Source: Hoylesella loescheii (GTDB lineage Bacteria > Bacteroidota > Bacteroidia > Bacteroidales > Bacteroidaceae). From it: a DNA stretch of 64,000 bases. Of the stretch, positions 1 through 64,000 are shown piece by piece; within the stretch, counting starts at the first letter, position 1; each line of letters opens with the position of its first letter. Under the pieces are notes generated by a model. The model was given only the letters and a program-made list of their open reading frames with translations. It did no database searches and was not told the origin of the DNA. The translations under genes and the position numbers were made by a program. The stretch spans positions 1 through 64,000 of the forward strand of contig JADYUK010000005.1 in the NCBI GenBank assembly GCA_021531755.1, given 5' to 3'.

Positions 1-64
1 AGATAGGGATAGCCCCCAGTGTGGGGATGGCGCTAAGGCAGGGGGGTAGAGAGGATAGGAGAGG

Positions 65-2035
65 TTATCTTTTGCCTCTCTCCTTTATATATCCATGCCT
101 GTAGGCGTAGAGAAGGTTCTTCAGATCGTCAATCTGCTGTCTCAGTTCTGTCCCCTTGTCAGTGTCGGCGACGAGCATGCGGCGGTTGGACATCTCTATA
201 ATCTGTGTTGTCGACTTGATGTCTGTCCCTCTCAGAACAGCGTCCTTGGCCGATGTGAACGGCTCGTGCTGCACGAGCTGGAAGCCGCGGCTATGGTATA
301 CGAGGGTGTATCCGGCAATGCCTGTCTCCTTGTGGTATGCCTCAGAGAATCCTCCGTCGATTACCATCAGCTTCCCGTTGGCCTTGATGGGCTTCTCGCC
401 GTTGGCCACATGGACAGGGACGTGACCGTTTATTATATGCCTGTTAGGCCCCTTGAGGCCGAATGAGTCCATTATTCCGTCAATGACGTGCTCATTGTCG
501 CGCAACTTGAAGTAGTTGCCTTTCTCCTCGCGGTGGACTGTCTTGTCGGCGATGAAGTATCTCTCGAATGTCGACATCTTCGACTTGTCGAAGAGCGGAG
601 AGTCTTTCCCACACCACAGATAGAGGAAATAGTCCCTTGCATACTGACGCTCAACCGGAGCGCTGTCCTGCTGGAATGCTGTGCGCACAAGCATCCCGAT
701 ATTGTGCATCAGCTCCTTGCCGCAGTAGAAGTTGCCGGGGGTCATCTCCACTCGCTTCATGGTGCCGTCGGCGTTTAGGGGTATGGAGGCGTGGAAGAGG
801 AGGTTCCCGTTGTATATGGCGTACATGCATCCATGTGAGAGCATAGCCCTGATATGGTTCTGCAGCTTCTCTGAGACACGGAAGGAGTGGTGGAGGCGTG
901 CCATGAGCTGTTCCTCGTCGCCGGTCATTGTGATGCCTGTCGGGAATGTGGCGTTCTGCATGACATGCTCCTTGCCGTCGACACGGCATGTGTTGCGCTC
1001 TGTGTCGACAGTGGAGATGATGTCACGGTCAGCCATGTTCCAGTTCTTGTGTTTCCTGAAGAGCCTTGCCTCTTCCTTGAACTGTATTATGGAGATGGCC
1101 TTGTGCATCATCGCTGTCAGTCGGCGTTGTTTCTCGTCTATGACGGCGTTGCTGTCGAGGATGATTGGCTCGAATCCTATGCAGGGGTCGTCGCTGTAGT
1201 GCTCCATGGCGAATGTGGCGAGGGGGACAAGGTTGATGCCATATCCCTCCTCAAGGGTCGTGAGGTTGGCATAGCGCAGGCAGATGCGTATGACATGGCA
1301 TATGCATGCGTCATTACCGGCTCCGGCTCCCATCCACAGTATGTCGTGGTTGCCCCATTGTATATCCCACGAGTGGTATTCCTTCAGCGTGTCCATAATG
1401 ATGTGTGCGCCGGGCCCGCGGTCGTATATATCGCCGAGGATGTGCAGCTGGTCTATGGAGAGGCGCTGTATGACATTGCAGATGGCGATGATGAAATCAT
1501 CTGAGCGCTGGGTCGAGATTATTGTCTCTATTATGCCATTGACATAGGCTGCCTTGTCGCTGTCGTCAGTACGCTCGTGCAGAAGTTCCTGTATGATGTA
1601 TGAGAACTCGTCAGGCAGCGACTTGCGCACTTTGGAGCGTGTGTATTTCGAACATACATCGCGCAGGACAGCTACAAGCTGGTGTAGCGTGATGTGGTAC
1701 CAGTCAGAGAGGTTTTCCTCTGTTGTCTTTATCAGCTCAAGCTTCTGCTCCGGATAATATATCAGTGTGCACAGCTCTTTCTTCTCTGCCTCGCGCATGG
1801 TGTGGCCGAAGATCTCGTTTACCTTGCGCTTTATGTTCCCCGATGCGTTCTTGAGCACATGGAGGAAAGCCTCGTGCTCTCCATGTATGTCGGCAAGGAA
1901 ATGCTCGGTGCTCTTCGGCAGGTTAAGGATCGCTGAGAGATTTATAATCTCTGTCGACGCTGACGCTACTGTGGGGAAGTTGCGGGACAGCAGCTGAAGA
2001 TAGCGCATGTCTTTCTCGATGTCAATGTTCGTCAT
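65..2035 (-). CDS. fbp: Class III fructose-1,6-bisphosphatase
   Basis: Hydrolyses fructose-1,6-bisphosphate to fructose-6-phosphate in gluconeogenesis, in the cytoplasm. The 656-residue protein has the metallophosphatase motifs of the Firmicutes/Bacteroidota class III enzyme: LADIHGE at residues 47-53, GDIYDRGPG at 201-209 and GNHDILWMG at 228-236. The length matches the family (about 640-670), so the first ATG at 2035 is kept. It is the last gene of a long run of minus-strand genes and stands 368 bp behind the glycosyltransferase at 2404, so it probably has its own promoter. Nothing in the sequence suggests damage. The identification is secure because all three metal-binding blocks and the length fit. 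Confidence 0.95.
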   Translation of the reverse strand: MTNIDIEKDMRYLQLLSRNFPTVASASTEIINLSAILNLPKSTEHFLADIHGEHEAFLHVLKNASGNIKRKVNEIFGHTMREAEKKELCTLIYYPEQKLELIKTTEENLSDWYHITLHQLVAVLRDVCSKYTRSKVRKSLPDEFSYIIQELLHERTDDSDKAAYVNGIIETIISTQRSDDFIIAICNVIQRLSIDQLHILGDIYDRGPGAHIIMDTLKEYHSWDIQWGNHDILWMGAGAGNDACICHVIRICLRYANLTTLEEGYGINLVPLATFAMEHYSDDPCIGFEPIILDSNAVIDEKQRRLTAMMHKAISIIQFKEEARLFRKHKNWNMADRDIISTVDTERNTCRVDGKEHVMQNATFPTGITMTGDEEQLMARLHHSFRVSEKLQNHIRAMLSHGCMYAIYNGNLLFHASIPLNADGTMKRVEMTPGNFYCGKELMHNIGMLVRTAFQQDSAPVERQYARDYFLYLWCGKDSPLFDKSKMSTFERYFIADKTVHREEKGNYFKLRDNEHVIDGIMDSFGLKGPNRHIINGHVPVHVANGEKPIKANGKLMVIDGGFSEAYHKETGIAGYTLVYHSRGFQLVQHEPFTSAKDAVLRGTDIKSTTQIIEMSNRRMLVADTDKGTELRQQIDDLKNLLYAYRHGYIKERGKR

Positions 2036-2403
2036 GTCTTATGTGTCTTTTAGGGGTCTGCTCCCGCTGTGTATGACAACAACGGGATGCGGTATTGTGA
2101 TTACAGGGAATGATCAATGGCGGGCTTCACTCTGTATGCCGTGGGGGTGATGTTGTCGGTTGTGGGGTGGGGGCTCATACGGATGTGATTCCCGTCTTGG
2201 ATGGTTATATTGTCAGTCGGTAAGGCGTTATGCCAGTGATGGAGACATACAGTGGGGCTATATCCTGTCTTCCTGCTGGTAGTTGCCATTTTGTCTTGTC
2301 TCTCGCCATGGCAAGAGTTGAGGGTATGCTTTATATCGCGCTCGTCTTCGTTATAAACTTGGCTCGGCTTTCGTTTTATATCCATGGCAATATCCGGGCA
2401 AGT
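2036..2403. other. Intergenic region before fbp
   Basis: A 368-bp gap between two minus-strand genes. It presumably holds the fbp promoter, but I see no clear TAnnTTTG box, no strong hairpin and no credible small gene. Confidence 0.4.
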
Positions 2404-3549
2404 TCAGCATTTAACGATAAAGTTAAGATTATAGCGCATGGCCTCTGTCTGCCTGTCGTCAATAGGGTCGACGGGCATGAAACCTATGGTGAGACGGAGT
2501 GTCTCGGAGTATATCTGCATCAGCCTGCCGGTGAAGTCTCTTATGCTGAGACGCTCAAGATGGGCTGCCAGCGCGTTCTCATCATATTCTGTCCATCTGA
2601 TTTTCTTGTATATCCCGATGAAAAGAGCCAGGGGGGCATTGTCGTCCTTGCATATCCTCTTGTCTACGATATTGTATTTCAGGATATATAGTTCTGTCGC
2701 CATGGTCCACTCTATTGATTCTGTCTGGTTCTGTGGTCCGGCCTCCATCAGTCGTGGGGGAGGTGGTGACAGCTTGGCGATATTCTTTGTAGAATACCTT
2801 GACGGTGCGCTTGTCACTGTTGCGGTAGGGTGTATGTCATATTTGCCGAGTGTCTTCCTCACGATATCCTCTATGCCATGGTCTATGCTGTATACAAGTA
2901 TTGTCTGCCATTCGTGGGCTGTCAGCGATGTGAGGCTGTTCCGTGTGCCGATGTCCATATCGTCCCTGTTGTCAGCGTATAGGGAGAGGATAACCCATAG
3001 GCATTCTGTCTCACGGACGCTGAGCCTGTTCTGCCTGACAGTGTCGAGTGTCTTCTGGTACAGCAGCCTGAACTCCTCGACCATGTTCTCTGCTGTCAAT
3101 GTCTCTGAGGGATATGGTATGAGCGCTATGCGTCGCTTCCAGCCAAGGGCCTTCAGCTCGGAGAGCTCTGCTGCCGACGAGGCGTGAAGGACGAAGGCGC
3201 TTCTGGTAAGATGATACTGGTAGAGTATGATTCTCGGCATCAGGTGTTTCAAGAAGTCTGGCCGTTTGGACAGGTCGTTCAGGCCGCCGTGTGGCGACAG
3301 GATGACAGGATACCCCCTTTGGCGTGACCACCGTTCCACTCTTGCCGATGCCAGGCTCCAGCATCCATGGATATGGACAATGTCTGGGTTCACCTTACAT
3401 AGCATACTGACAAACTCACGGCGTGACACCTCGCCCGTGAACAGATGTGACTCCATTGTCTTTCTCATAGCTGCATGAATCGTCTGGACATAACGTGCTG
3501 CCTGCCCTTCCTTCTTCATCAGTGATGGTATATAATGGAGAACAATCAT
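2404..3549 (-). CDS. GT4-like glycosyltransferase, N-terminal domain only
   Basis: The first 150 or so residues resemble the donor-independent N-terminal Rossmann domain of GT-B (family 4) glycosyltransferases: MIVLHYIPSL at the start, then VDIVHIHGCW-like and ILSPHGGLND segments typical of the acceptor half. The remaining 230 residues do not show the usual C-terminal nucleotide-sugar domain, and I see no E-x7-E signature; instead the region is helical-looking with a serine/proline-rich stretch near residue 260. It may be a diverged transferase of surface polysaccharide or lipopolysaccharide synthesis. The GT2-like gene at 3760 lies just upstream on the same strand, 210 bp away, so the two probably act in one pathway. 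The exact reaction cannot be read from the sequence. Confidence 0.7.
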   Translation of the reverse strand: MIVLHYIPSLMKKEGQAARYVQTIHAAMRKTMESHLFTGEVSRREFVSMLCKVNPDIVHIHGCWSLASARVERWSRQRGYPVILSPHGGLNDLSKRPDFLKHLMPRIILYQYHLTRSAFVLHASSAAELSELKALGWKRRIALIPYPSETLTAENMVEEFRLLYQKTLDTVRQNRLSVRETECLWVILSLYADNRDDMDIGTRNSLTSLTAHEWQTILVYSIDHGIEDIVRKTLGKYDIHPTATVTSAPSRYSTKNIAKLSPPPPRLMEAGPQNQTESIEWTMATELYILKYNIVDKRICKDDNAPLALFIGIYKKIRWTEYDENALAAHLERLSIRDFTGRLMQIYSETLRLTIGFMPVDPIDDRQTEAMRYNLNFIVKC

Positions 3550-3759
3550 TCTTCTTGTGGTTTGTTGTATGTTAGATGTGTTTCGGCCTGCCTTCCCCTC
3601 ATCGCATGCCTTGGCTCACAGGGACGTGTGCTGGCATCCGAGGTGGTTTCCATAACCATATCCATTCTTTTTTATGTTCTTCTCTTGTCCCACCCGCTCC
3701 CCTGTCTACATTAGGGCAAGGGGAGGGGGTACAAGTCTCTGTACATTCAGCGTCAGTTC

Positions 3760-4356
3760 CTACAGCATGATATGCGATGATATGATGCTCCTGAGCCTAA
3801 TGTCGTCGAGATAGTCCTTCCTGCTGAACGAGATGGAGACGTCATGCCGCACATCCTTGCCGAGTATGAGACCCTTGCGCTTTATCCCGTTAGTCTTGCA
3901 CCAAGGCTTCAGTATGCTCTTGACGGTTTTGCCATGCTTCCTCCTCAGGAAGAATCCAATCTTCCCCACGATGTGTGCGTCGCCGAGATGAATGGGGGCC
4001 TCGTCTGTTATCTCTGTGCTGTCGGCCACAGCCTTGAGCCACTCTCCCGACTGTGGCATGTAGTCTGGCGGTATCATGAGTATATCGTTGTTTGCCGCAG
4101 CCTTGACGCCTAAGAGTATTTTTATCTCGTCGTCAGAGACATACTTAGGCTTGTCGGGGAGATATGTCGAGCGCAGGTTCTTGTGCTCTTCCATGAGAGG
4201 TTTGAGCATGTCACGCACATCGCCACGCCGTGTCTCACGTACCACGATGACCTCATATCCGGGACCATAGTCCTGGGATAGAAGTGCAGGCAGGGTGTTT
4301 CTCAGCGACATGCTGTCGTCGTTAGAGAGTATTATTATTGATAACGGTCTGTCCAT
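3760..4356 (-). CDS. Family 2-like glycosyltransferase, short
   Basis: The protein begins with LSIIILSNDD and contains LLSQDYGPGYEVIVV, the first two strands of a GT-A fold, followed later by an ILMIPPDY segment where the metal-binding DxD would be; the expected acidic pair is replaced by PPDY. At about 198 residues it is short for a family 2 enzyme and has no membrane segments. I chose the ATG at 4356 because the Rossmann fold starts right after it; an upstream ATG at 4407 would add 17 residues of no clear homology. It follows lysA by a short gap and precedes another glycosyltransferase. It could be a degenerate or non-catalytic transferase. Confidence 0.65.
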   Translation of the reverse strand: MDRPLSIIILSNDDSMSLRNTLPALLSQDYGPGYEVIVVRETRRGDVRDMLKPLMEEHKNLRSTYLPDKPKYVSDDEIKILLGVKAAANNDILMIPPDYMPQSGEWLKAVADSTEITDEAPIHLGDAHIVGKIGFFLRRKHGKTVKSILKPWCKTNGIKRKGLILGKDVRHDVSISFSRKDYLDDIRLRSIISSHIML

Positions 4357-4440
4357 CAGTTTGCTCGATATGTATATTGTCTCTTTTATTGTCCCAGAAC
4401 ATACCAAGGCATGTTTGCCGTTGTTATGAGGCGTAGGGGG

Positions 4441-5601
4441 CTACCCCAAGTCTTCTGTCGTGTAGCCTTTCGGGAGATTACGGCAGTTATAGCGTGATGC
4501 CATTATCTCTCCGTATGCTCCGGCAGAACGTATCGCGATGAGGTCTCCACGGTGTGTCTCGGGCATCTCGTAGTCTTTGACAAACACATCGCTCGACTCA
4601 CATATAGGGCCTACGACATCATATCTCCTCAATGCTCCGTCAGGGTTGGAGATATTCTCAACCTTGTGGTATGCGTCATAAAGGGCTGGACGTATGAGGT
4701 CTGTCATGCCTGCGTCGATGATGCAGAACTCCTTCATGGTGCCTTTCTTCACATATATTGTCGTGGATATGAGTGTTCCCATCTGGCCTACTACGGCACG
4801 TCCTGGCTCGAAGTGGAGTTTCTGTCCGGGGCGCAGCCTCATGTTCTTGGCGTATGTGTCGAAGAACGCTTTGAAGTCAGGGACTGGGTTCTTATCTGGA
4901 TTGACATAGTCTATGCCTAATCCTCCACCGACATTGATGTTCTTCACCTCTATGCCCTTGGCGGCAAGCTGGTCCTGGAGGTCGTTGACACGGTGGCAGA
5001 GAGCCTCAAAGTCATCCATCTCAAGTATCTGGCTACCGATGTGGAAATGCAGCCCTGCGAACTCTATGTTCTCCATATCCTGCGCGAGGCCAATGACTTT
5101 CTCCATGTCCTCCATGGGGATTCCGAACTTGTTCTCTGCCAGGCCTGTCGTTATGTTTGCGTGGGTGTGCGCCCCGACGTTAGGGTTTATGCGGAAGCAT
5201 ACACGTGCCTTCTTCCCTCTTCTGGCAGCGAGCTGCTGTATGATTTCCAACTCCTCGATGCTCTCGCAGTTGAAGCAGAATATGTCATTGTCTATGCCGA
5301 GGAGAATCTCATCATCTTTCTTCGCCACTCCAGCGAAAACAATCTTCGATGCGGGGAATCCTGCCTCTAATGCCGCTCTGACCTCATTGCCGCTGACACA
5401 GTCGGCACCTAATCCGTAGCTTGCCACAATCTCCAGCACTTTCGGGTTGGCGTTCGCCTTCACGGCATAATGTACGCAGTATCCCTCATGCTCTGATGTC
5501 TCGTGGCATATTGTGCTGAGTGTCTCTCGCAGCAGGTCGGTGTCATAATAGTAGAAGGGTGTCTCGATGTTCTTGAATTTCTCGATTGGTAGCTGTTCCA
5601 T
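4441..5601 (-). CDS. lysA: Diaminopimelate decarboxylase
   Basis: Converts meso-diaminopimelate to lysine with pyridoxal phosphate, the last step of lysine synthesis. The PLP lysine is in YAVKAN (K48), and HIGSQI, the glycine-rich GGGLGIDY loop and the substrate-binding ICESSD motif are all present. The ATG at 5601 (MEQLPIEKFK) is chosen because it gives the usual family length of about 386 residues; a further in-frame ATG at 5676 would add 25 unconserved residues. It lies 101 bp behind lysC, so the two lysine genes are probably co-transcribed. The gene order lysC-lysA after an ABC ATPase is common in Bacteroidales. Confidence 0.95.
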   Translation of the reverse strand: MEQLPIEKFKNIETPFYYYDTDLLRETLSTICHETSEHEGYCVHYAVKANANPKVLEIVASYGLGADCVSGNEVRAALEAGFPASKIVFAGVAKKDDEILLGIDNDIFCFNCESIEELEIIQQLAARRGKKARVCFRINPNVGAHTHANITTGLAENKFGIPMEDMEKVIGLAQDMENIEFAGLHFHIGSQILEMDDFEALCHRVNDLQDQLAAKGIEVKNINVGGGLGIDYVNPDKNPVPDFKAFFDTYAKNMRLRPGQKLHFEPGRAVVGQMGTLISTTIYVKKGTMKEFCIIDAGMTDLIRPALYDAYHKVENISNPDGALRRYDVVGPICESSDVFVKDYEMPETHRGDLIAIRSAGAYGEIMASRYNCRNLPKGYTTEDLG

Positions 5602-5702
5602 TGTTGTTTCTTTTGTGTTTGCTGTTTTACTCCCCTTCTGCCAGAGACCATGACAGCCGCTCATAGCCTCTGGCAACGTTGGGGGGGGGAGTCTCTATGT
5701 CC

Positions 5703-7019
5703 TTATTTGAAGAGCACGGCAGAAAGGTTCTGCAGCGCGCGCTTCTTGTCTTCCTCACGTATGAGATATGATATGTTATAGTTTGATCCTCCGTAGGATA
5801 TCATCCTTACGGGAATATCCTTCATGGCTTCTGTGGCAAGAGTCTCGAATCCGAGGTTCTCCCAGTCAAGGTCGCCGACAACACATATTATGCACATGCC
5901 GCGGTCGACAGTGACTGTGCCATATTTCTTCAGCTTGTCGACAATAGCTTCGAGATTCTTCGGGTTGTCGATAGACATCGATACGCCAACCTCTGATGTG
6001 CAGACCATGTCGATGGAGGTGTTGAACTCCTCGAATGTGTCGAACACCTTGCGAAGGAACCCAGAGGCGAGCAGCATACGTGACGACTTTATCTTTATCG
6101 CTGTTATGTTGTCCTTAGCCGCTACGGCCTTTATCTTCCCACGCTGCAGGTCGTTGTTTATGATTGTTCCCTCGGCATCAGGGTCCATGGTGTTCTTCAG
6201 CGCTACTGGGATGCCTGCGTTCTTGGCTGGCTGCACGCATGTGGGGTGGAGAATCTTCGCCCCGAAATAAGCAAGCTCAGCGGCCTCCTCAAAGTTCAGC
6301 TGGTGGACAGGCTCTGTATGCTCCACCACGCGTGGGTCATTATTGTGCATACCGTCGATGTCTGTCCATATCTGTATCTCATCAGCGTTTATGGCAGCTC
6401 CGACAAGCGATGCTGTATAGTCAGAGCCTCCGCGCTGCAGATTGTCCACCTCGCCATAGGCGTTGCGGCATATGAATCCCTGTGTGATATATATCTGGTA
6501 GCCCTGCTCGCACTTCAGTATGTCATTGATGTGGAGCTTTATGTGCATCATGTCCGGCTCCTGGTTCTTGTCTGTGCGCATGAAGTCGAGAGCTGGTATG
6601 AGGATGGCCTTTATCCCCTCCTGCTTGAGGTAGGCCACAACCATGTTTGTTGAGAGCATCTCGCCCTGTGCCACTACCGCACGTTCCTCAAAGCTGGTGA
6701 ATGTGTCTTTTGAGAATGAGCGGAGATACTGGAAGATGTTCTTTACAGTCTCTGTTATGCCTGCCTTAATCGTGGCGTCTGTGTACAGCTCGTCGATATG
6801 GCGCATGTATTTGCGCTCAAGGGTGTTAATGACGTCATGTGCACCATCAGGGTTCTTCTTGTAGAAATAGTTTGAGATCTCGATGAGGCTGTTCGTTGTG
6901 CCAGACATTGCTGACAGTACCACAAATGTTGGCTCACCAGACTTTGTGATAAGCCGGCAAACTCCTTTCATTCTCTCTGGTGAACCTACTGAGGTTCCAC
7001 CAAACTTCATTACCTTCAT
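5703..7019 (-). CDS. lysC: Aspartate kinase, monofunctional
   Basis: Phosphorylates aspartate, the first step towards lysine, threonine and methionine. The N-terminus has the kinase signature KFGGTSVG at residues 5-12, the middle has the FEERAVVAQGE and GGSDYTASL blocks, and the C-terminal third (about 300-438) has the tandem ACT-like regulatory region expected of a lysine-sensitive enzyme. No homoserine dehydrogenase domain is attached, unlike ThrA-type fusions. It is followed by lysA in the same direction. The ATP-binding and ACT blocks are both intact, so end-product inhibition is likely but is inferred from the family. Confidence 0.95.
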   Translation of the reverse strand: MKVMKFGGTSVGSPERMKGVCRLITKSGEPTFVVLSAMSGTTNSLIEISNYFYKKNPDGAHDVINTLERKYMRHIDELYTDATIKAGITETVKNIFQYLRSFSKDTFTSFEERAVVAQGEMLSTNMVVAYLKQEGIKAILIPALDFMRTDKNQEPDMMHIKLHINDILKCEQGYQIYITQGFICRNAYGEVDNLQRGGSDYTASLVGAAINADEIQIWTDIDGMHNNDPRVVEHTEPVHQLNFEEAAELAYFGAKILHPTCVQPAKNAGIPVALKNTMDPDAEGTIINNDLQRGKIKAVAAKDNITAIKIKSSRMLLASGFLRKVFDTFEEFNTSIDMVCTSEVGVSMSIDNPKNLEAIVDKLKKYGTVTVDRGMCIICVVGDLDWENLGFETLATEAMKDIPVRMISYGGSNYNISYLIREEDKKRALQNLSAVLFK

Positions 7020-7208
7020 TTTGCTATAATGTTTATTTTTTATTCCTTTATATTTATGTAAGGCGGATATGACATCGCCTGATGGCTCTTTACGGCTGAC
7101 ACCATGACATCTCCTGATGGGTGTATGTGTTATGGCCTTGTCCCCCTCATGCTTTTGTTTCTATGCTATGCTTGCAAGGAATGCGACACATCTTGCCGTT
7201 TCGATGCG

Positions 7209-7877
7209 TTATGCCTTGACCTCCTCGAGGGTGTTGCTCTCACATCTGTAGACGATGCCAGGCACCTTGTCGAGCATAGGCAGGTTATGGGTAGACATAA
7301 CGACGGCTGTCCCTGAGTGTGTGATGCCTTTCAGCAGCAGCACTATGTTCTCCGCTGTCTCGGGGTCTAGGTTTCCTGTCGGCTCGTCAGCGATGATCAC
7401 CTTTGGCTTGTTCAGCAGGGAGCGGGCTATGGCTATGCGCTGCTGCTCTCCTCCTGACAGCTCGTGTGGGAGTTTCTCCTTGGAGTCGGCCATGTTGACA
7501 GCATCGAGCACTTCGTCTATTCTCGTGTCTATGTCCTCATTCTTCTTCCATCCTGTAGCCTTCAGCACAAAGCGCAGGTTCTTGTATACGGTCCTGTCGT
7601 GAAGGAGCTGGAAGTCCTGGAAAATTATACCCATCTCCCTCCTCAGCTCTGGTAGATGCTTGCGCTTTATCTTCAGCATGTCCCTGCCGAGAACCACGGC
7701 GTTGTCGGCGCTGTCTATGTCAAGCTCCCCGTACATTGTCTTCAGCAGTGAGCTCTTCCCTGAGCCTACCTTGCCTATTAGGTATATGAACTCTCCCTCG
7801 TCGAGATGGAAGTTCGCATTGTCAAGGATAAGCTTGTCCTCCTGGTATATTGTCGCGTTCTTGTAGTCTATGAGCAT
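7209..7877 (-). CDS. FtsE-like ABC transporter ATPase
   Basis: A 222-residue ABC ATPase with Walker A (GKVGSGKSS, residues 35-43), Q-loop glutamine at about 87, signature LSGGEQQR (140-147), Walker [10 protein letters not shown] (160-168) and the H-loop in STHN. Its closest family is FtsE, which with FtsX regulates peptidoglycan hydrolases at the division site. No ftsX is next to it. It starts 8 bp after the hisE stop and is followed by lysC, so it sits inside an amino-acid biosynthesis run; this gene order is common in Bacteroidales and does not itself imply a transport role in amino acid synthesis. Confidence 0.85.
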
Positions 7878-7885
7878 GGTATGTC

Positions 7886-8203
7886 TTAGTGCTTATGCCA
7901 GTTAGGGTCGTGCCTAACCTGCAGTTCTTTTGCCAAGTCTTCTATTCTGAGTCCCTTGCTTGTCAGCAGGACGATGAGGTGGTAGAGCATGTCTGAGCCC
8001 TCATAGACAAGGCGTTCGTTAGTGCCGTTTGTTGCCTCTATGACAAGTTCGAGGGCTTCCTCGCCCACTTTCTGAGCCATTCTGTTCAGTCCGTCCCTGA
8101 AGAGAGATGTGGTGTATGAGCCTTCTGGCATCTCCTCATGGCGTTTCTCAATAAAGTCCTGTAGCTCAGAGAGGAACAGGAGTGGGTTGTTTCCGCTGTT
8201 CAT
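7886..8203 (-). CDS. hisE: Phosphoribosyl-ATP pyrophosphatase
   Basis: Second step of histidine synthesis: removes pyrophosphate from phosphoribosyl-ATP. The all-alpha MazG-like fold is visible from the RHEEMPEGSYTTSLF segment and the metal-binding block VGEEALELVIEA. At 105 residues it is a stand-alone HisE, whereas in Bacteroides and many relatives it is the C-terminal half of a bifunctional HisIE protein. The protein has its own ATG at 8203 preceded by MNSGNNPLLFLSEL, which resembles the linker of fused HisIE. It is separated from hisI by 297 bp of repeats. Its downstream neighbour starts 8 bp later. Confidence 0.93.
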   Translation of the reverse strand: MNSGNNPLLFLSELQDFIEKRHEEMPEGSYTTSLFRDGLNRMAQKVGEEALELVIEATNGTNERLVYEGSDMLYHLIVLLTSKGLRIEDLAKELQVRHDPNWHKH

Positions 8204-8500
8204 GTTGTGTGTGTTATATTTGTCTTTTATGTTTGCTTATGCAGGTGTTTCTTTCCTCTTGACCTTACTTTATATAGCCACATATATGGACTAAATTCCC
8301 ACCATAATTTATATAGCAATAATTATATGGACTACATTCCTACCTTTATTTATATAGCCATATATATGGGCTACATCATCTGGCAGAACGGCGTGCTGTG
8401 CTTATGCCTAGAGGGGAATTCTGCTGCCATGTGGTCTTCTCTATTTTGCCGGTGGGGGTGACGGGAAGCCATAATGGGGGATGAGTCGCCATCCGCTCGC
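8204..8500. other. Repeat-bearing gap between hisI and hisE
   Basis: This 297-bp stretch separates two genes that are normally one. It contains the three-copy tandem repeat at 8262-8380 and no credible reading frame. No transposase or intact insertion sequence is seen, and no clear TAnnTTTG promoter is visible for hisE. Confidence 0.6.
8262..8380. repeat. Three-copy 39-41 bp tandem repeat with palindromic cores
   Basis: Copies start at 8262, 8301 and 8342 and are 39, 41 and 39 bp long. Each begins ACCnTnATTTATATAGC and has an AT-rich core reading towards ATATATGGnCTA. The third core is a near-perfect inverted repeat: TAGCCATATATATGGGCTA. Transcribed, each copy could fold into a hairpin. Confidence 0.85.
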
Positions 8501-8812
8501 TTATTTGTTCTCCTCTCCCCAGCAGGTGTCTGTCCCTTTGTGGCATGTCGGTCCGTGGGGATGAACTTTGACAAGGAGGGTGTCGTTGTCACAGTCAGCC
8601 TTTATGTCTACGAGGTCGAGGTAGTTGCCTGATGTCTCACCTTTTGTCCACAGCTCATTCCTCGATCTGCTCCAGAATGTCACCTTGCCTGTAGCCATGG
8701 TCTTGTCGAGCGACTCCTGGTTCATGTATCCGAGCATGAGTACATTCTTTGTCTCCGCATCCTGTATGATGGCTGGCACGAGGCCTCCACCTTTCTCGAA
8801 ATCTATCTTCAT
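8501..8812 (-). CDS. hisI: Phosphoribosyl-AMP cyclohydrolase
   Basis: Third step of histidine synthesis: opens the adenine ring of phosphoribosyl-AMP. The metal-binding aspartates are in DCDND (D73, D75, D77) and the zinc cysteines are C90 and C97 (CHKGTDTCW). The protein ends GEENK after the last zinc ligand, exactly where a HisIE fusion would continue into its linker. At 103 residues it is a complete single-domain HisI. It lies 151 bp after hisF in the same direction, so it still belongs to the his run. The separate stop codon and the downstream repeats are discussed as a finding. Confidence 0.93.
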
Positions 8813-8963
8813 TCCTTTATCTCTTTTGTATATCCTGTGGTGGTTATAATAATCCTATTGACGGCAATTATGGGCGATATCTCTCCACGCTGGCATTGTG
8901 GTCACACTGTGTGGGAAGGGATTGGAGTGGCCATATTTGTTTGCCGGTTGTCGTGTGCCGTGA

Positions 8964-9728
8964 TCATGCTCCCCGCCTTACGTTTATACCTTCTTTATAT
9001 AGATAGTCTTTCAGGCGTGGTATGGGTATCTCGCTGAAATGGAATACGGAAGCGGCGAGGGCGGCGTCAGCTCTTCCTATCTTGAAGGCGTCGCGGAAGT
9101 GCTCCATTGTCCCTGCTCCGCCTGATGCTATCACGGGTATCGAGAGCTCATCGGCGAGGCGTGCGAGCGCATCGTTGGCGTATCCCTGCTTCACGCCGTC
9201 GTGGTCCATCGATGTGAAGAGTATCTCTCCTGCTCCGCGCTGCTCGGCTTCGTGAGCCCATTCAAATAGTCCGCGCTCTGTCCTCACGCGTCCGCCGTTG
9301 AGATAACAGTGCCATCCGTCGGGGTCGAGGCGTGCGTCGATGGCGCAGACACATACCTGTGAGCCGTACTGTGATGTTATCTGGCTTATCAGCTCCGGAT
9401 TCCTCAGGGCTGCAGAGTTTACGCTCACCTTGTCTGCTCCGGCGTTCAGCAGGCGTGTGACATCCTCTATCTGGTTTATTCCTCCACCAACGGTGAACGG
9501 TATATTTATCTCTCGTGCGACACGTGTTACCATCTCCGTGAATGTCTTCCTCCCCTCGAAGCTTGCTGTTATGTCGAGGAATACGAGCTCGTCGGCACCC
9601 TGCTCGCTGTATGCCTTGCCGAGTTCCACAGGGTCGCCCGCCTTGCGCAGGTTCACGAAATTTGTTCCTTTGACAGTCTCTCCGTTCTTCACGTCAAGAC
9701 ACGGTATGATTCTCTTAGCTAAAGGCAT
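8964..9728 (-). CDS. hisF: Imidazole glycerol phosphate synthase, cyclase subunit
   Basis: Uses ammonia from HisH to convert PRFAR into imidazole glycerol phosphate and AICAR. The 254-residue (beta/alpha)8 barrel has the catalytic aspartate in [10 protein letters not shown] (D12), the second catalytic aspartate in CAIDAR, and phosphate-binding FTVGGGI and ASGGAG loops. It overlaps the end of hisA by 10 bp (9719-9728), indicating tight co-expression, and is preceded by hisH further upstream, so all parts of the synthase are encoded together. No oddities are seen. Confidence 0.97.
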
Positions 9729-10432
9729 AGTCTGTTGATGTCAATTTTCCCTTCATAGAAGGCTTTACCGAATACTACGGCAGGTATGCCGTGTCGCTCA
9801 AGATTCTCGATGTCATCGTTCGACGACACCCCGCCTGAGGCTATAAGGTGGAGCGACGGGAAGTTTCTCATTATCTCGTCATAGAGCTCTATAGCTGGCC
9901 CCTCAAGGGTCCCGTCCTTGGATATCTCTGTGCAGAGGACATTCTTCACGCCCATGGCTGTATAGCGGCGTAGGAAAGGCAGCAGACTCTCGTCCGAGTC
10001 CTCCTTCCATCCGTTGATGCTTATCATCCCTTTCCTTACATCTGCGCCGAGGATAATCCTCTCAGCGCCATATTTCTCTATCCACGCCTGGAACATATCG
10101 GGCGCTGTCACGGCGACAGAGCCTATCGTCACCATCGATGCTCCGGCATCGAAAGCGCGCTCTATATCCTCACTGCTCTTTATGCCTCCGCCGAAATCGA
10201 CGGTGAGGCTTGTCGCCTCTGTTATGCGTCTCAGTATGTCGTCGTTGACGATATGGCGTGATTTAGCCCCGTCAAGGTCTACGATATGCAGGCGCTTGAA
10301 TCCGTACTGCTCGAATCCCTCTGCTATCTGGACAGGGTCTTCGCCGTAGATCTTCTTCTTGTCATAATCTCCGTGGGTCAGTCTGACACATTTCCCCTCG
10401 ATTATGTCTATGGCTGGTATGAGTTCTATCAT
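9719..10432 (-). CDS. hisA: ProFAR isomerase
   Basis: Isomerises ProFAR to PRFAR, the substrate of the HisF/HisH synthase. The 237-residue barrel starts [10 protein letters not shown] with the catalytic aspartate at position 9, and shows the VDFGGGI and ASGGVSS phosphate loops typical of HisA. It lies between hisH (62 bp upstream) and hisF (10-bp overlap). The overlap supports the chosen start of hisF and the stop of hisA. Confidence 0.97.
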
Positions 10433-10494
10433 TGCTTTGATGTTCGGTTTGTCTGTGTTGTCTGTATGCTGTCTTCCTGCTCTCTGGGGGGTGT

Positions 10495-11109
10495 CTACAG
10501 GTCAAGGAAGTTCTTGAGAATCTTTGCGCCTACGCTGCCACTCTTCTCCGGATGGAACTGTGTGGCGTAGAAGTTGTCCTTGTGTATGGCGGCTGAGTAT
10601 GGGAGGATGAAGTCAGCCTTCGCTATGGTGTATTGGGGGGAAAGCGGTACGTAGTAGCTGTGTACAAAATAGACGTAGTCGTTTTCGCCGACAGCGTTGT
10701 TGGCGCCATCTATCCCCTTGAACAGCTGGCTCTTGAGGTCGTAGATACTGTTCCATCCCATCTGTGGAATCTTGTCCTCGTGTCTTGACGGGACGAATCG
10801 CCTCACATCCATGGGGAATATCCCGATGCAGTCAACATCGCCTTCTTCTGAATGCTGGCAGAGCAGCTGCTGCCCGACACATATGCCAAGTACAGGCTGC
10901 CGCAGCGAGCGTATAACGTTGTCAAGGTCATGCTCACGAAGGTAGGCCATAGCAGAACTTGCCTCTCCCTGTCCGGGGAAGAGCACCTTGTCAGCCTTCA
11001 TCAGCTCCTCGGCGTTGTCTGTGACTGTCGGCTCTATGCCGAGACGTCTCAGGCTGTTCACCACCGAGTATATGTTTCCCGCGTTGTATTTGACTATTGC
11101 TATGTTCAT
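10495..11109 (-). CDS. hisH: Imidazole glycerol phosphate synthase, glutaminase subunit
   Basis: Class I glutamine amidotransferase that feeds ammonia to HisF. The nucleophile is C77 in LGICVGQQLL, and the histidine-glutamate pair is H186/E188 in FHPEKS. The start at 11109 (MNIAIVKYNAGN) gives the family length of 204 residues; the frame stays open upstream into the 70-bp repeat, but that extension is repeat sequence and not part of the protein. The glutaminase loop has V and Q where many HisH have L and M; this is a conservative difference. No transcript terminator separates it from hisA. Confidence 0.95.
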   Translation of the reverse strand: MNIAIVKYNAGNIYSVVNSLRRLGIEPTVTDNAEELMKADKVLFPGQGEASSAMAYLREHDLDNVIRSLRQPVLGICVGQQLLCQHSEEGDVDCIGIFPMDVRRFVPSRHEDKIPQMGWNSIYDLKSQLFKGIDGANNAVGENDYVYFVHSYYVPLSPQYTIAKADFILPYSAAIHKDNFYATQFHPEKSGSVGAKILKNFLDL

Positions 11110-11543
11110 GTCTATACTCTTTGTGTTGTGTCTGGGGGGGATAGTTGGATTTGCCTTATTTTGACTTCGTCTTTGTTTTCTACACTCGGCATAGCAAGCA
11201 AGCTGGCTCTGCTCTCGCTTAACGAAAACGTTGACTTTGTCTTCGTTTTCTACACTCGGCATAGCAAGCAAGCTGGCTCTGCTCTCGCTTAACGAAAACG
11301 TTGACTCACTTCGGTACAGGAGTACGAGGTTCTGTCTTCCAGACAGTCGTCCTTCGTCGTATTACCGAGGGCTTCGACCCCGGTTAAGAACGCTTCGCTT
11401 AGTACAGCCTTCCAGGCTTCAATTATCAGGGGGGAGGAGATAAGGTGGTTTGATGGGGGAGTGAGGTTGTCCCGCACGTTCCTCAGCCATTTGGCTTATG
11501 CATCCCGTGGCGTGGCATGGGGCTGCTGGCTTAGTGGCCGGTG
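11110..11543. other. Repeat-rich gap between hisH and the mannosyltransferase
   Basis: A 434-bp region containing the 70-bp duplication at 11161-11300 and a second repeat-like stretch to about 11440. Peptides read on the minus strand (for example GVEALGNTTKDD) look like translated dispersed repeats and not like a gene product. I see no clear promoter. Confidence 0.5.
11161..11300. repeat. 70-bp unit in exact tandem duplication
   Basis: Copy one is 11161-11230 and copy two 11231-11300; they differ at only two positions (the 8th and 14th bases), both C/T changes. Each unit carries the word GGCATAGCAAGCAAGCTGGC, part of an imperfect palindrome around AGCAAGCTGGCT. The near identity indicates a recent duplication or selection for sequence. 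Confidence 0.92.
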
Positions 11544-12290
11544 TCAGGCTTTTATCTTGGGATATTTCCTTGTCCAGCCGTCCAGTCTCAGCCTCATGAC
11601 TCCGAAGAGGGCTTCACTGAAAATGCCTCCGGACATCTTGCTGACACCCTCACGCCTGTTGACGAATATCACTGGCACCTCCTTGATCTTGAATCCAATC
11701 TTATATGCCGTATACTTCATCTCTATCTGGAAGGCATAGCCCTTGAAGCGGATGCGGTCGAGCTCTATGGTCTCAAGCACTCGGCGCTTATAGCATTTGA
11801 ATCCCGCTGTCGTGTCGTTGACCTTGAATCCAGTGATGAAACGCACATACTTCGATGCGAAATACGACATCAGCACACGGCCGATGGGCCAGTTGACAAC
11901 ATTCACACCCGTTATGTAGCGTGAGCCAATGGCGACATCGTAGCCCTCGTCATGGCATGCGCTGTAGAGGCGTGGCACATCGTTGGGGTCGTGAGAGAAA
12001 TCGGCATCCATCTCGAAGATGTACTCGTAGCTATGGCCGAGAGCCCATTTGAAACCTGCTATATACGCTGTGCCGAGCCCCAGCTTCCCGCTGCGCTCCA
12101 GGATGAAGAGCCTGTCTCCGAACTCTGTCGATATAAGGCGCTTCACAATATCCGCCGTACCGTCGGGCGAGCCGTCGTCGATGACAAGAATGTGGAAAGC
12201 TTTCTCAAGCGAGAAGATGGCGCGGACAATCTTCTCTATGTTCTCCTTCTCGTTGTAAGTCGGGATGATTATTATGCTATCGCTTGTCAT
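11544..12290 (-). CDS. Polyprenol monophosphomannose synthase-like glycosyltransferase
   Basis: A soluble 248-residue family 2 glycosyltransferase of the dolichol-phosphate mannose synthase (DPM1) type. The nucleotide-binding segment is VIDDGSPDGT (36-45), the metal-binding DAD is at 95-97 within FEMDADFSHDP, and the acceptor-side motif RFKGYAFQIEMKY is present. It lacks the C-terminal membrane anchor of some bacterial homologues, as in human DPM1. The likely reaction is transfer of a sugar (mannose or similar) from a nucleotide donor to polyprenyl phosphate, supplying protein or surface glycosylation. In Bacteroidota, protein O-glycosylation uses such lipid-linked sugars, but the donor here is not certain. 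Confidence 0.88.
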   Translation of the reverse strand: MTSDSIIIIPTYNEKENIEKIVRAIFSLEKAFHILVIDDGSPDGTADIVKRLISTEFGDRLFILERSGKLGLGTAYIAGFKWALGHSYEYIFEMDADFSHDPNDVPRLYSACHDEGYDVAIGSRYITGVNVVNWPIGRVLMSYFASKYVRFITGFKVNDTTAGFKCYKRRVLETIELDRIRFKGYAFQIEMKYTAYKIGFKIKEVPVIFVNRREGVSKMSGGIFSEALFGVMRLRLDGWTRKYPKIKA

Positions 12291-12360
12291 AAACCTTAGT
12301 GTGTATATGGGGGGTGAGAAATTATTGTTTTAAGTTTTGATGGTTGGAGGCTTGCGGATA

Positions 12361-12730
12361 GTTGACGAGTTTTCACACGGATGGTCACGTTTTTTCTTTA
12401 TCACGAGACATATCCTCTGCACCCACTGACCAACGGGAAGTAATTTGCGAATTTTGAATTTATCTTCTCTCGGAGAATCACGGTTTTATTTCTTTGTCAC
12501 GAATTATCGAATTGTCGAATTTTTCCTCACAATTATAGGTCTCTATTCGTACGGATGGTAGCGGAATACCACTTTTTTTCTTAAATGTCACGAGATATAA
12601 ATATTCCGTGGTCATCCGTGATAATCCGTGTGAAGAACAATTCGATAATTCGTGACCCGTGTGAAGAGTAATCCGATAATTCATGACCCGTGTGAAAAAC
12701 CTCTGACATCTGTGTGAGAAACCTCGTCAA
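12361..12730. repeat. Inverted-repeat element, copy A (about 370 bp)
   Basis: The left end begins TTGACGAGTTTTCACACGG at 12362 and the right end, read on the minus strand from 12730, begins TTGACGAGGTTTCTCACAC. Internally it holds several ATCCGTG/CACGGAT words. The right end overlaps the last codons of pnuC and supplies its TGA stop. It fills nearly the whole gap between pnuC and the mannosyltransferase gene. It has no coding capacity, so it resembles a MITE or REP-like element. Confidence 0.8.
12626..12718. repeat. 31-bp tandem repeat inside copy A
   Basis: Units start at 12626, 12657 and 12688, exactly 31 bp apart, each beginning CCGTGTGAA. The first two are nearly identical over the full unit (AATTCGATAATTCGTGAC against AATCCGATAATTCATGAC); the third diverges after its first 12 bases. 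Confidence 0.85.
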
Positions 12731-13509
12731 TTCTTCTCGTCCTTGCTCAGCTTATGCCATGTGTATATGCCGTAGAACGAGTTGATGAAATAGACGCAAT
12801 ACTTGGCCACAGTCATGAATGAGAACTCAGAGTCGCTCATGAGCCACAGGGCTATGTATGCCACATTAATCATCAACCACATGTACCACTGCTCGACGAA
12901 TGCCTTCACCGACACATACATCGTTATGATGGACATCACTGTCGTGATAGAGTCGAGCCATAGCTGCATAGGCGTGTCGTAACTCGTCTTCAGGGTCTTG
13001 AAGACCATGTCGGGGAATGCCCCGTGTAGCGTGTCGATGAACCATGGGCCGAAGTATATGAGGAAGACCCCCAGCGCGAGAGTGCCCATAGCCACAGAGA
13101 GAAACGTTATGGCGCGTTGCCTCCATGTCATATAGCGTGTGTGGATAGTGCCGCTGCCGTCGTGGCGCACACGCTTGCTCCATTTCTTCCATCCCACAAA
13201 CTGCATCGGTAGGTTATACACGAGGCGCTGTATCATATCGCCATAGATATGGGTGCAGAAGCATATATAGATGTGGAGGAACGCCTCTATGATACCGAAT
13301 ATCCAGTTCGCCATCGCACCCTTTGCCCCCAACACCACACAGAAGACTCCAAGGATGGCGGCTATAGCTGAGATGACAACATTGAACGTTATCTCGCTCT
13401 TCATGGCGAATCCTATCATCGTCAACGTGAGGATGGTGAGGAGAAGGAATATCTCGAATTTGTTAAGGCCTACTATCGACTTCTTCAGTACTGTGAGATA
13501 TTTGTTCAT
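12727..13509 (-). CDS. pnuC: PnuC-family vitamin transporter
   Basis: A 260-residue membrane protein with about seven hydrophobic segments and the PnuC signature NWIFGIIEA followed by YGDMIQRLVYNLPMQFVGW. PnuC proteins import nicotinamide riboside; related PnuT and PnuX take up thiamine or riboflavin by facilitated diffusion coupled to intracellular phosphorylation. No TPP or FMN riboswitch is visible upstream, so the substrate is not fixed by regulation. The last codon is followed by TGA contributed by the end of repeat copy A, so the original C-terminus may have been altered. A good Bacteroidota promoter lies about 100 bp upstream. Confidence 0.85.
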   Translation of the reverse strand: MNKYLTVLKKSIVGLNKFEIFLLLTILTLTMIGFAMKSEITFNVVISAIAAILGVFCVVLGAKGAMANWIFGIIEAFLHIYICFCTHIYGDMIQRLVYNLPMQFVGWKKWSKRVRHDGSGTIHTRYMTWRQRAITFLSVAMGTLALGVFLIYFGPWFIDTLHGAFPDMVFKTLKTSYDTPMQLWLDSITTVMSIITMYVSVKAFVEQWYMWLMINVAYIALWLMSDSEFSFMTVAKYCVYFINSFYGIYTWHKLSKDEKN

Positions 13510-13611
13510 AGTCTATCTGTGTCGTTTCTTATTGTTGTTTTGATTCCTGATTTTCTGTTCTGTGGGGTGGTGATGACTCGGTGCAGGTCTGCGGTAGGGT
13601 GTTTCAGTGTG

Positions 13612-13643
13612 CAAAGTTAATTAATTTGTACGGAATAACCAAA
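13612..13643 (-). promoter_or_regulatory. Bacteroidota-type promoter for pnuC
   Basis: On the minus strand TAACTTTG (13612-13619) fits the -7 consensus TAnnTTTG, and TTTG at 13640-13643 lies 20 bp upstream as the -33 element. It is 93 bp from the pnuC start. Confidence 0.75.
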
Positions 13644-13679
13644 AAATCCACCTTATTAATTCAATTAAGTTTCTTAAAG

Positions 13680-13843
13680 TTGAGAATTCTCACACGGATT
13701 GTCACTGAGCATCACGGTTTTCTTTTTCTTGTTTGTCGATTCAATGGCATTTCTCAATTTTCCCAAGATTACATTTGTTCCGTGATACTCCGCGATTATC
13801 CGTGTGAAAAAAAAACTCGGACATCCGTGTGAAGATCCCTCAG
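13680..13843. repeat. Inverted-repeat element, copy B (about 164 bp)
   Basis: The left end reads TTGAGAATTCTCACACGGAT from 13680; the right end, on the minus strand, reads TGAGGGATCTTCACACGGAT from 13842. Inside are TTCCGTGATACTCCGCGA and ATCCGTGTGAAAA, shared with copy C. The right end supplies the TGA that ends the truncated HU-like gene at 13840. Confidence 0.8.
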
Positions 13844-13932
13844 ACACGGCCGAACCATTTTCCGTTTGATGTGTCTGTGCGTCCGTCCTTCAACGTGCGC
13901 TGCATCTTGTGTAGCTTATACATCAAAGCCAT
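13840..13932 (-). pseudogene. Truncated HU-like DNA-binding protein (5' fragment)
   Basis: A 30-residue frame starts MALMYKLHKM and contains NGKWFGRV, the N-terminal pattern of the HU-like (viral histone-like) DNA-binding proteins common in Bacteroidales, normally 120-170 residues. It stops abruptly at the junction with repeat copy B, which supplies the stop codon. A strong ribosome binding site (AAAGGAG) lies about 10 bp before the ATG, so the fragment looks like the beginning of a once functional gene. No remainder of the gene is seen on the other side of the element. The family call is based on a short match and is moderately sure. Confidence 0.6.
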
Positions 13933-13944
13933 ATTATGGGTCTC

Positions 13945-14250
13945 CTTTCTTTAGTTTTAGTAGTTCTAACTTATCGGTTTCTGAATCGTGGTGGCAAATG
14001 AGCGTCTCACAGACGCTGCTCCCAGCCTGGTAATAGAGCTTAGCCAGTCTGGCTTCACGGCCTGTGGCTCTATTAGACGCTTTGCCTCCTCCGAATACTC
14101 TACAAATTCACAGAATTTGTCTTGATTTGGTGAGATGTTTTGTCATAACAATATTTTAGTTCTGTTTGTGACTGTATTTTTACATTCGAACTCCTCCTTT
14201 TCCATCTTGCTTGAACAAGCCCTGCATCAAAGCAGGCGGCATTTTAACTG
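13945..14250 (-). other. Structured leader of the truncated HU-like gene
   Basis: This non-coding stretch upstream of the HU fragment carries several hairpins: GCGTCTGTGAGACGC (14001-14015), AATAGAGC pairing with GCTCTATT (about 14030-14073) around an inner AGCCAGACTGGCT stem, and ACAAATTCTGTGAATTTGT (about 14101-14119). Such density of stems suggests a folded 5' leader or a small RNA. I cannot name a family. Confidence 0.45.
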
Positions 14251-14365
14251 TTAAATCCAAGTTAAAGAAAAATATTCAAACAGCAGAAATGTTAAGACGG
14301 GCATCCCTTTATATGCCAGCAATAGTCTTAAAAAGGTTAAAAAAGGCGATTTCTCGGCGTTTCCC

Positions 14366-14397
14366 TTGTCTTTTCTCATGAAAAAATCGTAAATTTG
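14366..14397 (+). promoter_or_regulatory. Promoter for gyrA
   Basis: TAAATTTG at 14390-14397 matches the -7 consensus and TTG at 14366-14368 lies 21 bp upstream. The gyrA start is 62 bp downstream. Confidence 0.7.
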
Positions 14398-14459
14398 CAA
14401 TCACAAAATAAATATGCAAAATGCCTCAGAAGGCAAAAAACCAACCAAATAAACGATAA

Positions 14460-17117
14460 ATGGATATAACACGAACTGTCGACAATGACAGAATCTCTCC
14501 CGTAGATATTGAAGAGGAGATGAAGTCAAGCTACATCGACTACAGTATGTCGGTCATCGTGGCACGTGCCCTTCCTGATGTGAGGGACGGCTTCAAACCA
14601 GTCCACCGCCGCATACTCTACGGTATGCTCGGCATAAACAATACAAGCAGCCAGCCGTACAAGAAATGCGCCCGCGTTGTCGGCGAGGTGCTCGGTAAGT
14701 ACCATCCCCATGGCGACTCGTCAGTCTATGGCGCCCTCGTGCGCCTCGCGCAGGATTGGAACATGAGATATACACTTGTCGACGGACAAGGCAACTTCGG
14801 CTCGGTTGATGGCGACTCGGCGGCTGCTATGCGTTATACAGAGTGCAGGCTGTCAAAGATGGGCGAGCATATAATGGACGACCTGGAGAAGAACACTGTC
14901 GATATGGTCAACAACTTCGACGACTCGCTACAGGAGCCCACTGTAATGCCGACAAAGATTCCTAACCTCCTCGTGAACGGAGGCAACGGCATAGCCGTAG
15001 GTATGGCCACGAACATGCCGACACACAACCTCAGGGAAGTCATCGATGGATGCTGCGCATACATAGACAACCCCGATATCGACACCGACGGACTCATGGA
15101 GTATATCAAGGCCCCAGACTTCCCTACCGGAGCATACATATATGGCATACAGGGTGTCAGGGACGCATACGAGACAGGACGCGGCCGCGTCGTGATGCGT
15201 GCCAAGGCAGAGATAGAGAGCGATGAGATGCACGACAAGATTGTCGTCACGGAGATACCATACGGTGTGAACAAGGCACAGCTCATAGAGTCTATCGCCG
15301 ACCTCGTCAAGGAGGGCAAGATAACAGGCATCTCGAATGTCAACGACGAGACAGGACGTGACGGTATGCGTATCGTGGTAGACTGCAAGAAAGACGCCAA
15401 CGCCAATGTCATCCTCAATAAGCTCTTCAAGATGACAGCCCTACAGAGCTCATTCTCAGTCAATAGCATCGCTCTCGTCAAGGGTCGCCCACGCCTCCTG
15501 ACATTGAAGGACTGTGTGAAATACTTCGTCGAGCACAGACATGACGTCACTATAAGACGCACAAAATTCGACCTCAAGAAAGCACAGGAGCGCATACACC
15601 TCCTTGAGGCCCTCATCGTGGCGTGCGACAACATTGACGAGGTGGTACACATGATACGTGGCTCACGCACACCCGCCGAGGCAGTGCAGAAACTCATGCA
15701 GCGCTTCGGATTCGACGAGGTGCAGGCACGCTATGTCGTCGACATGCGCCTCTCACAGCTGACAGGACTTAGGATGGACCAGCTGCACGGCGAGTACGAT
15801 GAGCTGGCGAAGACAATAGAGTATCTGCAGTCAATACTCGACAACCCAGAGCTCTGCAAGAAAGTCATGAAGGACGATCTCCTGGAGGTTAAGGAGAAAT
15901 ATGGCGACGAGCGACGCACAGAGATAAAATACTCAAGCGAGGAGTTCAACCCAGAGGACTTCTATCCTAACAGCCCTGTCATCATCACCATATCACACAT
16001 GGGCTACATAAAGCGCACACCACTCTCCGAGTTCCGCGAGCAGGCACGTGGTGGCGTAGGCTCAAGAGGCACAAGGACACGTGACCAGGACTTCACACAG
16101 GACATCTACCCTGCCACACTGCACAACACGATGCTCTTCTTCACACGCAAGGGCAAGTGCTTCTGGCTGAAGGGATATGAGTTGCCCGAGGGAAACAAGG
16201 ACTCAAAGGGCAGGGCAATACAGAATATGCTCAATATCGAGCCGGACGACCAGGTGCAGTCAATACTACGCCTCCGCGGACTTGACGACGACTTCGTACG
16301 CTCACACTATGTTGTCTTCTGCACGAAGAACGGCACGGTGAAGAAGACATGCCTTGAGCAGTTCTCACGTCCACGCTCAAACGGTGTCATCGCCATAAAC
16401 CTCGCCGAGGGAGATGATATCGTCGATGTTCGCCTGACAAACGGGGAGAACGAGCTCATCATAGCCTCACGCAACGGTAGGGCAGTGCGCTTCAACGAGA
16501 ACAACATACGCACCATGGGACGTACGGCGACAGGCGTCGTCGGCATGCGCCTCGAAGGCGATGATGATGAGGTCGTAGGCATGATAGTTGTCAACAAGGC
16601 CCACGAGGAGTCAGTCCTTGTCGTGTCAGAGAAGGGTTACGGCAAACGCACACCTATTGATGTGCCTAACGAGGAAGGAGGCGTCGACAACATCTACCGT
16701 ATCACACAGCGTGGCGGAAAAGGCGTGAAGACTCTCGATATCACTGAGAAGACAGGAAAACTCGTCGCTATAAAGAATGTCAAGGACGAGAATGACCTCA
16801 TGATCATCAACCGCTCAGGCATTGTCATCAGGCTCTCTGTCAAGGAGTGCCGTCTGCAGGGACGTGCCACACAGGGCGTCAGACTCATCAACCTCGCCAA
16901 GAAGAACGATATCATAGCTAGCGTTTGTAAAGTGATGGGGTCAGAACTCGAAGCCCTGATTGACCAGACAAACCGGGAGTCGTGGGCAAAGCCTGCCGGC
17001 AACGACCAAGAGGCAGAGAGCACCACAGAGCCACAGGCTGACAACACTGCTGAGGACAACACCGAGGGCACAGCCCCAATGGTCGACTTCACAGACGACA
17101 CCCCTGACAACGCATAA
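14460..17117 (+). CDS. gyrA: DNA gyrase subunit A
   Basis: Breakage-reunion subunit of DNA gyrase, which introduces negative supercoils. The 885-residue protein has the catalytic tyrosine at Y126 (AAMRYTECRLS), the QRDR segment HPHGDSSVYGALVRLAQ (residues 82-98) and a GyrA-box-like TQRGGKG in the C-terminal pinwheel, which argues for gyrase and against topoisomerase IV. The C-terminal 50 residues are acidic and low in complexity (TTEPQADNTAEDNTEG). At the position equivalent to E. coli Asp87 it has glycine (G91), while the Ser83 equivalent (S87) is retained. The start at 14460 fits the family. A TPR protein follows. Confidence 0.97.
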   Translation: MDITRTVDNDRISPVDIEEEMKSSYIDYSMSVIVARALPDVRDGFKPVHRRILYGMLGINNTSSQPYKKCARVVGEVLGKYHPHGDSSVYGALVRLAQDWNMRYTLVDGQGNFGSVDGDSAAAMRYTECRLSKMGEHIMDDLEKNTVDMVNNFDDSLQEPTVMPTKIPNLLVNGGNGIAVGMATNMPTHNLREVIDGCCAYIDNPDIDTDGLMEYIKAPDFPTGAYIYGIQGVRDAYETGRGRVVMRAKAEIESDEMHDKIVVTEIPYGVNKAQLIESIADLVKEGKITGISNVNDETGRDGMRIVVDCKKDANANVILNKLFKMTALQSSFSVNSIALVKGRPRLLTLKDCVKYFVEHRHDVTIRRTKFDLKKAQERIHLLEALIVACDNIDEVVHMIRGSRTPAEAVQKLMQRFGFDEVQARYVVDMRLSQLTGLRMDQLHGEYDELAKTIEYLQSILDNPELCKKVMKDDLLEVKEKYGDERRTEIKYSSEEFNPEDFYPNSPVIITISHMGYIKRTPLSEFREQARGGVGSRGTRTRDQDFTQDIYPATLHNTMLFFTRKGKCFWLKGYELPEGNKDSKGRAIQNMLNIEPDDQVQSILRLRGLDDDFVRSHYVVFCTKNGTVKKTCLEQFSRPRSNGVIAINLAEGDDIVDVRLTNGENELIIASRNGRAVRFNENNIRTMGRTATGVVGMRLEGDDDEVVGMIVVNKAHEESVLVVSEKGYGKRTPIDVPNEEGGVDNIYRITQRGGKGVKTLDITEKTGKLVAIKNVKDENDLMIINRSGIVIRLSVKECRLQGRATQGVRLINLAKKNDIIASVCKVMGSELEALIDQTNRESWAKPAGNDQEAESTTEPQADNTAEDNTEGTAPMVDFTDDTPDNA

Positions 17118-17160
17118 AGCGAGGCAAGCGATAACAGGCTATGAGACACGAGGCGGCAAG

Positions 17161-17195
17161 CTAAGTATGGCATGGCAGGTTCATGCCGTACTTAG
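17161..17195 (+). terminator. Hairpin after gyrA
   Basis: CTAAGTATGGCATG (17161-17174) pairs with CATGCCGTACTTAG (17182-17195) with one G-T style mismatch and a 7-base loop. There is no T-run, so it may be a stabilising 3' hairpin and not an intrinsic terminator. Confidence 0.5.
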
Positions 17196-17353
17196 GCCAC
17201 CCCACAGACCCCACCATGAGCTCTACATTGTCAGCCCAATGGGAACCATACCCTTGTAACCTGAGCGTAATGACGGAATGCCAATACCCGCCATACCGTC
17301 AAAGCAAAAAATAAGGAACAACATTTTATTTAATAATTTAAAACTCCGGATTT

Positions 17354-18547
17354 ATGAAGAAATTCATGGTAATGGCCGCTGCTGCCCTGATGGCATTAGC
17401 TGCCAACGCACAGACATCGCCTGAGGCAAAGGCTATCAAGAAGATGAAGTCTTATGATGAGGTACTTGCCGCACTGAAGGCAAACGAGGCCACATTCAAC
17501 AATGATGACAAGGCCTTCGCTTATAACAAACTCGTCGATCTCGCCATCAAGGAGAGCTCTGACAAAGAGAAAGCTGCAATAGAGGCACAGCTGGTGAAAA
17601 ACAATGACGCCAACGCACAGCTGAACGCAGCAAAGAACGACGCCACATACAAAGCTATCGAGGCAGCACTAAAGTGTAACAGCTATGACGAGAAAGGAAA
17701 GTACCAGGGCAAGAACGTTGACCGCCTCATGACACTGCGCAACTCTATGGTGCAGGCTGGTCTCGACGCATACAATGTCAAGGACTACGCAAACGCTACA
17801 AGGTATTTCGGCGCATTCGTCGATACTCGTACAGACAAACTGTTCGAGAAGGCTGACTTCTCACATGAGCAGAACTTCGGACAGATAGCATACTATGCCG
17901 CTCTCGCCGCATACTTCAACAAAGAGTTCAAGAAGTGTGACACCTATGCTGCTGCTGCCCTCAACTCTGCCGACCGTGACAGTGTGGCAAATGATGTCAT
18001 CATCGTTATGATTGGAGCTCTCGAGGAGCAGGCTAAGACAGCCGCTATCGACACAACAACATTCGTAAACAAGATGAAGGAACTCTACAAGGAATTCCCA
18101 ACAAACGAGAATGTATTCGGAAAACTCGCCGGACTCTATGACGAGACAGGCAATAAGGAGGGCTCAAAGGAGCTCCTCGACATACGCCTCGCCAAGAATC
18201 CTAACGACCCTATGGCAAACGCCTATGTCGGACAGGCTGCCCAGAACGAGGGTAAATTTGAGGAGGCTATCGCCGCCTACAAGAAAACACTCTCCATAAA
18301 GCCTGATTTCCTCGCCGTGAAACTTAACCTTGCTGTCTGCTACCTCAATATGACAGCTGCTGCCGTAGACAAGAACACTGACACACGCGGCAATATCAAG
18401 CCTGACGTGAAGGCAAAGGCTATCGAGGACCTCACAACGGCAAGAACCATACTCGAGGAGATAAAGGCTCAGGACCCAGACTCACAGCAGGTGAAATGGG
18501 CTTACCCACTCGAGCGTGTCAACTACGCTCTTGAGAACATCAAGTAG
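17354..18547 (+). CDS. Secreted tetratricopeptide-repeat protein
   Basis: A 397-residue protein with a signal peptide (cleavage likely after ANA at residue 19) and repeated helical pairs. The clearest TPR units are around residues 235-330 (for example NVFGKLAGLYDETGNKEGSKELLDIRLAKNP and FEEAIAAYKKTLSIKPD split over adjacent helices). It is presumably periplasmic and acts as a protein-protein scaffold; the partner is unknown. A second, larger TPR-like protein follows at 18886 with a copy of the inverted-repeat element between them. I know this type of gene as common next to gyrA in Bacteroidales, which is a recollection and not a check. Confidence 0.8.
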   Translation: MKKFMVMAAAALMALAANAQTSPEAKAIKKMKSYDEVLAALKANEATFNNDDKAFAYNKLVDLAIKESSDKEKAAIEAQLVKNNDANAQLNAAKNDATYKAIEAALKCNSYDEKGKYQGKNVDRLMTLRNSMVQAGLDAYNVKDYANATRYFGAFVDTRTDKLFEKADFSHEQNFGQIAYYAALAAYFNKEFKKCDTYAAAALNSADRDSVANDVIIVMIGALEEQAKTAAIDTTTFVNKMKELYKEFPTNENVFGKLAGLYDETGNKEGSKELLDIRLAKNPNDPMANAYVGQAAQNEGKFEEAIAAYKKTLSIKPDFLAVKLNLAVCYLNMTAAAVDKNTDTRGNIKPDVKAKAIEDLTTARTILEEIKAQDPDSQQVKWAYPLERVNYALENIK

Positions 18548-18561
18548 ACCAAGTTAACGGA

Positions 18562-18700
18562 TTGACGGGTTTTCACACGGATGTCCGCGGAGTAACAAGG
18601 ATTACTTTATCTTATTAGTTGATTCAACGGATTATCACGCTTTTTCATCATAATATCTATTCCGTGATACTCCGTGACCCTCCGTGTGAAAACCTGCCAA
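18562..18700. repeat. Inverted-repeat element, copy C (about 139 bp)
   Basis: The left end reads TTGACGGGTTTTCACACGG from 18562; the right end, on the minus strand, reads TTGGCAGGTTTTCACACGG from 18700. TTCCGTGATACTCCGTGA near 18659-18676 matches copy B closely. It starts 15 bp after the stop of the TPR gene. A further AAACTCGTCAAC at about 18713-18724 repeats the outer end of copy A in inverse orientation. Confidence 0.8.
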
Positions 18701-18885
18701 TATTTCAACTTGTAAACTCGTCAACTATACGCAAATTATGGTTTCTCCATCCCCTTAACTCCCCATAGGACATACCTCTCCATCCCATACCCCTCTATCA
18801 CACTTGTATCTCGACAAAAGGCAATTAGACCGTGCATGTTGCACCATAACACAATAAAGCGAAAGAAGATCAAAAGGATAACATC

Positions 18886-20106
18886 ATGCTCAGGATACTC
18901 ATCATATTGGCAATCCTCTCTTTCTCCACTGACGCCGATGCGCAGAAGAAGGAGCTAAGCGAGGCAAAGACATATCTAAAGAAGAATACAAGTCTTGACA
19001 AGGCAGAGAACCTTGTCAGGAAAGCTATACTGATGCCCGGGCTGAAAGACAAGAACGAGGCCTACACACTCCTGTCTGACATCATGCGCAGACAATATGA
19101 GACATGCAACGAGAAACTGTATCTCAAACAACTCTCTGACACAGCATCACTGTTCCCCGCATTAAGGAAAATGTATGCTGCCTACGAGCAGCTCGACTCA
19201 GTAGAGTCAATACCTGACAGCAAAGGCAACATCAGGACCAAAAGCAGAAAAAAGAACGCCGAGTTCCTCAACAGGTTCCGGCCGAATCTTTTCAGCGGGG
19301 CTCTCTACTCACTGAACAAGAAGAACTACCAAGAAGCATTCGACTGCATAGAGACCTATCTCGGATGCCACAGCCTCCCAATGTTCTCATCATTGGACCT
19401 CACAAAATCTGACACCCTCAGATACCGGGCCGCATACCTCGGAGTGCTGGCGGCCTATAACATGAAGAATCATGCCGGTGTGAGAAAATTCCAGCATGAC
19501 GCCTTGAACTATGAGCCACAACGGCATAACATAATCGCTCTCCTTTACGAGAACTACATGCAGCAGAAAGACACTGTCACAGCAGTAGCATACCTCAGAG
19601 AAGGATTCAGGAGACACAGCGAGTACCCCTTCTTCTTCCCCCGGCTCGTAGACCATTACTCATCACGTAACAAACTGGACACCGTCAAGGCTATAGTTGA
19701 CAAGGCGATAGAGATAGAGCCAGGCAATATGTTCTACCGACTCGCAAAGAATGTCGTCCAGCTGAATATGGGCGAATATGATGATTGTGTCGCTCTGGGC
19801 GACTCGCTAATACACAATAACGACAAGCTGGCTGAGGCCTATTACAATGTCGGGACAGCATACTTCAACAAAGCTGTGAAGAGAGAGAAGACAGGCAACG
19901 AGTCAAGACAGAAACGCAAAGAGATCAACTCCCTCTATGAGAAATCAATGCCATATCTCGAAAGGTACAGAATACTAAGGCAGAAAGAGCTAGAACGCTG
20001 GGCTCCAATGCTTTACACCATATATCTCAATCTCAATAAAGGCAAAGAGTTCGACGAAATAGACAGCCTTATCAAAAAGCATAGCAATAATAGGAAAAAA
20101 GATTGA
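18886..20106 (+). CDS. Secreted TPR-like protein
   Basis: A 406-residue protein with a short signal peptide ending in DADAQ (about residue 19) and helical repeats throughout; the most TPR-like units are around residues 240-310 (PGNMFYRLAKNVVQLNMGEYDD, LAEAYYNVGTAYFNKAV split by a turn). The end is lysine-rich. It is probably a paralogue in function, though not closely in sequence, of the protein encoded at 17354. The first 18 residues are hydrophobic enough for export but the motif is short. No enzyme signature is seen, so it is most likely an adaptor in the periplasm. Confidence 0.75.
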   Translation: MLRILIILAILSFSTDADAQKKELSEAKTYLKKNTSLDKAENLVRKAILMPGLKDKNEAYTLLSDIMRRQYETCNEKLYLKQLSDTASLFPALRKMYAAYEQLDSVESIPDSKGNIRTKSRKKNAEFLNRFRPNLFSGALYSLNKKNYQEAFDCIETYLGCHSLPMFSSLDLTKSDTLRYRAAYLGVLAAYNMKNHAGVRKFQHDALNYEPQRHNIIALLYENYMQQKDTVTAVAYLREGFRRHSEYPFFFPRLVDHYSSRNKLDTVKAIVDKAIEIEPGNMFYRLAKNVVQLNMGEYDDCVALGDSLIHNNDKLAEAYYNVGTAYFNKAVKREKTGNESRQKRKEINSLYEKSMPYLERYRILRQKELERWAPMLYTIYLNLNKGKEFDEIDSLIKKHSNNRKKD

Positions 20107-20112
20107 AAAACA

Positions 20113-20144
20113 TTTGTTTTTCTCAACTATTTCAATTACCTTTG
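20113..20144 (+). promoter_or_regulatory. Promoter for serC
   Basis: TACCTTTG at 20137-20144 with TTTG at 20113-20116, 20 bp apart, is a near-ideal Bacteroidota promoter. serC begins 42 bp downstream. Confidence 0.8.
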
Positions 20145-20186
20145 CCCTACAATTAACAAATACCAAAACGTAAACTATCGATTAAA

Positions 20187-21254
20187 ATGAAAAAGTACAA
20201 TTTCAATGCAGGACCATCGATTCTTCCACGTGAGGTCATCGAGCAGACTGCACAGGCTTGTCTTGATTTTGACAACTCAGGTCTTTCACTCATGGAAATC
20301 AGCCATCGTGCCAAGAATTTCCAGCCTGTAGTAGATGAGGCAGTCGCCCTCTTTAAGGAGATACTTGATATCCCTGAAGGGTATTCAGTACTTTTCCTCG
20401 GTGGAGGAGCGTCACTTGAGTTCTGTATGGTGCCATACAACTATCTCGAGAAGAAAGCTGCATACCTCAACACTGGCGTTTGGGCTACAAAGGCAGAGAA
20501 AGAAGCGAAGCTCTTCGGAGAGGTCGTCGAGGTTGCAAGCTCTAAAGACAAGAACTTCACATACATCCCAAAAGATTTCGAGATTCCTGCTGATGCTGAC
20601 TACTTCCACATCACAACAAACAATACAATCTACGGCACAGAGATAAGAAAAGATATCGACTCTCCTGTCCCCCTCATCGCTGATATGTCATCTGACATCT
20701 TCTCCCGTCCGCTTGATGTCAGCAAGTACACATGTATCTATGGCGGTGCACAGAAGAATCTCGCCATGGCAGGACTGACATTCGTCATAATAAAGGACGA
20801 CTCTCTCGGAAAGGTAAGCAGGCAGATACCAACAATGCTCGATTACCGTACACATATCAGCAAGGGCTCTATGTTCAACACCCCTCCTGTAGTGCCTATC
20901 TACTCCGCACTCATGAACCTCAGATACATCAAGGCACATGGAGGCGTACAGGCTATGGAGAAGCTCGCCCAGCAGCGCGCAGATATAGTCTACGGCGAGA
21001 TAGACCGCAACAAGCTCTTCACTGGTACAGCAGAGGAAGACAGCCGCTCGCTCATGAACCTCACGTTCGTCTTGAAGGATGAGTATCAGGACCTTCAGGA
21101 AGAGTTCCTCGCTTACGCCACAGCACAGGGAATGGTAGGCATAAAGGGACACCGCAGCGTCGGAGGATTCCGCGCATCATGCTACAACGCCATGTCTATT
21201 GAGGGATGCCAGGCTCTCGTCAACTGCATGAGAGAGTTTGAGGCAAAACACTAA
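20187..21254 (+). CDS. serC: Phosphoserine aminotransferase
   Basis: Converts 3-phosphohydroxypyruvate and glutamate to phosphoserine, in serine (and pyridoxine) synthesis. The 355-residue protein has the N-terminal [10 protein letters not shown], the PLP-phosphate loop GGGASLEF (72-79) and the Schiff-base lysine K190 in [12 protein letters not shown]. The length is standard. serA follows 153 bp downstream in the same direction, so the two enzymes of the branch are paired. An inverted repeat lies between them. Confidence 0.96.
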
Positions 21255-21318
21255 TAAACACAGTGTTACCTCGTAGATTTAAGATAACCGGGATTTTCCC
21301 ATACAATAATAAAAACAT

Positions 21319-21370
21319 AATTAGCTGACGAGACACCATACCTGTATCCGCTATGGTGTCTCGGCTAATT
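21319..21370 (+). promoter_or_regulatory. Long hairpin between serC and serA
   Basis: AATTAGC and CGAGACACCATA on the left pair with TATGGTGTCTCG and GCTAATT on the right, with a 3-base bulge and an 11-base loop. No U-tract follows, so it could be a processing site or attenuator that sets the serC:serA ratio. Confidence 0.6.
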
Positions 21371-21407
21371 CGTAATACAATCACCCAAAAACGAAAAACC
21401 AAATATT

Positions 21408-22328
21408 ATGGCTAAAATATTAATCGCGACAGAGAAACCATTCGCTCCTGCTGCTGTGGCAGGGATAAAGGCCGAGGCAGAGAACGCTGGACATGAGGTC
21501 GTGCTGCTTGAGAAGTATACACTGAAAGCCCAGCTGCTCGAGGCTGTCGCCGATGTCGATGCTGTCATCATACGTTCTGACAAAATAGACAAAGAGGTCC
21601 TTGATGCCGCTAAGAATCTCAAGATTGTCGTGAGAGCCGGAGCTGGATATGACAATGTTGACCTCGCTGCTGCAACAGCCCATAATGTCATAGTGGAGAA
21701 TACTCCCGGACAGAATGCCAATGCCGTAGCAGAGCTCGTGCTCGGACTCCTCGTCTTCGCTGTAAGAAACTTCTATAACGGCAAGGCAGGCTCAGAGCTC
21801 ATGGGCAAGACATTGGGCATCCTCGCATTCGGAAATGTCGGCAGGAATGTGGCACGCATAGCAAAGGGATTCGGTATGAATGTTATAGCATACGACGCAT
21901 ACTGCCCTGCTGAGGTGATAGAGGCTGCAGGCGTCACTGCTGTTGGAAACCAGACAGAACTGTTCGAGAAGGCTGATATCGTCTCCCTGCACATACCTGC
22001 AACACCTGAGACAAAGCAGTCAATCAACCGTGAACTTGTAGGCAAGATGAAAAAGGGCGGCATACTGATAAATACTGCACGCAAGGAGGTGATTGACGAG
22101 GCTGGACTCCTCGCTCTCCTTGATGAGCGCACTGACCTCAAGTATATCACAGACATCAAGCCAGATGCCGACACAGAATTCCAGAAGCTTGAGGGACGCT
22201 ACTTCTCTACACCAAAGAAGATGGGCGCACAGACTGCCGAGGCAAACACGAATGCCGGCATAGCAGCAGCAAAGCAGATTAACGCATACTTCGCCGAGGG
22301 CTGCACAAAGTTCCAGGTGAACAAGTAA
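21408..22328 (+). CDS. serA: D-3-phosphoglycerate dehydrogenase, short form
   Basis: Oxidises 3-phosphoglycerate to phosphohydroxypyruvate, the entry to serine synthesis. It is a D-isomer 2-hydroxyacid dehydrogenase of 306 residues with the NAD-binding loop FGNVGR (141-146) and the catalytic arginine in NTARKEV (R225). No C-terminal ACT domain is present. Where the family normally has the catalytic histidine in a TPHxGxxT motif, this protein has TPKKMGAQT (268-276), with lysine at 270. The role is supported by its place next to serC, so the change is likely an accepted variant of this lineage. Confidence 0.9.
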   Translation: MAKILIATEKPFAPAAVAGIKAEAENAGHEVVLLEKYTLKAQLLEAVADVDAVIIRSDKIDKEVLDAAKNLKIVVRAGAGYDNVDLAAATAHNVIVENTPGQNANAVAELVLGLLVFAVRNFYNGKAGSELMGKTLGILAFGNVGRNVARIAKGFGMNVIAYDAYCPAEVIEAAGVTAVGNQTELFEKADIVSLHIPATPETKQSINRELVGKMKKGGILINTARKEVIDEAGLLALLDERTDLKYITDIKPDADTEFQKLEGRYFSTPKKMGAQTAEANTNAGIAAAKQINAYFAEGCTKFQVNK

Positions 22329-22521
22329 AAGCCGAGGTGTTCTCCTCATGCCTTTGTCGCCGCTGAGAGTGTGGAGGGGCTCGCTATACCTCCCCTGGGT
22401 AAATGAGACGACTTGACAGCATTCACACCCTTTAGAATAGCGACGAAAGGCAATCAAGAGGAATTAATAGGAACCAATAAGTATGAACACCTAGTCAGGA
22501 CATACAATAATAATAAGCACA

Positions 22522-22580
22522 GAGCCAGCCATCGATGATTATTAAATATGATAACCGTCGTGTGGCCGGCTCTTTTTTTT
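22522..22580 (+). terminator. Intrinsic terminator after serA
   Basis: GAGCCAGCCA (22522-22531) pairs with TGGCCGGCTC (22563-22572) with one mismatch and is followed by eight T residues (22573-22580). The loop is about 31 bases and AT-rich. Confidence 0.85.
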
Positions 22581-22628
22581 GTGCGTAGGCATCCCAAATT
22601 TGACGTATCGGCTGTTCCCGGTATACCT

Positions 22629-22730
22629 GTCGTTACTCACCTTAAAGTTTTACCAGACAGTAGTACGTGAAATTCGGAGAATATGTCAGAAAGGTCGTTA
22701 CTCACCTTAAAGTTTTTCCAGACAGTAGTA
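22629..22730. repeat. 37-bp direct repeat, two copies 28 bp apart
   Basis: Copies at 22629-22665 and 22694-22730 begin GTCGTTACTCACCTTAAAGT and end CCAGACAGTAGTA; they differ at one base. They may be the remains of the ends of a mobile element, but no transposase is present. Confidence 0.9.
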
Positions 22731-22820
22731 GAATAAAAATATCTCCCGCAACCACTGAAGATTACGGGAGATACGGCTATTGTTTTACTGCATTCAGCAC
22801 AATGTGCGATGCAGAAAAGA

Positions 22821-23834
22821 TTACTTGTTCAGAGCGAGAGCAACGTTAACGGCGCAAGCTACAGTACAGCCAACCATAGGGTTGTTGCCCATACCGAGGA
22901 AGCCCATCATCTCAACGTGAGCAGGAACAGAAGAAGAACCTGCGAACTGAGCGTCAGAGTGCATACGGCCGAGAGTATCTGTCATACCGTATGAAGCAGG
23001 ACCTGCTGCCATGTTGTCTGGGTGGAGTGTGCGGCCTGTGCCACCACCTGATGCTACAGAGAAGTATGGCTTGCCAGCGAGGACACGCTCTTTCTTGTAT
23101 GTACCGGCTGTTGGATGCTGGAAACGTGTTGGGTTTGTAGAGTTGCCTGTGATAGAGACATCAACGTTCTCCTTCCACATGATAGCTACACCCTCACGTA
23201 CATCGTCAGCACCATAGCAGTTGACCTTGGCGCGTGGGCCGTCAGAGTATGCCTTTGTGCGGACAACCTTGAGCTCGCCTGTGAAATAGTCGAACTGTGT
23301 CTGTACGTATGTGAAACCATTGATGCGTGAGATGATCATGGCTGCGTCCTTGCCAAGACCGTTGAGTATGACGCGGAGTGGCTTCTGGCGAACCTTGTTT
23401 GCCATCTCGGCGATCTTGATGGCTCCCTCTGCTGCTGCGAAAGACTCGTGGCCTGCGAGGAAAGCGAAACACTCTGTCTCCTCACGGAGAAGACGAGCGG
23501 CAAGATTACCATGGCCTATACCTACCTTGCGGTCATCGGCTACAGAACCTGGGATACAGAAAGCCTGAAGACCGATGCCTATTGCCTCTGCAGCGTCAGC
23601 AGCTGTCTTGCAACCCTTCTTAATGGCGATGGCAGAGCCTACCACATACGCCCACTTCGCATTCTCAAAGCAAATCATCTGTGTGTCCTCACATGTCTTG
23701 TAAGGGTCGATGCCTGCCTTCTCACATATCTCGTTAGCCTCTTCTATAGAAGAAATACCGTTCTCGTTGAGTGCTGCGAGGACCTGCTTCATGCGGCGGT
23801 CCTGTGACTCGAAGTTTACTTCACGAATTGCCAT
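22821..23834 (-). CDS. GGGtGRT protein
   Basis: A 337-residue protein named for the motif SGGGTGRTLHPDNMAAGPASYG, here at about residue 261 onward. It is found in many anaerobes, and its biochemical function is not known to me. It carries scattered cysteines (for example in ICFENAKW, ETECFAF and NPMVGCTVACAVN). It starts 18 bp after the NifU/IscU-like gene on the same strand, so the two are co-transcribed and probably form one system. The name is from the motif; a role in iron-sulfur or redox metabolism is an inference from the neighbour. Confidence 0.85.
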   Translation of the reverse strand: MAIREVNFESQDRRMKQVLAALNENGISSIEEANEICEKAGIDPYKTCEDTQMICFENAKWAYVVGSAIAIKKGCKTAADAAEAIGIGLQAFCIPGSVADDRKVGIGHGNLAARLLREETECFAFLAGHESFAAAEGAIKIAEMANKVRQKPLRVILNGLGKDAAMIISRINGFTYVQTQFDYFTGELKVVRTKAYSDGPRAKVNCYGADDVREGVAIMWKENVDVSITGNSTNPTRFQHPTAGTYKKERVLAGKPYFSVASGGGTGRTLHPDNMAAGPASYGMTDTLGRMHSDAQFAGSSSVPAHVEMMGFLGMGNNPMVGCTVACAVNVALALNK

Positions 23835-23852
23835 AAATGTTATTCCTCCTAA

Positions 23853-24554
23853 TTATTCTTTACGTGGATCAATAGCCTTCACAGCACCCTGCTCAGGTTT
23901 TGTGCGGCCGTATGTACCTGTTACTGACTTCAGGGCCTCATCTGCTGGAACACCCTTCTTTATGGCATCCATGAATTTGCCCATGTGTACGAACTCGTAG
24001 CCACAAACCTCGTTATCCTCGTCGAGGAACTGCTTTGTGATATATCCCTCCGTGAGCTGGAGGTAGCGTGTGCCCTTTGCCTTTGTGCCATAGAGTGTGC
24101 CACACTGTGATACAAGGCCTTTGCCAAGATCCTCAAGGCCGGCACCAATGGCAAGACCTCCCTCAGAGAATGCAGACTGTGTACGGCCGTAGACAATCTG
24201 AAGGAAGAGCTCACGCATTGCTGTGTTGATGGCGTCACATACAAGGTCGGTATTGAGAGCCTCAAGTATTGTCTTGCCAGGAAGAATCTCTGATGCCATA
24301 GCAGCAGAGTGTGTCATGCCTGAGCAGCCGATAGTCTCAACAAGAGCCTCCTCGATGATACCGTCCTTGACGTTCAGTGACAGCTTGCAGCAACCCTGCT
24401 GAGGTGCACACCAGCCGATACCGTGAGTCATACCAGAGATGTCTTTGATCTCTTTTGCTTGTACCCACTTCCCCTCTTCAGGAATTGGGGCAGGTCCATG
24501 GTTCGGACCTTTTGCAACAACGCACATGTCGTTGATTTCCTTTGTATATATCAT
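23853..24554 (-). CDS. NifU/IscU-like iron-sulfur scaffold protein
   Basis: A 233-residue protein of the IscU/NifU N-terminal superfamily. Three cysteine sites line up with the cluster ligands of IscU: GWCAPQQGCC (about residues 47-56), TIGCSGMTH (about 77-85) and LVCDAIN (about 104-110). Between and after them is a long C-terminal extension absent from IscU. It is the first gene of the pair with the GGGtGRT protein, and I see no cysteine desulfurase or ferredoxin gene nearby. A scaffold function is likely from the cysteine pattern, but the recipient is not known. Confidence 0.8.
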   Translation of the reverse strand: MIYTKEINDMCVVAKGPNHGPAPIPEEGKWVQAKEIKDISGMTHGIGWCAPQQGCCKLSLNVKDGIIEEALVETIGCSGMTHSAAMASEILPGKTILEALNTDLVCDAINTAMRELFLQIVYGRTQSAFSEGGLAIGAGLEDLGKGLVSQCGTLYGTKAKGTRYLQLTEGYITKQFLDEDNEVCGYEFVHMGKFMDAIKKGVPADEALKSVTGTYGRTKPEQGAVKAIDPRKE

Positions 24555-24638
24555 ACCTATTTAAATGAATTAAAAAACATAGGGATTGCCATCCCAGCGT
24601 CTTTTGATATTTAATGTGTAAGTAAATATTTCTCGTTG

Positions 24639-24646
24639 CAAAATTA
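24639..24646 (-). promoter_or_regulatory. Promoter -7 box for the scaffold/GGGtGRT operon
   Basis: TAATTTTG on the minus strand at 24639-24646 matches the -7 consensus and is 85 bp upstream of the first gene. No good TTTG is found 19-21 bp further upstream. Confidence 0.55.
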
Positions 24647-24730
24647 ATAAATCTTTTTAAATATACGAAGAAAACAACTAACTATTAATCTTTTTTTTTA
24701 GCAAATGTGGCATGTGTGCTTTTTTTTTAT

Positions 24731-24738
24731 TAATTTTG
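24731..24738 (+). promoter_or_regulatory. Promoter -7 box next to the DMP19-like start
   Basis: TAATTTTG at 24731-24738 lies only 6 bp before the ATG at 24744. Transcription would begin about at that ATG, giving a leaderless or nearly leaderless mRNA. Confidence 0.6.
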
Positions 24739-24743
24739 CAACT

Positions 24744-25250
24744 ATGATAAACGTTATGATTCGGGATGCGGAGCTCAGAGACGCTGCCGCGAATGGTATG
24801 GACGCATTTGCCGAGGCGTTCTATGATGCCATAATGAAAAGTATCGGTGGTGATCTGACTCAGGAGAATCTGGCTCTGCTGAACAGTGACCAGATAACTC
24901 TCATAGCATATTTCATGTTGAGAGAGGAGGTTATGGATGGAGGGTTCATACAGATGATTCATAACGGGTTAGGGAGATTCATATTCATCAATCCCTTTGA
25001 CAAGGCATTGGCTCAATGGGGGCTTAAGGATATGTCGCAGCTTATAAAGAAAGGACACAAGCTGTATAACAAATATAAGAAAAACATTGAGATTGAATGT
25101 GATGACGACGAGTTCATGGCAATGTTCGAGCAGATGCCGGAGTTTGACGACCTCGATGACAGCTTTGTGGCTAATGAGGAACAATGGACATCTATGGTGG
25201 CTGAATATATTGACCAGAACATAGAGCGGTTCGCAATTGTCGTAGAGTAG
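24744..25250 (+). CDS. DMP19-like protein
   Basis: A 168-residue acidic protein with a pattern resembling the DMP19/DUF4375 family: LLNSDQITLIAYFMLREEVMDGGFIQMIHNG and a later KKGHKLYNKYKKNIE. The C-terminal half is strongly acidic (ECDDDEFMAMFEQMPEFDDLDD). DMP19 of Neisseria mimics DNA, but most members have no known function, so no activity is claimed. The start is at 24744 (MINVMIRDAEL) or 24756 (MIRDAEL), because the -7 box lies upstream of these; a frame extending to 24705 crosses the promoter and is unlikely. Confidence 0.7.
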   Translation: MINVMIRDAELRDAAANGMDAFAEAFYDAIMKSIGGDLTQENLALLNSDQITLIAYFMLREEVMDGGFIQMIHNGLGRFIFINPFDKALAQWGLKDMSQLIKKGHKLYNKYKKNIEIECDDDEFMAMFEQMPEFDDLDDSFVANEEQWTSMVAEYIDQNIERFAIVVE

Positions 25251-25360
25251 GTGTACATCATGCGGTATCTATGGCCTGATTCCCTGGCGGGGAACCACTA
25301 TTGCCATAGACAAGACGCTATGCCACACCGCTTATTATTCAATTTATCCATACACAAGTT

Positions 25361-25831
25361 ATGGCACAGAGAAAGACTGCAAAAATAAATATACGTAACA
25401 AGAAGGCAGAGCACGACTATTTCTTCATCGATACTTATACAGCCGGTATCGTGCTGTCCGGCACAGAGATAAAGAGCATAAGGAGCGGTAAGGCTTCTCT
25501 CGTCGATACATTCTGCTATGTACATAATGGGGAGATGTGGGTCAAGGGTATGAACATCTCACCTTACTTCTACGGCTCTTATAATAACCACGAGGCCCGG
25601 CGTGACAGGAAGCTGCTGCTCAACAAGAAGGAGATAAGGTATCTCGAGCAGAACACTAAACGTCAGTCCGGATTCACAATCATACCGATAAAACTGTATA
25701 TCAACGACAAGGGTTTTGCAAAACTTGATATCGCTCTCGCAAAAGGAAAGAAGGAATACGACAAGCGCAATACGCTGAAAGACAAGGAGGACCGCAGAGA
25801 GATGGACCGCGCTATGAAACGCTTCGTATGA
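25361..25831 (+). CDS. smpB: SsrA-binding protein
   Basis: Binds tmRNA and helps rescue stalled ribosomes by trans-translation. The 156-residue protein has the family blocks [28 protein letters not shown] and LHDYR-like [20 protein letters not shown], with a basic C-terminal tail (KRFV end). It lies alone on the plus strand, 110 bp after the DMP19-like gene. No tmRNA gene is visible in the window. Confidence 0.96.
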
Positions 25832-26147
25832 TGACGTATACTCTTCAAAAGAAACCATCACGGGGCTTCCCGTGTGGAATATTCGTCCAAGGGATACCAT
25901 AGCTGTTGAATCTCTATCCAGAGAGTGGATGTCACTCGTACATGCGCACGGTTGTGCTTGGAAAGAAGTCATTCATCCCCCCAGGATTAGGAAGAATGGG
26001 GTGGGGCAAGGTATAACCGACAGCTGTCACGTGATTCTCCAGCTGAATAATAGGATGTGGCCTTATGGGGGGAGTGTGTGTGGTAAGGCTCGTCACAGAG
26101 ATAATCCGCTGTTACCCCCACGCAATCGCCAATTCTCAATAATAACT
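25832..26147. other. Gap between smpB and the APH-RapZ fusion
   Basis: A 316-bp stretch. CACGGGGCTTCCCGTG at about 25859-25874 is a small hairpin that may end the smpB transcript. The reading frame of the next gene stays open upstream to 25872, but the sequence there does not look like protein. Confidence 0.5.
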
Positions 26148-27695
26148 ATGCAACGATTAAACCAACTTTATATAGATACTTTCGGGCATCCAGCCTCGTC
26201 TGTGGTGAGACTTGCCGGAGCCGGGAGCAACAGGCAGTATTACCGGCTTTATGATGAGAATGGCAATACAGTCATAGGCGTCATAGGAACATCACGCGAA
26301 GAGGACCATGCCTTCATCTCAATAGCCCATCATTTTGAGAAGAGGAAGCTTCCTGTACCTCATATATTTGCTGTCAGTGACGACGAGATGTGTTATCTCC
26401 AGCAGGATCTTGGCGATACCTCGCTATTCGACGCTATACGAGGTGGACGGGAATCAGGCGGACGTTACAATAATGAGGAGAAGGAACTGCTGAGAAGAAC
26501 CATACGAGAGCTTCCGAATATCCAGATAAGAGGAGCCCGTGGCATGGACTGGAATGTCTGCTACCCTCAGCCTCAGTTTGATACAGACAATGTCCTGTTT
26601 GACCTGAACTATTTCAAATACTGTTTCCTCAAGACAACAGAGATTGATTTCCACGAGTTGAAGCTCGAGGCAAACTTCCGGCTTCTGGCCAAAGACCTTG
26701 CCATGCATGACGATGTCTCAGGAATAGAGTCGCAGAGTTTCATGTACCGTGATTTCCAAGCCCGTAATGTCATGCTTGATAACAAGGGCAATCCGTACTT
26801 CATTGATTTCCAGGGAGGTCGGCGTGGTCCTTATTACTATGATGTGGCGTCATTCCTGTGGCAGGCGTCGGCTCATTACAGTCCAGTCCTGCGGCGTGAG
26901 ATGATAGGCGAGTATTATGACGCCTTGAAACAGTATATCGAGGTCCCAAACGAGAAGACTTTCAATGAGCGTCTCCAGCTGTTTGTGCTGTTCCGCACGC
27001 TTCAGGTTCTCGGGGCATATGGATTCAGAGGGCGTTTTGAGCGCAAGAAACATTTCATAGACAGTATTCCTCCAGCTGTGGAGAATCTGCGTATGCTGCT
27101 CTCGGAGAATGATTTCCCATATCCTTATCTTGTCGATGTCCTCCAGCGCCTGTGTGACAAGGATGAATTCCAGATGCCAGCAGTGAGGCCGAAGGAGCGT
27201 CTTGACGGCTTCAAGACGGCAAGCAATGATGTCTATGTCGCCAATCCTGCCGACGGTCCGGCGACATTCTCAAAGTATGATGGCAAAGGGCCTCTTGTCG
27301 TGAGAGTGTGGAGCTTCTCTTACAAGAAGGGAATACCGGACGATCCATCTGGCAATGGCGGAGGATATGTTTTTGATTGCCGCTCGACACACAATCCGGG
27401 ACGCTATGAGCCATATAAGAAGCTGACAGGACTCGACGAGCCCGTCATAAGATTCCTGGAGGATGACGGAGAGATACTTCGCTTCCTGGACGCTGTCTAT
27501 CAGCTCGCCGACCATCATGTGGAGCGTTATATCCAAAGAGGTTTCACATCGCTGATGTTTGCCTTCGGATGTACAGGCGGACAACACAGGTCAGTTTATT
27601 CTGCCCAGCACCTCGCTGAGCACATACATGAGAAATATGGAATAAAAGTGATTGTATGTCACAGAGAACAAGGAATAAGATGCACATTGCAATAG
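26148..27695 (+). CDS. APH-type kinase fused to a RapZ C-terminal domain
   Basis: Residues 1-330 are an aminoglycoside-phosphotransferase fold kinase: nucleotide loop AGAGSNRQYYRLY, catalytic loop YRDFQARNVM and metal site IDFQGGRRGPYYYD. This subfamily includes AmgK, which phosphorylates MurNAc and GlcNAc in cell-wall recycling. Residues about 360-515 are a RapZ C-terminal domain (VFDCRSTHNPG, FAFGCTGGQHRSVY), the domain that in E. coli binds glucosamine-6-phosphate. The start at 26148 is chosen because the frame is open further upstream without homology. The gene overlaps the following kinase by 16 bp. A sugar kinase with a ligand-sensing domain is an inference. Confidence 0.85.
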   Translation: MQRLNQLYIDTFGHPASSVVRLAGAGSNRQYYRLYDENGNTVIGVIGTSREEDHAFISIAHHFEKRKLPVPHIFAVSDDEMCYLQQDLGDTSLFDAIRGGRESGGRYNNEEKELLRRTIRELPNIQIRGARGMDWNVCYPQPQFDTDNVLFDLNYFKYCFLKTTEIDFHELKLEANFRLLAKDLAMHDDVSGIESQSFMYRDFQARNVMLDNKGNPYFIDFQGGRRGPYYYDVASFLWQASAHYSPVLRREMIGEYYDALKQYIEVPNEKTFNERLQLFVLFRTLQVLGAYGFRGRFERKKHFIDSIPPAVENLRMLLSENDFPYPYLVDVLQRLCDKDEFQMPAVRPKERLDGFKTASNDVYVANPADGPATFSKYDGKGPLVVRVWSFSYKKGIPDDPSGNGGGYVFDCRSTHNPGRYEPYKKLTGLDEPVIRFLEDDGEILRFLDAVYQLADHHVERYIQRGFTSLMFAFGCTGGQHRSVYSAQHLAEHIHEKYGIKVIVCHREQGIRCTLQ

Positions 27696-28312
27696 CTGGA
27701 AACATAGGGTCAGGGAAAACTACCCTGACAAAGATGCTCGCCAGGCATTATGGTTGGGAACCACGCTTCGAGAAGGTGGTGGAGAATCCTTATCTCGCCG
27801 ATTACTATAAAGACATCAAGCGATGGTCGTTCAATCTTGAGGTCTACTTCCTGAAAGAGCGTTTCAAGGACGTTATGGATATCAACACATGTGAGAAGTC
27901 TGTGATACAGGACAGGTCAATCTTCGAGGGCGTTTATGTCTTCGCCAAGAACAATCATGAGCAGGGTGCCATATCCGACCTTGACTATGACACATACATG
28001 GAGCTTTTTGAGATGATGACATCCGTGACAAAATATCCTGACCTGATGATATATCTGAGAGCGACAACCGACCATCTTGTCGCAAACATCCAGAAGAGGG
28101 GACGGGATTATGAGCAGGCAATAAAGATAGAGTATCTGCAGGGGCTTAATAAGAATTATGACGACTTCATCTACAAGAACTATAAGGGGAGGGTTCTTAC
28201 CATTGACGTGAACAATCTCGATTATGAGCATAACCCTGAGGACTTCAGGTATATTACTGACAGGCTTGACGAGATACTTTTTGGGCTCTTCCCCCTTGAT
28301 GAGGATAATTGA
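27680..28312 (+). CDS. Deoxynucleoside kinase 1
   Basis: A 210-residue deoxynucleoside kinase of the dCK/dGK/dAK type, which salvages deoxynucleosides by phosphorylating them. The P-loop is AGNIGSGKTT at the N-terminus, DRS (in IQDRSIFEG) is the substrate-side motif and the lid arginines are in KRGRDYEQAI. The start at 27680 is used because the P-loop follows directly; a start at 27656 would add 8 residues. It overlaps the upstream APH-RapZ gene by 16 bp and is followed 36 bp later by a second copy. Which deoxynucleoside is used is not readable by eye. Confidence 0.93.
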   Translation: MHIAIAGNIGSGKTTLTKMLARHYGWEPRFEKVVENPYLADYYKDIKRWSFNLEVYFLKERFKDVMDINTCEKSVIQDRSIFEGVYVFAKNNHEQGAISDLDYDTYMELFEMMTSVTKYPDLMIYLRATTDHLVANIQKRGRDYEQAIKIEYLQGLNKNYDDFIYKNYKGRVLTIDVNNLDYEHNPEDFRYITDRLDEILFGLFPLDEDN

Positions 28313-28348
28313 CACTGACATTATAAAAAACAAAGACATTCAATACAT

Positions 28349-28975
28349 ATGCATATAGCTGTAGCTGGAAATATCGGTAGTGGAAAGACTACTCTCACAC
28401 GTCTGTTAGCGAAACGCTATGGATGGACCCCACGTTTTGAGCCTGTCGACAACAATCCTTATCTCGCCGACTTCTATGAAGATATGAGACGCTGGGCATT
28501 CAACCTCCAGATATTTTTCCTCAACAAGCGTTTCAAGGAGGTCATTGAGATATCAAAGTCGGAAGATACAATCATACAGGACAGGACAATCTTTGAGGAT
28601 GCGAGGATATTCGCACCCAACCTGCATAGCCAGGGATATATGAGCGACCGTGACTTTGAGAATTACACAGATCTCTTTGACCTTATGATGTCGCTGGTCA
28701 AGCTCCCTGACCTCATGATTTACATTCGCTCAAGCATACCTAACCTGATATCACAGATAGAGAAACGCGGAAGAGACTATGAGCAGAGTATACGTATCGA
28801 CTATCTCACAGGCCTTAACAATCGCTATGAGGAGTGGATAAAGACATACAAGGGACGTCTCATAATAATAGATGGTGACACCTGCAAATTCGGCGATGAC
28901 AAGAAGGCACTGCAACAAGTCACCGATATGATAGACTCAGAGCTCTTCGGACTCTTCCCCCTCGGGGATTTTTGA
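28349..28975 (+). CDS. Deoxynucleoside kinase 2
   Basis: A paralogue of the gene at 27680 with the same P-loop (AGNIGSGKTT), DRT in IQDRTIFEDA and lid KRGRDYEQSI. The two proteins are similar along most of their length but differ in the substrate-binding region (VVENPYLADYYKDIKRW against VDNNPYLADFYEDMRRW, and the HEQGAISD against LHSQGYMSD segments), which fits a split of specificity as in the Lactobacillus dAK/dGK pair. It ends 28975. A gene cassette of APH-RapZ plus two kinases is the unit here. Confidence 0.93.
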   Translation: MHIAVAGNIGSGKTTLTRLLAKRYGWTPRFEPVDNNPYLADFYEDMRRWAFNLQIFFLNKRFKEVIEISKSEDTIIQDRTIFEDARIFAPNLHSQGYMSDRDFENYTDLFDLMMSLVKLPDLMIYIRSSIPNLISQIEKRGRDYEQSIRIDYLTGLNNRYEEWIKTYKGRLIIIDGDTCKFGDDKKALQQVTDMIDSELFGLFPLGDF

Positions 28976-30038
28976 AGCGTGGGGGATGACACACAGATAT
29001 CGTTATGCCTACGGCTGAACTGTGACATTGGTCTCAGCTCTATATATAGAGAGAATATGTGAATATTCTCGACCAGTAGGGGAGAGGAAAGCAGACAGCT
29101 ACGGGTGGTAACGTGCCCCATTCTTCCCGAAACCTTCATCCCGAAACCATTCATCCAGACAAGATTACCCCACTTGAAAAACACAATCTCAAGACAGATG
29201 TCAACGCTGTGTCTCATCCTGTACTGATTAGCCAGTCATCCAGTGTAAATGAGCTGCCCATTCAATAGTCTTGAAGCGCTCATCGAGTATCTATTGGGAT
29301 GAAGATTGTAAATCTCTGATACAAAGCGTGTTGTGTCACATATGCATTATTAGGCGTATCAATCTGAATCGGTACAATCCTCCCTATTGCAAACTAATGG
29401 TCCGAATGGGGTCGTGGAATCCAAATACATTGAGGGGGATCAGCAATTTCTTGCTGTACACCAATAATCACGAACGAGAGTGCCGCAGATAAGAGGAAGC
29501 TTGTTGTTCTCAGATGCCTCACGCAACCAATTCCGCGTCCTATGAATAGCCGGTAAGTCTCTTAAAAATCCTTAACAGAAAAGCGTGTATACCATTTTTA
29601 TGGAATTAAAGCATTATCTTTGCAGATAAGACATGGCCTTGCGGCAGATATCAAAATAAAGACACGATGCCAGGCTGCAGACCATAGACCATATATATAT
29701 ATAAGGTGATAATGACCCGCCGGATGTGGTAGTGAAGCAACATGAATCCTGCATCAGCTCCGAGCCATGATACAGGTGGTATCTATTGATTTGATTTGGT
29801 GTTATTCCGCTCTGCCTCTCAGCGCAGATTTCTTCGCAAGTGCAAGGCTGCGTTACGGGCTATACTGTAAGCTAGCAGAAAAGAGTGTTGCCTGAGAGAG
29901 AGGAAAAGATCACAAAGCTATCCTGTGCCAGAATCACAATCCATAGAACCCACTGTGAGTCATATCTGCCTGGTGTCAAGACATTTTCAGAGAAAAACCT
30001 AAACAATATTTTATCAGAGAATAACCATAAACCATACT
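28976..30038. other. Long gap before the polygalacturonase genes
   Basis: A gap of 1063 bp. The promoter at 29615-29622 would give the first polygalacturonase a leader of about 410 bases. The leader has short runs of AT (29690-29702) and several small inverted repeats but no motif I recognise. The part from 28976 to 29600 shows no gene. Confidence 0.5.
29615..29622 (+). promoter_or_regulatory. Promoter -7 box in front of the polygalacturonase genes
   Basis: TATCTTTG matches the -7 consensus, with a T-rich stretch about 20 bp upstream but no clean TTTG. It is about 417 bp before the start at 30039. Confidence 0.5.
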
Positions 30039-31442
30039 ATGAGAAAATCATTCATCATGTTATGCCTCCTCTCTTTGGGAGCATTATGTTCTCATGCACA
30101 GGACGCATGGGAGACTACTTACAAGCAGATTGAGGCACGCATTGTCGCCCCAACATTCCGGGACAAATGTTACAAAGCCTCTGTCAAGCAAGCCAACTCG
30201 GCACGTAAGAACCAGAAAACCATCAACTCTGCCATAGCCAGATGCTCAAAGGCTGGCGGCGGCAAGGTTGTCATTCCCAAGGGTAAGTATATGACAGGTG
30301 CGATAACGCTCCTGTCAGGTGTCAACCTTGTCATTGATGAGGGTGCAGAACTCGTTTTCGCCTTTGACCGTGACCTCTATCCCAATGTTGTGACCCGATG
30401 GGAGGGCCTTGACATCATCAATTACCAGCCATGCATATATGCCTATGGACAGAAGAACATAGGCTTGACAGGCAAGGGTATTATAAATGGCAACGGCTCA
30501 AACGAGAGATGGTGGTACATGAAGGGAAACAAACACCATGGATACCATGAGGGCGTTGATGAGTGGCAGGGTACTGACAAGATTGGTACACGCGCACAGC
30601 TGTTGAAGATGGCAGACAATGCTGTCCCTGTAGAGAAACGTGTCTTCGGCAAGGGAAAAGGCCTGCGTCCACAGCTCGTCAACTTTGTCAAATGCGAGAA
30701 TGCCATTATCGAGGGCGTAGAGCTCCGTGACTCTCCTTTCTGGGTTATCCACCCATTGTTTGTCAAGAACCTCACTGTCCGCGATGTGAAGATATACAAT
30801 GAGGGACCTAATGGAGACGGATGTGACCCGGAATCGTGCGAGGACGTGCTCATTGAGGGATGCACCTTCCATACAGGCGACGATTGCATAGCGTTGAAGT
30901 CAGGCAGGAATGCTGATGGCTTGAGAGCTGCAACACCTTCACAGAACATCATCATCCGCCGATGCAAGATGGCCGACGGACACGGAGGAGTGGTTATCGG
31001 CTCAGAGATATCTGGTGGCGTGAGAAATGTGTTCGCTGAGGATTGCGACATGGACTCCCCTAATCTTGACCGTGTCATAAGAATAAAGACAAACACCTGC
31101 CGTGGAGGAGTCAATGAGAATATCTATGTCAGGAATATCCGCGTCGGAGAGTGTCGTGAGGCAGTCATGAGAATCAATCTCGTATATGAGCCAAAGGAGA
31201 TAGCCGAGCGTGGCCATATACCGACTGTACGCAATGTCTATGTGGATAATGTCGTGTGCAAGAAATCCAAGTATGGCATCTTGTTGAACGGCCTCACAGA
31301 GAAAGACTCGAAGACACCTCAGATATATAACATAAATGTGACAAACTGCAATTTCGGAGGACTTTCAGCCGAACCCCTTTATAAGACTGGACTCGTGAAG
31401 GATATCAAGCTGGAGAATGTCACCGTCAGTGGAATCCTCTGA
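30039..31442 (+). CDS. Polygalacturonase, glycoside hydrolase family 28
   Basis: Cleaves galacturonan chains of pectin. A 20-residue signal peptide ends at SHA, followed by a right-handed beta-helix. The catalytic motifs of GH28 are present in order: NGDGCDPESC (about residue 258), TGDDCIALKSGRN (about 280), GHGGVVIGSE (about 314) and RIKT (about 348). The 467-residue length is typical for Bacteroidota enzymes. It is likely periplasmic or surface-linked (no lipobox, so not a lipoprotein). A second GH28 follows 159 bp later. Endo- or exo-action and the preference for rhamnogalacturonan cannot be decided. Confidence 0.93.
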   Translation: MRKSFIMLCLLSLGALCSHAQDAWETTYKQIEARIVAPTFRDKCYKASVKQANSARKNQKTINSAIARCSKAGGGKVVIPKGKYMTGAITLLSGVNLVIDEGAELVFAFDRDLYPNVVTRWEGLDIINYQPCIYAYGQKNIGLTGKGIINGNGSNERWWYMKGNKHHGYHEGVDEWQGTDKIGTRAQLLKMADNAVPVEKRVFGKGKGLRPQLVNFVKCENAIIEGVELRDSPFWVIHPLFVKNLTVRDVKIYNEGPNGDGCDPESCEDVLIEGCTFHTGDDCIALKSGRNADGLRAATPSQNIIIRRCKMADGHGGVVIGSEISGGVRNVFAEDCDMDSPNLDRVIRIKTNTCRGGVNENIYVRNIRVGECREAVMRINLVYEPKEIAERGHIPTVRNVYVDNVVCKKSKYGILLNGLTEKDSKTPQIYNINVTNCNFGGLSAEPLYKTGLVKDIKLENVTVSGIL

Positions 31443-31601
31443 CCCCCTTTGGCGTAAGAGTCTTGACAATCAGGAAGACAGGACGATTTTTTAGCCTGAA
31501 TGTTGAGAGCGGGATATTGAGAGACTTGCCCTCCCCGGTATCCCCACTGACCGGAAGGGTAGCAATTCATATCATTGAACCCACCTAAATCTATAATTAT
31601 T

Positions 31602-34247
31602 ATGAGAAAAATAAGTTTGCTATTATTAGCTATTCTCTCTACCGTCGGTGTTCTGGCCGATGGTTGGGACACAAACCTTTATAAGCAGATAGAGCAGAGC
31701 ATCCAGGCTCCGGTATTCCGCGACAAGGTATACAAACCTGCGGTGAAACCGACAAACAGCGCATTGAAGAATCAGAAGGCTATAAACCGCGCCATAGAAC
31801 GTGCCTCAAAGGCAGGCGGCGGTAAAGTGGTTATCCCTGAAGGCGTTTACATGACAGGAGCCATACGTCTTCTCTCAGACGTCAACCTTGTTGTGTCGAA
31901 AGGAGCCACACTGCGTTTCGCTTATGAGCCAGCCCTCTATCCGCTTGTCTATACAAGATACGAGGGGCTTGACCTCTATAATTATTCTCCTTGCATATAC
32001 GCCAATGGCGCAAAGAACATCGGCATTACCGGCGAAGGCACGATAGACGGAAATGGAGCTAACGAGACATTCTGGCAGTGGACAGGTGTCGAGCGCTTCG
32101 GATACAAGAAAGGCGTGACCACCGAGGACTCACGTTTCCCACGGGATGGCAATAGCCTCGGCTACAGAGCCATACTCCAGAAGATGTGTGAGGACAATGT
32201 CCCTGTTAAGGACCGCGTGTTCGGCATGGGCAAGGGGTTGCGTATGCAGCTCGTCAATCCTGTCAACTGTGAGAATATCCTTATCGAGGGGGTGACAATG
32301 CTCAACTCCCCATTCTGGGTCATGCATCCACTGTTCTCCAAGAACATTACCGTGCGCAAGGTCTACGTATACAACGAAGGCCCAAATGGTGACGGCTGCG
32401 ACCCTGAGTCGTGCGAGAACGTCCTGATAGAGGATTGTGTCTTCCATACAGGCGATGACTGCATAGCCATAAAGTCAGGCAGGAATGGCGATGGCCGTAG
32501 AGATGGCCGTCCGTCGAAGAATATTATCGTGCGCCGCTGCAAGATGGAGGATGGCCATGGAGGTGTGGTCATAGGCTCAGAGATCTCAGGAGGCGTTGAG
32601 AATGTCTTTGCTGAGGATTGCGAGATGTCCTCCCCAAATCTCGACCGTGTACTGCGCATAAAGACAAACACTTGTCGTGGAGGTGTCACAAAGAATGTCT
32701 TCATGCGCAATGTCCGTGTCGGAGAATGCCGTGAGGCTGTCTTGCGCATAAATATCAACTACCAGCCCAAGGAGGCGGCTGAGCGCGGACATATACCATA
32801 TGTGCACAATGTATGGATGGAGAATGTCACATGCGGAAAGTCCCGTCATGGCATTATCATAAATGGAGTGAAGGAGGCAGATGCTGTCTATGACATACAT
32901 GTGCGCAACTGCTCGTTCACAGGAGTGACAGACAAACCTGTGGTCAGGGAGAACCGCATGCACGATATTCATCTTGACAATGTTAGCGTCAATGGCTCGC
33001 TCGTGCTTGCCGATATGCCATACAAGAGCTACGCCGAGTGGCTGACACGCTCCGAGATGAAGAGGGTCCCCAACCCCATATACCTCGACTTCACCGACTC
33101 CAAGAAACATCCCAAGGGCAAATGGTCGTATGTCATGGGCATAGAGCTTGAGGGAATGCTCGACACATATCTTGCACATGGAGGTGACGACATCCTCGAC
33201 TATGTGAAGAGATACCCCGAGCAGATGATTGCTGATGACGGAACCACAACGGGCTTCAAGTACGAGGATTTCAATCTCGACAATGTCCGCACGGCGCGCT
33301 TCATCTACCGCATGAACAAGATAGCCCCCCGCAAGGGAAATGACATCGCCCTGAGGACATTCTTCCGCCAGCTCATCAACCAGCCACGCACAGACGAGGG
33401 CGTCTACTGGCACAAGAAAATCTACCACGACCAGGTATGGCTCGACGGAATCTATATGGGTCTGCCTTATAAGACCATAGCCGCGCCAGAGATGGTAGCA
33501 CAGGGTATGACGGTAGCTTCTAAAGGCATGCCACGGAAGAACGCCCGCTTGACTAAACAGCAGCAGAAGAAAGAGCTCAAGGCGTACTACGATGATATCC
33601 TCCATCAGATAACGATGACAGACGCCCGCACATATGACGAGGCCACCAATCTCTGGAAACACGCATGGGACTCCAAGCACGGCATGTTCTGGGCAGACAA
33701 GGAGACAGGTCGTTCAAAGCATACATGGGCACGTGCCCTCGGATGGTTCGCCATGGCACAGGTCGAGATTCTTGACCATCTGCCCGCTGATTATGACGGG
33801 CGTGAGAAGATTATCGACATGCTCCGTCGCACTATGACCTCCTGCAAGCAGTATCAGGACAAGGAGACAGGCCTGTGGTACGATGTCATGGATGTCGACT
33901 CTCCCGAGAATTATCTTGAGGCGACAGCCTCATGCATGTTTGCCTATGCCATGCTCAAGGGCGCGCGTCTTGGATATCTTGATTCCTCATTCCGCGAGGC
34001 TGGAATAAAGGCGTACAAAGGTATTATCCGTAATTTCATACGCATCAATCCTGACCTTACAATCTCCCTCACTCGCTGCTGCTCTGTCAGCGGACTTGGC
34101 CCAGAGAAGTCACCACACCGTGACGGTACATTCAAGTATTACATGTCTGAGCCTATACGCGATAACGACGCGAAAGGCATAGGCCCATTCATATGGGCGA
34201 CACTCGAGATGGAAAGCCTCGGGTATGACACATCGAGCGATTATTGA
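31602..34247 (+). CDS. GH28 polygalacturonase fused to GH105 unsaturated uronyl hydrolase
   Basis: A two-domain enzyme of 881 residues. A signal peptide (MRKISLLLLAILSTVGVLA) precedes a GH28 beta-helix similar to the preceding gene (NGDGCDPESC at about 263, TGDDCIAIKSGRN at about 284, GHGGVVIGSE, RIKT). From about residue 480 the sequence becomes a GH105 (alpha/alpha)6 barrel: KWSYVMGIELEGML, WARALGWFAMAQ and a late RDGTFKYYMSEP. GH105 enzymes release delta-4,5-unsaturated galacturonate made by pectate or rhamnogalacturonan lyases. The start at 31602 is chosen because the signal peptide begins there. Fusing both activities allows one protein to trim saturated and unsaturated chain ends. Confidence 0.93.
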   Translation: MRKISLLLLAILSTVGVLADGWDTNLYKQIEQSIQAPVFRDKVYKPAVKPTNSALKNQKAINRAIERASKAGGGKVVIPEGVYMTGAIRLLSDVNLVVSKGATLRFAYEPALYPLVYTRYEGLDLYNYSPCIYANGAKNIGITGEGTIDGNGANETFWQWTGVERFGYKKGVTTEDSRFPRDGNSLGYRAILQKMCEDNVPVKDRVFGMGKGLRMQLVNPVNCENILIEGVTMLNSPFWVMHPLFSKNITVRKVYVYNEGPNGDGCDPESCENVLIEDCVFHTGDDCIAIKSGRNGDGRRDGRPSKNIIVRRCKMEDGHGGVVIGSEISGGVENVFAEDCEMSSPNLDRVLRIKTNTCRGGVTKNVFMRNVRVGECREAVLRININYQPKEAAERGHIPYVHNVWMENVTCGKSRHGIIINGVKEADAVYDIHVRNCSFTGVTDKPVVRENRMHDIHLDNVSVNGSLVLADMPYKSYAEWLTRSEMKRVPNPIYLDFTDSKKHPKGKWSYVMGIELEGMLDTYLAHGGDDILDYVKRYPEQMIADDGTTTGFKYEDFNLDNVRTARFIYRMNKIAPRKGNDIALRTFFRQLINQPRTDEGVYWHKKIYHDQVWLDGIYMGLPYKTIAAPEMVAQGMTVASKGMPRKNARLTKQQQKKELKAYYDDILHQITMTDARTYDEATNLWKHAWDSKHGMFWADKETGRSKHTWARALGWFAMAQVEILDHLPADYDGREKIIDMLRRTMTSCKQYQDKETGLWYDVMDVDSPENYLEATASCMFAYAMLKGARLGYLDSSFREAGIKAYKGIIRNFIRINPDLTISLTRCCSVSGLGPEKSPHRDGTFKYYMSEPIRDNDAKGIGPFIWATLEMESLGYDTSSDY

Positions 34248-34328
34248 TATCGTAGGACGATATGCCTTGGCAGCATACACACCTACCGTATAATTACATT
34301 ATTTTTTGACATCCACCCCTGCTTTATT

Positions 34329-34377
34329 ATTGGTGTCCGTAGAGAAATTCCTCCACGGGCACCAATGTCTTTTTTTT
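34329..34377 (+). terminator. Terminator after the GH28-GH105 gene
   Basis: ATTGGTGTCCGT (34329-34340) pairs with ACGGGCACCAAT (34355-34366), then a T-rich run (34369-34377). It closes the two-gene pectinase unit. Confidence 0.85.
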
Positions 34378-34591
34378 ATTATTCTGAGCTGGTAAACTTT
34401 TGGGGTATTTCCCATACTTCTGCCATACAGTTTATGTAGTCAATAATGTATAACAAGTCATGGGATGGGTGCTGTTGATAGAAACCTAACTTTATGTGAA
34501 AGGCTGTTGTTAGGCGAGGGTAGAGCTCGGGGAATTATCGGAGAAGCTGTATTAGTCAATTATCCTGAGTCGTGACGAAAGAAAACGAAAT

Positions 34592-34644
34592 AAAAAAAGT
34601 GACGCATTCCTTATGGTATCAGAATGATAGATAAGAAATGCGTC
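34592..34644 (-). terminator. Terminator after queF
   Basis: On the minus strand GACGCATTTCTTAT pairs with ATAAGGAATGCGTC (34601-34614 and 34631-34644 on the plus strand) with one bulge and is followed by seven T residues. It ends the queuosine operon. Confidence 0.85.
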
Positions 34645-34738
34645 TTGAGTTCTGTGGTGGGATAGTTGCTTGTTACTTTTTTGTATGTTAGCCCATTGCT
34701 AACATCATCATAAACACACAGGTATAGGTATGGGCTGA

Positions 34739-35215
34739 TTACCCTTTTGTATGTTTGCCCATAAGATAATTGTCCAGCCTGTATGTTGCGAGTGTCTCGT
34801 AGCGTGATCCTGGTCTACCATAATTCGCATAAGGATGAATGCTTATGCCACCACGGGGTGTGAAGAGGCCTATCACCTCTATATATTTTGGTTCCATGAG
34901 ACGTATGAGGTCTTTCATGATGACGTTGACGCAATCCTCATGGAAATCACCGTGGTTGCGGAATGAGAACAGGTAGAGCTTCAGCGATTTCGACTCAACC
35001 ATGCGCTCGCCAGGTATATATCTTATCTTTATCTCTGCAAAGTCAGGCTGTCCTGTTATAGGACACAACGATGTGAATTCAGGGCATAGAAACTCAACCC
35101 AGTAATCGTTCTCCTTATGCTTGTTCTCGAATGTCTCGAGCACCTCTGGGGCATAGTCGCTTCTATATACAGTCGATTTGCCCAATGCTTTCAGTCCCTC
35201 AGATTCTCTATCCAT
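34739..35215 (-). CDS. queF: NADPH-dependent 7-cyano-7-deazaguanine reductase
   Basis: Reduces preQ0 to preQ1 in queuosine synthesis. The 158-residue unimodular enzyme has the nucleophilic cysteine in [10 protein letters not shown] (C51) with D58 seven residues on, and the QueF motif ESKSLKLYL (residues 74-82). It begins 8 bp after the transporter gene on the same strand. No queC, queD or queE is next to it, although queC often stands between these two genes in relatives. With a transporter upstream, it fits salvage of preQ0 from outside the cell. Confidence 0.95.
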
Positions 35216-35223
35216 ATTGTTGT

Positions 35224-35898
35224 TTAGAATATATTATAGCTTATACCATTATCGTACACATCTTCCCCCTCGTGCTTTTTCACAAGTCTCACAACATTCA
35301 TCGTTACTGGCAGGGCTATCACCTCATATGCCGTTTTCAGCACTACTTGCCATAGCATGAGATATGGCAGCTCGTCGGTAGGTACCACACCTGCCAAAGC
35401 GAGAGGGAAGAAGATTATGCTGTCAACACTCTCTCCGAATATTGTGCTCAGGATGGCTCGCCATGAGAAATGCTTTCCCTTATTGATGATTTTCATCCTC
35501 GACATGACGAATGCGTTGACGAAAGAGCCTGCTATGAACGCTATGAACGATGCTGCTGCTATGCGTGGTGCAAGCCCGAAGATGGCGTGGAATCCCTCGT
35601 CTCCTCTCCAGTATTCAGCCCCAGGAAGCCAGTCGCACAGTGCGCCAGCAGCTACAAAAAAGAAATTCAGGAAAAAGCCTTGCCAGATAAGAAGCTTCGC
35701 CTTGCGGTATCCCCATACCTCACAGACACAGTCGTTTATGATGTAGCTGATAGGGAAGATAATAAGTCCGCCAGTCTGGCTGTGATTGAAGAATGAGATT
35801 TGTTTTGTCTCAAAAATGTTTGCCGCGATGAGGCAAACCGTGAAGAGCGTGCTGAGAAACATGAACAGCAGGCTCACTTGTGTCTTTTCTTTTTTCAT
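35224..35898 (-). CDS. Queuosine precursor transporter
   Basis: A 224-residue integral membrane protein of the YhhQ (DUF165/VUT) family, with about six hydrophobic segments and the family block [19 protein letters not shown]. YhhQ of E. coli imports preQ0 and preQ1. The start at 35898 lies 5 bp after the predicted riboswitch pseudoknot tail, so translation is likely controlled by preQ1 itself. queF follows directly. The family and the riboswitch point to the same role. Confidence 0.92.
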
Positions 35899-35902
35899 TT
35901 TT

Positions 35903-35940
35903 CTTGTTTTTATTTAGATGGGGTTACCAAGCACCCATCC
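35903..35940 (-). promoter_or_regulatory. preQ1-I riboswitch
   Basis: On the minus strand GATGGG (35939-35934) pairs with CCCATC (35922-35917), enclosing the 11-base loop TGCTTGGTAAC. An A-rich tail follows (TAAATAAAAACAAG), and its CAAG (35906-35903) is complementary to CUUG in the loop, giving the H-type pseudoknot of this class. The arrangement closely matches the Thermoanaerobacter preQ1-I aptamer (GGGU, GUAACCCC, AAAACAAG). It lies 5 bp before the start codon, so ligand binding would hide the ribosome entry site. Confidence 0.85.
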
Positions 35941-36043
35941 CACGATTTAATTCTTTTCTTTGGGGTATATAGAAATTTTATGATATTGCAACACGTGATT
36001 GATAAATGTCAATAAATATAGGTGGCAATCATATTTCTCGGCA

Positions 36044-36051
36044 CAAAGGTA
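36044..36051 (-). promoter_or_regulatory. Promoter -7 box for the queuosine operon
   Basis: TACCTTTG on the minus strand matches the -7 consensus, 146 bp before the start codon and upstream of the riboswitch. A TTG lies about 20 bp further up. Confidence 0.65.
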
Positions 36052-36125
36052 CATATTTTGTGCAAGATACACAATATTTTTGCAAAAAAATATTAAACGT
36101 GAGTCGGAATCTTGGATTTTTTTCG

Positions 36126-36133
36126 TATATTTG
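36126..36133 (+). promoter_or_regulatory. Possible promoter -7 box for lepA
   Basis: TATATTTG fits the consensus but no good -33 element stands at the right distance, and it lies 330 bp before the start. Confidence 0.4.
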
Positions 36134-36462
36134 CATATAAATTGTGAAATAAAATAGCGACGAATTAGCTTTTTCTGTCAGTAGATATTTTCGTAAAGAT
36201 ATAGAGAGGGCGGGGATGACCCTTGGTTTTCTCCTGTTGCTCAAGAGAAAATGGCTTGATTCGTCTTCATTCGCACTTCAGGTCCGCATACAAGCAGCAT
36301 TCTTCGCCAAGTCAAAAGCCGACAAGCAAGCTATGGCTTTCATCAACCCTCAAGTAAGGAATAAATAATCAATCTTGAGCATGACAGAGTTGAAAAGAAG
36401 AAGACCAGAAGAGGAGATGCTAAATTAATATTAAATATCCAGAAAAAGACATCCAGAAGACA

Positions 36463-38244
36463 ATGAGACATATAAGAAACTTTTGCATTATCGCCCATAT
36501 CGACCACGGAAAAAGCACATTGGCAGACCGCCTGCTTGAATACACAAACACCATACAGGTCACAGAAGGGCAGATGCTGGATGATATGGAACTGGAGAAG
36601 GAGCGTGGCATCACCATCAAGAGCCATGCCATACAGATGGAATATGAATACCAGGGAGAGAAATACATCCTTAACCTTATCGATACCCCGGGGCATGTCG
36701 ATTTCTCTTATGAGGTGAGCCGCTCAATAGCAGCATGTGAGGGAGCCCTCCTTGTTGTCGACGCCACACAGGGCGTTCAAGCCCAGACAATCTCAAACCT
36801 CTATATGGCTATAGACCATGACCTTGAGATAATACCCGTCATAAACAAGATAGACATGCCCTCGGCAATGCCCGACGAGGTTGAGGATGAGATAATTGAG
36901 CTGCTAGGCTGCAAACGGGAGGAAATACTCAGAGCCTCAGGCCGTACAGGCGAGGGAGTCCCATCCATCCTTGATGCTGTGGTAGAGCGCATACCTTCAC
37001 CTACTGGGGACAAGGAAGCTCCTTTGCAAGCACTCATATTCGACTCGGTATTCAATTCATTCCGTGGCATAATAGCATATTTCAAGATAGAGAACGGTAT
37101 CATACGTAAAGGCGACAAGGTGAAGTTCTTCAATACAGGAATGGAATATATCGCAGATGAGGTTGGAGTGCTCAAGATGGATATGGTGCCACGACAGCAG
37201 CTGTCTACCGGTGAGGTCGGATATATAATAAGCGGAATAAAGAATGCGAGGGAGGTCCAGGTGGGCGATACCATTACACATGTCGCAGCCCCATGTACTA
37301 AAGCGATATCAGGATTCCAGGAGGTGAAGTCGATGGTCTTTGCCGGAGTATACCCCATAGATCCTGCAGATTATGAGAATCTCCGTGCCTCATTGGAGAA
37401 GTTGCAGCTTAATGACGCTTCCCTGACATTCCAGCCAGAGTCGTCTGTGGCATTAGGCTTCGGATTCCGTTGTGGCTTCCTTGGCCTCCTACACATGGAG
37501 ATAGTTCAGGAGCGTCTTGACAGAGAGTTCAATATGGATGTCATAACGACAGTCCCCAATGTCTCATACATGGTATACGACAAGCATGGAGAGGTAAAAG
37601 AGGTGCATAACCCTTCCGGACTTCCCGACCCAATGTCCATCGACCATATAGAGGAGCCATATATCTATGCTACAATAATAACCGATACAGCATACATAGG
37701 CCCTATAATGACATTATGCCTCGACAAGCGAGGAGAGCTCATAAAGCAGGAATATATCTCAGGCAACCGTGTCGAGATACATTTCTACCTGCCATTAGGA
37801 GAGATTGTGATTGACTTCTATGACAAGCTAAAGTCCATCTCCAAAGGATATGCCTCGTTTGACTATCATATTGATGGTTTCCGTCCGTCAAAGCTCGCAA
37901 AGCTCGATATACTCCTCAATGGAGAGAGTGTCGATGCACTGTCTGCCCTTACACATGTCGACAATGCTGTCGCGCTTGGCCGCAGAATGTGTGAGAAGCT
38001 GAAGGAGCTGATACCACGACAGCAGTTTGATATAGCCATCCAGGCTGCTATCGGTGCCAAGATAGTAGCGAGAGAGACAATCAAGTGTGTGCGTAAGGAT
38101 GTTACGGCGAAGTGCTATGGAGGCGATGTCAGCCGTAAGCGTAAGCTTCTCGAGAAACAGAAACGTGGCAAGAAGCGTATGAAGCAGATAGGTAATGTAG
38201 AGGTGCCACAGAAGGCATTCCTCGCTGTCCTTAAGCTTGATTGA
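36463..38244 (+). CDS. lepA: Elongation factor 4
   Basis: Ribosome-binding GTPase that resembles EF-G and promotes correct elongation or initiation. The GTPase motifs are AHIDHGKST (11-19), DTPGHVDF and NKID, followed by EF-G-like domains and the LepA-specific C-terminal domain ([25 protein letters not shown] near the end, a basic stretch). The length of 593 residues is standard and no domain IV is present, which separates it from EF-G. Confidence 0.97.
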
Positions 38245-38313
38245 CATGCATTCTGAACAATAAACCCCTGAAGGCTGGGGTACAACAAATAGAATAAAAC
38301 CCTTTCAGTACCT

Positions 38314-38904
38314 ATGAAACAACAGACTATATCTACACGCGATGTGGCACGTGAGCTCGCACGAAAGTACAGCACTATGACTCATGACGAGCTCGATGCC
38401 CTCGAGAATATACTTATCCCGATGACATTCGCCAAAGGAAAGAAGATTCTTTCTGCAGGCGAGGTGTGCAAGAATATCTATTACATCCATACTGGACTTG
38501 TCAGACAGTATTATGTCAAGAACAGCAAGGAAGTGACAGAGCATCTTGGCGTTGACGGTTCCATATGCATGAGCATACAAAGCCTGTTTGAGGAGATACC
38601 AACACAGCAAGAGGTCGTAGCGCTTGAGAACACTTATATTTTCGCCATGCCGAAGAAAGTGCTTGAGCAGGTAGCCCTCCACAATAATAACATTCAGATT
38701 CTTTACAGAAAAATACTTGAGGAGTCGCTTATCCTCTCTCAGGTTCATGCCGACCTCGTAAGGTTCGAGACAGCCCACGACCGCTATGTCCGTTTCTGCA
38801 AACTGATGCCACAGGTAGCCCTGAGAGCTCCTCTTGTATATATCGCCTCATATCTGCAGATGACACCAGAGACATTGTCAAGAGTTCGTGCCCAGCCTAT
38901 GTGA
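38314..38904 (+). CDS. Crp/Fnr-family transcription regulator
   Basis: A 196-residue regulator with an N-terminal cyclic-nucleotide-binding-type beta-roll (ILSAGEVCKNIYYIHTGLVRQYYVK) and a C-terminal helix-turn-helix (APLVYIASYLQMTPETLSRVRAQ). There are no Fnr-type cysteines at the N-terminus and no obvious cAMP-binding arginine/serine set, so the signal is unknown. Bacteroidota have many such short regulators. It lies between lepA (69 bp upstream) and a strong terminator. Confidence 0.85.
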   Translation: MKQQTISTRDVARELARKYSTMTHDELDALENILIPMTFAKGKKILSAGEVCKNIYYIHTGLVRQYYVKNSKEVTEHLGVDGSICMSIQSLFEEIPTQQEVVALENTYIFAMPKKVLEQVALHNNNIQILYRKILEESLILSQVHADLVRFETAHDRYVRFCKLMPQVALRAPLVYIASYLQMTPETLSRVRAQPM

Positions 38905-38924
38905 TATCCACCCAAATACCCTTA

Positions 38925-39005
38925 CTAAAGATATTGAAGTCTCCCCGAAGACTTGTATCTTTAGCTATTCCCCCATCTTTCTCATTTGAAGGGTGGGGGA
39001 TTTTT
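38925..39005 (+). terminator. Two hairpins ending the lepA-crp transcript
   Basis: CTAAAGATA and AAGTC pair with GACTT and TATCTTTAG (38925-38964), then CCCCC (38970-38974) pairs with GGGGG (38995-38999) followed by TTTTT (39001-39005). Confidence 0.8.
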
Positions 39006-39467
39006 AGTTTGACCAGCATGTGTATCATCTATTGGGTGGAAGAGGTTCTTTACAAAATGAACGCTCATTCACTACCTTTCGCCCACGATTTTCGCCTGAG
39101 TTTTTATGTCTGCTGCCATCTGACGAATAATAACTAATGTAACCAATTGGTTGTCAAGCGAGTATATGATTCGGGCGAGAATGGCGGATTCCTCGTTTTT
39201 TTTCCCGATAGTTGGCTTCTGTGCGATTCTCTCCCTGCCCTTTCGTATCGGCAAAGTGTCATGCAGAGAGGCATTGATAAGAGTATGATACTGTCCCTGC
39301 CAAAATTCCTCTGCTCCTCGCCCCATCCATTCTACCCAGACTTCTGTAACAGCGGCGAAAAACATCAACTATTTTTTGCCAGACAAGCTTATTTTTATTA
39401 ACTTTGCAGACAGGAGAAAATCATAGCCCCTTCCTCCTTCATAAGAACAGAAAAACCAGAAACCATA
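39006..39467. other. Gap before the aldo/keto reductase
   Basis: About 460 bp. The word GACCAGCATGTGTATCATCT at 39012 also occurs with small changes at 57166. An open frame on the minus strand at 39072-39368 is not convincing. The promoter for the next gene is at its right end. Confidence 0.45.
39375..39406 (+). promoter_or_regulatory. Promoter for the aldo/keto reductase
   Basis: TAACTTTG at 39399-39406 with TTTG at 39375-39378, 20 bp apart. The start codon is 61 bp downstream. Confidence 0.78.
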
Positions 39468-40412
39468 ATGACATACTCAGCAGACAAGAACCGCTACGAG
39501 AGTGGTATGGCATATCGCCGTTGTGGAAAGAGTGGAGTGTTGTTGCCAGCCGTGAGCCTCGGCTTGTGGCATAACTTCGGGGCTACAGCAGCCTACGAGC
39601 ACAGCCGCGAGATAGTGAGATACGCCTTTGACCATGGCATAACACATCTTGACCTCGCCAATAACTATGGCCCCCCGTATGGCAGTGCGGAGGAGACACT
39701 TGGCCGCCTCATGGACGACGACCTCAGGCCATACCGCGACGAGCTGTTCATAAGCACAAAGGCGGGATACGACATGTGGCCGGGTCCATACGGTAACTGG
39801 GGCTCACGCAAATACCTCATCGCCAGTCTCGACCAGAGTCTCCGTCGCATGAAACTCGATTATGTTGATCTCTTCTACAGCCATCGCTATGACCCTCTGA
39901 CTCCACTCGACGAGACTCTGCAGGCCATGGTAGATATCGTGCGCTGCGGCAAAGCCCTCTATCTCGGCATATCGAGATGGCCAAAAGAGGCGCTCGAGTA
40001 TGCTGTCGGCTATCTCGCGAGGCATGACGCCCCGCTCCTCGTAGTGCAGGACCGTATCAACATGCTCGACACGAAACCCATCGACGACGGCATCCTTGAT
40101 GTCTGTGAGCAGCATGGCGTCGGTTTCGTCTCGTTCTCACCATTAGCCCAGGGCCTGCTTACCGACCGCTACCTTGACAGCATACCATGTGACAGCCGCA
40201 TGGCACAGGAACGGTTCCTGAAGAGCGAGACCCTCACACCCGAGCTCCTCGCACAGTTAAGGGCATGGAACGACGAGGCAGCCAGCGAGGGTATGAAGCT
40301 GGCAGAGAAAGCCCTGAGATGGGTGCTCGGGCAGAAGTGTGTGACATCGGTCATAGTAGGGGCAAGCTCGACACAGCAGCTCGCAGTGAATATGAAGGCG
40401 GCCATGATGTGA
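39468..40412 (+). CDS. Aldo/keto reductase
   Basis: A 314-residue NADPH-dependent reductase of the AKR superfamily, close to the YghZ (L-glyceraldehyde-3-phosphate reductase) and KCNAB group. The active-site tetrad is visible in DLANNYGPPYGSAEE (Asp, Tyr), STKAGY (Lys) and YSHRYDP (His), and the cofactor region in VIVGASSTQQL. The substrate is not deducible; detoxification of small aldehydes is typical. The exonuclease gene follows 48 bp later. Confidence 0.92.
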   Translation: MTYSADKNRYESGMAYRRCGKSGVLLPAVSLGLWHNFGATAAYEHSREIVRYAFDHGITHLDLANNYGPPYGSAEETLGRLMDDDLRPYRDELFISTKAGYDMWPGPYGNWGSRKYLIASLDQSLRRMKLDYVDLFYSHRYDPLTPLDETLQAMVDIVRCGKALYLGISRWPKEALEYAVGYLARHDAPLLVVQDRINMLDTKPIDDGILDVCEQHGVGFVSFSPLAQGLLTDRYLDSIPCDSRMAQERFLKSETLTPELLAQLRAWNDEAASEGMKLAEKALRWVLGQKCVTSVIVGASSTQQLAVNMKAAMM

Positions 40413-40460
40413 CAGTGTCTCACCCGCCCAATCCTTAATGATATATAACATCGACATGAT

Positions 40461-40949
40461 ATGCGAGATTTCGCGGCGATAGACTTCGAGACAGCCAACA
40501 CGGAGCGCTCCTCAATATGCTCAGTCGGAGTGGTTGTCGTGCGTGACGGAGTGGTGGCAGACAAGTTCTACTCGCTCGTCAAGCCTGAGCCTGAATATTA
40601 TAACTACTGGAATACAAGGGTGCATGGCCTCCATGCTGCCGACACAGACACAGCCCCTGTCTTCCCCCATGTGTGGCGACAGATAGAGCCATTGATAGAA
40701 GGCCTGCCATTAGTGGCACATAACAAAGCTTTTGACGAGAGCTGTCTGAAAGCAGCGTTCCGCGTCTATCAGATGGACTATCCAGACTATGAGTTCCACT
40801 GCACATGCATAGCCTCACGCCGAAAATGGCCGGGACAGTCAAACACACTTGATGCCTCAGCTGCCAGATGTGGATATGACCTGCAGTGTCACCACCATGC
40901 ACTGGCTGATGCTGAGGCGTGTGCAGCGATAGCCTTGGAGATATTATGA
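40461..40949 (+). CDS. DnaQ-like 3'-5' exonuclease
   Basis: A 162-residue single-domain DEDDh exonuclease: IDFETAN (D-E), AHNKAFDESCL (D) and HHALADAEACA (H and D). It resembles the epsilon proofreading subunit fold but is too short and diverged to call DnaQ; stand-alone exonucleases of this kind are common. It may trim DNA or RNA. The start at 40461 is a normal ATG. Confidence 0.9.
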   Translation: MRDFAAIDFETANTERSSICSVGVVVVRDGVVADKFYSLVKPEPEYYNYWNTRVHGLHAADTDTAPVFPHVWRQIEPLIEGLPLVAHNKAFDESCLKAAFRVYQMDYPDYEFHCTCIASRRKWPGQSNTLDASAARCGYDLQCHHHALADAEACAAIALEIL

Positions 40950-41096
40950 GGCTGAAAGTTGAATCAGGGCGCTTACACCCAATGCGTAGCCACATGGGGA
41001 TAATGACATGCTATTCCAGAGTCTGACCCTATGGCCTGATAATGTGGATGGAGAGAAATAGAATTATATTTACCAATTTATCATACTAACCTAACA

Positions 41097-43532
41097 ATGA
41101 GAAAATTATGTGCAATACTATCATTATGGATAGTAGCGTCTGCGCTACCAGTTGTAGCGGGAAACGTGTTTGAGTTCAAGGCTGGCATGTCACATGTCCG
41201 TCTGGAATTCTATACCCCACAGATAGTGAGGATAACGAAGACTCCAGATGGTGTCATGCAGAAAGAGGCAGAAAGCGAGGTCGTGACGATGAAACCACAG
41301 GAAGGGCTCTCTGTCGGACTGACAGAGACACAGCAGAAGGTTGTCATGAGGACAACGGAGCTGACAGTCACTCTGGACAAGCGCACCGCCCTCGTCACAT
41401 TCACCTCTGGAGGGAAGACTCTGCTGAGAGAGAAGGAGACAGCATTTGATGTGCGCCAGACGGGTAGCGACAAGGGGCGCTACGAGGTCACTATGACATA
41501 CACCCTCGACAAGAACGAGACAATATACGGACTCGGCACCGTGCAGGACGGACGGCTGAGCCGTCGCGGACTGACAAAGACCGTAGAGCAGAGCAATCTG
41601 GAGGATTTCCAGAATGTCATACAGTCAATCAAGGGCTGGGGAATATATTGGGACAACTACAGCCGAGCACACTTCTGCGACAATGCCAGCGGCATGACAT
41701 TCAAGGCAGAGGTGGGTGACAATGCCGACTACTATTTCATGTATGGCAAGAATGCTGACGGTGTGAACAGATGTATGCGCCAGCTGACAGGAGATGTCCC
41801 CATGTTCCCTTTATGGACGTATGGCTACTGGCAGTGTCGTGAGCGCTATAAATCATCGGCAGAGCTCCTGGAGGTAGTTGACAGATACAGGGAGCTGAAG
41901 GTGCCTCTCGATGGCATCATACAGGACTGGCAGTACTGGGGCAGCAACTACACATGGAACGCCATGGACTTTATCGGGGAGACATTCAGAGACGGCAAGG
42001 AGATGATAGACAGAGTGCACAAGCAGAACGCACATATCATGATATCAATATGGGCAAGCTTCGGACCACAGACAATACAGTTCAAGAAACTGAGCGAGAA
42101 GGGACTCCTATTTGATTTCGAGACATGGCCACAGAGCGGACTGTCACACGTGTGGCCCCCGCGCATGGATTACCCCTCGGGCGTGAAGGTCTATGACGCA
42201 TTCAGTCCTGTGGCACGCCAGATATACTGGGATCATCTCAAGCGTCTGTACGACTATGGCATTGATGCATGGTGGATGGACTCTACCGACCCAGACTTTT
42301 TCAACCCGAAAGAGGCAGACTATGACCAGAGAGGCGCTATGGGGTCATGGCGCAGTGTGCGTAACCTCTTCCCGCTTGCCACGGTGAAGGGTATATACAA
42401 GAACCAGCGTGAGGCGTCAGAGGAGAAGCGCGTGTTCATCATGACACGCTCCGCTTTCGCTGGACAGCAGCATTATGGCTCGGGACTGTGGTCGGGCGAT
42501 GTGGCTTCGTCATGGGACATGTTGAGGAAGCAGGTGCCTGCCGGACTGAACTATACCATGACCGGATGCCCAAACTTCAATACCGATATAGGAGGATTCT
42601 TCTGTGGGGCTTACAACACTAAGGGAAGCGGCTCTGCCCCACGCAATCCACAGTACCAGGAGCTGTATGTCCGCTGGATGCAGTACGGGCTCTTCTGTCC
42701 TGTATTCCGCAGTCATGGAGCTGATGCCCCACGGGAGATATACCAGTTCGGCAAGAAGGGAGAGCCTGTCTATGACGCAATAGAGAAGACAATAAGGCTC
42801 AGATACCGCCTCATACCATATTTGTATAGTACAGCATGGCAGGTGACATCGGCAGGTGACAGCTATCTGCGCGCATTGGTTTACGACTTCGCCAATGACA
42901 GAAGGACATGGAACATGGCAGACGAGTTCATGTGTGGACGCGCCATTCTCGCCACGCCAGTACTGTCACCCCAGTATACAGAGGAGAAAATCTTGAAAGA
43001 GGACGCCATGAGCGGATGGGACAAGAAGAAGACCAGTGGTGACGAGCTGAATGCCCATGGAGTTATAGACTTCACAACAGAGAAGAGCGTAACGAAGTAT
43101 CTGCCTAAGGGAGCCGGATGGTATGACTTCTCTACAGAGCAGTTCTATCGTGGCGGACGCGATGTCACAGTGACGACATCCCTCGACCGTGTCCCTATGT
43201 TCGTGAAGTCAGGCTCCATTCTCCCTCTCGCTCCCGTCATGCAGTATGCTTCAGAGCGTCCATGGGACAATCTGGAGATAATAGTCTATCCTGGCGATAA
43301 TGGCAGCTTCACCCTCTACGAGGATGAGGGCGACAACTATAACTATGAGAAGGGAGCATACTCGACCATCACCATGACATGGGACGAGAAAAACCACACA
43401 CTGACATTCCATCCACGTGAGGGCAATTATGCCGGCATGTTACAGACAAGGATATTCAGTGTGCGCATGGCGGGAAAGAAGACTGTGACCAATGTCACAT
43501 ACGATGGAAGCAAACTCTCTGTACAGCTGTAG
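41097..43532 (+). CDS. Secreted glycoside hydrolase family 31
   Basis: An 811-residue exo-glycosidase with a signal peptide (cleavage near VVAG, residue 22). The nucleophile motif WWMDSTDPDF and the acid/base region WSGDVASSWD identify GH31. Family members are alpha-xylosidases or alpha-glucosidases; the form WMDSTxPD is seen in xyloglucan-type alpha-xylosidases, but specificity is not certain. The C-terminal part has beta-sandwich domains (IIVYPGDNGSFTLYEDEGDNY). It may act with the pectin enzymes on plant cell walls. Confidence 0.9.
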   Translation: MRKLCAILSLWIVASALPVVAGNVFEFKAGMSHVRLEFYTPQIVRITKTPDGVMQKEAESEVVTMKPQEGLSVGLTETQQKVVMRTTELTVTLDKRTALVTFTSGGKTLLREKETAFDVRQTGSDKGRYEVTMTYTLDKNETIYGLGTVQDGRLSRRGLTKTVEQSNLEDFQNVIQSIKGWGIYWDNYSRAHFCDNASGMTFKAEVGDNADYYFMYGKNADGVNRCMRQLTGDVPMFPLWTYGYWQCRERYKSSAELLEVVDRYRELKVPLDGIIQDWQYWGSNYTWNAMDFIGETFRDGKEMIDRVHKQNAHIMISIWASFGPQTIQFKKLSEKGLLFDFETWPQSGLSHVWPPRMDYPSGVKVYDAFSPVARQIYWDHLKRLYDYGIDAWWMDSTDPDFFNPKEADYDQRGAMGSWRSVRNLFPLATVKGIYKNQREASEEKRVFIMTRSAFAGQQHYGSGLWSGDVASSWDMLRKQVPAGLNYTMTGCPNFNTDIGGFFCGAYNTKGSGSAPRNPQYQELYVRWMQYGLFCPVFRSHGADAPREIYQFGKKGEPVYDAIEKTIRLRYRLIPYLYSTAWQVTSAGDSYLRALVYDFANDRRTWNMADEFMCGRAILATPVLSPQYTEEKILKEDAMSGWDKKKTSGDELNAHGVIDFTTEKSVTKYLPKGAGWYDFSTEQFYRGGRDVTVTTSLDRVPMFVKSGSILPLAPVMQYASERPWDNLEIIVYPGDNGSFTLYEDEGDNYNYEKGAYSTITMTWDEKNHTLTFHPREGNYAGMLQTRIFSVRMAGKKTVTNVTYDGSKLSVQL

Positions 43533-43648
43533 AAGTACGCCATATAAGGTAAGCCGTGGACTGGCAGCCGCTCCTGGCAGCCGCACACAGCTTACCTTTT
43601 GACAGAGAGGGAGCGACCAATCCGCCTTCTTGCTTATTAAACGCAATA

Positions 43649-43679
43649 ATCCCGTGCTATCTCTCGGATGGCACGGGAT
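43649..43679. terminator. Hairpin between converging GH31 and DUF4834 genes
   Basis: ATCCCGTGCTATC pairs with GATGGCACGGGAT (13 pairs, one G-T) around a 5-base TCTCG loop. It can serve both strands. Confidence 0.75.
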
Positions 43680-43812
43680 CATTCTATATATAATGATATT
43701 TTTAACGTGAGGCGGATAGGGTAGTGCAGGTATCTCCGATGATGTGTTTGAACCCGAGTTGGTCTGGACTATCCGGACTATCCGATAGCTCCGGTTTATT
43801 TGGTTTATCCGG

Positions 43813-44076
43813 TCAGTCCAGTTCCTCAAACTGGGCATACTCGCCCTTGTCCCTATCCCGGCGTTGTGTATTCTCCTCACCTCCCGATATGTTCTTCTGC
43901 ATATCCTCTCCATCGCCTGAATGGTTGCCATAATGCTTGTCTGATGGTTGGAAATGCTGTCCTGTCCTTAGGATGTTGATGAAGTGTCCGAATTTAAGCA
44001 CTATCGACAGGACGAAGACAACGATAATTATGATGGCAAAGAGTATAAGCCCGAAAAATAGTTTTAAGAGAATCAT
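43813..44076 (-). CDS. DUF4834 small membrane protein
   Basis: An 87-residue protein with one hydrophobic segment (residues 3-27) followed by a hydrophilic, glutamine- and glycine-rich tail. It follows pssA in the same direction, the order seen in many Bacteroidales. The function is unknown; a link to phospholipid synthesis is only from position. Confidence 0.75.
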   Translation of the reverse strand: MILLKLFFGLILFAIIIIVVFVLSIVLKFGHFINILRTGQHFQPSDKHYGNHSGDGEDMQKNISGGEENTQRRDRDKGEYAQFEELD

Positions 44077-44244
44077 GTGTGGTGGGTGTGTATGAAGATA
44101 AGAATGGTCTTTTTTCTTGTGGTAGGAAATAATGTTGTCTTGAGAAAGCTAAGCGCATGCCCATGGTAAGTGACACTTATTGAAACAGTGGGGAAAGCGG
44201 GAGAGCTGATGAGTGGGGGGAGGCGTGAACTGTCATGCACCAGC

Positions 44245-44952
44245 TCACTCAGCCTTTTTCTGCTGTGTTGCAGCAGACAAAACTATGTAGACTATGATTA
44301 TCGGGGCGAGCGCAGCTATGTGAAACAGGATTATCGCCAATGCGCTCCCAGCAATGAATGTGTATTTCAGTTTGTTGCCAGGATAATCCATGCCCCAATG
44401 CTTGAATTTCAGGGCAAACATCGGTATCTCGCAGACGAGCATCCATGAGCTAATAATGACGAGGCACAACACGGCAATCGTCATCATGGGCGATGACTCA
44501 AGCAGAGGTTGATAGCCCACAACCAGCGAGCCCCAGAAGAGTGCGTTGGCAGGTGTCGGCAGACCGATGAATCCAAGTGTCTGACGCTCATCAAGATTGA
44601 ATTTTGCCAGTCGTAAGGCTGAGAATGCAGCCATGACAAACGCTGTGTATGGTAGCACAGGCCTCAATGGCTCAAGGAAAGTAGGATAGTCCATGACATT
44701 CAGCTGGAAGAATATCATCATCGACGGGGCAAGCCCGAATGTTATGTCATCTGCAAGAGAGTCCAGCTCTTTACCAATAGGAGAGGAGACACCGAGCAGG
44801 CGTGCCGACATTCCGTCGAAGAAATCGAATGCCGCTCCGATGACTATCCACAACAATGCCATCTCTGCTCCTCCGACAAAAGCGTAGCATGTCGCTATGC
44901 ATCCGGAGATGAGATTGCACGATGTCAATATGTTTGGTATATTCTTTTTCAT
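44245..44952 (-). CDS. pssA: CDP-diacylglycerol-serine O-phosphatidyltransferase
   Basis: Makes phosphatidylserine from CDP-diacylglycerol and serine. The CDP-alcohol phosphotransferase motif DFFDGMSARLLGVSSPIGKE with the following LDSLAD (about residues 43-68) is intact and the rest is membrane-spanning. It starts 15 bp after psd, so the two enzymes for phosphatidylethanolamine are co-expressed. Confidence 0.95.
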   Translation of the reverse strand: MKKNIPNILTSCNLISGCIATCYAFVGGAEMALLWIVIGAAFDFFDGMSARLLGVSSPIGKELDSLADDITFGLAPSMMIFFQLNVMDYPTFLEPLRPVLPYTAFVMAAFSALRLAKFNLDERQTLGFIGLPTPANALFWGSLVVGYQPLLESSPMMTIAVLCLVIISSWMLVCEIPMFALKFKHWGMDYPGNKLKYTFIAGSALAIILFHIAALAPIIIVYIVLSAATQQKKAE

Positions 44953-44967
44953 GAAAAGTCTGTTTCG

Positions 44968-45681
44968 TCAGTCTACAGGGGTCTTCATCTTTGCAATAAC
45001 AGTCTGGTCGCCTGTAGTCGCCTGTCCCATCTTGACACATATCTCTGTTCCAAGAGGAAGGAACACGTCAACTCTTGACCCGAACTTGATGAAGCCCAGA
45101 TGCTCGTCGATATAGCAGTCGTCCTCCTCGCGCGCATAAGTGACGATGCGGCGTGCGACAGCACCTGCTATCTGACGGCATAGAATCATCTCACCGTTTG
45201 TCGCCTCTATCAGCACATCGGAATGCTCATTGTCCGATGCGGCCTTGGGAAGCCATGCCTTGTGATAGTTTCCGTCAAAATGGCTCACCTTCACTACACG
45301 GCCATCAACGGGGAACCAGTTGGCATGGACATTAAACAGCGACATGAAGATGCTCACCATGATACGGCGGTCATGAAAATACTCATTCTCGTCAACTTCC
45401 TCGATGACAACTATCTTGCCGTCGGCAGGGGCAACGACAACCCCCTCCGTGTCCTCCACTCCAAACTTGCGGATGGGGCAGCGGAAGAAATTCAGGACAA
45501 CAAACCATACAATGCCAAACAACACGGCAAACGACCAGAATGGTATCTTGGTGTCGAATGCCTGCCACAGCACAACGCCAATGGCTATGATGAAGAATGC
45601 ACTGTATATGAGGGTGTCTGTGCCTTCACGGTGTATGCGTATTTTCTTTATACGTTTAAGATTCTTTATTCTCTTTCCCAT
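44968..45681 (-). CDS. psd: Phosphatidylserine decarboxylase
   Basis: Decarboxylates phosphatidylserine to phosphatidylethanolamine. The short (237-residue) type shows the self-cleavage site in [11 protein letters not shown]; serine 202 becomes the pyruvoyl group. Membrane segments lie at about residues 25-65. The start at 45681 is used; the promoter box is 56 bp upstream. It is first in the operon psd-pssA-DUF4834. Confidence 0.95.
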
Positions 45682-45736
45682 TATGGATTCTTTGCAATAT
45701 GAGGTGCCAGTTAATATGGTAAATGTCTTCAGATTG

Positions 45737-45744
45737 CAAAGTTA
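45737..45744 (-). promoter_or_regulatory. Promoter -7 box for psd
   Basis: TAACTTTG on the minus strand matches the -7 consensus; no clear -33 partner is seen at 20 bp. Confidence 0.6.
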
Positions 45745-45997
45745 ATAATAATTATCCGATTTGGTGGCCTTTATATACCTTTTTTTACGTTTTTATGACT
45801 TTATTTCTACATTTTCATCTTATTATGCCACACAATTTCATATTTTTTACGTGATTTGAGCCGCTTTTATATAATGGGTCAATAGGTAGGTTGGATAATA
45901 CTACTGACTGCCCTCGATGAATATTGGTACATATTTTACCACTCGTCATAAAGAAAGTGAAATCAATAGACATAATGGATTTTTACACCTAAAAAAC
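45745..45997. other. AT-rich divergent gap between psd and dnaE
   Basis: The centre of this 390-bp divergent gap has only AT-rich sequence between the two promoters. Confidence 0.4.
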
Positions 45998-46028
45998 TTT
46001 GGCATCTCATTATTATTTACTACCTTTG
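45998..46028 (+). promoter_or_regulatory. Promoter for dnaE
   Basis: TTTG at 45998-46001 and TACCTTTG at 46021-46028, 19 bp apart, 45 bp before the dnaE start. Confidence 0.8.
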
Positions 46029-46072
46029 CACGACATCAGACATAGCCACTAATCGCAATAATCTTATTCAAA

Positions 46073-49000
46073 ATGCAAGACTTCGTCCATCTGCACGTAC
46101 ATACATACTACTCCATACTTGACGGCCAGTCGCCAATCAAGAAGCTCGTCACTAAGGCCATAGACAATGGTATGCGTGGCATGGCTATTACAGACCATGG
46201 CGACATGTTCGGCATAAAGGAGTTCTTCGATATCTGCAATGATGTCAACTCTAAGCGCAAGAAGGACGGGCTTGACCCCTTCAAGCCCATCTTCGGCTGT
46301 GAGATGTATGTGGCTCGGCGAGGTATGGCAAAGAAAGACCAGCAGCATATTGACCGAGGAGGATGGCATCTCATAGTGCTCGCAAAGAACATGAAGGGAT
46401 ACCGCAATCTCATAAAACTCGTCTCCAACTCATGGGTCGACGGCTTTTATGGCCGCCCACGTACAGACCATGCCGATTTGGAGAAATACCATGAGGGGCT
46501 TATCGTCTGCTCGGCATGTATAGCCGGCGAAGTCCCCTCGCTCATTCTCAAGGGCGATATAGAGGGCGCGAGAAAGGCCATTGAGTGGCATAAGAGCGTC
46601 TGGGGCGACGATTATTATCTTGAGTTGCAGAGACATGAGGTGAAGGACCCGAGCCAAAGGGCTAACAGGGAGACTTTCCCCTTGCAGCAGAAGGCAAACA
46701 AGGTGCTGATTGAGCTTGCCAGAGAATATGGCGTGAAACTCATATGCACTAACGACGCGCACTTTGTGGATGAGGAGAATGCCGAGGCCCACGACCACCT
46801 CCTCTGCATATCCACAGGCAAAGACCTCGATGACCCTTCACGTATGCTCTATTCCAAGCAGGAATGGTTCAAGACACGTGAGGAGATGAACGAGATATTC
46901 AGCGATATACCTGAGGCTCTTGCCAATACCGCTGAGATTCTCGACAAGGTGGAGACGTACAATATAGAGAGCGACCCTATCATGCCTTTCTTCCCTATAC
47001 CAGAGGAGTTCGGGACGGAAGAGGAGTGGCGTGGGAGGTTCTCTGAGGATGACCTGTTCCGTGAATTCACGTCTGACGAGAACGGAGCCAACCCTCTGCC
47101 ACAAGAGGATGCGCAGAAGAAGATTAAGAAACTCGGAGGCTACGACAAGCTTTACAGAATAAAGTTCGAGGCCGATTATCTTGGGAAGCTTGCCTACGAG
47201 GGCGCATCAAGACTTTACGGCACAGGTTATGAGGAGATACCCTACGCCAAGGCTCTCCAGCCCGACGAGCTCTCTGCGTGGGCCAATGGACACGGCATAT
47301 CAAAAGAGGTCGACGAGCGTGTACGCTTTGAGCTGCATATCATGAAGACGATGGGTTTCCCCGGATACTTCCTCATCGTACAGGATTTCATAAACTCTGC
47401 CCGCAAGGAACTCGGCGTATGGGTTGGCCCGGGACGTGGCTCTGCGGCAGGAAGCGTCGTGGCCTACTGTCTTGGCATCACGAAGATTGACCCTCTGAAA
47501 TATGACCTCCTCTTCGAGCGTTTCCTTAATCCTGACCGTATATCGCTTCCTGATATTGATACCGACTTCGATGATGACGGACGAGGAAAGGTCCTGCAGT
47601 GGGTGATGGACAAGTATGGGCATGAGAACTGCGCACACATCATCACCTATGGTACCATGGCAACAAAGAATTCAATCAAGGATGTGGCGCGAGTGGAGAA
47701 ACTGCCGTTAGCCGATACAAATGCCTTGTGCCGTGCCATACCCGACCGTCTGCCCGATGGCCTTAAGATGAATCTCGCCAATGCCATAAAGTGTGTCAGA
47801 GAGCTGCAGGATGCTGAGGCATCGAGCGACCCTCGGGAGCGGAACACCATCAAATATGCAAAAATGCTTGAGGGCACAGTGCGCAATACTGGTATACATG
47901 CATGCGGATTCATCATCTGCCGTGACCCTATATCTGACCATGTCCCAGTCTCTACAGCCGACGACCCAGACTTCCCTAACGTGAAGACGGCTGTCACACA
48001 GTATGATGGACATGTCATAGAGTCGACCGGACTTATCAAGATGGACTTCCTCGGACTGAAGACTCTCTCCGAGCAGAAAGAGGCTGTCAAGATAATAAAG
48101 CAGAGCCGGGGCATTGATATAGACCTTGACAATATTCCCATTGACGACCCCACCACATACAAGCTCTATCAGGAGGGACGCACGATAGGCACATTCCAGT
48201 TTGAGTCGCCAGGAATGCAGAAATATCTCAAGGAGCTGCATCCGACCGTCTTTGAGGACCTCATAGCCATGAATGCCCTCTATCGCCCGGGACCAATGGA
48301 CTATATCCCGTCGTTCATAGCACGAAAGAACGGACGTGAGCCGATAACATATGATATACCATGCATGGAGAAGTATCTTAAGGATACATATGGCATCACA
48401 GTATATCAGGAGCAGGTCATGCTCCTCTCACGACAGCTCGCTGATTTCACACGTGGACAGAGCGACGCCCTACGTAAGGCGATGGGTAAGAAGAAGAAGG
48501 CGATTGTCGACCAGATGAAGCCTATGTTCATCGAGGGAGGAAAGAAGAACGGCCACGACCCAAAGGTGCTTGAGAAAATATGGGCTGACTGGGAGAAATT
48601 CGCATCGTACGCCTTCAACAAGTCACATGCCGCCTGCTACTCATGGGTGGCATACCAGACAGCATACCTTAAAGCCAACTACCCTGCAGAGTTCATGGCG
48701 GCCATCATGACACGCCGCCGCAATGACATAAAGGAGATAACAAAACTCATGGACGAGTGCCGCTCGTTAGGCATACCGACAAAGGGTCCGGATGTCAATG
48801 AGTCGTATGTCGACTTCGGTGTGAACAAGAAAGGTGAGGTACGGTTCGGGCTTGCGGCAATCAAGGGCATGGGATATTACGCCTCGCTCTCTGTCATCGA
48901 CGAGAGGCAGAAGAGAGGACCGTTCAAGGACATATACGACTTCATGGAGCGTATCAACATGTCCCAGGTGAACAAGAAATGTCTTGAGGCGCTCGCATTG

Positions 49001-49924
49001 AGTGGCGGGCTCGACTGCTTCGGCCTGACCAGGGAGCAGTATATGGCACCCGACAGTAAGGGGACCACATTCATAGAGACACTGACACGCTATGGACAGC
49101 TATACCAGCAGGAGAAGATGCAGGCCCAGAACTCCCTCTTCGGAGACCTCGACGATATCGAGATAGCAAAGCCACAGCCTCCCAAGGCAGCTGAATGGAG
49201 CGTCGTGGAGAAACTCAATAAGGAACGTGAGCTCGTCGGCATATACCTCTCCGCACATCCTCTTGACGACTATAAGGTAATCCTTGAGAATGTCTGCAAT
49301 GCCCATCCCGCTGATGTCGGACGCACTGCAAACCGAGAGGAGCTGGCACAGAAGGACAAGATCATGCTGGGGGGAATAGTGACGGGCGTCAGAACAGGAT
49401 TCCAGAAGAATGGCAATCCTTGCGGATTTGTGACCATCGAGGATTATGACTCGTCAGAGGAGCTGGCTTTCTTCGGAGAGACCTGGGGCAAATACATGGG
49501 GCACGCCATAGTGGGCGCATCGCTCTTCATCACCATGAAATGCTTCAGGAAATATCAAACATCCAATTATATCTCATTGGAAGTCACTGATGTACAGTAT
49601 CTGAGTGATGTGAAGGACAAGCTGATACAGAGCCTTACAATAACAATACCAGCTGAGGACCTTATGACAAAAGCGGGAGCTGGGGATGCTGACGATACGG
49701 CAGGTGAGGCAGACAATTCAAACATAGCCGAGGACCTCAACACTCTCCTGTCATCAAGTCCCGGAATGACAGAGCTGATAATTCAGATTGCTGATTCTGA
49801 AACAGGGAAGAACCTCCGCTTCAAATCAAGGGCTACAATAACTGTAAATAACAAGATAATAGAGTTCATACAGCTACATGAGAACTGGCAGTATAGCATA
49901 CAGACAGAGCGCGTAACTGCCTGA
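46073..49924 (+). CDS. dnaE: DNA polymerase III subunit alpha
   Basis: Replicative polymerase of 1283 residues. The PHP domain starts with FVHLHVHTYYSILDG (H6, H8, H10), the catalytic aspartates are in PDIDTDFDDDGRG (about 491-503), and a C-terminal OB-fold follows the tau-binding region. The length and the RPGPMDYIPSFIARK block are those of DnaE, not PolC. The last 100 residues are less conserved. trxA follows 59 bp later, an order often seen in Bacteroidales. Confidence 0.97.
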   Translation: MQDFVHLHVHTYYSILDGQSPIKKLVTKAIDNGMRGMAITDHGDMFGIKEFFDICNDVNSKRKKDGLDPFKPIFGCEMYVARRGMAKKDQQHIDRGGWHLIVLAKNMKGYRNLIKLVSNSWVDGFYGRPRTDHADLEKYHEGLIVCSACIAGEVPSLILKGDIEGARKAIEWHKSVWGDDYYLELQRHEVKDPSQRANRETFPLQQKANKVLIELAREYGVKLICTNDAHFVDEENAEAHDHLLCISTGKDLDDPSRMLYSKQEWFKTREEMNEIFSDIPEALANTAEILDKVETYNIESDPIMPFFPIPEEFGTEEEWRGRFSEDDLFREFTSDENGANPLPQEDAQKKIKKLGGYDKLYRIKFEADYLGKLAYEGASRLYGTGYEEIPYAKALQPDELSAWANGHGISKEVDERVRFELHIMKTMGFPGYFLIVQDFINSARKELGVWVGPGRGSAAGSVVAYCLGITKIDPLKYDLLFERFLNPDRISLPDIDTDFDDDGRGKVLQWVMDKYGHENCAHIITYGTMATKNSIKDVARVEKLPLADTNALCRAIPDRLPDGLKMNLANAIKCVRELQDAEASSDPRERNTIKYAKMLEGTVRNTGIHACGFIICRDPISDHVPVSTADDPDFPNVKTAVTQYDGHVIESTGLIKMDFLGLKTLSEQKEAVKIIKQSRGIDIDLDNIPIDDPTTYKLYQEGRTIGTFQFESPGMQKYLKELHPTVFEDLIAMNALYRPGPMDYIPSFIARKNGREPITYDIPCMEKYLKDTYGITVYQEQVMLLSRQLADFTRGQSDALRKAMGKKKKAIVDQMKPMFIEGGKKNGHDPKVLEKIWADWEKFASYAFNKSHAACYSWVAYQTAYLKANYPAEFMAAIMTRRRNDIKEITKLMDECRSLGIPTKGPDVNESYVDFGVNKKGEVRFGLAAIKGMGYYASLSVIDERQKRGPFKDIYDFMERINMSQVNKKCLEALALSGGLDCFGLTREQYMAPDSKGTTFIETLTRYGQLYQQEKMQAQNSLFGDLDDIEIAKPQPPKAAEWSVVEKLNKERELVGIYLSAHPLDDYKVILENVCNAHPADVGRTANREELAQKDKIMLGGIVTGVRTGFQKNGNPCGFVTIEDYDSSEELAFFGETWGKYMGHAIVGASLFITMKCFRKYQTSNYISLEVTDVQYLSDVKDKLIQSLTITIPAEDLMTKAGAGDADDTAGEADNSNIAEDLNTLLSSSPGMTELIIQIADSETGKNLRFKSRATITVNNKIIEFIQLHENWQYSIQTERVTA

Positions 49925-49983
49925 CATGTTATTTATAAGTAGGTGTGCATATTTTAATGTCAATTTTTTAATATATAAAGATT

Positions 49984-50301
49984 ATGGAAGTAAAGATTAC
50001 AGCTGAGAACTTTGAGTCTCTGAAGAATGGCTCTCTGCCATTGGTGGTTGATTTTTGGGCAACATGGTGTGGACCATGTCGCATGGTTGCTCCTGTCATC
50101 GGGAAACTCGCCGAGGAATACGATGGCCGCATAGTTGTCGGCAAGTGTGATGTCGAGGAGTGTGAGGATATCGCTGTGGAGTATGGTATCCGCAATGTCC
50201 CCACAATCCTTTTCTTCAAGAACGGAGAGGTCGTTGACAAGCTCGTGGGAGCTGCCAACCATGCCAAGTTCCAGGAGAAATTCGAGGCTCTCCTCCGATA
50301 A
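49984..50301 (+). CDS. trxA: Thioredoxin
   Basis: A 105-residue cytoplasmic thioredoxin with the redox site WCGPC (C29, C32) and the cis-proline in NVPTILFF. Its length and lack of signal peptide fit a general disulfide reductant. Nothing unusual. Confidence 0.96.
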   Translation: MEVKITAENFESLKNGSLPLVVDFWATWCGPCRMVAPVIGKLAEEYDGRIVVGKCDVEECEDIAVEYGIRNVPTILFFKNGEVVDKLVGAANHAKFQEKFEALLR

Positions 50302-50479
50302 GTCGGCGTAAAGGAAATTTCTGTGGTGTGGCGGCTTATGGCAGACTTTTGTCTTGCGGCTGCCACACCCATTATTATCATCTGTGGCCCCGCTTCTCTT
50401 TGCCATGTGGCAGTATGTGGCCGTGTGGCAAGAGAACGTGAATGGCCCAAAAGAAATACTCCCACCCCTGCCCATAGTG

Positions 50480-51706
50480 ATGAAACCAATCATAACCCAC
50501 TTTACAGACACAGACCTGTATAAACTTACGATGTCCTGTGCGATAGTCAACTGTTTCCCACGTGCTGTCGTACGCTACCGCTTTGTCGACCGTAATGATA
50601 CTGTCTACCCTGAGGGCTTCGGCCGTCTTGTTGAGGAGCAGATAGGGTATCTTGAAGAGTTGCGCTTTACTGATGAGGAAGAGGCGTTCATGAAACGCCG
50701 ATGCTACTATATCCCGACATGGTTCTATATCTACCTAAAGGGATTCCGGTTCAAACGGGAATGGGTAAAGGTGGAGCAGGACACAGAGGGACATCTGCAT
50801 ATAGATATAGAGGGCTACTGGCATGAGACAGTTCTGCTCGAGGTTATGCTCCTCTCTATTATCTCTGAGCTTCAGCATACCCTTTCCGGACAACTTGAGC
50901 GTATCTCTCTCGCCGATTATTATACACTCTCTTATGATAAAGCGCGCCGTATGCTGGGTGCCGGGCTTTGTGTCTCAGAGTTTGGCACACGGCGCAGACT
51001 GTCGCTCGCCCTTCAGGATGAGGCTGTCAGGGCTTTTATCGATGCCGACCGCGACTGCCGGCAGCAGATGGGTGATGACTATAAGGGCGCATTCCCAGGG
51101 ACATCTAATGTGTGGCTCGCCATGAAGTATGATGTCGTGCCTATCGGAACGATGGCCCACGAGTTCATAGCCGCCATCGCCGGCATGTATGGGCCTCAGG
51201 AGGCAAACCATATCGCTATGGATATGTGGCAGAAGACATTCATCGGCTCGCTGGGCATATTCCTGTATGATACATATGGCTTTGATGCCTTCTCAGCTAA
51301 TTTCTCTGAGCATTTCGCACGTGTCTTTGCCGGACTGAGAGTTGACTCTGGTGATAACCTCGAACAGCTCGACAAGATATGCCAGAAGTACAAGGAGCTC
51401 GGCCTCGACCCGAAGACGAAACAGGTGGTCTTCTCCAATGCTCTGTCTGAGGAGACAGCCATACAGCTGCACAAGGCGGTCAACGGACGCGTCCATGACA
51501 GCTATGGCATCGGGACATCCATATCAGCTGATGGGAAACCGTGGGGCATAGAGCCAAGCAATATCGTCATTAAGCTCGTCGGGGTGAAGATGACTGAGAA
51601 ACGACTCTGGAACAAGACCTGTAAGATGTCTGAGGACAAAGGTAAGGTGACAGGCGATGAGGATGTGATACGCGTCTTTGACTATCTCCTTCATAGGAAA
51701 AGCTGA
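50480..51706 (+). CDS. pncB: Nicotinate phosphoribosyltransferase
   Basis: Makes nicotinate mononucleotide from nicotinate and PRPP, the salvage route to NAD. The 408-residue protein starts MKPIITHFTDTDLYKLTMS and contains GLRVDSGDNLEQL and HDSYGIGTSISADG, both typical of the family. The ATG at 50480 is chosen by homology; the frame stays open further upstream. It is probably cytoplasmic and functions alone here. The transcript ends in duplicated hairpins. Confidence 0.95.
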   Translation: MKPIITHFTDTDLYKLTMSCAIVNCFPRAVVRYRFVDRNDTVYPEGFGRLVEEQIGYLEELRFTDEEEAFMKRRCYYIPTWFYIYLKGFRFKREWVKVEQDTEGHLHIDIEGYWHETVLLEVMLLSIISELQHTLSGQLERISLADYYTLSYDKARRMLGAGLCVSEFGTRRRLSLALQDEAVRAFIDADRDCRQQMGDDYKGAFPGTSNVWLAMKYDVVPIGTMAHEFIAAIAGMYGPQEANHIAMDMWQKTFIGSLGIFLYDTYGFDAFSANFSEHFARVFAGLRVDSGDNLEQLDKICQKYKELGLDPKTKQVVFSNALSEETAIQLHKAVNGRVHDSYGIGTSISADGKPWGIEPSNIVIKLVGVKMTEKRLWNKTCKMSEDKGKVTGDEDVIRVFDYLLHRKS

Positions 51707-51920
51707 CATACCCTTCCGCATCACCCCTATATCATCGCCTGCTCGATACTGATACCTGTAACGACAAAAAGGTGAGCCGGACGAATCTATTGCGCTTCTC
51801 GATAAACCAAAAGGCCACATGATTCTCGCATAAAGGGTCCTTATCCACACTGTGCTATTCCACACGTAGCCTTAGGCGGGAAAAGGGTTTGTAGACAATC
51901 CGACCTGTTATGATACAGAC

Positions 51921-52025
51921 CATGGGATGTGCCATCTCTAAGCCTATCCCATGGTCTTTTTCCTATGAGCCACATGGGATGTTCCCTCTCTAAGCCTTTC
52001 CCGTGGTCTTTTTCCTTGTGAGCCA
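51921..52025 (+). terminator. Duplicated terminator hairpins after pncB
   Basis: A 52-bp unit occurs twice, from 51921 and 51973, with a third partial start at 52026. Each has ATGGGA, the spacer TCTCTAAGCC and then CCATGG or CCGTGG followed by TCTTTTTCC. In the first copy CCATGGGAT pairs with ATCCCATGG. The pair resembles a back-up terminator. Confidence 0.8.
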
Positions 52026-52180
52026 CATGGAAGAATCCGTCAAGAAAAAGGCGGATGCAGGCTTGATGATAAACATTTTATTTCTACTAAGAGAAAATCA
52101 TGATTTTAGGTGTCAAGGTGTCAAGCCTGCGCCTAATTGCAATTGTATCAGGTGGATATATGCGGTGTACATGTTGGGAA

Positions 52181-52236
52181 GGTGTCAAGGAGGTGTCAAG
52201 GAGGTGTCAAGGAGGTGTCAAGGAGGTGTCAAGCCT
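52181..52236 (+). repeat. 11-bp tandem repeat, five copies
   Basis: GGTGTCAAGGA is repeated at 52181, 52192, 52203, 52214 and 52225, the last copy being incomplete at its end. The period is one helical turn. A related GGTGTCAAGGTGTCAAG lies at 52109. Confidence 0.9.
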
Positions 52237-52273
52237 TGGTGTACTGGTATGAATCCATCGGCTTTCCAATAAG

Positions 52274-52361
52274 CACTGTATGACCAGCCCATCGCTACTG
52301 AATGGCAGGCTCATAAGTATTGAATTGAAAGCCTTCAGGCACTGAATGACAGACACCCTTT
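52274..52361 (+). repeat. 22-bp tandem repeat, four copies
   Basis: Units start at 52274, 52296, 52318 and 52340, exactly 22 bp apart, with the common core YAYTGAATG and a following AGGC or AGCC. Copies have several mismatches, so they are old. The period equals two helical turns. Confidence 0.8.
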
Positions 52362-52615
52362 CCCGGACAAGGAAAACATGGATTGTCCAACTGCCGTCAG
52401 CATAATACATCCTATTGCATGTTACGTTGGTGTGCAGATATTTATTTTTATTATTTCTATAGCATATTGATGCAGAGTCAGCATGTGATGTAAAGGGGTG
52501 TAGTGAATACTACTCGACTGTTGACAAGTACTGATAATGCGCAATAGGCTATGCAAGGAAGGATAAATTCTTCACGTTTACAGAAATTACAATCACCCTT
52601 TTTTTTCACGTCGCC

Positions 52616-53272
52616 ATGTCAAAGAAACAACAATCTTTTAATTGCTCCTCTTTTTTCTTCTTGACCCCTTTGTTCCGCCATATATTCTTGGCGGTATTGG
52701 TGGTCACGTCTGCTGTGGCCGTCCGTGGACAGGAGTTTTCCATACATCCGTACCATGCTGACAGGACACAGTGTGAGCTCCATCTGTCCCATTTTGACGA
52801 GAATGGCGAAGAGCACGTCGGTATTCTTATATGTAATAAGGTTATAGCAAACGATCTCATAGATATCTTCTCTGAACTCTACAAGATGCGTTATCCGATA
52901 CACAGCATCCGTCCCGTGAGCGAGTATGGGGGAGATGACGAGCGGTCGATGAAAGCAAACAATACATCATGCTATAATGTACGGCGGACGAGAAACGGCG
53001 GTGTGTCACGCCATTCACGCGGTATGGCCATAGACATCAATCCGTTATGGAATCCATGTGTCCACATGTCCGGACGCAACAAAGGTCTCGTCGAACCCTC
53101 TACGGCAAAGCCTTATACTCAGCGTGGAGAGCGGAAGGAGGGGGACCGGCGCGATGAGAGGTCATGCCTTATCTCGCGTGACGACCCCTGCTACAAGCTT
53201 TTTATAAAACATGGATTCAGGTGGGGTGGGGCATGGCGCTCACTGAAAGACTATCAGCACTTTGAGAAATAA
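52616..53272 (+). CDS. M15-like D-Ala-D-Ala peptidase
   Basis: A 218-residue protein with an N-terminal hydrophobic signal-like segment (about residues 20-37) and a C-terminal M15-type fold: zinc ligands H133 and D140 in SRHSRGMAIDINPLW and H215 in DYQHFEK. Such proteins trim D-alanyl-D-alanine-type ends of peptidoglycan or act on related peptides in the periplasm. There are extra cysteines (C119, C148, C184, C192) that may form disulfides. No neighbour suggests a particular substrate. Confidence 0.82.
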   Translation: MSKKQQSFNCSSFFFLTPLFRHIFLAVLVVTSAVAVRGQEFSIHPYHADRTQCELHLSHFDENGEEHVGILICNKVIANDLIDIFSELYKMRYPIHSIRPVSEYGGDDERSMKANNTSCYNVRRTRNGGVSRHSRGMAIDINPLWNPCVHMSGRNKGLVEPSTAKPYTQRGERKEGDRRDERSCLISRDDPCYKLFIKHGFRWGGAWRSLKDYQHFEK

Positions 53273-53376
53273 TCCTGCGCTCCCAAAGCCGTATACCCCT
53301 TATCGTTCCCCCCCCTCCTCTCTCACATGTGATTGCCTGATTCTTTCGAGGGGAAAACAAAAAAGTTGAGAAAATG

Positions 53377-53408
53377 TTTGCAGATTATAAGAAATAATAT
53401 TATCTTTG
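53377..53408 (+). promoter_or_regulatory. Promoter for the large secreted protein
   Basis: TTTG at 53377-53380 and TATCTTTG at 53401-53408, 20 bp apart. The leader to 53637 is about 225 bases. Confidence 0.75.
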
Positions 53409-53636
53409 CAAACAAATATTATGAAATCAGTGTCTTAATCATAAGGCAAGGTATCATATTCGTTAATATTGGTTTTATAATAATAACAGAATGTCTTGAA
53501 TGAGGCATTCCCCGTACTATTTTCTACAGGTCAGTATTTCACACAGAGAGATGAAAGCCTGAATGAAAAGAAGAGAAGATGAACAGAGCGATTAATAGGA
53601 GTTAATAATAAATGTATCTTAATAAAAAGCAACATT

Positions 53637-56600
53637 ATGGAATCAAAGATCATCACCCATCGGGCATGGCTGCGTGTATTGTCCGCCTTAGCCCTCGTAA
53701 TGGCATCATGCCACACGCTATGGGCACAGAATGTGGTCATCAGCCCAACAACAGGAAAATTCGTCGCTGCCTTGACATCAGATGATGAAGTGGGATTTGG
53801 AAAGGGATGGAGCTCTTTATGGCGTCATGACCAACTCCAGCTCTCGCTAAGTGTGTCAGACGATGTAGATCTCGACGCTGGAGGAGAGTTTAATAATCCT
53901 GCAGGCAACTTGCTGAGGAAAGACGATTCATCGTTCTATATTGCTGGTGGCAAAGCATCTGATAGCCAGATAATCCTCTCTCTGCCAAAGGGCTACAGAA
54001 TCACAAGCTACGAGATTGTGCTGCTGAATGAGAATAACGGCAAGACAGTCGGTGAATTGGATTGTGGCAGAATAACCAAGTCTTTTCGTGAGACAGATAG
54101 CGGATTCAGCCAGACAAAAGCTTATGCAGAGTCTGCAAGTGGCAACGATCAGATGAGCAGCAATAACGAGAACACAGAGTATGTCATCAAACGCACATCG
54201 ACAGGAAAAGGCGATATGGGCGACCATCTCTATTTCCAGATAAAGAAAGGGAGAGGCAACGAATTCTATGCCCTCACTGTGAAATCGTTTGAGATTCACT
54301 TTGCTGCAGACAATGATTTCACGACTCGTGTCACTCCCACCAGCGCTTCTAATGGCGCTGTCAGTGTGTCAACTTCGTCCTTCAATGTCGGTATAGCCGA
54401 CCTCGGCCCAATACAGCCACGGACGAAAAGCGGGGGGAAGACATACTATGCTTATTCTTATGAAAATGTCAAGCCTCTTACAGCCGCTTTCACACTGTTC
54501 CAGGAAGATGCAGTGAAGGATGGTGTGGCAAAAGAAGGTGTTGCGACACAGAAGAAGATATCAATAGTAAATACATCATCATGGTGGAAACCCGCCACGT
54601 ATGTATATAGCCTCAAGTCTGGAGTCTATTATATCGAGTCGCCGACATCAATGGTCAGCCAGAACAATATCCAGCTGCCTATCGGCTACCGCATAACTGG
54701 TGCGAAGCTTATCTGCCGTAAGAGAGCTAATAATTCCAGTAATTATACCGTCCGTCTCTATAATGCCGACGGAAAGACATATAATGACCTCACAGTCACA
54801 TCGACGGATGATCAGAAGATAGAGGTGGGAAATCTGAACAATGATGCAGTGAAGTTTGAGGTCATAGACTCAGATGAAGCCTATATCAACTGTGATATCA
54901 CGATGCAGGCCTTGTGTCCATATATCAAGAATATGGATATAAAGTGTCATGACAATGCCGGGAACACTATCACTAACACCTTTACTGCGAGCAACTTCTT
55001 TGTCAGCGGTGGCAAGTTCGTGTTCTATGTTCCAGAGGAAAGCAATGGAAAATGGCGCTTCACATTCGACAATCTCCGCAGCGACTATGCCGACAACACA
55101 TATTATGACAATTCAGGCATAGGCAAGAGCCGCTACAGCTTCGTCAACTCACCATACTGGGATACAGCAGCGAGCCTTTACAACTCAGATCCTAACCATA
55201 CATACCTGGACAAGATACATGTTGAGACAGCCGGCAACAGAGCCTTCCGCTTCAACAATGCTGATGAGCTGGACAACAACAGCCAATCGACCGAGATACG
55301 TTATTGGACAGAATACCCATTCTCAATCCAGAACTATCTTGCACAAAACAGCCAGAACAAGTTTGATGCTGTCTATGTCGGGGAGAATGAGACAGGCGAG
55401 GCTTATATCTTCACAGCTGACGAGACACGTTATAATATTGCGCCAACAATAGCTACCGAGCACCGCTACTATGCCTACTACAAAATGGAGGTAGAGGTGA
55501 AGAAGAAGACATACCAGCCTATTGTTGAAATCAAAAAGATATATGACCGTACATGCTATGAGGGCGATGTCGAGTATGCCCAGTATGGAGCGAAGGTGAC
55601 AACAGAGAAACTTGCTGATGGCACAATGGGATATCTCACCGCCACCCAGATAAAGGACGCTGTCACAAATGAGCTGCAGAAACTTGGAGCCAAGTCTGAG
55701 CATCTGCTTTATGTCGATGCCAGCGCTCTCCACTCAGTCTACCAGCCTAATGCCCTGAACGCCCTGCAGAATGCCATCGGCAAGAATGCGCTGATCTATC
55801 TGCCGCGCTTCACAACATACAATGGAAACAACTGTGCGACAAAGACCCTTGCCGGCTCGTTCATATCATGTGGCAACATCATATTCACTGACAAGCACCC
55901 ATTCTATGCTCCATACGATATTGATGTCAACGCCGCAAACTATGCCAGCTATGAGCGCAAGATTACGGTGGTCAACTCCGTGGAGTATGGCAAATCGGTC
56001 AATGCAACAATTATGCTGCCATTCACACTGAAGCTTGACGAGAATGGAATACACTATAACCGTGACTATAACGGCAATCTTATCAATGATGTATCGTTCT
56101 CTGTGAATACACTACAGAGTGAGAAATGCATGGAGTATACTGACTCCCCATACGGCAACCGCATAGACTATGCAGAGAACTATGCCCACTTCGTCCCATT
56201 CACTGAGGAGATAACAAAGCCTAACGCTCCTTATATGGTAAATGTGGTGAAAGCACCTGATGACGCTACTTGTCTATTCTCTGCGATACAGTATGGAGCC
56301 GAGATAAAAGCCACTGAGGGCATGAACGCCACCGACTATACATATAGCGGTGATGTGGCGAAAGGAACATTAGGCGTAGAATGCACCTTCACCCCGCTTG
56401 CTACATACGCTGGCAGCAAGCTCGACAAGACTGGCAACTACTTCTACTTCGCCAAGAACTGGTTCCTGTGCTCACAGAATATCGTCAAGACGGACTATCT
56501 CTATGTCCATCCGTTCCGTGCATTCTTTGAGTACACAGGCACGACACAGGCACGCAGGTTCGGTATAATATTCGGAGAGAACACCGGAGACGCGACAGCG

Positions 56601-56819
56601 ATAGAGACAGCCGCACAGACAACGACACCTAATGGTCTCTCTGTCAGCACCCTCAATGGTGGCCTTGAGATTTCTGCCTCTGTCACAACAGTAGTCCGTA
56701 TCAATAATATCTGCGGAGAGGCTGTAGCCAATGTAGCCATCAAGGGAGGAGAAACAAAGTCCGTCCATCTGCCTTCAGGCATATATGTCGTTGAGGGTAA
56801 GAAAGTTGTCGTAAAATAA
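53637..56819 (+). CDS. Large secreted surface protein, probable type IX cargo
   Basis: A 1060-residue protein with a signal peptide (hydrophobic core to about residue 29, cleavage after WA) and no enzyme motif I recognise. The body is rich in asparagine, tyrosine and beta-strand-like segments. The end, LPSGIYVVEGKKVVVK, resembles the type IX secretion C-terminal domain, which directs proteins to the surface in Bacteroidota. A 66-residue acidic protein follows 16 bp downstream. The function may be adhesion or glycan binding, but this is not shown. Confidence 0.75.
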   Translation: MESKIITHRAWLRVLSALALVMASCHTLWAQNVVISPTTGKFVAALTSDDEVGFGKGWSSLWRHDQLQLSLSVSDDVDLDAGGEFNNPAGNLLRKDDSSFYIAGGKASDSQIILSLPKGYRITSYEIVLLNENNGKTVGELDCGRITKSFRETDSGFSQTKAYAESASGNDQMSSNNENTEYVIKRTSTGKGDMGDHLYFQIKKGRGNEFYALTVKSFEIHFAADNDFTTRVTPTSASNGAVSVSTSSFNVGIADLGPIQPRTKSGGKTYYAYSYENVKPLTAAFTLFQEDAVKDGVAKEGVATQKKISIVNTSSWWKPATYVYSLKSGVYYIESPTSMVSQNNIQLPIGYRITGAKLICRKRANNSSNYTVRLYNADGKTYNDLTVTSTDDQKIEVGNLNNDAVKFEVIDSDEAYINCDITMQALCPYIKNMDIKCHDNAGNTITNTFTASNFFVSGGKFVFYVPEESNGKWRFTFDNLRSDYADNTYYDNSGIGKSRYSFVNSPYWDTAASLYNSDPNHTYLDKIHVETAGNRAFRFNNADELDNNSQSTEIRYWTEYPFSIQNYLAQNSQNKFDAVYVGENETGEAYIFTADETRYNIAPTIATEHRYYAYYKMEVEVKKKTYQPIVEIKKIYDRTCYEGDVEYAQYGAKVTTEKLADGTMGYLTATQIKDAVTNELQKLGAKSEHLLYVDASALHSVYQPNALNALQNAIGKNALIYLPRFTTYNGNNCATKTLAGSFISCGNIIFTDKHPFYAPYDIDVNAANYASYERKITVVNSVEYGKSVNATIMLPFTLKLDENGIHYNRDYNGNLINDVSFSVNTLQSEKCMEYTDSPYGNRIDYAENYAHFVPFTEEITKPNAPYMVNVVKAPDDATCLFSAIQYGAEIKATEGMNATDYTYSGDVAKGTLGVECTFTPLATYAGSKLDKTGNYFYFAKNWFLCSQNIVKTDYLYVHPFRAFFEYTGTTQARRFGIIFGENTGDATAIETAAQTTTPNGLSVSTLNGGLEISASVTTVVRINNICGEAVANVAIKGGETKSVHLPSGIYVVEGKKVVVK

Positions 56820-56835
56820 ACGAAAGGGCATCATC

Positions 56836-57036
56836 ATGAAAAAGAAATATATCAAACCAGAGTTCGAAGTTATATCGTCTGATCTCAGAGCGACAGTCAT
56901 GATAGGGTCAAACCTTGACCACGCAGAGGCTAAGCGCAGACAGATGGAGGAGATGGAGGCTGCTCTCATGGAGGAGGAAGAGGAAGGCCCAGAATGGGGC
57001 AAAATCGACTACAATCTGTGGGATGACCGCCCATAG
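56836..57036 (+). CDS. Small acidic protein
   Basis: A 66-residue protein starting MKKKYIKPEFEVISSD and ending in a run of glutamates (EEEEEGPEWG) and IDYNLWDDRP. Small genes beginning MKKxYIxP... often stand beside secreted proteins in Prevotella-like genomes; I know no confirmed function. It follows the large secreted gene by 16 bp and is in one operon with it. It has no signal peptide and may be a partner or a peptide precursor. Confidence 0.7.
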   Translation: MKKKYIKPEFEVISSDLRATVMIGSNLDHAEAKRRQMEEMEAALMEEEEEGPEWGKIDYNLWDDRP

Positions 57037-57120
57037 TGGACTCTGTCAGGGGCTTGGCCCCTTTAGCTCAGATTAGAACGGATTCTTTAGGCAATCATCA
57101 TAATAGAAAGTTTATTTAGC

Positions 57121-57161
57121 GCAGAGGCATGTATCGCAATTGATACGGCCTCTGCCTTTTT
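57121..57161 (+). terminator. Terminator after the secreted-protein operon
   Basis: GCAGAGGC (57121-57128) pairs with GCCTCTGC (57148-57155), with an inner TATC/GATA stem, followed by C and TTTTT (57157-57161). Confidence 0.85.
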
Positions 57162-57197
57162 CGTATGACCAGCATGTGTTTTATCTAATGGCTGCAA

Positions 57198-57246
57198 CCC
57201 AAGTTTGACATTAACCCAGTTTGACATTAACCCATTTTGACATTCA
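57198..57246. repeat. Three short direct repeats
   Basis: CCCAAGTTTGACATTAA, CCCAGTTTGACATTAA and CCCATTTTGACATTCA follow each other directly with a period of 16-17 bp. Confidence 0.8.
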
Positions 57247-57738
57247 ATTATCCGTTCTTCCTGTTGTCCAGCACTTTGCGGTATTCATTTGCAGCTCTGT
57301 GTACTACAAACTTTTCTTGATTATGTTTTTTCTGAATGGCATTTTCTTATACCTTAGTCGTTGGTAGATTTGATAAAGCATGCATTTATTGCCAGTGAAT
57401 GCTGTGATAATCAGGCAATAGCGCCATGTTCGAGATATATCCTCCATCCTTGTTGTGAGTCTTGATCTATCGGGTAGAAAATGCTTTCAAGGCTAAGACA
57501 ATCCAGATAGTCTTAGTCTTTGTTTTTCTTGGTCATTGAGATTATATCTATTTTTATAATTGTTATCCGCAATGTATCTATGGTCATTTGCGATTATTTC
57601 ATCGTACAGCCATGCTTATTTGTCAGAATGGCGATTGTCTTTTGCTATAGATAATGATGTAAAGGCGTCGTGACTGTTTCCTGGATAGTTAAATCACATC
57701 ATGATACATATGCATAATCACTTCTGGATATAAACAAG

Positions 57739-57788
57739 AATGGCATGACACCAGGACTGAAATTCTCAAGTCCACATGTCATGCCATT
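57739..57788 (-). terminator. Terminator after the MFS gene
   Basis: AATGGCATGACA pairs with TGTCATGCCATT (57739-57750 and 57777-57788), with a second inner stem GGACT/AGTCC. It faces both strands and lies 45 bp after the MFS stop. Confidence 0.75.
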
Positions 57789-57832
57789 ATGTTTTAATCA
57801 CCTGTTTCCCCTATCAGATGGGGAGGGGAGAA

Positions 57833-59281
57833 TCAATCGAGGATGATAGGCTTGTACTTAGGTACAAGAATCTTCATAACGCTCCATCCGATGAGATAAG
57901 CCACAGCGCAGATGCAGAACACAATCATGTATCCCGCAGGCTTACCCTCGAATCCCATGAACTGGAATGCAGAGCCCTGCTCGGCAGCGTATGTGAAGAG
58001 CTGTCCTGAGCCTTTGTTGATAAGGAAAGAGCCTATGCCACCAGCCATAGATCCAATGCCTGTTATTGTCGCAACAGCAGATTTCGGGAACATATCGCCT
58101 GTCGTGGAGAATATGTTTGCCGACCATGCCTGGTGTCCTGCTCCTACAAGGCCGATGATTATCGCTGGCCACCATGCGCTGTACTGGCCCAGAGGCTGTG
58201 CGAAGAGGGCGAGCACAGGGAAGAAGGCGAAGATGAGCATAGCCAGCATGCGTCCCTGATAAGGGTTCATACCCTTCTTCTCTACGAAGAGTTTTGGCAG
58301 ATAGCCACCGAACATAGACAGGACTGTGACTATGGCATATAATGTGAATATGAGCGCTATGCCCATTGTCGAGTCAGAGGTATAGCCATACTGGTCAGAG
58401 AAGTATGCCGGAGCCCAGAAGAGGAAGAACCACCATACACCGTCGGTCATGAACTTACCGAATGCGAACGACCATGTCTGGCGGTATGAGAATGCCTGGA
58501 TGAACGACATCTGGCGTTCCTTCTTCTCGACTGTGGCAGCCTCTGCCTCCGCCTCGTCCTGATTCATATACAGGAGCTCAGCCTTGTTGACATATTTGCT
58601 CTTTGCAGGTTTGTCATAGACAAATACCCATACAGCCGCCCATATGAAGCCGAGCGCACCGATGATGATGAATGCCATCTCCCATCCCATAGCTTTTGCG
58701 AGGAGAGGGATAGTCGCTGGTGCAGCAAGGGCTCCTACTGATGCCCCGCTGTTGAATATTGCTGTAGCGAAAGCTCTGTCCTTCTTAGGGAAATACTCTG
58801 CTGTGACCTTTATCGCCGCAGGGAAGTTGCCTGCCTCACCGAGGGCGAGCACTGAGCGGCAGAATAGGAATGCGTACATGCTGATGGTTGATATCATTAT
58901 GGCTGCATCTCCTGTAGCGCGGATAAGATCAGCACGGCTCTCAAAGCCACTGCCCATCACCATCTCTGTGAACAATCCGCAGCAGGCATGGAGCACAGCT
59001 CCCAGAGACCATACCACGATGGCCCACAGATATCCCTTCTTGGTACCCATGAAGTCTACAAACTTTCCGGCAAAAAGATTGGCTACAGCGTAGAAGATGG
59101 AGAATACGGCAGTGATGGTTCCGTATGTCTCGTCTGTCCAGTGGAACTCTGGCGATATAAAGTCCTTCCACGTCAGAGACAGCACCTGACGGTCCATATA
59201 ATTAACTGTCGTAGCGAAGAAGAGCATCGCGCACATGACCCAACGCCAGTTGGTCATCTTGTTAGTTTTAATCTGACTCAT
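57833..59281 (-). CDS. MFS transporter, hexuronate (ExuT)-like
   Basis: A 482-residue transporter with about twelve membrane segments. The N-terminal VNYMDRQVLSL and the ALGEAGNFPAAIKVTAEYFPKKDRA segment are typical of the anion:cation symporter group that includes ExuT. It may import galacturonate and glucuronate, which fits the pectin enzymes at 30039 and 31602, though these are 23 kb away. The start at 59281 is followed by MSQIKTNKM, and a second ATG lies eight codons further on. Confidence 0.85.
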   Translation of the reverse strand: MSQIKTNKMTNWRWVMCAMLFFATTVNYMDRQVLSLTWKDFISPEFHWTDETYGTITAVFSIFYAVANLFAGKFVDFMGTKKGYLWAIVVWSLGAVLHACCGLFTEMVMGSGFESRADLIRATGDAAIMISTISMYAFLFCRSVLALGEAGNFPAAIKVTAEYFPKKDRAFATAIFNSGASVGALAAPATIPLLAKAMGWEMAFIIIGALGFIWAAVWVFVYDKPAKSKYVNKAELLYMNQDEAEAEAATVEKKERQMSFIQAFSYRQTWSFAFGKFMTDGVWWFFLFWAPAYFSDQYGYTSDSTMGIALIFTLYAIVTVLSMFGGYLPKLFVEKKGMNPYQGRMLAMLIFAFFPVLALFAQPLGQYSAWWPAIIIGLVGAGHQAWSANIFSTTGDMFPKSAVATITGIGSMAGGIGSFLINKGSGQLFTYAAEQGSAFQFMGFEGKPAGYMIVFCICAVAYLIGWSVMKILVPKYKPIILD

Positions 59282-59330
59282 GTTTTGTTCTTAGTATTTT
59301 TAGATTTTAGTTAACTTCTCTTTGCTATTG

Positions 59331-59338
59331 CAAAATTA
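59331..59338 (-). promoter_or_regulatory. Promoter -7 box for the MFS gene
   Basis: TAATTTTG on the minus strand, 50 bp before the start; no clear -33 element. Confidence 0.55.
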
Positions 59339-59808
59339 ATGATATTCTCTAAGATTACGGCATTTGTCTTTGACAGATAGATATTGTTTATGATTTTTTA
59401 ACGCTGTTTGCGCCCTCATTTTAGATCATAGCCTTTGCTGTCGGTCAGTGAGTCAGGAGGAAAAATCGGTTGACTTCGTCGTCCTTTGTCACGACCCCTA
59501 ATGGACAAAATGGAAGCTCGTCTTGGCTCCTTGTCATCTCCTTCATACATTCTTTGGTGTGACAGACTTTATGCTCAGCTATACACATGAGGGCGTATTT
59601 TCTTGTATTCTATTGTTTTTCAATTGAAAACAGGTGGATATGAGACATAAATCTACAGTTTGTCTTGTTTTTACATATGCCGTATGATATTTTTCGTTAT
59701 TTTTGCATCCGTATTATCAAAACAGTATTCTTTGGATTATCTAAATGTCTGATAGTCATGCCCGGGCAATGGTATCGAAAGTAAGAACAATAAAAATACA
59801 AACATCAT
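59339..59808. other. Divergent gap between the MFS and GNAT genes
   Basis: About 470 bp with a -7 box at each end and otherwise nothing recognisable. Confidence 0.4.
59698..59705 (+). promoter_or_regulatory. Promoter -7 box for the GNAT gene
   Basis: TATTTTTG, about 103 bp before the start; no clear -33 element. Confidence 0.45.
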
Positions 59809-60450
59809 ATGGAACATTACATTATTAGGCAGGAGAAGATGTGCGAGCAGCGCCAGGTGGAGAGTCTTATACGCGAGTCGTTCTGGAACGTTTATCGTCC
59901 CGGATGTCTGGAGCATTATGTGCTCCACTGTCTGAGAGAAGACAAGGACTTTATTTCAGAACTGAATTTTGTCATGGCAGTTCCAGCCCCGTCGTCTACG
60001 TCGGGAGAGATTATTATAGGCCACGTTATTTGTATGAAGGCGTCGATATCCTTGGACAATGGTGGCGTGCTGCCTATCATGACATTAGGTCCTATCGGTA
60101 TACATCCCAGATACCAGCGCAAGGGATATGGGAAGGCACTCCTCGACTATACACTTGGCAGAGCTGCCGAGATGGGATATGGCGCGGTATGCTTTGAGGG
60201 TAATATTGACTTCTACGGGAAGAGCGGATTCAGATATGCGTCGGTGTATGGAATTAGATACCACGGGCTTCCAGAAGGAGCGGACGCCTCCTTCTTCCTG
60301 TGCAAGGAACTGCGCAAGGGCTATCTCAACAATATCTCTGGGGAGTATTCGACACCTGAGGGATATTTCGTCGACGAGGCTGAGTGTGAGGTGTTCGACA
60401 AGAGTTTTCCGCCTAAGGAGAAACTAAGGCTCGCAGGGCAGTTGTGGTAA
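59809..60450 (+). CDS. GNAT-family acetyltransferase
   Basis: A 213-residue N-acetyltransferase. The acetyl-CoA loop is QRKGYGKALL in LGPIGIHPRYQRKGYGKALLDYTL-like sequence, and EGNIDFYGKSGF is the C-terminal strand. The substrate is unknown. It stands 27 bp before the AraC-type gene and may be co-regulated with it. The alternative start at codon 11 cannot be excluded. Confidence 0.88.
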   Translation: MEHYIIRQEKMCEQRQVESLIRESFWNVYRPGCLEHYVLHCLREDKDFISELNFVMAVPAPSSTSGEIIIGHVICMKASISLDNGGVLPIMTLGPIGIHPRYQRKGYGKALLDYTLGRAAEMGYGAVCFEGNIDFYGKSGFRYASVYGIRYHGLPEGADASFFLCKELRKGYLNNISGEYSTPEGYFVDEAECEVFDKSFPPKEKLRLAGQLW

Positions 60451-60477
60451 AGATTGGAAGTGCAGGCAGGTGGATAT

Positions 60478-61299
60478 ATGGCAGAGATAAGAATGGAGAG
60501 CCCGGACGCATCGCTATGCCCATTTATAAAGATGTACTTCTGGGGATATGACACCAATGTGCCACGCGTACAGCGCATTGTCCCGAATGGTGAGATGGGG
60601 CTGTGCTTCTACAGGCGTGGAGATGTCAGCTATGTAGCAGCCGATTGGGTAGCTGCCAGCCAGAAGAGTTGCATCATGGGGCAGGGGATGCATTATAATG
60701 ACATAATTGCGGAGGGGGAGGTCGAGATTGTAGGCACCCACTTCACAGCCCTTGGTGCGAGTGTCCTCATTGGCGGCTCCATGCATGATTATTATGGGCG
60801 TGTGGTCAGTGTCGCCGACATGGGTGATACAGGCCTCATGACCCTGGAAGAGCGGATAGGCGAGGCGGAGACACCAGAGGAATGTTTCGAGTTGATTGAC
60901 AGATTCTTTCTTGAGCGTCTCGCCAGCATCGATGCTGACAACCTCAATCTGAGACGTCTGAAACGTGCCATTGCGTACGGCCAAAGACTTAGGCGAGATG
61001 TCCGTATTGAGGACATGGCCATGGAAGCGTGTTTGAGCAAACGGCAGTTCGGAAGGATCTTCGCGGACACTGTCGGCATGCCGCCCAAGGACTATCTGCG
61101 CATAATGAGATACAGGAGGACTCTCGCTGAGCTGAAGGCTGCGAAGGGACGCGAGCCTGTATCGAGGATAGCGTGGAGGAACGGATATTATGACTTCTCG
61201 CACCTGACATCTGATTTCATAAAGATATCTGGATATACTCCCTCTGTGCTGCTCGACTTGTCGGCCAATGACAACGATGATGCAGGATGGAGAATATAA
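60478..61299 (+). CDS. AraC-family transcription regulator
   Basis: A 273-residue regulator with an N-terminal cupin-like sensor domain (DUF6597 type: LCFYRRGDVSYVAADW) and a C-terminal AraC helix-turn-helix pair (DMAMEACLSKRQFGRIFADTVG, then IAWRNGYYDFSHLTSDFIKISGYTP). The start at 60478 is chosen because an ATG and an upstream GGCAGG stand there; the frame extends slightly upstream to a TTG at 60454. It probably controls a local stress or metabolite gene such as the GNAT. Confidence 0.87.
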   Translation: MAEIRMESPDASLCPFIKMYFWGYDTNVPRVQRIVPNGEMGLCFYRRGDVSYVAADWVAASQKSCIMGQGMHYNDIIAEGEVEIVGTHFTALGASVLIGGSMHDYYGRVVSVADMGDTGLMTLEERIGEAETPEECFELIDRFFLERLASIDADNLNLRRLKRAIAYGQRLRRDVRIEDMAMEACLSKRQFGRIFADTVGMPPKDYLRIMRYRRTLAELKAAKGREPVSRIAWRNGYYDFSHLTSDFIKISGYTPSVLLDLSANDNDDAGWRI

Positions 61300-61364
61300 T
61301 ATGGGCTGGCTCACATAGAAAGAAAGTTTGATGATGACTTTTTTCTGTGTGAGCCAGCCCATAT
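61299..61364. terminator. Long hairpin between converging transcripts
   Basis: ATATGGGCTGGCTCACA pairs perfectly with TGTGAGCCAGCCCATAT (17 pairs) and continues inward for about nine more (with two G-T pairs), a 26-bp stem. It begins at the last base of the AraC stop codon. Confidence 0.8.
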
Positions 61365-61565
61365 CGGGATGTATATGAGGGGATGTGTAGTGTCCTGATT
61401 TAGGTTGACTACCTGCTTGTCATAAACCTTAGATGAGTTTTCTCAGTTCCTCTCTCTCCAGACAGACTTGTTTGTCGCTCGTGACATCGGTATATGTGGA
61501 GGAAAAGACGCATGGGCGTTGTTGTTTGTTGTCCCGGAACTGGACAGGTGGGGAGCGACGAGTTC

Positions 61566-62786
61566 CTATTCTACATAGAGAACAAGCCCCTTGAGGTATT
61601 CGCCTTCTGGGTGGTATATGTTTATCGGATGGTCGGCAGGCTGGTGGAGCTGGTGGAGTATGCGCACATTTCTCTTTGCCTGTGCGGCGGCGGTGAAGAC
61701 AGCGTTGCGGAAGTTGTCTTTCGTCACGACTTGTGAACAAGAGAATGTGAACAGGATTCCTCCGGGCTTTATCCGCTCGAAAGCCTTCACGTTAAGGCGC
61801 GTGTAGCCTTTCAGGGCATTGCGAAGCGCGGCTCGGTGTTTGGCGAAAGCAGGAGGGTCGAGGATAATGATATCATATTTGTCACCCTCACGGTCGAGAT
61901 ATTTGAATGCGTCCTCACAGAATGCGTCATGCCGTGGGTCAGCGGGAAAGTTAAGGCTGACATTGGCACGTGTAAGCTCTATCGCCTTGGCTGAACTGTC
62001 GACAGAGTGGACGAGGCATGCGCCGCCACGCATGGCATAGAAGGAAAAACCACCAGTATAGCAGAACATGTTCAGAACACTCTTCCCCTTAGAGTAGCGT
62101 TCAAGCAGGGAGCGGTTCTCACGCTGGTCGATGAAGAATCCTGTCTTCTGCCCGTTAAGCCAGTCGACATGGAATGACAGCCCGTTCTCAATCGCAGTGT
62201 TCTCTGACGAGCCTCCGTATAGGAAACCATTACGCTCTCCTACTGCCTTGTCGTCATTGGAGAGAGAGAAGAGGTCGGCCTTGAAAGGCAGTGTCGTCTC
62301 GCTTTTATAATAGATATTCTCAATCCTGCCGTCCATGACTTTCAGAAGTGCGCCTGCTATGTCATGCCTGCTCATGTGCATGCCTACAGAATGGGCTTGT
62401 ATAACGGCAGTCCTGCCATAACAGTCGATAACGAGACCAGGGAGACGGTCTCCCTCGCCATGGACAAGGCGGTATGTGTTGTTCTGGGGATTGTCTGCGA
62501 TACCGGTGCGCTGTCTCATGGAGAAGGCTGCTGCTATGCGCCGCTCCCAGAAAGAGCTGTCGATAGTAATGTCACTGAACGAGAGGACGCGCACGGCTAT
62601 GCTGCCTATCTGATAGTGGCCAACAGCGATGAAATTCCCCTGGGATGTCAGAACACGCACGATGCTGCCCTCTGGTATGTCATTGTCGGGCAACTCAATC
62701 GCGCCAGAGAATACCCATGGGTGGAAACGTCTGAGAGACTCGTCCTTGCCTCTCTTGAGGCGTATATTCGTATATGTATCGGTCAT
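61566..62786 (-). CDS. RlmI-like 23S rRNA methyltransferase
   Basis: A 406-residue SAM-dependent methyltransferase: PUA domain at the N-terminus (WVFSGAIELPDNDIPEGSIV), then FCYTGGFS (241-248) for SAM binding, DPPAFAK (310-316) and the FSCSQ (348-352) motif with the catalytic cysteine. The relatives methylate C1962 of 23S rRNA (m5C). It ends a pair with the exonuclease gene 212 bp upstream. RlmI or a close relative is likely; the exact position is not proved. Confidence 0.9.
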   Translation of the reverse strand: MTDTYTNIRLKRGKDESLRRFHPWVFSGAIELPDNDIPEGSIVRVLTSQGNFIAVGHYQIGSIAVRVLSFSDITIDSSFWERRIAAAFSMRQRTGIADNPQNNTYRLVHGEGDRLPGLVIDCYGRTAVIQAHSVGMHMSRHDIAGALLKVMDGRIENIYYKSETTLPFKADLFSLSNDDKAVGERNGFLYGGSSENTAIENGLSFHVDWLNGQKTGFFIDQRENRSLLERYSKGKSVLNMFCYTGGFSFYAMRGGACLVHSVDSSAKAIELTRANVSLNFPADPRHDAFCEDAFKYLDREGDKYDIIILDPPAFAKHRAALRNALKGYTRLNVKAFERIKPGGILFTFSCSQVVTKDNFRNAVFTAAAQAKRNVRILHQLHQPADHPINIYHPEGEYLKGLVLYVE

Positions 62787-62998
62787 CGGCAGATATTATT
62801 GGTGATTAGTTATGATGATTTGTTTTCTTTTCGTTTTCTATGGGATAGTAAAGAGAGGGGGATTCCTTGCCATGACAGACAGAATGGCAGGGTGGTAGAG
62901 AGTCACTCGCTGGTTAATTGCCCATTGTTATACTCGGTAGATTGTTCCTTCTCCCTTTGTGAGGCAAGTGGGAGGGGGGAGGAGTGGCCTTTGCCCCC

Positions 62999-63658
62999 TC
63001 AGATGTTTATCGCTTCTTTCTCAATGACAGCTGTTGGTTGCTCAGTGACGATATCAAGGACATAATCGTGGGTCTCCATAAGCCGGCAGTATTCCTCATA
63101 GAGTTTTATACATGCCCATGCGTCGGTTGCCGCATATCGTTTCTGCTTCTCAGACAGCACATCGCTCTCCCAGTTGGACAGTTGCTCACGCTTTGAGATT
63201 CTGTGGCCGAAAATATTGGCATAGAGCTTCGCCAGACTCATGTCCTCTATTCCCAAATTCACCATAACATCTTGAAGATCAATGAATTTTCCTTTCTTGA
63301 ATGTCATGCGCTTAGAGAGGGAGTTGAAATCATCATGAAGAGACAGCCCAATCTTTGGCACATGTGTGTCCTCAAGGAGCCTTATCAGCGATGGGGAGCT
63401 ACCGATGAAATTCAGCCTGAAGAGGAAACATGTGTCGTGTGTGGAGACTTGCAGCAAAGCGACTTTGTAATGGTGGCCTTTGGTGAAGCATGGACGCGTC
63501 TCCGTGTCAATGCCAAGAATGTCCTGTGAGAGGAGAAAATCAACGGCTTTCTCTGATGTTTTCTCATCGAGAACAACGATGATGCGGCCGTCAAAGAGAG
63601 CACGCGGTAGGGTAGGGAGAAGTTTCTTGTCGAATTTGTTTGTTATATGTCTTGCCAT
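62999..63658 (-). CDS. DEDDy 3'-5' exonuclease (RNase D-like)
   Basis: A 219-residue exonuclease with GIDTETRP (D51, E53), the LSLHDDFNSL motif and the DEDDy final motif RYAATDAWACIKL. It lacks the HRDC domain of RNase D, so it is a short relative that may trim RNA or DNA. It is followed by the methyltransferase gene on the same strand. The order is common in Bacteroidales. Confidence 0.9.
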   Translation of the reverse strand: MARHITNKFDKKLLPTLPRALFDGRIIVVLDEKTSEKAVDFLLSQDILGIDTETRPCFTKGHHYKVALLQVSTHDTCFLFRLNFIGSSPSLIRLLEDTHVPKIGLSLHDDFNSLSKRMTFKKGKFIDLQDVMVNLGIEDMSLAKLYANIFGHRISKREQLSNWESDVLSEKQKRYAATDAWACIKLYEEYCRLMETHDYVLDIVTEQPTAVIEKEAINI

Positions 63659-63845
63659 TTTTGATGTTTGTTCTAAAAAAGGGGATGCCTGTGAGAGATT
63701 ACAGTTGGCTATTTATATATTATGCTATCAGCATGTCTGAGGCAGGCGGGCTTGCTGGCATATGATGCTTGGCCAAGAGGGCTCATTATGTGTTACAGAA
63801 CAATAAATGTCTAAGCTTACGGGGTATGTTAACCCCTTTGATTTG

Positions 63846-63853
63846 CAAAATTA
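63846..63853 (-). promoter_or_regulatory. Promoter -7 box for the exonuclease gene
   Basis: TAATTTTG on the minus strand, 188 bp before the start at 63658. No clear -33 partner. Confidence 0.45.
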
Positions 63854-63898
63854 ATAAAAAAAATGGTATGAATATATAGGAATATGATTTTTTTCATT

Positions 63899-63906
63899 TA
63901 CTTTTG
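63899..63906 (+). promoter_or_regulatory. Promoter -7 box for the gene at the right edge
   Basis: TACTTTTG, 27 bp before the ATG at 63933. Confidence 0.6.
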
Positions 63907-63932
63907 CATTTTGAATCAAAAAAGGATGTGAT

Positions 63933-64000
63933 ATGTCCAAGACCAAGAAACAAGAAAAGAAAACAAAACGAAATATACAGAAAGGAGAAAAGACATTTGC
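63933..64000 (+). CDS. Lysine-rich protein, cut by the window edge
   Basis: Only 22 full codons are present: MSKTKKQEKKTKRNIQKGEK followed by TF. It is very basic. The rest lies outside the window, so no family can be named. The ATG follows a good promoter box and a GGATG-type upstream sequence (AAAAAGGATG). Confidence 0.5.
   Translation, partial: MSKTKKQEKKTKRNIQKGEKTF

Follow-up and report, generated by a model that had tools for sequence, protein, structure and literature searches.

The window, the whole 64,000-nt stretch of Hoylesella loescheii DNA analysed here, contains a predicted queuosine-precursor transporter gene with a short structured leader. The question is whether this leader is a preQ1 riboswitch and, if so, of which type, what it would sense and how it would act on the genes behind it.

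The yhhQ leader in the window

The transporter gene, yhhQ (COG1738; positions 35224..35898, minus strand), scored 113.7 bits against TIGR00697 (cut-off 50.95), the family of queuosine precursor transporters. It is followed after 8 nt by queF (34739..35215, minus strand), which encodes a preQ0 to preQ1 reductase of type QueF-II (TIGR03139, 172.8 bits, cut-off 86.9). Both scores being above the cut-offs, the operon of transporter and queF that the initial annotation had described was confirmed; queF itself lies outside the region (35224-35940) that had been given. Two neighbouring related ORFs of the window, at 30039-31442 and 31575-34247, resemble, by eye, polygalacturonase-like glycoside hydrolases that are secreted; compared with the first, the second has an extra C-terminal domain.

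Upstream of the yhhQ ORF the minus strand reads GGAUGGGUGCUUGGUAACCCCAUCUAAAUAAAAACAAGAAAAAUG. All the pieces that had been named in this leader (P1, a CUUG/CAAG loop-tail pseudoknot and an A-rich tail) are present on this strand, in an element of 35903-35940 with the layout of a preQ1-I-type H-type pseudoknot. P1 is formed by GAUGGG (35934..35939) and CCCAUC (35917..35922), and G35940 and U35916 may add a G-U pair to it. The loop between the two strands, U-G-CUUG-GUAA-C, begins with a U immediately after P1 (35933), carries the 5' strand of the pseudoknot stem P2 (CUUG, 35928..35931) and ends with 'AC' ahead of the 3' strand of P1. The C of this pair (35923) is the expected preQ1 specificity base, the role described for this position in PMC11625349, and the A before it is 35924. 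The A-rich tail loop L3 (35907..35916) leads to the 3' strand of P2 (CAAG, 35903..35906), which is separated by four A's from the yhhQ start codon (35898-35896). The gap is thus 4 nt, and not 5 bp as had been claimed. An early by-eye alignment, in which a G took the place of the preQ1-binding C, was abandoned, since P1 as GAUGGG/CCCAUC leaves C35923 unpaired and a C is found there in 52/52 aligned elements. About 100 nt upstream of P1, a pattern match to TAnnTTTG, which we take to be the consensus of the -7 promoter box, provides a candidate -7 box (36044..36051, minus strand).

When run on a 201-nt stretch, the Rfam preQ1-I model RF00522 gave the element 16.2 bits (cut-off 39, E 0.43), and an Rfam search of the 64-kb window led to no match at gathering level. 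In a search of the whole genome, unrelated places reached up to 16.5 bits with RF00522, and the window element was not among the six matches listed. The Infernal check that had been proposed thus yielded a low score, no better than chance matches in the genome, and the statement that the leader 'fits the preQ1-I aptamer very well' failed as a statement about the covariance model. At gathering level RF00522 called 0 of 20 related loci; in permissive mode, on 20 partly overlapping loci, it gave a single match (29.6 bits, in L193), with none in L117, L185, L190 or L099. The thermodynamic fold of the element was ordinary (z -0.13) and uninformative. Had there been only the Rfam and folding results, we would have dropped the finding. 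We kept the riboswitch identity despite the failure of RF00522 because the comparative evidence overrules it; what fails here is a single model, and none of the structural features.

Recurrence, covariation and gene context

The closest named relatives of the window genome are Prevotella, Segatella and allies (Segatella being placed by NCBI in the order Bacteroidales). Among 201 genomes of the family, 164 had a yhhQ homologue, and 30 of these loci were kept; the best 80 of 185 further relatives were also fetched. The 111 yhhQ loci gave 107 distinct leaders (the identical pairs being L007/L008, L009/L042, L014/L103 and L043/L046), and such locus counts are not species counts. The element stood directly ahead of the start codon in 104 of these 107 leaders. 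The misses were L035 and L036, which carry a Bacteroides-type variant, and L016 (2170-2269, minus strand), where P1 and the loop are intact and 66 nt, versus the usual 6-12, precede the CAAG tail. By eye, part of this 66-nt insert could form a hairpin. Our segmentation of the leaders set wrong loop boundaries for L022, L023 and L032 and a wrong tail for L016; the start codon of L032, the single locus with a 0-nt spacer, is perhaps wrong as well.

From 53 leaders of relatives, the window leader included, we built a covariance model, R1. On the window genome it gave 46.6 bits to the element, with the window leader in the training set, and 17.5 bits to the next best place; three low-scoring loci of the same genome (L129-L131) were treated as noise. 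The 46.6 bits fall in the lower part of the 35.7-63.3-bit range, and P1 of the window copy has 6-7 bp versus 3-5 bp in nearly all relatives, as might be expected if this copy had decayed and control had been lost. Its pocket-type and pairing positions are intact, however, and we consider such decay very unlikely.

At E <= 1e-4, R1 found matches in 139 of 301 genomes of the family, a count that includes the training genomes. At E <= 1e-3, it found them in 46 of 295 genomes of the order (30 of 184 genera), though in five of these 46 the matches were below 30 bits. In a set of 395 phylum genomes that included few from this order, matches above 29 bits occurred only in the window genome (G000), G005, G032 and G584. 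As all four belong to this order, the element is a feature of the order as far as R1 reaches. The 26 phylum-wide loci with matches below 29 bits (L135-L160) had no Q gene within the locus of about 3 kb and were rejected as noise. In viral contigs, a DNA-pattern scan for the commonest core gave no match. When 20 yhhQ leaders from genomes without an R1 match were inspected by eye, 15 were of the Bacteroides type, defined by a loop UCUAG or UCCAG with a tail CAGGA, and one (L234) was a CUUG/CAAG variant, while no element was seen in L217, L220, L222 and L233. In the Bacteroides-type leaders L216, L223, L225-L232 and L235, a small conserved hairpin (GCCGUGAAUAGCGG) was noticed by eye directly upstream of P1. 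A pseudoknot finder written in Python returned 204 elements, of which 28 were not CUUG/CAAG and six of those credible, and it also returned 8 elements in shuffled loci. Because it gives chance matches, only aligned elements were counted.

In a first alignment (A2; 53 of 57 distinct cores, leaving out L016, L032, L084 and L117), two pairs of P1 showed changes on both sides, and the cells so changed numbered 45 versus 12.6 ± 2.7 after shuffling, which here and in A3 ignores relatedness (0/500). The number of pairs changed on both sides (2 versus 2.2) and of further pair types (8 versus 8.3) did not exceed the shuffled values, and P2 was invariant among these 53 closest leaders. Alignment A3 included tandem and Bacteroides-type copies (52 of 53 rows, the chance match L041:4672-4704 being left out). 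There, 97.4% of the pair cells were standard, 54 cells were changed on both sides versus 15.5 ± 2.9 after shuffling (0/500), and four pairs were changed on both sides versus 2.8 (10/500); the count of further pair types was not unusual (10 versus 9.3, 215/500). As a control, sliding the partners by 1-3 columns made pairing fall to 30-62%. One P2 pair was UA in 42 rows, CG in 6 and UG in 4, and the next was UA in 45 and GC in 1, its 6 mismatches being the A.A of Bacteroides-type rows. It is the Bacteroides-type elements and the upstream copies of tandem arrays that make P2 covary. Across relatives P2 takes the forms CUUG/CAAG, CCUG/CAGG and CUGG/CCAG. On the evidence of these alignments P1 and P2 covary and the element is real; judged by R1 score and covariation, it is far from chance.

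R1-derived loci with at least 41 bits had yhhQ, queC or queF at the match in 51/51 cases, versus 0/29 for the lower-scoring loci. Sixteen of the 51 had already been picked via yhhQ, 12 of them being in the R1 training set. Since yhhQ leaders had served to train R1, a fair count takes only the loci of at least 41 bits at places not picked through yhhQ, and 35/35 of these had a queuosine gene. Other copies precede queD-queE (L161), queC-queF (L162, L198, L199), queC-queF-queD-queE (L197) and queF (L201), the protein families coming from a profile search for L161, L162 and L197 and the genes being named by eye for L198, L199 and L201. G005 and G584 have two copies each, before different queuosine genes. 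R1 had no match at queC of the window genome. The sole exception to the association with queuosine genes among the checked loci was a 50.2-bit copy in L196 (3021-3059, minus strand; G117:C42:84020-84058), which is not ahead of a Q gene. At this locus a second yhhQ leader with some flank lies on the same contig, ahead of an unrelated ORF, an apparent duplication. As read from these loci, the gene context points to the ligand of the element.

A hairpin and an A-rich start region might also be conserved for translation efficiency or for protein binding, with no riboswitch involved. PMC6847099 describes Bacteroidetes as naturally devoid of Shine-Dalgarno sequences, with start-region structure and upstream adenines tuning translation, and Rfam makes no call in the window or in the 20 related loci. 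Such an origin would account poorly for a covarying pseudoknot with conserved pocket-type bases that recurs before yhhQ, queC, queD and queF, and elsewhere only in L196 among the checked loci; we regard it as highly improbable. Recurrence, covariation and the conserved pocket-type bases together bear out the riboswitch identity and the pseudoknot that had been proposed.

The features that define the class are also found. The element is an H-type pseudoknot of P1 and P2 with an A-rich L3, in which the last four A's before CAAG are present in 52/52 aligned elements. The U after P1 (U35933 in the window) and the specificity C ahead of the 3' strand of P1 (C35923) are each conserved in 52/52. The 'AC' that marks type II preQ1-I according to PMC11625349 and PMC8752633 occurs in 50/52, with A35924 in the window. 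The U before the specificity C and the CUA in the 3' part that go with type I are replaced here by AC and CAAG, and the pyrimidine-rich loop and AAGG Shine-Dalgarno in P2 of type III are likewise absent (CAAG, no AAGG).

Proposed expression platform, ligand and queuosine-precursor salvage

In 107 leaders (a set without L007 and L016 that still includes three repeats), the aptamer ended 0-6 nt before AUG, most commonly 3 nt. Only 5 of these 107 had a Shine-Dalgarno-like 4-5-mer within 20 nt, and A made up 50-95% at each position from -13 to -1. The spacing lends support to the earlier proposal that the element acts on translation. Because Shine-Dalgarno motifs are rare in the leaders, the switch probably blocks ribosome loading at the A-rich start region. 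From the sequence, the covariation of P1 and P2, the pocket-type bases, the gene context and the rarity of Shine-Dalgarno motifs, we infer that the element is very probably a type II member of the class I preQ1 riboswitches, which would bind preQ1, occlude the start region and thereby shut off yhhQ translation, probably together with that of queF, which follows closely.

When preQ1 is scarce, the weak pseudoknot would be open and its A-rich 3' part free; in this mRNA, which has no Shine-Dalgarno sequence, that part is where ribosomes would land. Plentiful preQ1 would pair with C35923, P2 (CUUG/CAAG) would stack on P1 and the A's of the tail would dock. The folded RNA, which ends 4 nt before AUG, would then block loading of the 30S subunit, and uptake would fall.

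Control could instead be exerted on transcription, by termination or by pseudoknot-stabilised pausing. The B. subtilis type II member acts in this way according to PMC11625349, and pausing requires no terminator. As the aptamer lies 0-6 nt before AUG in the 107 leaders, a terminator would not fit between it and the gene, and we consider control at transcription improbable compared with control of ribosome loading.

With regard to the ligand, the same aptamer might let the cell sense preQ0, or preQ0 and preQ1 alike, and so report the imported substrate rather than the product of QueF. The operon encodes both a YhhQ-family transporter and QueF; E. coli YhhQ was reported in PMC5372724 to be involved in preQ0 transport; and type II Tte favours preQ1 over preQ0 by only 17-fold (PMC10622847). 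Known class I aptamers prefer preQ1, as stated in the same paper (PMC10622847), however, and the pocket-type bases found here are the usual ones. Sensing of preQ0 is thus unlikely, though the most plausible of the alternatives, and preQ1 remains the preferred ligand.

The initial annotation had presented the operon as lacking queC and the organism as one that may take up preQ0. The first point is true of the operon and untrue of the genome (assembly 99.35% complete), which has a full queC elsewhere, as an open ORF at G000:C9:52197-52808 (186.8 bits); its product scored 168.7 bits against TIGR00364 (cut-off 150.3). Tgt (477.1 bits) and QueA are also present. QueA matched at two places, C55:143323-144273 and C8:3744-4937, the latter in two pieces of one frame. 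The proposed search of the genome for queD and queE had a different outcome from that for queC. The QueE of G005, used as the single query (E <= 1e-10), had no match in the window genome, and the same search found a match in 33 of 60 genomes of the genus. A true QueD was not found either, the only PTPS-type protein scoring 42.8 bits versus the QueD cut-off of 89.25. This protein has no Cys ahead of the HGH motif, where presumably a true QueD would carry one. The PTPS/QueD-like protein without the usual Cys, at L127:2210-2776 (G000:C30), was seen by eye to have a C-terminal CxxC...CxxC and to adjoin a Fur-like gene.

Compared on QueC, QueF, Tgt, QueA, QueD and QueE, the window genome matches variant Ac of PMC6593275, described there as having QueA, QueG/QueH, QueC, QueF and Tgt without QueD/QueE, with Q, preQ1, preQ0 and 7-carboxy-7-deazaguanine (CDG) as salvageable compounds. 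Since QueC is present, the candidates for the salvaged compound include CDG besides preQ0. To judge from this gene content, salvage of CDG or preQ0 by the host is likely; this part of the earlier proposal stands, owing to the missing queE and true queD and not to a missing queC, and with CDG as a further candidate.

Tandem copies and relation to known preQ1-I riboswitches

Nine loci were found in which two or three aptamers lie head to tail before one yhhQ start codon. There are three copies in L117 (Segatella baroniae DSM 16972; 2403-2497) and L200 (861-954), and two in L099 (2438-2498) and L177 (1473-1534). L183, L185, L186, L189 and L190 have three copies each, the middle one being, by eye, of the Bacteroides type or partly degenerate. 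At least three lineages are represented, S. baroniae, one uncultured Prevotella (L099) and one unnamed genus (g14) with the other seven loci. The units measure about 28-33 nt and the linkers 0-4 nt, and only the last unit abuts AUG. The upstream copies have a P2 of the form CCUG/CAGG in L183, L185, L186, L189 and L190, and CUGG/CCAG in L177. These compensating changes argue that the six upstream copies are functional now or were so recently.

Compared with the Tte and Bsu sequences as we take them to be, the element resembles the type II preQ1-I riboswitches of Thermoanaerobacter tengcongensis and Bacillus subtilis (RF00522) in its H-type pseudoknot, the U after P1, the AC ahead of the 3' strand of P1, the A-rich L3 and the use of the 3' tail in P2. 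Like the Tte switch, which acts on translation, it also lies immediately ahead of the start codon. Unlike known type II members, it has a P2 of four Watson-Crick pairs (CUUG/CAAG), Shine-Dalgarno-like motifs are rare, the RF00522 score is far below the cut-off, and some relatives have it in tandem. With the type III riboswitch of E. coli yhhQ it shares the transporter gene and a pseudoknot adjoining the start codon; the E. coli element has a real AAGG Shine-Dalgarno in P2 and a short pyrimidine-rich loop (as described in PMC10622847), whereas the present one has CAAG and A-rich flanks. The type I riboswitch of Carnobacterium antarcticum has the same fold, and PMC11625349 describes indirect occlusion by it even with the Shine-Dalgarno sequence moved away, the mode that we propose for the present element. 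Type I members differ by having UC, not AC, ahead of the 3' strand of P1 and a CUA in the 3' part (PMC11625349, PMC8752633), and by binding two ligands.

Control of yhhQ by preQ1 riboswitches was already known (PMC5372724), and PMC11625349 already reports types I and II from Bacteroidota, so that the window element belongs to a known kind. What appears new within the literature searched is the Bacteroidales group missed by RF00522, the expression platform free of Shine-Dalgarno sequences, and the tandem arrays. Table 3 of PMC9481103, a 2022 survey, places preQ1-I among the classes not found in tandem, while tandem aptamers are known for the glycine, c-di-GMP-I and glutamine riboswitches (PMC9481103). 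The present arrays resemble these in having two or three aptamers before one gene, and differ from other tandem classes in being built of units of about 28-33 nt that are joined by 0-4 nt and share a single start codon. Among the matches listed in our literature search there was no tandem preQ1-I riboswitch and no such element in Prevotella, and the sequence list of McCown 2014 (PMC4145258), the key survey, may include some members of the group.

Tentatively, and with somewhat less than even confidence, we propose that these elements form a large Bacteroidales subgroup of type II, invisible to RF00522 and free of Shine-Dalgarno sequences, in which the aptamer's own A-rich loop and P2 strand would be the ribosome landing region and folding alone the switch. 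The same proposal takes the arrays to be the first tandem ones of preQ1-I, in at least three lineages and nearly without linkers, with several sites serving one platform and probably giving a steeper or stabler response.

Because RF00522 called 0/20 loci, queuosine control in these bacteria may have gone largely unannotated. For riboswitches whose mRNA has no Shine-Dalgarno sequence, a 2024 review (PMC11625349) predicts their existence and counts them as a challenge to the field. Whether a pseudoknot by itself suffices to block initiation could be tested on the Bacteroidales set as it occurs in nature. Cooperative sensing by a very small aptamer could be tested on the tandem arrays, of which some show compensating changes in the upstream pseudoknots.
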